The notes beneath the pieces were generated by a model. That model made no database searches, had not been told where the DNA came from, and saw only the letters and a program-made list of their open reading frames with translations. Shown here in pieces: positions 1 to 20,630 of a DNA stretch of 20,630 nucleotides; positions within the stretch are counted from its first letter, which is position 1; every line of letters begins with the position of its first letter. The DNA is from a virus. Location: the IMG/VR virus record IMGVR_UViG_3300013099_000111, positions 1 to 20,630 of that record; one strand, given 5' to 3'. The position numbers and the translations under genes are program-made.

Positions 1-647
1 AGGAACTTAGGAAACGTTCTAGTTCTGCGTATAAGCGTGGTTTCTTCTTTATAGATATGGAAACTAATGTGCAACGCTATTTACTTACAAACAACGGGAA
101 TGGTTTTAATAAGATCGTAACTGTTATGGGTATGTATCGTACAACCAGCGCATTCTTAGGCGCGTTATATGATAATGCACAGTTCGGACAGGTAACTATT
201 AACCATTTATATAACATGGGTTCTTACGATTTAATATCGTTCCATATTGTTGCTGATTATATAGAACAGTTAGAACAGTTGTTTGCTACTAGAGTGTTGT
301 TCCAGTTTAACGAAAACTCAAGAGCTTTAGATGTTTTACAAGCCATCCATAAACCTGAAAGAATGTTAATGGATGTGAGTGTAGAACGAACTGAACAAGA
401 TTTGATTAATGATAGAAGATTGAAACCTTGGATAGAAAATTTCGCTTTAGCGCAAGCTATGTTAATATTAGCGCAAATACGTGGTAAGTATGCTTCATTA
501 CCAGGTGCTAACGGTGTTTCATTGAATGCGCAAGACTTGTATCAAACCGCAGTAGAAATGATTGATAGGCTGATATTAGAGCTAGAAGATTACGTTGTTG
601 AAAGTCCAGAAGAGTTTGGAATGGAATCAACTATGGTGTTAGGCTAA
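1..647 (+). CDS. Conserved T4-like virion structural protein, C-terminal part (5' end outside window)
   Basis: The reading frame is open from base 3 with no upstream stop, so the gene begins before the window; 214 residues are visible. A methionine at 57 has no convincing ribosome binding site and sits inside an uninterrupted conserved-looking stretch (basic, serine-rich, then GFFFID), so I treat it as internal. From memory, the visible part matches a conserved structural protein of large T4-related myoviruses that ends in a block like AQIRGKYASLPG, then an amphipathic helix with acidic residues, then a short hydrophobic tail. No catalytic motif is visible. It lies upstream of another virion protein, consistent with a tail, neck or baseplate role, but I cannot assign a T4 gene number. 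Its stop overlaps the stop of the convergent endonuclease-like gene by two bases. The virion assignment is inferred from family resemblance and context. Confidence 0.7.
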   Translation, partial: ELRKRSSSAYKRGFFFIDMETNVQRYLLTNNGNGFNKIVTVMGMYRTTSAFLGALYDNAQFGQVTINHLYNMGSYDLISFHIVADYIEQLEQLFATRVLFQFNENSRALDVLQAIHKPERMLMDVSVERTEQDLINDRRLKPWIENFALAQAMLILAQIRGKYASLPGANGVSLNAQDLYQTAVEMIDRLILELEDYVVESPEEFGMESTMVLG

Positions 648-661
648 TACCATCCTAACAC
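636..661. terminator. Perfect stem-loop spanning convergent stop codons (possible bidirectional terminator or 3' end structure)
   Basis: GTGTTAGG (636-643) and CCTAACAC (654-661) form a perfect 8-bp inverted repeat around a 10-base loop that contains both overlapping stop codons. There is no T-run on either side, so it is not a canonical Rho-independent terminator. It could stabilise 3' ends or act with Rho. The symmetry is seen directly; the function is inferred. Confidence 0.4.
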
Positions 662-1321
662 GTTACCGTCGAATATTTCGGTGTTCCCACCTTTCAAAAT
701 TGGGTCGCCTAAATATCGTCGGTGTCGGTAGCGATTAAGAATTTTCTGTTCTACCATTTGGCATTTTCTACCATTAGCAAATGGGATAGTTCTTACCACT
801 TCTATCTTTTTATATTCCTCACCAAATCTACGTTTCACTGTGGAATTAGTAACCCCAATTTTGTAAAGATTATACAAATTGAATTTAACATAGTATAATA
901 TTGCTGGTTTAGTGAAATCGAAACCACCTTTACTACAACTGGGACAGCCACGACCCATTTTATGGTTATTCGGTGTTATGTTAAATATGCCATGATGTCT
1001 GCATATTACGCGAACATTTGTACTACTAGAAATATAGTTGACCAATATGTAACTATACCTATTACCGTGAACTTCCCTAAAATCGAGAATAACTTGCTCT
1101 TGTGATAATTTTCCTTTTTCTGAAATAACGTTGTAACCGCATTTTGGACATCCTCTTCCTGCTTTGTGTGAATTTGGAGACATGTAAAAATCACCATGTT
1201 CTTTACAAATGATTTTTACCTTTTCCGCATTGCCGTTATACAACATTTCTGTATAGTCGTATTGTTCGCCATGTAATTCTATGAACTGTACAACGGTTTC
1301 GTCTTTAGTGTATTTTCGCAT
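644..1321 (-). CDS. Homing endonuclease-like protein: two zinc-knuckle repeats plus GIY-YIG-like nuclease domain
   Basis: 225 aa, antisense among virion genes. Residues 10-62 and 80-130 are two copies of one module, each with F..(L/V)HG...Y.Y, then C-x2-H (C39/H42; C107/H110), then GRGCPxC (C58/C61; C126/C129). This looks like the repeated DNA-binding zinc module found in phage and bacterial homing-type endonucleases. Residues 141-200 resemble a divergent GIY-YIG nuclease: ILYYVKF, YKIG at 153-156, an arginine at KRRF (164-165) and a glutamate in MVEQKIL (E191), at the spacing expected for the catalytic Tyr, Arg and Glu. The gene looks intact. A TATAAATA box on its own strand ends 31 bases before its start, so late expression is likely. 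Its stop overlaps that of the upstream structural gene. Homing activity is inferred; it could also be a free-standing regulatory or exclusion nuclease. Confidence 0.7.
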   Translation of the reverse strand: MRKYTKDETVVQFIELHGEQYDYTEMLYNGNAEKVKIICKEHGDFYMSPNSHKAGRGCPKCGYNVISEKGKLSQEQVILDFREVHGNRYSYILVNYISSSTNVRVICRHHGIFNITPNNHKMGRGCPSCSKGGFDFTKPAILYYVKFNLYNLYKIGVTNSTVKRRFGEEYKKIEVVRTIPFANGRKCQMVEQKILNRYRHRRYLGDPILKGGNTEIFDGNVLGWY

Positions 1322-1352
1322 TTTCTAAAAATATCAATAGTAAGATTGAAAC

Positions 1353-1360
1353 TATTTATA
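1353..1360 (-). promoter_or_regulatory. T4-type late promoter for the antisense endonuclease-like gene
   Basis: The minus strand reads TATAAATA, the T4 late promoter octamer, 31 bases before the ATG at 1321. This spacing matches the other late boxes in the window. The plus strand here also reads TATAAATT (1357-1364), a 7/8 match that might serve the 76-aa gene, but less convincingly. Confidence 0.65.
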
Positions 1361-1471
1361 AATTGCAAAAAACCGCCACAAGTGTTATACTTCCAACAAC
1401 TAAAGTGTTTTACAACACGATAAGCTAATATTCGCACAACACAATAGGCGATAAATGATACGGTAACGAAA

Positions 1472-1702
1472 ATGAATTTAGATTATAAGACCCGAAAGGG
1501 CGAACCACCTAACACGGTATTCCACCATAGGAGCGAAGTGTTTGCTATTCAACACATGCTCAACGGTGTTCTTCCGAGTGGGGAAACATCATGGGATGAA
1601 GTGACGGACGATTATTATGATAGTCTTTACGATTCCAGATATATGAACAATAAAGTTGACTTAACAATAGCTAATGGAGCGGTGGTAGTTCGGGATTTAT
1701 AA
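1472..1702 (+). CDS. Small hypothetical phage protein (76 aa)
   Basis: A 76-residue protein between the antisense endonuclease-like gene and the large virion protein gene. It is rich in Asp, Tyr and Asn, with no cysteine, membrane segment or known motif that I recognise. The ATG at 1472 has only a weak purine stretch in front (GGTAACGAAA). A GATAAATG sequence at 1450-1457 is a one-mismatch version of the GATAAATA late-box variant used elsewhere, but it sits unusually close to the start. The gap before it (1322-1471) holds only these promoter-like elements and a weak 5-bp stem at 1405-1418. The downstream virion gene has its own strong late promoter, so this may be an independent small late gene. 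Function unknown; coding status is moderately supported by the clean start and the lack of a competing frame. Confidence 0.5.
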   Translation: MNLDYKTRKGEPPNTVFHHRSEVFAIQHMLNGVLPSGETSWDEVTDDYYDSLYDSRYMNNKVDLTIANGAVVVRDL

Positions 1703-1707
1703 AAGTG

Positions 1708-1715
1708 TATAAATA
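1708..1715 (+). promoter_or_regulatory. T4-type late promoter (TATAAATA) for the 530-aa virion protein
   Basis: Exact TATAAATA, 27 bases before the ATG at 1743, followed by AAAGGA (1729-1734) as ribosome binding site. It matches the consensus read by T4 gp55-type late sigma factors. Confidence 0.8.
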
Positions 1716-1742
1716 GTTGCATATCATTAAAGGATTTTAAAA

Positions 1743-3335
1743 ATGGCATGTAACGATTCAACACATTTTGCAGATTGCGATTGCGCTAACACAGACCCTA
1801 ATTGCAGACCTTGGCAGTTAACTAAAACTAACAGCACTGAATTTTGTTATATGAATTGTATAGCAATTGAAGAGTTAAACATTGCTGGTGCTGATGTTAA
1901 TGTATTCCCACTATTAGGGATACACGAACAGGGCGTATTAGTTGATCTAGTTGGTAATGGCACATCAATTTCATCTGGCGATGCTAACACAAATTTTTCT
2001 TCTCAGAATGCTTTCACTGCTTATATAGATGAATGGCGTTCGGCTCAACGTGGTCAAAACGTTGTCGATTCTTCTTATATCGGATATGATTTCGGTGAAA
2101 TTATACTTGATAATACCCGTAAACAATATGGCATCGAAACCTTCGTTCGTCATAACATTGCTACGATCAAAATAAAACAAGGTGACAACACTAAAAATCG
2201 TGTTACCAAAGCTAGAATAGAACGTTCCGACGACGGTGAAAAATGGTTTGGGGCTGCAATACTAACCTTACCAGATTCTAACGCTTTAATCGAAGTAAAT
2301 TTCAAACATACAACACCATCCAGATATTGGAGAATACGCCCCTTAGATTTTAACGGTGGCATTAATGATTTTTGGGTGGTTCAAGCTATCGAACTGATGG
2401 ACTATGATCTAACATCTATAGACGATATACAAGATGATATTTTTCAGGAAAATCGTGATCGTGATTACGCTTCCGAAAGTGTTTTGCTAAAAGCGTCGTA
2501 TGATTTGTTGGATGCACAAACAGAACTTACAATGTTTGGTATTGAACTACCATCCCAGCAATTCTATTTGAAGATGAACTTCTCTGTTGTGGTAAGCGTG
2601 TTAGGTCGTCCATTAGTAATTGGTGATATAATAGAATTGCCTAGTGAAATACAGTATGACTTCAACATGACTCCTGTGAAAAAATATCTGGAAGTTAATG
2701 ATGTTTCGTGGGATAGCCAGTCATTTACACCTGGTTGGCAACCAATTAACATAAGAGTTATCGCACAACCTATGATGGCAAGTGCGGAAACTATGGACAT
2801 TTTCGATGGCTTAGATCAGGATATAGACGATAACGGTTTATCACAATACGGCTTAAAAGATTTAAACGGTTTAAACGAACATCCAGTTTTTCAAGACTTT
2901 TCTGACGAAACCCAACTGTTAGCTGGCGTTGCTAATACACAAACACCAGAATTAGGTGCAGATACAAGCGATTTAAGACAGTTTACCGAAGAAGAAGTAC
3001 TACGTGCAGAAGATCAAGGTTTTACGGGCTTAAACAAGCTTAACGTGAACCCTAGAGGATTGTATATAGAGGATGCGATGCCTCCAAACGGTTTAGACTT
3101 TACAACTGGTGAAACTTTACCAGACATTTCAACCGCTAAAGACGGTGACTATCATCGTTTAACATATGTAGGTACTGGGAAAGATATTCCAGCCAGATTG
3201 TTTAGATTTTCAGTTAAGAAAAATCGTTGGTTGTTTCAAGAGAGTGACAAAAGGGCTGAAAATAATCCTATCAAGCCTAAGCTTGGTGAGTATTACAAGG
3301 ATTACAACAACCCTACTGACAACAACGAGATTTAA
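1743..3335 (+). CDS. Virion structural protein with discoidin (F5/8C)-like domain, T4-like neck/tail region
   Basis: 530 aa. The N-terminus is cysteine-rich (about eight Cys in the first 40 residues: CNDS, CDCAN, NCRP, FCYMNC), suggesting metal binding or disulfides. Residues about 45-220 have a discoidin/galactose-binding-like layout: a predicted YDFGEI strand, a RVTKARIERSDDGEKWFG block and a closing RYWRIRPLDFNGG...VQAIEL strand. Residues about 260-345 carry a second conserved block (LGRPLVIGDIIELPSE, then PVKKYLEVNDVSWDS and TPGWQPINIRV) that I associate with structural proteins of large T4-related phages. The C-terminus is acidic and proline/asparagine-rich. It has an exact late promoter and a good ribosome binding site. 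The stop interlocks with that of the convergent 93-aa gene. The sugar-binding-like fold suggests surface decoration or receptor contact, but this is inferred; no T4 gene number can be assigned safely. Confidence 0.7.
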   Translation: MACNDSTHFADCDCANTDPNCRPWQLTKTNSTEFCYMNCIAIEELNIAGADVNVFPLLGIHEQGVLVDLVGNGTSISSGDANTNFSSQNAFTAYIDEWRSAQRGQNVVDSSYIGYDFGEIILDNTRKQYGIETFVRHNIATIKIKQGDNTKNRVTKARIERSDDGEKWFGAAILTLPDSNALIEVNFKHTTPSRYWRIRPLDFNGGINDFWVVQAIELMDYDLTSIDDIQDDIFQENRDRDYASESVLLKASYDLLDAQTELTMFGIELPSQQFYLKMNFSVVVSVLGRPLVIGDIIELPSEIQYDFNMTPVKKYLEVNDVSWDSQSFTPGWQPINIRVIAQPMMASAETMDIFDGLDQDIDDNGLSQYGLKDLNGLNEHPVFQDFSDETQLLAGVANTQTPELGADTSDLRQFTEEEVLRAEDQGFTGLNKLNVNPRGLYIEDAMPPNGLDFTTGETLPDISTAKDGDYHRLTYVGTGKDIPARLFRFSVKKNRWLFQESDKRAENNPIKPKLGEYYKDYNNPTDNNEI

Positions 3336-3613
3336 CCTTCGAAAATTTCATAATTAAGAGGGTTATGACCTGTAGAAAAATTATCCCCCATAATTTCTTG
3401 GAATTTTTTGATGAAATCTTGATCTTGCGTTCTCACATCTATGTCTTCATCATATGAGAACTCAACAATCACTTCTGAGTGTTTACCTAGCACTTCACCA
3501 AAGTATACTGTTTTACCGTCCAGTTTAAGAAGCTCTTCATGGTCTGCTACAAACAGACCATGAAGTTCACCCGAACGCCCAAAGTCTTTATAGTACGTGT
3601 AAATACCTAACAT
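3332..3613 (-). CDS. Conserved small phage protein of unknown function (93 aa)
   Basis: Last gene of the minus-strand five-gene module. It has a compact N-terminal part (LGIYTYYKDFGRSGELHGLF then VADHEELLKLDGKTVYFGEV) and an acidic C-terminal half. From memory, similar GR-x-G-x-L-x-GLFVAD...VYFGEVLGKHSE proteins occur in other large phages, always without an assigned function. No cysteines, membrane segment or catalytic motif are visible. Its ATG shares one base with the stop of the upstream membrane protein gene (TAATG), implying translational coupling. Its stop overlaps the stop of the convergent 530-aa virion gene by two bases. It probably acts with the membrane protein, but that rests only on gene arrangement. 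Confidence 0.6.
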   Translation of the reverse strand: MLGIYTYYKDFGRSGELHGLFVADHEELLKLDGKTVYFGEVLGKHSEVIVEFSYDEDIDVRTQDQDFIKKFQEIMGDNFSTGHNPLNYEIFEG

Positions 3614-4905
3614 TAGCGTTTCATCGGTTTGCAGACTTTGTTCTTAACATCAAGATATATCAATGTTGGAGAACGTTCGAACAGTGGAATCTTTTTAATG
3701 TCAGTGGTTACACTATTAGCATCACCATTACATGTTAGTAGTTCTTTTTTAAGAGCTGCGTTCTTGTTAAATTTGTCGTTATACCATTTTTCTATTGCGA
3801 ATATGGTGTTAACAATTAAATCGCCCACAAAAGTGAAAGGTTTGAATATAATACTAAAATTTGGTGTCGGTAACAATTCCCAAAACCAAATTAAAGCTGA
3901 CACGATACCCACGAAGATACTCATACACAACAAAACCACGAATATCAATAAAGTGTTGATTATTAATGGCATAAACAACGCTAGAACGTTAAATGGTATC
4001 CCAAGCACCTCTACCGAAATTACAAGATATAAGCTATAAGCCAATGGAACCGTGGGTAAGAACATCAGCGCAAACAACACGCTAACGTTCTTACATATCA
4101 CCTTACTCTCTGGCGTTGGATAAAATTTTCTAAGCCATTTAAACGAGGCATCGTAAAAAAATGTTAGAACATTTTTGCTTTTCACGTCTTCTGCTAATAT
4201 TTCACCAGATTTGTTCCAACCGTCCACAAATGGTTTACCTAATCGTTTTAAAGAAACATGAAACCACCCCAACATAAAAACCAAAAAGAACATACTGAGC
4301 ATTCGTAGTTCCGAGATAAGAGCTTCAATAGCCACAACCCAAACTCTAAACATGAAAAACGTTATTACTCGTCTGTTACGATGGCATTCGTCATTAGTTT
4401 TACTTTCCAGATAACGGTTCACGATCTTATCAAACCATTTAGGTAATTCCGCGCCAAACACGTTTTCTGGTATTTTAATTTTGTAATAATCGTGTACTTT
4501 ATCGACAATAGTACAAGAATCGCTATTTTCGTCAGACCAATCAACCAAAATTCTGTCACCTATGTCACGATCAAGATCAATGTTATAGGCGAATTTACTA
4601 CCGGAACGAGCAGTAAAAATTGTATTAAACGTATGATTTTTCGAACGTTTTTTACTTTTAGCGGTAACAATGTAAGCGCAAATTTCGACATCACCTGAAC
4701 GTCTTAATGGCACATACGTCATATAGCTGGTTAACTTATGAAGGAAACGATCTTCTGTATAGTGGTCATATTTAACCTGAATAAGAATTTTCATGTTCCC
4801 ATCTTTTTGCGCCTTTTCTAACGTTTCGTTATCAATGCACCATCTTATGGGAACGGAAGCATTATCAATGGTTCCGTCCTCTTTACCTACTACTAATTCT
4901 AACAT
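3613..4905 (-). CDS. Phage membrane protein with cytoplasmic N-terminal domain, function unknown
   Basis: 430 aa. Residues 1-175 are soluble and charged. Hydrophobic stretches follow at about 180-198, 202-217, 273-300 and 303-343 (the last long enough for two helices), giving four to five likely membrane segments. A soluble loop spans about 218-272, and a lysine-containing tail runs from about 362 to 430. There is no signal peptide; the first membrane segment follows a basic patch (HRNRRV). I do not recognise the family. It is not a canonical holin, because it is far too long and has a big N-terminal domain. It has a good ribosome binding site (AAGAGGT) and lies 13 bases downstream of the 84-aa DnaJ-tailed gene in an operon behind a sigma70-like promoter. 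Early expression suggests host membrane takeover, superinfection exclusion or anchoring of replication, all of them inference. Confidence 0.65.
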   Translation of the reverse strand: MLELVVGKEDGTIDNASVPIRWCIDNETLEKAQKDGNMKILIQVKYDHYTEDRFLHKLTSYMTYVPLRRSGDVEICAYIVTAKSKKRSKNHTFNTIFTARSGSKFAYNIDLDRDIGDRILVDWSDENSDSCTIVDKVHDYYKIKIPENVFGAELPKWFDKIVNRYLESKTNDECHRNRRVITFFMFRVWVVAIEALISELRMLSMFFLVFMLGWFHVSLKRLGKPFVDGWNKSGEILAEDVKSKNVLTFFYDASFKWLRKFYPTPESKVICKNVSVLFALMFLPTVPLAYSLYLVISVEVLGIPFNVLALFMPLIINTLLIFVVLLCMSIFVGIVSALIWFWELLPTPNFSIIFKPFTFVGDLIVNTIFAIEKWYNDKFNKNAALKKELLTCNGDANSVTTDIKKIPLFERSPTLIYLDVKNKVCKPMKR

Positions 4906-4918
4906 TTTTACCTCTTAA

Positions 4919-5173
4919 TTATTTAAAAATATCACCAAATACATCGCTGAAATCACCACCACCACCACCAAAACCAGATTTATTTTCCGGTTTAGCGCGA
5001 CTTTTTAACTTTTCTGTAGCAGCCCCAACGCTCTTACCGTGTTCGTAACCTTTTTCGTATGCCTGTTCAAATAGTTTTTTCAAACCTGATGGCGTTAATG
5101 TTACGTTATCTTTTTCCCAATGTGGATTTTTCTCAACATAGATCGTCCATAATTGTACTTTAGAGTGTGACAT
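4919..5173 (-). CDS. Small conserved phage protein with a DnaJ-like G/F-rich 'DIF' C-terminal tail
   Basis: 84 aa. Residues 7-50 carry a block (LWTIYVEKNPHW, then LTPSGLKKLFEQAYEKGYEHG) that I associate with short conserved proteins of unknown function in large phages. A basic linker (KLKSRAKPENK) leads to residues 67-84, GFGGGGGDFSDVFGDIFK. As I recall it, the glycine/phenylalanine region of E. coli DnaJ contains GGGADFSDIFGDVFGDIF, so the match is close and includes the DIF motif that modulates DnaK. There is no J domain (no HPD). The ATG is one base after the stop of the zinc-ribbon gene. The resemblance is visible; interaction with host DnaK is a hypothesis, and a compositional coincidence in a Gly-rich tail is possible. 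Confidence 0.6.
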   Translation of the reverse strand: MSHSKVQLWTIYVEKNPHWEKDNVTLTPSGLKKLFEQAYEKGYEHGKSVGAATEKLKSRAKPENKSGFGGGGGDFSDVFGDIFK

Positions 5174-5174
5174 A

Positions 5175-5462
5175 TTAATATACCTTATCTTTGATACCGT
5201 TAAACCAGTTATATAACCAGCATTTGTTTTTCGGTTTAAGTTTTATTATACGAAAACCTTCTTCGTTACATTCCCAACAAGGTGTCATCACACCATTTGA
5301 TATTACTGCGTGATTTTCCCGACATATCGGACAAGAATAATCGTGCGTCATCATCATTAAGCTTGGGTGTATCCAAACATTAACATCCTTTACCGCAGGA
5401 CTTTCTTCTGGATATTCTACACCATCATCATCCCCCCAACATTCGTGTGTATGTTGTGTCAT
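5175..5462 (-). CDS. Zinc-ribbon phage protein (95 aa)
   Basis: I place the start at the ATG at 5462, which overlaps the stop of the upstream 56-aa gene as ATGA. A TTG six bases upstream is in frame but less likely. Residues 42-65 form a four-cysteine zinc ribbon, C44-x2-C47 and C62-x2-C65 (SCPICRENHAV...PCWEC), a pattern I know from small proteins of other large phages. The N-terminal third is acidic and His-rich (MTQHTHECWGDDDG). Such ribbons usually bind nucleic acid or RNA polymerase, or mediate protein contacts. With no further domain, the function is open. It is part of the early-type minus-strand operon, so a host-takeover role is plausible but inferred. Confidence 0.65.
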   Translation of the reverse strand: MTQHTHECWGDDDGVEYPEESPAVKDVNVWIHPSLMMMTHDYSCPICRENHAVISNGVMTPCWECNEEGFRIIKLKPKNKCWLYNWFNGIKDKVY

Positions 5463-5629
5463 AAACAAGCATCCTGTAAACTTGTTACCAAACCGTCGAA
5501 ATCTTCCGACTCCCCTAACAGTGCAGACAATTCGAGAACCAATGTTTCATCGTACTCTATGCACAACGAATTGAGATAGTCCTGTCTATTTGCGTAACCA
5601 TTTTCTTCGTAAACGTTCATCTGATTCAT
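5459..5629 (-). CDS. Small conserved phage protein with LGxSEDFDGLV motif (56 aa)
   Basis: First gene of the minus-strand module, read from the ATG at 5629 to the TGA at 5461-5459. Its 56 residues include YANRQDYLNSLCIEYDE and then LVLELSALLGESEDFDGLVT, a pattern I recognise from very short proteins in many phages (YLxxL..., then LGxxEDFDGLVTxLxDA). It is largely helical and acidic. Its stop overlaps the next gene's ATG (ATGA), the strongest coupling signal in the operon. A second in-frame methionine lies three codons in. No function is known to me. The motif match, the tight overlap and the promoter 33 bases upstream make it a real gene despite its size. Confidence 0.7.
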   Translation of the reverse strand: MNQMNVYEENGYANRQDYLNSLCIEYDETLVLELSALLGESEDFDGLVTSLQDACL

Positions 5630-5661
5630 TTTTTAACGGTCTTTTCAATTCTATTGCGTCC

Positions 5662-5689
5662 ATTATACACATTGTTAATGCAATAGCAA
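5662..5689 (-). promoter_or_regulatory. Sigma70-like early promoter with extended -10 for the five-gene minus-strand module
   Basis: The minus strand reads TTGCTA (5689-5684), a 16-base spacer, then TATAAT (5667-5662) preceded by TGTG, giving an extended -10 (TGnTATAAT). It lies 33 bases before the ATG at 5629. It sits back to back with the late box at 5693-5700. Confidence 0.7.
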
Positions 5690-5692
5690 GTT

Positions 5693-5700
5693 TATAAATA
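5693..5700 (+). promoter_or_regulatory. T4-type late promoter (TATAAATA) for the gp15 homologue
   Basis: Exact TATAAATA, 28 bases before the ATG at 5729, followed by AAAAGGA as ribosome binding site. It abuts the -35 element of the divergent early promoter. Confidence 0.8.
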
Positions 5701-5728
5701 CACAAACAACCGAAAAGGAATAAGTTAG

Positions 5729-6520
5729 ATGGCATTACCATTCTATTATGCAGACCAAATTAAAACCTATGTGACCCATTTTATGGCAATCTTCGCTGGA
5801 ATGCAAGTGCAGACTGGTAAACGTGAAGACGGTGAAAGAAAGTTAATCACCATCCCAATACGTTATGGCGATGCTGATCGTGTGACCGCATACATAAAAG
5901 CTGGTGCAACACAGAACAAATTAATACATTTACCGATTATGTCGGTAACATACAATGAATTTCAATTAGACGAAACACTTAGAAAAGGTGTAAACGTAGA
6001 ACGCAGAAAACCTTATGTGCCTAGAGGTGGGTTATATCCAGAAGATGTTAGGATAGTTCATCAGTTGATGCCTATACCATATCGTTTAGGTGTGGAATTA
6101 GCTATCTACACTTCCAGCACTGAACAACAGTTGCAAATTATGGAACAGATAATGGTACTGTTTGACCCTACACTGACGTTGCAGAAGAATGATAACCAAT
6201 TCGATTGGACTCGTTTATCAACTGTTAGAATGGATGGTATAAATTTAGAAAATAATGTTCCGGCTGGTGCAGAGAAAAACATGAGAATTGTTAAGATGCA
6301 ATTTTCATTACCAATCCAAATTTCAGCTCCGGCAAACATAAAAGACGATTACATCAAAGATATTATGTTTCGTATAGGAATGGTAGGTAATGTTGGTACT
6401 ACGAGTCATGAGGTCATAACAGACTTAGATTCGCAGGGATTGGACTATGAGAAATGGTTTAGCCTTGATGACATTGACATTACTGATGATTATGAATTTG
6501 TAGAAAACCCCGACGGTTAA
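5729..6520 (+). CDS. gp15: Tail sheath stabiliser / tail completion protein, T4 gp15 type
   Basis: 263 aa, close to the 272 aa of T4 gp15. The N-terminus FYYADQIKTYVTHFMAIFAG followed by a basic ERKLITIPIRYG segment parallels T4 gp15 (short N-terminal helix, then a KFIRVPITYAS-like strand). Later blocks also fit: PIPYRLGVELAIYTSSTEQQ and IMEQIMVLFDPTLTL match the T4 pattern of ELSIFTRYEDD and IVEQILPYFQPHF. Gp15 forms a hexameric ring at the top of the tail that stabilises the contracted sheath and joins tail to neck. The gene has an exact late promoter and a good ribosome binding site. It is followed by the convergent gp26-type assembly genes, with interlocked stop codons. The family call comes from pattern comparison by memory and is quite secure. 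Confidence 0.88.
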   Translation: MALPFYYADQIKTYVTHFMAIFAGMQVQTGKREDGERKLITIPIRYGDADRVTAYIKAGATQNKLIHLPIMSVTYNEFQLDETLRKGVNVERRKPYVPRGGLYPEDVRIVHQLMPIPYRLGVELAIYTSSTEQQLQIMEQIMVLFDPTLTLQKNDNQFDWTRLSTVRMDGINLENNVPAGAEKNMRIVKMQFSLPIQISAPANIKDDYIKDIMFRIGMVGNVGTTSHEVITDLDSQGLDYEKWFSLDDIDITDDYEFVENPDG

Positions 6521-6738
6521 TAGTTAGGGTTGTCTCTTTTACCTTCTTTGTCTAAACGATCTTCTAAAAAGTTGCTTATTAAATCGCGTTCACCAGGTGT
6601 TCTGAACATTAGATCATCGTAACTTATGCCACCACGCATGAAATAGCATATAGAAATCACATTTCTTACAATGTTTTCCGATTCTCTACCGAGAACCGTA
6701 TACATTTCAGTTATTCGGGTCATATTACCCGATGCCAT
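6517..6738 (-). CDS. Tail assembly chaperone, downstream (T-like) segment, probably made by -1 frameshift
   Basis: 73 codons after an ATG that shares one base with the stop of the gp26-type gene (TAATG). The region in front of this ATG is a run of nine T's plus CTTTA, with no purine-rich ribosome binding site, so independent initiation looks weak. A -1 slip on the T-run joins the upstream frame to this one through Ser-Leu-Met. The protein (RITEMYTVLGRESENIVRNV, then ICYFMRGGISYDDLMFRTP and a charged tail) is helical with a conserved-looking YFMRGG..YDDLM core. In many phages a G / G-T pair next to the tape measure gene chaperones that protein by a -1 frameshift; here the tape measure lies on the other side, divergent. 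The comparable T4 pair would be gp26 and gp51. The fusion is inferred; coupled re-initiation is the alternative. Confidence 0.7.
   Translation of the reverse strand: MASGNMTRITEMYTVLGRESENIVRNVISICYFMRGGISYDDLMFRTPGERDLISNFLEDRLDKEGKRDNPNY
6679..6698 (-). promoter_or_regulatory. Stem-loop downstream of the slippery site (second)
   Basis: On the minus strand CGGTTCTC and GAGAATCG pair over 8 bp (one G-U) around a GGTA tetraloop. It lies 45 bases past the T-run, inside the downstream segment. It may add to a frameshift-stimulating structure or be incidental. Confidence 0.35.
6715..6732 (-). promoter_or_regulatory. Stem-loop just downstream of the T9 slippery site
   Basis: On the minus strand TCGGGT and ACCCGA form a perfect 6-bp stem around a 6-base loop, starting 11 bases after the T-run. 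The position is slightly longer than typical for a frameshift-stimulating hairpin but compatible. Confidence 0.45.
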
Positions 6739-7526
6739 TAAAGAAAAAAAAAGCTAACTGGATTCATTTCTGAAGTGATGTCCATTTCTTTTCCACAATC
6801 CTTACATTTGACGTTAGTTTGGAAGTTGGTTCCCCATTCAGATGTTTCCGTTACGAAATCTTTAATTTCTAACAATTGTTCAGGAGTTAAAACACCTACC
6901 CATTCAGCAATCATAGCATTATCTGAAATTTCGTCAACTTTTGTTACCATAGTAGCAACATTTGTTAACACACTTTTTTCCAATTCTTTCTCGTCTAATG
7001 TAGATGTATCCAATGATGCCTGATACATTTTTAACGCTGGCAAAAATTTAGGCGGTGATAACATAATTTCTTGTCCGTTCATAAGCGTTTTAGTGTATTC
7101 ACGCTTAATGCTGGTAGGGTCAATGTTTTTAGTGTTCTTGATGAAATTACTCATGTCAAGTTTGTACTTATGTTCTTTTCCCTTTGCACAATCGTGGGTA
7201 TATGTAATTTCGGTAGTATTCCCAAATGAAATTTTTCGTAAAGCTGTTAATATGTAATCAACATCGTTAGATAACAGTTCCGACGGTTTCAAAATTTGTG
7301 GAACGCATCTTCCAAACACTTCGATTATACCTTCTCCACTATAAAGTTTATCTGGTGATTTCAAAATGATTTCGTCCAAAGTTACCATAGGGTTGATATA
7401 AACCTCACCATTTTCCACGGCTTCATCTAATTCACCGTTTTTATAAAACAAACCGCCTGATGGTAATGTAAATGTTTCACCTGGCATACGGGCGCGTTCT
7501 AGTAACGGGTTAATATTCTTTTCCAT
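6738..7526 (-). CDS. gp26: T4 gp26 / T4_baseplate-family tail assembly protein (G-like chaperone)
   Basis: 262 aa. The N-terminal pattern FTLPSGGLFYKNGEL, VYINPMVTLDEIILKSPDKL, then FGRCVPQILKPSELLSNDVDYILTALR fits the T4_baseplate (gp26) family: LPS.G..Y, a 'P.T..DEI.L..P..L' strand-helix, a conserved Cys-Val-Pro, and an ILxALR helix. C-terminal CKDC (CKDCGKEMDI) with the earlier HDC could bind zinc. It ends NPVSFFFL, encoded by nine T's followed by CTTTAA. T4 gp26 is classed as a baseplate hub assembly component, and related proteins act as tail assembly chaperones. A CATAAATA late-box variant lies 30 bases upstream and the ribosome binding site is AAGAGA. The gene is divergent from the tape measure, its expected partner. 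Confidence 0.75.
   Translation of the reverse strand: MEKNINPLLERARMPGETFTLPSGGLFYKNGELDEAVENGEVYINPMVTLDEIILKSPDKLYSGEGIIEVFGRCVPQILKPSELLSNDVDYILTALRKISFGNTTEITYTHDCAKGKEHKYKLDMSNFIKNTKNIDPTSIKREYTKTLMNGQEIMLSPPKFLPALKMYQASLDTSTLDEKELEKSVLTNVATMVTKVDEISDNAMIAEWVGVLTPEQLLEIKDFVTETSEWGTNFQTNVKCKDCGKEMDITSEMNPVSFFFL
6744..6752 (-). promoter_or_regulatory. T9 slippery sequence for -1 programmed frameshift (or transcriptional slippage)
   Basis: On the minus strand the codons are AGC TTT TTT TTT CTT TAA, i.e. nine T's two codons before the stop. Tandem slippage of the last two TTT codons by -1 re-reads one T and gives TCT TTA ATG, entering the downstream 73-codon segment in frame and yielding a predicted 336-aa fusion. 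RNA polymerase slippage that adds one U would give the same frame. Confidence 0.65.
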
Positions 7527-7556
7527 TATTATTCTCTTAATAAGTTATTTGCTTCT

Positions 7557-7564
7557 ATTTATGT
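7557..7564 (-). promoter_or_regulatory. Late promoter variant (CATAAATA) for the gp26-type gene
   Basis: The minus strand reads CATAAATA, one base from the late consensus, 30 bases before the ATG at 7526, matching the spacing of the other late boxes. Confidence 0.55.
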
Positions 7565-7602
7565 TTCCCATTTTAAGCTGTTCTTAACTGTTTTGACATT
7601 TT

Positions 7603-7610
7603 GATAAATA
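7603..7610 (+). promoter_or_regulatory. Late promoter variant (GATAAATA) for the tape measure gene
   Basis: GATAAATA lies 30 bases before the ATG at 7641, with CGGAAG (7630-7635) as ribosome binding site. The same first-base variant precedes the portal gene. Confidence 0.6.
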
Positions 7611-7640
7611 ACTATATTACAAATAGTTACGGAAGCGATT

Positions 7641-10600
7641 ATGGCATCAGAAATACCTAAACAGACGGACATCGAATTCGCGGCAAAAATCTTTGCTAAA
7701 GAATTCCAGAAGAGCGGTATTGGCGGTCGTTCAGCAAACATTAGTAAAATTGATACTGCTAATTCTGGCGGTGCTATTGCCTCTAGTGGTGGTGAATCCA
7801 CCGATGTTCTTGCAGATCGTAAATTAAGTAAACTTAGAAATAAACTTTTAAAAGAAAACAATAAAGCTCTTCAAGACTATTACGATATTCTACAGAACAC
7901 TACTAGCGAAGAAAAACTTTCTACCGTTCAGAAAAAGAAACTTAGAAAAATCGAAGCGAAGTTACTTAAAGATGTTGATGTTTTAGGTGATGCTTTCTCT
8001 GAAACAGCTAAAGACTTTAAGAAGGGTAAACTAAAATCCAGTGATATTAAAAAATTCATTGGTGACGACATTTCCAAACTTAGCAAGAAAGTTGCAGAAG
8101 AAATAGAAGAAGCTGGTGAGGAAATTACCGACGGTATCACTGTAGTCGGTAGAGGGATAGAAGCGGCTGCTGGATTCTTAGATAATACTGTTAGTAACTT
8201 TGCTATCAAAGCTGGTGCAACTGCCACCGTTAAAAATTTCGTAGATCAATTAGGTAGCACTTTAAAATATGGTAGCTCCGTTGTTGACACGTTCGGGAAA
8301 TCATGGGACTCATTCAAGCTAGGTATATCACCTTCAGATTTATTAGAACTAGAGGCTAAAAATAAAAGATTAGTTGCTGGTATGGGTGGTGCTGAAAAAT
8401 TTGCAGACAAACTTAACGTAATTTCAGATCGAAACTTTAAAAACTATGGGGATTTAGGTGAAGCTGTTAAAGGTAGCACACAGGTTTTAACCGCTATGTC
8501 AATCGGTGGTATTAATGCTGGTGATGCAATGTTAATGTTGCAGAAAAGCTCCACAGGTTCGAAAGGCTTAACACAAACATTTAAAGAAATACAAGCGGCT
8601 ACAGGACAAACATTCGCAGAACAAGCGGCTGCAATGGAAGAGTATGTCAAAAATGACAACATTAGAAATCGTTTAATGGGTGCAAGCAACGGGGCTGAAC
8701 GTAGAGCTGTAGTAGAACGTGGTTTGGCTAATAAACGAATGCTGGTTGGATTAGGATTAACCGCTGAACAAGCATTAAGAGCTGGGGAAGCGTTACATGG
8801 CGTAGCAGGAATGGACCCTAAAGAACGCTTAAAGGAATCTTATAAAACCCAAGCAGTTATGGAAGCTATGGGTATAGAGAACGCTGATCTGGTGGCTAAA
8901 GGGCTGCGTATGGGTGGTTTAGATAAATTAGCCCCCAAAGAACAGGCGAAAGCTATGATAGCTGTTGCTGAACTGGAACAACAACAAGCCGGAGCAAGGT
9001 CTGGCGACGCTGGCGACGTTGGTAATCTAACCACAAACGCATTATATGGGAAACTTGGAAGTCAAATACAAAGTATGGCTAATGGGTTGGGTGATATAAA
9101 CTTAGGTGATAAAGAAACTGCGGAAGCACAAATACTTAGAGATATACAGGGGCAAAATGCCGACCAAAATAGTGTATTTGCGTCGTTAGCTACAAGTGCG
9201 CTTGAATACGGTCAGATGCTTACAACAGGTTTAGCAACAAATGGTTTATTGACTGGAATAGGTGCAACATTATTATATATCACTAAACTGATGATGATGA
9301 AAGCTGGGAAACGTGGTTTATTAGCCGGACTTGGCAAAATGTTTTCCGATAAGGGTAAAGGCTTGGGTGGTCTTATAGGTAGAGCCACAGATAAAGTTGT
9401 TGGAATGGGGAAAATTGCTGCTGGTGGAATAGGAAATATAGCGACTAATGCTGGTGGGTTGGTGGGAAGAGGGGCTGGAATGGCTTCTACCGCTGGTGGT
9501 AAGGTTGCTGGAATGGCTTCTGGTGCGGTTAAAGGTGCATCATCGGTAATGAACGCTGGTGGAAAAGCTGCTGGAATGGCTTCTGGTGTTGGAAAAGCTG
9601 CTGGAATGGCTTCTGGTGCGGTTAAAGGTGCTGGAATGGCTTCTGGTGCGGTTAAAGGTGCTGGAATGGCTTCTGGTGCGGTTAAAGGTGCTGTTACTGC
9701 TAGTAGTCTTGGAAAAATGGGACTTGGTGTACTCTCTAAGGGTGCTGGTATGTTGAAATTCTTAGGACCTATAGCAACATTAGGTAGTGCAGTATTTGGA
9801 GCTGTAGAAGGATTTAACGCTGCTGGCGAACACTTTAAAGGTAAAGAATTAACCGCTGGGATGAAAGCCGCATCAACGTTTGGTGGTGCTATCTCAAGCT
9901 TAACTTTCGGACTTGTAGATGCTGGAACCGTTGCTAAGGGTGTACATGGTATGCTCGGTGGTGATGGCGGTAAAGATAAAGACGCGCAAAAATTTGTCAG
10001 TGCTAAAAAAGGTGGTAGATTTTTCAAACCTGCCCCTCAAGAAACCTCAATGAAAGATGGGAAGTTTTATACTGGGTCTGGGGAAAACAAAAAACAAATA
10101 AAAGAAGATGAATTCTTTAAAATTAGAAATAGTCTTGGAAACAGAAGCCATGCTAATTATGTGAGTGGAGCGGTTTCGTCTAGTGGTAAAGGGGAAAACC
10201 GCATGGACTTTAGTGAAACCACTAAAGGATTGATGGCTGATAGACAGAAAATAAAAGTTAAAAAAATGTCGGAAGACGATTTTAATGGAATGATGGGGGA
10301 TGCTGGTGGTGATAAAAAATTAAGACAATTTTTGATTCAAGCACGATATGGAACCCGAACAACAATTAAAAATAAGAGCAAAAACCCCAAAAGTGGTGTA
10401 ACTGCCTCCGCGTCAACACTATCACCTGCAAGTATTGGTAAAGGTAAAGGTTCCACTCCATCTGGCTATTTTGCCGCTAACGAATATGAAGATGATGACC
10501 CTAGATTTGTTAAAAAGCGTCTACAAAGCATAAGTGCCAATTACGGAAACTTTTCGAAGGGTTCAGGAGCTAACACACAATCCATCAACAAAGGCGAATA

Positions 10601-11225
10601 TCTGGGACTTAAAGATGAATGGAACGTTCGAGATAGCGCAAAGCAAATGTCTAGTGATATTTTTGGTATGGATAGACACGATAATATGGGAGATTTTTCC
10701 CAGACTAGTGACTCTGCGCAAAGAAAAGGCGGTGGTAGACGAAGAAACCGTAAAAAAATAGGTAAACATAGAAAGAATATTAAAGGTATGTCAGAAGATG
10801 ATTTTAACACAGCTATGGGCGAAGCTGGCTCTGATTCTCAACTACGTCAATTCTTAATACAGTCGAGGTTTGCCGGACAAGAAGAATCAGGAAAAGTTTC
10901 ACCTATGGGTGGAAAATCTTCAACTATTCAAGCACCTATGGGAACAGGTAAATCTTTGAATACTAGCGCAGTAAGCGGCAACAAAGGTGCTAATAGCCTT
11001 AAAAAAGATAAAGGCAGTGAACCGTCTACACTTGAAATGTTAAACGAGAACACAGTTAAACAGAATGAACTATTACAAAAAATAGTAGATTCAAACGAAA
11101 AAGGTGTAAGTGTTAATGAGAAGCAACTTAAAACTTCTGACGAAATGAAACGTAATCAAGATGCTGCGTATATGGCATCAGATGAATATCAAAGTGATTT
11201 AGCGTTTGGTAACGCAGAATTTTAA
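7641..11225 (+). CDS. Tape measure-like tail protein with internal repeats
   Basis: 1194 aa, the longest protein here and about twice T4 gp29. Residues 1-170 are Lys/Glu-rich and helical. Residues about 205-500 form a conserved-looking helical core (ISPSDLLELEAKNKRLVAGM onwards). Hydrophobic stretches at about 520-548 and 703-727 flank a Gly/Ala/Ser/Met-rich repeat region (about 600-690) with the decapeptide GMASGAVKGA in tandem. The C-terminal third is hydrophilic and holds a duplicated module, MSEDDFN..MG-AG-D--LRQFLIQ-R at residue 876 and again at 1050. Length, composition, paired hydrophobic segments and position between tail assembly genes and portal all fit a tape measure, which sets tail length and enters the host envelope on injection. 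I see no lysozyme or peptidase motif. The assignment is inferred from these traits, not from a named family. Confidence 0.72.
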   Translation: MASEIPKQTDIEFAAKIFAKEFQKSGIGGRSANISKIDTANSGGAIASSGGESTDVLADRKLSKLRNKLLKENNKALQDYYDILQNTTSEEKLSTVQKKKLRKIEAKLLKDVDVLGDAFSETAKDFKKGKLKSSDIKKFIGDDISKLSKKVAEEIEEAGEEITDGITVVGRGIEAAAGFLDNTVSNFAIKAGATATVKNFVDQLGSTLKYGSSVVDTFGKSWDSFKLGISPSDLLELEAKNKRLVAGMGGAEKFADKLNVISDRNFKNYGDLGEAVKGSTQVLTAMSIGGINAGDAMLMLQKSSTGSKGLTQTFKEIQAATGQTFAEQAAAMEEYVKNDNIRNRLMGASNGAERRAVVERGLANKRMLVGLGLTAEQALRAGEALHGVAGMDPKERLKESYKTQAVMEAMGIENADLVAKGLRMGGLDKLAPKEQAKAMIAVAELEQQQAGARSGDAGDVGNLTTNALYGKLGSQIQSMANGLGDINLGDKETAEAQILRDIQGQNADQNSVFASLATSALEYGQMLTTGLATNGLLTGIGATLLYITKLMMMKAGKRGLLAGLGKMFSDKGKGLGGLIGRATDKVVGMGKIAAGGIGNIATNAGGLVGRGAGMASTAGGKVAGMASGAVKGASSVMNAGGKAAGMASGVGKAAGMASGAVKGAGMASGAVKGAGMASGAVKGAVTASSLGKMGLGVLSKGAGMLKFLGPIATLGSAVFGAVEGFNAAGEHFKGKELTAGMKAASTFGGAISSLTFGLVDAGTVAKGVHGMLGGDGGKDKDAQKFVSAKKGGRFFKPAPQETSMKDGKFYTGSGENKKQIKEDEFFKIRNSLGNRSHANYVSGAVSSSGKGENRMDFSETTKGLMADRQKIKVKKMSEDDFNGMMGDAGGDKKLRQFLIQARYGTRTTIKNKSKNPKSGVTASASTLSPASIGKGKGSTPSGYFAANEYEDDDPRFVKKRLQSISANYGNFSKGSGANTQSINKGEYLGLKDEWNVRDSAKQMSSDIFGMDRHDNMGDFSQTSDSAQRKGGGRRRNRKKIGKHRKNIKGMSEDDFNTAMGEAGSDSQLRQFLIQSRFAGQEESGKVSPMGGKSSTIQAPMGTGKSLNTSAVSGNKGANSLKKDKGSEPSTLEMLNENTVKQNELLQKIVDSNEKGVSVNEKQLKTSDEMKRNQDAAYMASDEYQSDLAFGNAEF
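9509..9690 (+). repeat. 30-bp direct repeats coding for GMASGAVKGA decapeptides
   Basis: Three perfect head-to-tail 30-bp copies occupy 9601-9630, 9631-9660 and 9661-9690. Another 30-base copy is at 9509-9538, and partly diverged copies lie near 9475 and 9570. The unit is a multiple of three, so copy number changes keep the tape measure frame. They are all within the coding sequence. Confidence 0.9.
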
Positions 11226-11229
11226 GATT

Positions 11230-11237
11230 GATAAATA
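11230..11237 (+). promoter_or_regulatory. Late promoter variant (GATAAATA) for the portal gene
   Basis: GATAAATA starts four bases after the tape measure stop and ends 30 bases before the portal ATG at 11268. Confidence 0.6.
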
Positions 11238-11267
11238 AACCGATAAGATAATTATAAGAGATACTAT

Positions 11268-12905
11268 ATGGCATCATCAAAATGGACTGGATTTTATAAG
11301 ATAATCCAACAACAACCTACATCAGCGGAAGTGACCGATAATCAACAGATCGGTTCACCAGGCTCTTATGGGAATTACAATTGGTATCATAAAATTATTC
11401 AAGGTTCGGCTTCACGCTTAGTTCGTTACCGCGAATGGGACTTGATGGATAATGACATCGACATTAGTAGAGCGTTAGATTTGATCGCTGAAGAAATGAT
11501 CGGTAACAACACCAAAGATGACGACCCTTTAATATTAGAAGTTGATGATATAAGTAATGCTGATGTGACAAACAACATGGTAGCTACACTTAAAGCTGCT
11601 TTGCGCCATTGGCAAAATATGCACGATTGGGAAAATCGTTTATTCAACCTTGCACGTTATACCGTGAAATACGGTGATGTGTTCTTTAGAAAAGTATCAG
11701 GTAAAACACGCTGGCAGTTTATACACCCTAAAGACGTTATATCAGCCGTGGTTAACTCGGAAGACGTTACTGATATACAAGGGTGGCAAATTAAAAATCA
11801 CCTCTTAGAAGCGAAAACCTCGTATGGTGTTCCATCATCCGGTGTAGGTGGTACAGAAGAGACAGAATTTTATCAGGATAGCGAAATCGTTAGATGTACG
11901 TTAAACGATGACATGAGTGATAATGCTCCGTTTGGTGAATCGGTTTTACGTCCAGTATACAGAACGTTTAAACAAAAAGAACTGTTGGAAGATGCTGTAG
12001 TTATCTACCGTATACAACGTGCGCCTGAACGTCGTGTGTTCTATATTGATGTAGGTAAAATGCCTCCACAACGTATTAAACAATATCTCGAACAAATTAA
12101 GAATGAGATTAAACAGAAAAAAATCCCAACGTTCAACGGTAATAACTCCGAGATCGAAGCGGTTTACAATCCACAATCACAAAACGAAGATTTTTTCTTA
12201 GCACAAAGAAGTGATGGTAAAGGTTCCAGAATTGAAACATTACCAGGTGGTCAAAACTTAGGTTCCATCGAAGATTTAGACTATTTTGGTGATAAAGTGT
12301 TTCGCGGTTTAAGAATCCCACTATCCTACATGAAAGAAGGTGATACTGGCGGTGCAGTTTTTAACGATGGAAAGCTTGGACAAAGTTACATTGTAGAACT
12401 AAGATTCTCTCTATATGTGCAAAGATTACAAGCATCTTTAGAACGTGTGATGGACGAAGAGTTTAAATCGTATCTAAGGTCTATTGGTATCAACTTTGAC
12501 AACAATACATTCAAAATCAAATTACCAGAACCTTCAAACTTTGGCAAGTATCGTGAACAAGAAATGGATGCAGCGTTGTTAGGTATGTTCGGTAGTGCTG
12601 ACGCTTTACCATACTTAGCTAAGAAATTCTCTATGAAACGTTACTTGAAATTAACTGACGAAGAGATATTAGAAAACGAACGTATGAAACTTATAGAAAT
12701 GGGTGAAAATCCAGACAACTATGACCCTTCTGTATTAGGTAAAATATATTCTCCTGAAACTATGGGAATGGAAGGTGACATGGGTGGCGGTATGGGTGAC
12801 ATGGGTGGCGGTGATCTTTCTGCTGGCGACCTTATGACTCCTGATGGTGCTGGTGGGGAAGGTGAAATAGCTGCTGGTGGTGGAGAAGATTTAGGCGGTT
12901 TATAA
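11268..12905 (+). CDS. gp20: Portal vertex protein, T4 gp20 type
   Basis: 545 aa, close to T4 gp20 (524 aa). Hallmarks are the N-terminal YREWDLMDNDIDISRALDLI segment followed by AEEMIGNN; the middle block VVIYRIQRAPERRVFYIDVG with MPPQRIKQYLEQIKNEIKQK; an ETLPGGQNLGSIEDLDYF stretch; then FRGLRIPLSYMKEGD and the LRFSLYVQRLQASLERVM helix. These follow the gp20 pattern in order. Twelve copies form the ring at one capsid vertex through which DNA is packaged and ejected and where the neck attaches. The last about 45 residues are a Gly/Met/Asp-rich low-complexity tail not needed for the core fold. A GATAAATA late box and a TAAGAG ribosome binding site precede the gene. The next gene starts a differently regulated unit. 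Confidence 0.93.
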   Translation: MASSKWTGFYKIIQQQPTSAEVTDNQQIGSPGSYGNYNWYHKIIQGSASRLVRYREWDLMDNDIDISRALDLIAEEMIGNNTKDDDPLILEVDDISNADVTNNMVATLKAALRHWQNMHDWENRLFNLARYTVKYGDVFFRKVSGKTRWQFIHPKDVISAVVNSEDVTDIQGWQIKNHLLEAKTSYGVPSSGVGGTEETEFYQDSEIVRCTLNDDMSDNAPFGESVLRPVYRTFKQKELLEDAVVIYRIQRAPERRVFYIDVGKMPPQRIKQYLEQIKNEIKQKKIPTFNGNNSEIEAVYNPQSQNEDFFLAQRSDGKGSRIETLPGGQNLGSIEDLDYFGDKVFRGLRIPLSYMKEGDTGGAVFNDGKLGQSYIVELRFSLYVQRLQASLERVMDEEFKSYLRSIGINFDNNTFKIKLPEPSNFGKYREQEMDAALLGMFGSADALPYLAKKFSMKRYLKLTDEEILENERMKLIEMGENPDNYDPSVLGKIYSPETMGMEGDMGGGMGDMGGGDLSAGDLMTPDGAGGEGEIAAGGGEDLGGL

Positions 12906-12914
12906 AAATAAAGC

Positions 12915-12944
12915 TTGACAAACATTAGAATATCTTGTTATTAT
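12915..12944 (+). promoter_or_regulatory. Strong sigma70-like early promoter for the replication operon
   Basis: TTGACA (12915-12920), an 18-base spacer and TATTAT (12939-12944), with TG one base before the -10 (extended -10). It is the only exact TTGACA with a properly spaced -10 noticed on the plus strand. A TATAAT three bases further on (12942-12947) is too far from the -35 to be preferred. It lies in the short gap after portal, with no terminator before it. Confidence 0.75.
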
Positions 12945-12985
12945 AATCTATTGGTATTATAATAATAAAAAGAAGGACTACCAGT

Positions 12986-13471
12986 TTGATAATTTTCGAT
13001 GAAAACATGGAGCCAGTTATATTTGACACTGTGCTGACTCCTACCCACGTAGAATATTTCTACACACTAAATTTGGATATAATAGACGTAACGTTATCAC
13101 CATTGTTAGCGTTAGAAGAAATCGTTTCACCAGCTTTTTTAGTTGAGATAAACGGTTTCAGCTTTTATTTACCCACAAGCTATCACGTTTTAGTTTACTC
13201 TGATGAAACTTCTCAAGTTGACACAGTTAAAATCCACGAACTCACCAACACAGATTTTTTGGTGTTTGGGTATGATTCGATAACGGATAAAGTTGTACCC
13301 ATAAAACTAAAAATAATGGATTATGTCCCAGAATATAAATTCACGTCACCTCTGCTTTACAAAAATCAAATGTTGTGTCATCCTATCTCACCTAATCGTT
13401 GGATAAACATAACACCTTTCGACCAGTATAAAATGATAACAAATAAAGTCATTGGCGACTTTATGGTATAA
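12986..13471 (+). CDS. Conserved phage protein of unknown function, TTG start (161 aa)
   Basis: I accept the TTG at 12986 because AGAAGGA (12971-12977) sits eight bases upstream; the first in-frame ATG (13007) has no ribosome binding site. The protein is rich in beta-prone residues. Its central and C-terminal blocks FYLPTSYHVLVYSDE, HELTNTDFLVFGYD and YKNQMLCHPISPNRWINITP resemble a family I have seen in many large phages (LPxxYxxLVYxxETxxxD...LNKHQMLCHPIGPxxW), always without function. There is a single cysteine and no membrane segment. It is the first gene of the early-type operon with a strong sigma70-like promoter, so it should be made immediately after infection. It could be a regulator or virion-linked protein, but I cannot choose. 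Confidence 0.65.
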   Translation: MIIFDENMEPVIFDTVLTPTHVEYFYTLNLDIIDVTLSPLLALEEIVSPAFLVEINGFSFYLPTSYHVLVYSDETSQVDTVKIHELTNTDFLVFGYDSITDKVVPIKLKIMDYVPEYKFTSPLLYKNQMLCHPISPNRWINITPFDQYKMITNKVIGDFMV

Positions 13472-13472
13472 C

Positions 13473-13490
13473 AATAATAATAATAATAAA
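13473..13490 (+). repeat. (AAT)n microsatellite in the ribosome binding region
   Basis: Five AAT units plus AAA fill almost the whole 23-base gap between two genes, where a ribosome binding site would be expected. There is no Shine-Dalgarno in the gap. The repeat may be an unstructured A/U-rich translation enhancer or simply drift. Confidence 0.7.
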
Positions 13491-13494
13491 AACT

Positions 13495-13983
13495 ATGATA
13501 GAAGAACATGAAATGACAGCGGAAAGCTTGGTGGTAAGTAACACGCCTATAATAGATGATATAGTTGCACTAGCCCCTAAAAAAGCACGAAAAGTACGAA
13601 AAGCTAAGGTTAAACTTAAAGAAAGAACACTCGAAGAGTTTAAAAATTGGCTGGAAGGTTTAGAAGAATTTCAAGATTCGGATTGGATACCAAACGCTGA
13701 ACAATGGTCAACGATTAGGAGCAGTATAACTCTTATCAAAGAAGAAGAATACTATGATGAACCTACGGGGTATCAACCTCCACAGTCTGCACCAGTTGCG
13801 CAACATCAAACTCCACACAATCAACAAATTGTTAACAGTGTTCCAGCACCCATACAGTCGGAACCGTTATCATCATCCCAAATAGAAAATATGGTGCAAC
13901 AGGCTAAAGCAAGTTCTGGTATGGGTGATGCTGTACCAGCCAAAACGGGTGCATCCAACGGAACTGGTGACGAATTTGTTTAA
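13495..13983 (+). CDS. Phage protein with WLEGLEEFQ..DWIP..EQW motif, function unknown (162 aa)
   Basis: The N-terminal 40 residues are disordered and basic (KKARKVRKAKVKLKE). Residues about 45-80 hold a conserved-looking helical motif, LEEFKNWLEGLEEFQDSDWI followed by NAEQWSTIRSSI, which I recall from short proteins of other large phages. The remainder (about 85-160) is Gln/Pro/Ser-rich and probably disordered. The ATG at 13495 has no Shine-Dalgarno, only an AAT repeat. The ATG at 13513 has AGAAGAA in front and may be the true start (156 aa). The tail overlaps the start of the Pol III alpha-like gene. The form suggests a small adaptor binding a partner through the central helix; no activity can be read from the sequence. 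Confidence 0.6.
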   Translation: MIEEHEMTAESLVVSNTPIIDDIVALAPKKARKVRKAKVKLKERTLEEFKNWLEGLEEFQDSDWIPNAEQWSTIRSSITLIKEEEYYDEPTGYQPPQSAPVAQHQTPHNQQIVNSVPAPIQSEPLSSSQIENMVQQAKASSGMGDAVPAKTGASNGTGDEFV

Positions 13984-14518
13984 TTCCACGGTATTAGACG
14001 ATAGAACACTGTGTTACGATGGTGATTCTATCGTGGAACCTGACACCTTAATAGAATTGGTGTTAGATGGTAAACCCATAGGCGATGTTTATGTTTCTAA
14101 AATAACACCTGACATTGAAAAATATAATAACATGTTAACCAAACGCATCGAAGTTAAAACCTTTGAGAAAGAGTTGGACTTCGACTGGAACATTCCAGAA
14201 GAATATCTTAGCATCGACCTTGACAATTATGTTATCGACAAGTTTAACGAACAATCTTATAACACTACTAACGGTGAATGGGAAAAACGTTTAGCACGAG
14301 TAATGTACGAATTAACTTATTTCAATCTACCCGAACATCTGAACTTCATTAGAACATTAATATATGTTAATGATGAAATGGAAAAGAATAATATTGTTAA
14401 AGGGGTTGGACGTGGTAGCTCCGTAGCGTCATACGTTTTATACCTTATAGGAACACACCATATTGATTCTTATAAATACGGCTTAGAGTTTCATGAATTT
14501 ATAAAAATAGAGGACTAA
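13976..14518 (+). CDS. Stand-alone DNA polymerase III alpha-like domain
   Basis: 180 aa from a TTG at 13976 that follows GGTGA by five bases. The frame is open further upstream, with a GTG and an ATG at 13925/13928 as alternatives, but those would overlap the previous gene by over 50 bases. The C-terminus NIVKGVGRGSSVASYVLYLI followed by GTHHIDSYKYGLEFHEFI matches the C-family polymerase motif PxRGSSAGSLVAYALGITDIDPLxYxLxFERFL. The N-terminal part resembles short Pol III alpha-like proteins known from other T4-related phages. The protein ends before the PDFDxDF catalytic aspartates, so it cannot polymerise by itself. The setting with clamp loader genes suggests a replication-associated accessory role; what it does is unknown. 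Confidence 0.72.
   Translation: MFNSTVLDDRTLCYDGDSIVEPDTLIELVLDGKPIGDVYVSKITPDIEKYNNMLTKRIEVKTFEKELDFDWNIPEEYLSIDLDNYVIDKFNEQSYNTTNGEWEKRLARVMYELTYFNLPEHLNFIRTLIYVNDEMEKNNIVKGVGRGSSVASYVLYLIGTHHIDSYKYGLEFHEFIKIED
14471..14478 (+). promoter_or_regulatory. Possible intragenic late promoter (TATAAATA)
   Basis: An exact TATAAATA lies inside the Pol III alpha-like gene, 42 bases before the ATG at 14521. The spacing is longer than at other late boxes, so chance occurrence in AT-rich coding DNA is quite possible. Confidence 0.3.
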
Positions 14519-14520
14519 CG

Positions 14521-14802
14521 ATGCCAAAAATAGTAAGGTCAATCAAAGGTGATATGGTAGATTTTGATTTATTAAAAATCAAACAAGAAATGAAATCCGC
14601 ACCATCACCTTTAGAAGTGACAGAAAGACGTAACTACATTGATAACAAATTACAACGTAGAATTCGTAGAGCTAAAGAAGAATTACAAAAAACTGGAACC
14701 AAACCTAAAAATGGTCTAGTGGATACTTCTACACCTAAAGAAGTAGTTGATAAACCTAAAGAAACTGTTAGAAGCATTAAAAAAGGCACAACCAATGATT
14801 AA
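14521..14802 (+). CDS. Conserved small basic phage protein (93 aa), function unknown
   Basis: It starts two bases after the Pol III alpha-like gene with a good ribosome binding site, AGAGGA (14509-14514). The N-terminal half, PKIVRSIKGDMVDFDLLKIK followed by QEMKSAPSP, and a basic helix ERRNYIDNKLQRRIRRAKEE, resemble a family common in large phages (PKxVRSxKGxxVDFDLLKIKxQ). The C-terminal half is Lys/Thr/Pro-rich and probably disordered. There are no cysteines or catalytic motifs. High positive charge could mean nucleic acid binding or a role in head assembly; neither is shown. It overlaps the co-chaperonin start by eight bases, so the two are probably translated together. Confidence 0.65.
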   Translation: MPKIVRSIKGDMVDFDLLKIKQEMKSAPSPLEVTERRNYIDNKLQRRIRRAKEELQKTGTKPKNGLVDTSTPKEVVDKPKETVRSIKKGTTND

Positions 14803-15112
14803 ACCCTTACGAAATAAAATTATGTTCCAGTTCTTGTCTGATATAGATACAAGAACTTCTCTCTTCAAAGAAGAAACGGATTCTGGAATTATAGTTTTAT
14901 CAACACCTGAACATTCGACTGAATCGCCTCGTTGGGGGAAGATTACTGCGTTAGGTGTTGAAGTGTGTCCAGAAATCACGATGGATACCTATATTTTAAT
15001 CGCTCCTATGATGTGGACTGAGAAAGTTATTCACAACGATGTTGAGTTATGGCAAACAGAAGATACCCACGTTATGGCTGTATCTGACACGTTACCAGAC
15101 ACAGGATTCTAA
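14795..15112 (+). CDS. GroES / T4 gp31-like co-chaperonin
   Basis: 105 aa from the ATG at 14795 (AAAAGG upstream). A start 48 bases earlier is in frame but lies deep within the preceding gene. The layout follows GroES: N-terminal IKPLRNKIMFQF strand, a mobile-loop-like TDSGIIVLST (compare SAGGIVLTG in GroES and ESGLIIGK in gp31), then WGKITALGVEV, MDTYILIAPMMW, and a C-terminal THVMAVSD strand (like ESDILAIVE). T4 gp31 replaces host GroES on GroEL to fold the large capsid protein gp23. Here the hydrophobic IVL tripeptide that contacts GroEL is present. The gene lies in an early-type operon, so it would be ready before capsid protein is made. Family assignment is secure by pattern; which client it serves is inferred. 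Confidence 0.82.
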   Translation: MIKPLRNKIMFQFLSDIDTRTSLFKEETDSGIIVLSTPEHSTESPRWGKITALGVEVCPEITMDTYILIAPMMWTEKVIHNDVELWQTEDTHVMAVSDTLPDTGF

Positions 15113-15372
15113 TGCCTGAACTGTGTACACTATTAACCGTTAAGTATGTTGCAGACGACGACTCTGGAATGTATACAATGGGCGAAATACATGGAATACC
15201 TAAAGACGATATAAGACTGTATGTAGAATCATACGGTGCTGAACGGTTATTAAGTGTTCTAATTGATATGATACATGAAACAAAATGTGTCGATAACGAG
15301 CAAAAACTAAGAACATCTAAGCTGGAAAAACTTAACTGTGGTCTGAACGGTAGAACGGCTTGTAATATTTAG
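15112..15372 (+). CDS. Small hypothetical phage protein (86 aa)
   Basis: Its ATG shares one base with the co-chaperonin stop (TAATG), implying coupled translation. The N-terminal part PELCTLLTVKYVADDDSG is followed by a helical region (IRLYVESYGAERLLSVLIDM) and then a Lys/Asn-rich tail with three cysteines overall in the second half. No conserved motif is recognised, and the cysteine spacing does not form a clear zinc knuckle. It is the last gene before the internal late promoter at 15373. The operon position and absence of a competing frame support it being real; the function is unknown. Confidence 0.5.
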   Translation: MPELCTLLTVKYVADDDSGMYTMGEIHGIPKDDIRLYVESYGAERLLSVLIDMIHETKCVDNEQKLRTSKLEKLNCGLNGRTACNI

Positions 15373-15380
15373 TATAAATA
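15373..15380 (+). promoter_or_regulatory. T4-type late promoter (TATAAATA) for the coiled-coil membrane protein
   Basis: Exact TATAAATA directly after the TAG of the preceding gene, 21 bases before the ATG at 15402, with AAGGAG (15391-15396) as ribosome binding site. It is an internal late promoter within an otherwise early-type operon. Confidence 0.75.
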
Positions 15381-15401
15381 TACTATTTAAAAGGAGTTTT
15401 T

Positions 15402-16301
15402 ATGGTTTTCATAATACTACTAATACTTAGCGCGTTAACAATATCGGCAACTGCTGGATATTTCTCAATTTATGGTTTAGCTGCTATTTTCACAGGTTCA
15501 TTCTGGTCTATTGTTATAATGGGTTCCAGCTTAGAAGTTGGAAAATTGATGGCGGCATCTTATGTTTATAGATTCTGGGATAAGATAAATTTCTTAATGA
15601 AAACGTATCTCATTTCCGCTATAATAGTCCTAATGTTCATAACCTCTGTAGGAATTTTCGGATTTCTATCAGCATCCTATCAAGAAGATTCCATACCTTT
15701 AGCAGAAATGTCCGGTCTAGTAGATGATTATAAGATCGAACGTACAAAGCTGGAAGCGCGTAAGCAACAAATGGACAACGACATAGCCGCACTACCTAAT
15801 AACTATGTAAGTGGGCGTAAACGTCTTCAAACGATGTATAAAGACGAGTTCACTAAGATTAGAGAACGCTTAGACGTTATAAGCACCGAACTATCTAAAG
15901 TTCAAAAACAAAAAATTGTGCAGGAAAGTCACACAGGTCCAATCATTTATATAGCAAAAGTTATGAACAAAGACGTTGATAACGCTATAAAATATATGAT
16001 CTTTATGATTATGTTTGCATTTGACCCATTAGCATTGGTTCTGGTGCTGGCAACAAACTCCGCTATAAGCGATAGGAAATTACAAAAGGAACGTAAAGAA
16101 CCTATAAAATTAGAACCTGTTGTAGAAAAAGTTATAGAGGAAGTCGAAGACGAAATTGAAATTATCGAAGAAGCTGTTGAAGAAGCAGTCGAAGAGATAA
16201 AAGAATTTGTTGCTCCGATAGAAATATCCCCCGAAATAAAAGCCACTACGGAACAGGTCGCTAAACGAAAAAATCTTATGGAATCTATAAGATCGGTTTA
16301 A
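15402..16301 (+). CDS. Membrane protein with central coiled coil and acidic C-terminal tail
   Basis: 299 aa. Membrane-like stretches lie at about 2-22, 26-50, 68-92 and 196-218. Between the third and fourth is a charged coiled coil (about 105-175: YKIERTKLEARKQQMDND..., RKRLQTMYKDEF...). After the last helix comes a very acidic tail (about 228-265) with repeated VEE/IEE/AVEEAVEE units. From memory this arrangement (GLAAIF..., IMGSSLEVGKLMAASYVYRFW, then FITSVGIFGFLSASY) is conserved in many large phages with unknown function. Starting the gene with its own late promoter and the strongest ribosome binding site in the operon suggests abundant late synthesis. It could act in lysis control, DNA or assembly anchoring at the membrane, or the virion; nothing in the sequence decides. 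Confidence 0.7.
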   Translation: MVFIILLILSALTISATAGYFSIYGLAAIFTGSFWSIVIMGSSLEVGKLMAASYVYRFWDKINFLMKTYLISAIIVLMFITSVGIFGFLSASYQEDSIPLAEMSGLVDDYKIERTKLEARKQQMDNDIAALPNNYVSGRKRLQTMYKDEFTKIRERLDVISTELSKVQKQKIVQESHTGPIIYIAKVMNKDVDNAIKYMIFMIMFAFDPLALVLVLATNSAISDRKLQKERKEPIKLEPVVEKVIEEVEDEIEIIEEAVEEAVEEIKEFVAPIEISPEIKATTEQVAKRKNLMESIRSV

Positions 16302-16355
16302 TGATCTAAGAAATCGTGATACCATGACTCTTTTTACATTAAGGAGTTGTGGTTG

Positions 16356-17291
16356 ATGTCAAATTTATCGACTAAATTGTGGGTTAAGAAATACAAACCT
16401 ACTAACATTAAAGAATATATATTTCAAAACGATAAGCAGAAAAAACTAGTCGAATCTATCATAGAAGAAGATATGGTCGGTCATGCGCTGTTCTCCGGTA
16501 TTCAGGGAACAGGTAAAACTAGTTTATCTGATGTGTTGATACACGAATTGGGTGTTGCAGAATCAGACGTTAAAAGAATTAACTGTTCTGACGAAACTTC
16601 TATTGAAGTTATTCGTAACAAAGTGGTTAACTTCGTATCGTGCATCCCTGACGGTAAATACCGTGTGGTACAGTTGGAAGAGTGCGACTTCTTATCGTTT
16701 AATGCGCAAGCTTCTCTACGTGTTCTATTGGAAGATTATGTAGACCACGCTAAGTTCATTTTAACATGCAACTATATCCACAAAATAATCCCAGCGTTAA
16801 AATCCCGTTGTCAGTATCAATTCGACTTCAAAGCACCTGACAAAAAATCTACTGTTATGAGAGTTATCAAAATTCTCATGGATGAAAAAATAGAATTCGA
16901 TAAGAATTTAATCATGCCATACGTTGATGCGTGTTACCCTGATCTTCGTAAAACTATCCAAACCATCCAACAACATTGCGTTAATGGTGTTCTTCTGGAA
17001 CCATCCAGCGTCGGTGAAGGTGATGATTATAAGTTTAAAATCTTAGAATATCTGGAAAAAAATAACTGGCAAAGTATGCGCGAAATTGTATGCGCTCAGG
17101 TTTCTGATGATGAAATTGTATCGGTTTTTGAATTTCTGTATAAAAATTTAGACAAATGTAAAAAGTTCAAAGAAACGGAAGCGTGGGAACAAGGCATTGT
17201 TATGATTGCTAAGTATCTTAAAAATGATACCACCATAGCAATCAGAGAAATAAATCTTGCTGCATTGTTTATAGAATTGGGTACAATATAA
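16356..17291 (+). CDS. gp44: Clamp loader large subunit, AAA+ ATPase, T4 gp44 / RFC small subunit type
   Basis: 311 aa from the ATG at 16356 (AAGGAG nine bases upstream; a TTG at 16347 is in frame but too close to that site). The N-terminus LSTKLWVKKYKPTNIKEYIF is the RFC 'W..KYRP....D' box. Walker A is GIQGTGKT (48-55). The Walker B region reads VVQLEECD (104-111). Sensor 1 is TCN (137-139), and the SRC motif of clamp loaders is at 150-152 (LKSRCQ). Gp44 forms, with gp62, the ATPase that opens and loads the sliding clamp for replication and late transcription. One oddity: in T4 and RFC proteins the Walker B acidic pair is DE, here Glu-Glu. A gp62-like gene follows two genes downstream. Confidence 0.9.
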   Translation: MSNLSTKLWVKKYKPTNIKEYIFQNDKQKKLVESIIEEDMVGHALFSGIQGTGKTSLSDVLIHELGVAESDVKRINCSDETSIEVIRNKVVNFVSCIPDGKYRVVQLEECDFLSFNAQASLRVLLEDYVDHAKFILTCNYIHKIIPALKSRCQYQFDFKAPDKKSTVMRVIKILMDEKIEFDKNLIMPYVDACYPDLRKTIQTIQQHCVNGVLLEPSSVGEGDDYKFKILEYLEKNNWQSMREIVCAQVSDDEIVSVFEFLYKNLDKCKKFKETEAWEQGIVMIAKYLKNDTTIAIREINLAALFIELGTI

Positions 17292-17653
17292 TGTCTAAAA
17301 ATCGTGTCCCAGAAAATGAAACACAGGACGAAAAGGATAAACGTAAAGAGTGTGAAGCTCTTAACACCTTTTCATCTAAGAAAGAACGTATGGCGTGGGC
17401 TAGATTGCACGAAAAAATGACTAAGATTTTAACAACACTTGAACCTATCGAAGAAGAAATGCGCGAACTTCAAGTTAAACGTGTTGAAATCTTAGATATG
17501 ATACAAGATTTAAGAACCACAATGATAGCGAGTTGTGTCCATCCTATGCACATGCTTGTACATAACGACGATCACATATTATGTAAATTTTGTGAGAGTA
17601 AATTTTCCGTCCCGAATAAAAAGGTAACAGTCAATGGCATCAAAGGAATATAA
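17291..17653 (+). CDS. Coiled-coil plus zinc-motif phage protein (120 aa)
   Basis: Its ATG shares one base with the clamp loader stop (TAATG). Residues 10-75 are charged and helical with coiled-coil character (MTKILTTLEPIEEEMRELQV, KRVEILDMIQDL). Residues about 82-106 hold CVHPMHMLVHNDDHILCKFC, a C-x2-H... C-x2-C set consistent with one zinc site. From memory, similar coiled-coil/zinc proteins lie near clamp loader genes in other large phages, without a known function. It overlaps the gp62-like gene by 20 bases. Wedged between the two clamp loader subunits it may help DNA replication or late transcription, but this is positional inference. The Cys/His motif and overlaps make it a real gene. 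Confidence 0.62.
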   Translation: MSKNRVPENETQDEKDKRKECEALNTFSSKKERMAWARLHEKMTKILTTLEPIEEEMRELQVKRVEILDMIQDLRTTMIASCVHPMHMLVHNDDHILCKFCESKFSVPNKKVTVNGIKGI

Positions 17654-18101
17654 ATTAGATGTCTTTAAGACTCTCGAACACATAGCCAAAAAAGATTATA
17701 AGTTTTGGGATACATTAACAGACGAACAAATTAAAGGGTTTCAACCATTAGTAGTCCAGCAATGGATGTGTGGTGTTGACGACGGGTTGCAAATTTTCTT
17801 AGTAAACACCGTTGTAAACAATGCAGTGTTCCAACTATCTAACCATAAACAATTGTTATTCCAGTTAATGTGCGCGGCTTCCACCACTAAGCAACGTTGC
17901 AAATGGACAAAGAAGAAACCACTTTCTAACTTTCCTAAAGCATTAAAAGTTCTAAGCGAGTATACTGGTGATGCTAAAAAGATATGTAAAGATTATTTTT
18001 TCGCCTATACTAATGAAGAAATTGTATTAATGTGTGAAGAGTTAGGTTATCAGAAAAAGGAAATTGCTGACCTCAAAAGGGAATTGAAAAAACGTGATTA
18101 A
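17634..18101 (+). CDS. gp62: Clamp loader small subunit-like protein, T4 gp62 type
   Basis: 155 aa (T4 gp62 is 187). It has the order I associate with gp62-like proteins of T4-related phages: a start segment with FWDTLTDEQIKGFQPLVVQQ and WMCGVDDGLQIFLVNTVVNN, then HKQLLFQLMCAAS, then a basic RCKWTKKK stretch and a helical C-terminus ending KKEIADLKRELKKRD. The T4 counterpart has ...FMVENALSQF.., NYLMAA.P..KRYGKWAK. and a Lys-rich C-terminus. Gp62 has no ATPase site, which fits the absence of a Walker motif here. Together with the gp44-like subunit two genes upstream it would complete the clamp loader. The evidence is pattern resemblance plus context, so gp62 remains probable rather than certain. 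Confidence 0.62.
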   Translation: MASKEYKLDVFKTLEHIAKKDYKFWDTLTDEQIKGFQPLVVQQWMCGVDDGLQIFLVNTVVNNAVFQLSNHKQLLFQLMCAASTTKQRCKWTKKKPLSNFPKALKVLSEYTGDAKKICKDYFFAYTNEEIVLMCEELGYQKKEIADLKRELKKRD

Positions 18102-18765
18102 ACAATGTGACTACTGTTTTAAAAAATTTAAGATTGCCTCAGCGTTCGAAAAACACGCATGTAAAGAAATGAAACGTGCAAAATACGCTAAAACTATGCA
18201 AGGTAAACGAGCGTATAACTATTTCGTAACATGGGTGAAGGGTAAACATTCATCATCATATGAGCTTGACTATTTCTTAGACTCTAACTATTTTAACAGC
18301 TTTGTGCGTTTCGAAACTTATATACGTGATAGAAATATCCCATCTATAAGCGCGTTCTTGCAGTTCGTATGCTCGAAAAAGCTTACACCTAACACTTGGG
18401 ATAGTGAAATGGTTTATACGGCTTATATCGAATATTTGGACAATTCTAAACCGTTAGATAATGCTATCGCTTCGCTACAAACCTTAAACCGTTTGGCTAC
18501 TAGCTTTAATTGTAACATAAGGGAAGTCTTATATAAGTTATATCCTAACGAGTATATTCATTTGATACAGACAAGACATTTATCACCGTGGCTACTGTTG
18601 AACACTAAAGGCTTTAAAGCGTTCCTAATGTCCGACAATTTGAACCGTGAACAAACGTCTATTATAACAAGTTTGATACCAGAAAACGTCTGGTCATCTA
18701 AAATGAAGAACAATCCTGAGCAACTTACTAAAATTAAAGGATATATAGAAAAGCTTAATCTATAA
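18094..18765 (+). CDS. Zinc-finger phage protein with conserved helical domain, GTG start (223 aa)
   Basis: GTG at 18094, eight bases before the end of the gp62-like gene, with AAAGGGA upstream. Residues 5-23, CDYCFKKFKIASAFEKHAC, form a C-x2-C-x12-H-x-C finger. Then comes a helical region with FVRFETYIRDRNI, LTPNTWDSEMVYTAYIEYLD and SPWLLLNTKGFKAFL, which I recall from zinc-finger proteins of unknown function in large T4-related phages. It carries no nuclease or polymerase motif. It is the last gene of the early-type operon, and the late promoter of the tail fibre gene overlaps its stop codon. Plausible roles are nucleic acid binding during replication or late transcription (T4 uses gp33/gp55 there), but similarity to gp33 or gp55 is not seen. 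Confidence 0.6.
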   Translation: MIKQCDYCFKKFKIASAFEKHACKEMKRAKYAKTMQGKRAYNYFVTWVKGKHSSSYELDYFLDSNYFNSFVRFETYIRDRNIPSISAFLQFVCSKKLTPNTWDSEMVYTAYIEYLDNSKPLDNAIASLQTLNRLATSFNCNIREVLYKLYPNEYIHLIQTRHLSPWLLLNTKGFKAFLMSDNLNREQTSIITSLIPENVWSSKMKNNPEQLTKIKGYIEKLNL

Positions 18766-18768
18766 ATA
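18761..18768 (+). promoter_or_regulatory. T4-type late promoter (TATAAATA) for the tail fibre-like gene
   Basis: Exact TATAAATA, overlapping the last codons of the preceding gene, 31 bases before the ATG at 18800; AAGGA follows as ribosome binding site. Confidence 0.8.
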
Positions 18769-18799
18769 GAGTAAAAGTTATTTTAAGGACGATTCTAAT

Positions 18800-20467
18800 A
18801 TGGCAACTGTTTACTCTATAAATTATACAGATACTAATGAACCAGGTTTCATTATCAACCCGAATCAAATTGACGGAAGTACGGGTTCAAACTCTAACTC
18901 AAGCCTAATACTACATGGTACAGGTCGTTTAAAATATGGTGAAGCGTTAAATGAAAATTTACTTCATCTATTAGAAAACTTCGCAAGCCCTGAACGTGCT
19001 ATGCCATTAGTATCTGCAATACAAAACGCTGATAACAATGGTAGTGTTGGAACACACTTCGTAAGTTATTTCGGTGATACCACAAGCGATTTTATATCAG
19101 GTTTTATTTTCGACATTGGCGGCTCAACTGGTAGTATTAACGATGGAACATATACAACCGTTTCTAGTTCATACGATCAACCTAGCAATCTTACAACTGT
19201 TATTATTGTTGAAGCATTTCCAGACGATCAAGCGGCAACACTAGGTAATGTTGAATATACGATTGTAGAACCAGACCCATCAATGTTATTCCCTCCGTAT
19301 ACTATCGGTCAATTGTGGTTTAACAAAACTGATGATAAATTATACATCTATCGTAACGTTTCGAATACAGCTACAGATATTTTCCAATGGATTTTAGTGG
19401 GTTCCGGTAGTGCTTTCGAAAGTACACCAGAAGAACCTTTACTACCTACTGATGGTATGTTATGGTATGACACTGTTACAGATCAGTTGATGGTTTATAA
19501 TGCTGGAACATTTGATAGTGTTGCAGATCGTTATGTTTTGAAAGCTGGCGATACCATATCTTCTGAATCTGGATTAATAGGTTCGGTAGGGCATACCGAT
19601 GGTGTGTTAAGGTTTACTAATGCTGCTGGAACAAATGGGACGTTATATTTAAACGAAGGACAAGGGCAAATATCAGATGCACCAGATATTAGAGCTGATT
19701 CTGCTATGTCACAATCCTCTGGTACAAGATTTGGAATAAATTTTGATGGTGATAATACTGGAACTGATGATTTTTTTATAACAAAAGGGTCACATTTGGG
19801 TGGTTCTCAAACCGCTTTGCTGTCTGTTGAGAATGATGGTACGTTACATGTTTTTACCGCTGCTTATGAAGCACTATTAACTAACGATAATGATATACCT
19901 AATAAGAAATTTGTTGATGATGCTATCACTGATTTAACTAATTTGGTTACTAGTAATTATGTGTTGATTACTGGTGATACAATGACTGGGGCATTACAAT
20001 TAAATAATAATTCGATTACATTGGGTTCCGGTGATTCAACCATTCATGGTGAAGGTAATTTCGGTTTATTTGTCGATACTACCCCTTCTCTTGATGCTGG
20101 TGGTATATTAATAAAAACTGGTGATAATAATGGTGATGAACACGCTATCGAATTATTAAACTATTTAGGTGAGCGTAAATATTCTTTAAGAGCGACTACT
20201 GGTAATCAAGAAATATATGGCACTACACAATACACTACAGGTGCTCATTTATTTTTAGACCATCCACCAACGGGAACATTAGAAGCTGCAACAAAGGGAT
20301 ATGTTGATGCTTTAAACGGTACAGGTGGTGGTAATTTAGTCCACGCCAATCCAACGGTTCCAGTGAACGGTGACATAAAAGTTACAGGTTCAGGAGCTTC
20401 TTTAGAAATATTTATTTGGGGTAATTCGACTTGGAACAAAATATTCCCTGCACAATATACTCCATAA
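18800..20467 (+). CDS. Tail fibre / virion appendage-like protein
   Basis: 555 aa. The N-terminus (TVYSINYTDTNE.., then RLKYGEALNENLLHLLENFA) is typical of fibre-type proteins in T4-related phages. At least two copies of a fibre repeat follow: GQLWFNKTDDKLYIYRN...W (about 172-200) and GMLWYDTVTDQLMVYNAGTF (about 219-238). Further on are the fibre motifs YVLITGDTMTGALQLNN and KKFVDDAITDL, ATKGYVDALNG, with beta-rich, Gly/Asn/Thr-rich sequence throughout. Fibres recognise the host surface and usually vary at the C-terminus. No chaperone domain or peptidase site is visible at the end. The gene has an exact late promoter. The next gene begins 11 bases after the stop, so they likely share a transcript. 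Whether it is the main fibre or a neck/whisker fibre cannot be told. Confidence 0.8.
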   Translation: MATVYSINYTDTNEPGFIINPNQIDGSTGSNSNSSLILHGTGRLKYGEALNENLLHLLENFASPERAMPLVSAIQNADNNGSVGTHFVSYFGDTTSDFISGFIFDIGGSTGSINDGTYTTVSSSYDQPSNLTTVIIVEAFPDDQAATLGNVEYTIVEPDPSMLFPPYTIGQLWFNKTDDKLYIYRNVSNTATDIFQWILVGSGSAFESTPEEPLLPTDGMLWYDTVTDQLMVYNAGTFDSVADRYVLKAGDTISSESGLIGSVGHTDGVLRFTNAAGTNGTLYLNEGQGQISDAPDIRADSAMSQSSGTRFGINFDGDNTGTDDFFITKGSHLGGSQTALLSVENDGTLHVFTAAYEALLTNDNDIPNKKFVDDAITDLTNLVTSNYVLITGDTMTGALQLNNNSITLGSGDSTIHGEGNFGLFVDTTPSLDAGGILIKTGDNNGDEHAIELLNYLGERKYSLRATTGNQEIYGTTQYTTGAHLFLDHPPTGTLEAATKGYVDALNGTGGGNLVHANPTVPVNGDIKVTGSGASLEIFIWGNSTWNKIFPAQYTP

Positions 20468-20478
20468 CGGAGAATTAA

Positions 20479-20630
20479 ATGCAAGAAATGATGGTTTACC
20501 TTAAAACCACCGAAACGTGCCAGTTAAATTGTGAACATTGTTTCACGTCTGGCACTAACGGTAAAAAAGGTTGGTACGATGTAGAAGCTACAGTTGATTT
20601 TTTCCATAGACTTCACGCAATGTATCCAAA
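20479..20630 (+). CDS. Radical SAM enzyme, N-terminal part (3' end outside window)
   Basis: It starts at the ATG at 20479 (GGAGAATTAA upstream), 11 bases after the tail fibre stop, and runs off the window after about 50 codons. The sequence VYLKTTETCQLNCEHCFTSG carries the radical SAM iron-sulfur cluster motif C-x3-C-x2-C (C14, C18, C21) in the correct N-terminal position, preceded by a hydrophobic beta strand. HCF at the third cysteine and the C-Q-L-N-C form are typical of SPASM/peptide-modifying radical SAM proteins, but only the first domain is visible and its C-terminal part is unknown. The enzyme uses S-adenosylmethionine and a 4Fe-4S cluster for radical chemistry. Late co-transcription with a virion protein hints at modification of a peptide or virion component. 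Family secure; substrate unknown. Confidence 0.88.
   Translation, partial: MQEMMVYLKTTETCQLNCEHCFTSGTNGKKGWYDVEATVDFFHRLHAMYP

Follow-up and report, generated by a model that had tools for sequence, protein, structure and literature searches.

A new family of radical-SAM/SPASM enzymes next to a Cys-His-tailed protein in an apparently undescribed phage gene cassette

At the right edge of a phage contig of 20,630 nucleotides (IMG/VR record IMGVR_UViG_3300013099_000111, called the window here at its whole length) begins a gene, denominated rSAM A, that belongs to a new family of radical-SAM/SPASM enzymes, as judged from its sequence relatives. In those relatives it is accompanied by a protein ending in a Cys-His tail (the CH protein, family C1), and both lie in a widespread phage gene cassette that is apparently undescribed. 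With somewhat better than even confidence we propose that the CH protein is a dedicated, fibre-associated virion protein and that a late cassette, with rSAM A as its first enzyme, would remodel it after translation. The class of the enzyme, its partner and the constancy of both genomic arrangement and tail motif can be read directly from the sequences; viruses and some predatory bacteria probably remodel chemically the end of a host-contact protein in this way.

The radical-SAM gene at the edge of the window

The first 50 codons of rSAM A (20479..20630, plus strand) start with ATG and their frame is open at the contig end, with the last two bases after codon 50 being part of the cut-off gene. 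As the window covers the virus record of 20,630 bases from end to end, only 50 amino acids of the gene product are encoded in it, with no extension within the contig. The encoded fragment, MQEMMVYLKTTETCQLNCEHCFTSGTNGKKGWYDVEATVDFFHRLHAMYP, holds an intact CxxxCxxC motif at residues 14-21 within TCQLNCEHCF. An earlier sequence-only reading had taken this motif as the sign of a radical-SAM enzyme, and it was right: among the PHROGs, phrog_1802 (“radical SAM domain”) is hit by the fragment with E=6e-8, and 117 viral relatives exist. The match to Pfam Radical_SAM (E=0.0057) reaches 17.3 bits and stays under the cut-off of 29.5 because only 50 amino acids are present. Together these two profile matches, the viral relatives and the homologues in named phages argue against a chance occurrence of the motif.

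The gap to the preceding gene measures exactly 11 bases (20468..20478, plus strand), in agreement with the same reading, and contains a Shine-Dalgarno-like GGAGA at 20469-20473, 5 nt before the ATG, suggesting that both genes are co-transcribed. This preceding gene (18800..20467, plus strand, 555 amino acids) lies directly upstream of rSAM A and matches phrog_14394 (virion structural, E=2.9e-5) with its N-terminus; Pfam gave no match for it. Its N- and C-terminal signatures (...FPAQYTP/...FPAQYS) are those of the gene in the same position in the related loci L005, L006 and L008, and tblastn together with the C-terminal signature places such a gene there in L005, L006, L014 and L008. We consider the designation fibre-like as moderately supported.

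PHROGs for portal, tail-sheath/stabiliser and clamp-loader proteins mark the phage as contractile-tailed and T4-like. Gene maps and tblastn reveal a syntenic block at 13925..18765 (plus strand) with the gene families C23, C24, C25, C26, a gp44-like clamp loader, C27, C20 and C21. The order C23-C24-C25-C26-clamp loader-C27-C20-C21-fibre-rSAM A is the same in the window, in L005, in L006/L007 and in L014/L015, and L008 shares C20-C21-fibre-rSAM A only; the anchor genes have about 28-49% protein identity to those of the window. A complete C1 gene follows the intact rSAM A in L005, L006 and L014, and in L008 the next ORF is truncated and looks like the start of C1. Because the syntenic block anchors all these loci to the window, the CH-protein cassette is expected downstream, and judging from these relatives the phage would carry the rest of it.

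Some further genes of the window deserve mention in their own right. A 197-aa protein (13925-14518) matches part of the DNA polymerase III alpha NTPase domain (PF07733, E=5e-8); this domain is bacterial, and the protein is a short stand-alone fragment near the clamp loader. On the minus strand, 644-1321 shows by eye a GIY-YIG-like stretch (YYVKFNLYNLYKIGVT) with zinc-knuckle-like repeats, possibly of a homing endonuclease. A small protein at 14747-15112 resembles by eye a GroES/gp31-type co-chaperonin (RNKIMFQFL..GKITALG..), and its homologues in L005, L006 and L014 have about 200 amino acids. The 1194-aa protein at 7641-11225, with a repetitive GKxAGMASGxVKGA stretch around 9500-9760 and no Pfam match, is likely tail-internal.

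The rSAM A family

In IMG/VR 117 viral relatives of the fragment were confirmed with 55-80% identity, the nearest being 78-80% identical over all 50 residues. Among named phages, tblastn found rSAM A in seven records (Atu_ph07 twice, Phosso, S13, FLC6, FLC8 and DT01). Reading the complete enzyme, as had been recommended, was thus accomplished in the relatives: full-length copies comprise 345-378 amino acids counted from the aligned start, all of them with a SPASM domain. In 20 of 20 aligned full-length relatives CxxxCxxC, GGEP and the whole 7-Cys SPASM pattern (tested as C-x9-15-G-x4-C ... CxxCx5Cx3C ... C) are invariant; in the numbering of L004 the SPASM cysteines are C247-x10-G-x4-C263, C302xxC305x5C311x3C315 and C325. 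The SPASM model TIGR04085 is matched by all 20 (best E 1.4e-9), with L004 alone scoring 26.7 against a cut-off of 27, and L004 passes the cut-off of Radical_SAM PF04055 (34.4 versus 29.5 bits).

The best profile matches of all 20 relatives are peptide or protein maturases (anSME, DarE, PapB, DynA and YhhB), and sequence relatives in the PDB are anSME and other SPASM enzymes. L004 scores far under every maturase family cut-off, with 65 versus 349 bits at best. From SPASM and maturase matches with scores so far below the curated cut-offs it follows that rSAM A is a SPASM enzyme family of its own. The possibility that the gene might encode a QueE-type enzyme or an anaerobic RNR activase did not apply, since the relatives are intact, have 345-378 amino acids and show the complete 7-Cys motif; no QueE or NrdG model is found among the listed matches of rSAM A. 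The SPASM region of the window's own enzyme would, by analogy with these relatives, lie downstream of the cut.

The CH protein and its tail

The sequence-only reading had advised reading neighbouring small peptides as well, and in the relatives a candidate substrate is encoded next door. Every complete C1 protein ends in a Cys-His tail, e.g. CHSSCHSSCHSSRGRR. Downstream sequence of 3 kb or more is available for 34 distinct loci of rSAM A. An ORF with such a tail ((CHxx)2-5, usually followed by RxRR) occurs within 3.5 kb downstream in all 34 and is the next gene in 31; no further CH-tailed ORF was found among their 949 ORFs. The protein has usually 125-300 amino acids. In an alignment of 30 C1 sequences the mean column identity is 23% and the only invariant columns are C175, H176, C179, H180 and H184 of the tail, C183 being nearly so.

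Among 126 distinct tails 122 have three CHxx units (range 2-5), and 109 end with RxRR and 17 with I/L/V. The fourth residue of the units is Ser in 309 and Asn in 55 of 379 cases; part of the CH proteins came from a pattern search in which Cys, His and RxRR were prescribed, whereas the Ser/Asn positions were left free. Three CH-x-(S/N) units with RxRR behind them thus make up the C-terminus in almost all cases, in the form CHxS-CHxS-CHxS-RGRR. Cysteine outside the tail is absent in 118 of 158 CH proteins. The cultured phages Atu_ph07, Phosso, S13 and DT01 have one CH gene each, adjoining rSAM A; in S13 it is gp72, annotated as hypothetical. Some phages contain tandem CH genes (about 130 amino acids) behind collagen-like or chaperone-tipped fibres.

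Variations of this architecture were also observed. Longer tails comprise five CHxx units in L009:9096-9653 and four in L117:8105-8155. In L087, L138, L150 and L152 tandem pairs of CH-tailed proteins of about 125-140 amino acids occur, whose N-terminal domain is unlike that of the usual C1, and only the C-terminal part and the tail are shared.

AlphaFold modelling of a C1 representative (L072) gave a pLDDT of 86 and a pTM of 0.79 with low confidence for the C-terminal tail, which has the lowest values of its block in this model and is predicted to be flexible. In fold searches the N-terminal domain matched nothing in the PDB at E<=0.001 and nothing in VIA; its fold matches are viral only and include Atu_ph07 gp170 and longer phage proteins. 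A match of the CH profile to calmodulin in a PDB sequence search (E=0.01) was taken as chance.

The tail can be traced independently of the enzyme. We scanned with the nucleotide form of the tail alone (CHxxCHxxCHxx-R-x-RR-TRR). In IMG/VR this pattern hit at least 120 viral contigs, and at all 80 loci that were kept it forms the exact C-terminus of an ORF. Within the short stretches fetched, a strong rSAM A match is present in 60 of these 80 loci and rSAM A or another cassette-type radical-SAM gene in 75; for the remaining five, little sequence was fetched or the CH gene lies near its end. As the pattern holds about 43 bits by our own arithmetic, far less than one match is expected by chance, even for the 257 Gb of cellular genomes scanned. 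There, 19 stretches were found, with proper CH ORFs except for three spurious matches (Frankia, Pseudoalteromonas and Bordetella); many other cellular matches look like phage contigs inside bins and were not reckoned as cellular. Of 22 phage records, 20 contain a 30-base pattern covering three CH units, as a rule at one locus or as a tandem pair, and its reversed control was almost never found. As a negative control served Campylobacter phage CP220, which encodes 11 radical-SAM proteins (PMC2853527). It possesses neither a CH tail nor a match to the rSAM A profile, so the CH association is specific to rSAM A and not general to phages rich in radical-SAM genes.

Cassette layout and connection with the virion

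According to gene maps, which rest on simple ORF calls, the cassette in relatives has the order tail-fibre/virion gene, (cupin C6), rSAM A, C1, C4, paralogous unknowns and further radical-SAM genes. C4 has about 250 amino acids, and the paralogous unknowns (C8/C11/C12/C15, 290-390 amino acids) are present in one to three copies. Beyond rSAM A the cassette carries two to four radical-SAM genes, the second and third after the paralogous unknowns; counted by motif, loci with at least 7.9 kb from the rSAM A start contain 3-5 radical-SAM genes. Variable extras are a B12-binding radical-SAM protein (C7, KedN5-like, E=2e-25), Asp/Asn-hydroxylase-like proteins and other 2OG-oxygenase-like (2OG-Fe(II)) proteins. 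For C1, C4 and the C8 type, searches of NCBIfam, Pfam and PHROG led to PHROGs of unknown function alone and to no family with an assigned role. The predicted structure of C4 has a pLDDT of 91, and its weak fold matches (best Z 4.3 over 56 residues) were taken as uninformative. The cassette genes examined include no recognisable protease or transporter. In Burkholderia phage S13 two adjacent genes annotated as dihydrofolate reductase (gp77-gp78, L084:14394-15571) are located inside the cassette.

IMG/VR contigs come without host data. In the cultured phage Atu_ph07 most virion proteins detected by ESI-MS/MS fall in three clusters, one of them being CDS 170-215, according to PMC6102473. The CH protein of this phage is gp170, i.e. 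the boundary (first) gene of that cluster, with the gene numbering checked via gp198 (portal) and gp204 (prohead core); its C-terminal tryptic peptide is ...CHSSCHASCHNSR. In pelagimyophages radical-SAM cassettes have been located inside the host recognition cluster together with tail fibres, as stated in the relevant passages of PMC7029224. The CH protein is accordingly a putative fibre-associated virion protein and a candidate substrate of rSAM A.

Predatory bacteria

Taking one Bdellovibrionaceae genome and the phylum to which it belongs, rSAM A is present at E<=1e-50 in 18 out of 369 genomes. In the four predator loci that were read, the cassette is flanked by genes of an ordinary chromosome, which by inspection encode ribosomal protein S20, a DapF-like protein and acyl-CoA dehydrogenase; these genomes are mostly MAGs and some risk of assignment is therefore connected with the loci. 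In three of the four the protein adjoining the CH/radical-SAM cassette has a Peptidase_S74 domain, known as phage fibre chaperone. Two of these proteins (L242:9628-10917 and, on the minus strand, L244:14956-16143) carry the Pfam N_methyl prepilin motif, and in the third (L243:7655-8692, minus strand) the N-terminus is similar to N_methyl by eye. With such Peptidase_S74 and prepilin-type neighbours the CH system in predators is again found beside a fibre-like appendage. The small protein beside the predator cassette gave only 12% hhalign probability against phage fibre-tip domains. Bdellovibrio-like predators appear to use the same cassette with pilin-based fibres.

Proposed function and alternative explanations

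In the explanation that we favour, rSAM A and its partner enzymes would covalently modify the CH tail. The N-terminal domain may dock the protein and present the tail; this role is a guess, as the fold searches gave no significant PDB match. In each CHx(S/N) unit rSAM A would abstract hydrogen from certain residues and cross-link these, most plausibly to His-x-Ser/Asn three-residue cyclophanes or to Cys thioethers, and the partner enzymes would add further changes. Three-residue cyclophane-forming SPASM enzymes act on repeated H-x-(S/N) units, and the models nearest to rSAM A include YhhB and FxsB; for the tail chemistry His-centred cross-links are a possibility that we rate below even. Cys thioethers as in ranthipeptides are conceivable because of the PapB-like match and the cysteine in each unit, and we hold them for slightly less probable; other chemistry takes the remaining share. 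The product might be a hardened or metal-binding tip, positioned on the fibre or baseplate, that touches the envelope of the host; of all steps of the proposal, this role in host contact is the least certain. In its widest form, which we put forward with reserve and would not bet on, there is one broadly distributed, virus-encoded maturation pathway: a fibre-tip protein has a universal (CHxS)n-RGRR tail, which oxygenases and three to five radical-SAM enzymes rebuild covalently. It would be common to varied tailed phages (T4-like, phiKZ-like jumbo, pelagiphage-like and small ones of 30-60 kb) and Bdellovibrio-like predators, for contacting or breaching Gram-negative envelopes.

The tail could also act unmodified, as a metal-binding (Zn/Fe) tip like the metal-bound tips of tail spikes, with the radical-SAM enzymes modifying the fibre, a glycan or something else. 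The density of metal ligands in CHxxCHxxCH, the predicted flexibility of the tail and the rarity of cysteine elsewhere in CH proteins would suit such a role. Against it, however, speaks that rSAM A and the CH gene so consistently occur together and side by side (34/34 loci; 75/80 pattern loci), CP220 has other radical-SAM enzymes without any CH tail, and the strict preference for Ser/Asn at position 4 of the unit would be superfluous for metal binding; we regard this explanation as unlikely. Less likely still is a secreted RiPP, in which the large N-terminal part would only be a leader and the tail would be released from it as a small modified peptide that kills bacteria, excludes superinfection or serves as a signal. 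Clusters with several radical-SAM genes beside a Cys-rich C-terminal core do resemble RaS-RiPP loci, and the nearest maturase models include enzymes of darobactin, dynobactin and ranthipeptide formation, but the confidently predicted N-terminal fold is unlike a typical leader, the cassette genes examined gave no sign of the protease or transporter, and the locus lies in fibre and host-recognition regions, with gp170 within a virion cluster.

Modification of a virion protein or peptide, one of the functions envisaged in the sequence-only reading, is thus favoured indirectly by the SPASM class, the maturase matches and the neighbouring CH-tailed candidate in relatives. The action on host metabolites, which it had named as well, found no support. 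An auxiliary metabolic role, with metabolites or surface glycans of the infected host as targets of the cassette, would agree with the metabolic benefit proposed for the radical-SAM clusters of CP220/CPt10 (PMC2853527) and with the KedN5-like B12 radical-SAM protein and the 2OG-oxygenases, which fit small-molecule chemistry. CP220, however, lacks both the CH protein and rSAM A, whose SPASM class, peptide maturase matches and conserved CH partner point elsewhere, and we judge this highly unlikely. Lowest we rank the idea that in this particular phage rSAM A is a truncated or solitary remnant without a cassette: the window does end at codon 50 with nothing further visible, but the fragment is 78-80% identical to intact genes, its 50 codons contain no stop or frameshift, and in four syntenic relatives rSAM A is intact and has behind it either a complete CH protein gene (L005, L006, L014) or the start of a CH-like ORF (L008).

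Comparison with known systems

Peptide maturation by radical-SAM enzymes is familiar from natural-product clusters of cells. That viruses would apply it to their own particles is described nowhere in the open-access literature that was searched, where reports on phage radical-SAM enzymes and RiPPs are notes of presence without mechanism; a description in a subscription journal or preprint is possible. If our proposal is true, it explains the puzzling multi-radical-SAM cassettes in phage host-recognition regions, provides a simple marker for phage annotation (CHxS-CHxS-CHxS-RGRR at the C-terminus), links phage fibres to surface appendages of predatory bacteria and may lead to new cross-linking enzymes. 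As the substrate motif is short, specific and conserved, the idea is directly testable in cultured phages such as Sinorhizobium phage Phosso and Agrobacterium phage Atu_ph07.

Among phages, the pelagimyophage cassettes likewise lie in a fibre-rich host recognition cluster and possibly represent the same system; the relevant passages (PMC7029224) report their presence only, with no substrate, motif or mechanism. Campylobacter phages CP220/CPt10 likewise have many radical-SAM genes in a lytic T4-like phage, in clusters that include a glycine amidinotransferase (PMC2853527). The Burkholderia jumbo phages S13 and FLC6 are members of the system, with cupin gp70, radical-SAM gp71/76/79 and 2OG-oxygenases listed as accessory or of unknown function and without a proposed function (PMC11898562, PMC8066314); Ralstonia phage RSF1 is named as a relative in PMC8066314.

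The cellular SPASM maturases (anSME TIGR03942, DarE NF038005, PapB NF047865, DynA NF041298 and YhhB NF041707) have the same CxxxCxxC core and 7-Cys SPASM as rSAM A, which in contrast occurs in phages and predatory bacteria, has as its partner a CH-tailed protein behind fibre genes, and with 65.4 bits in a relative misses the anSME cut-off of 349.45. In the CXXX-repeat RiPP (TIGR04115) and His-Xaa-Ser (HxsB/HxsC, TIGR03978/TIGR03977) systems radical-SAM maturases are encoded beside targets with Cys at every fourth position or with His-x-Ser. Their cut-offs, too, are missed (27.7 versus 350 bits for the TIGR04115 maturase, 28 versus 370 for HxsB). On the side of the target, 126 distinct proteins of the relatives end in 2-5 CHxx repeats, as in a CXXX-repeat target, and the CH tail combines both repeats in C-H-x-S. 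Compared with the leader/core organisation of RiPPs, CH proteins have a core-like tail on an N-terminal domain that is predicted to be folded, and no protease or transporter is evident in the cassette genes examined. From the targets of the CXXX-repeat and Hxs systems the CH protein differs by its 125-300 amino acids, this putatively folded domain and its place beside virion genes.
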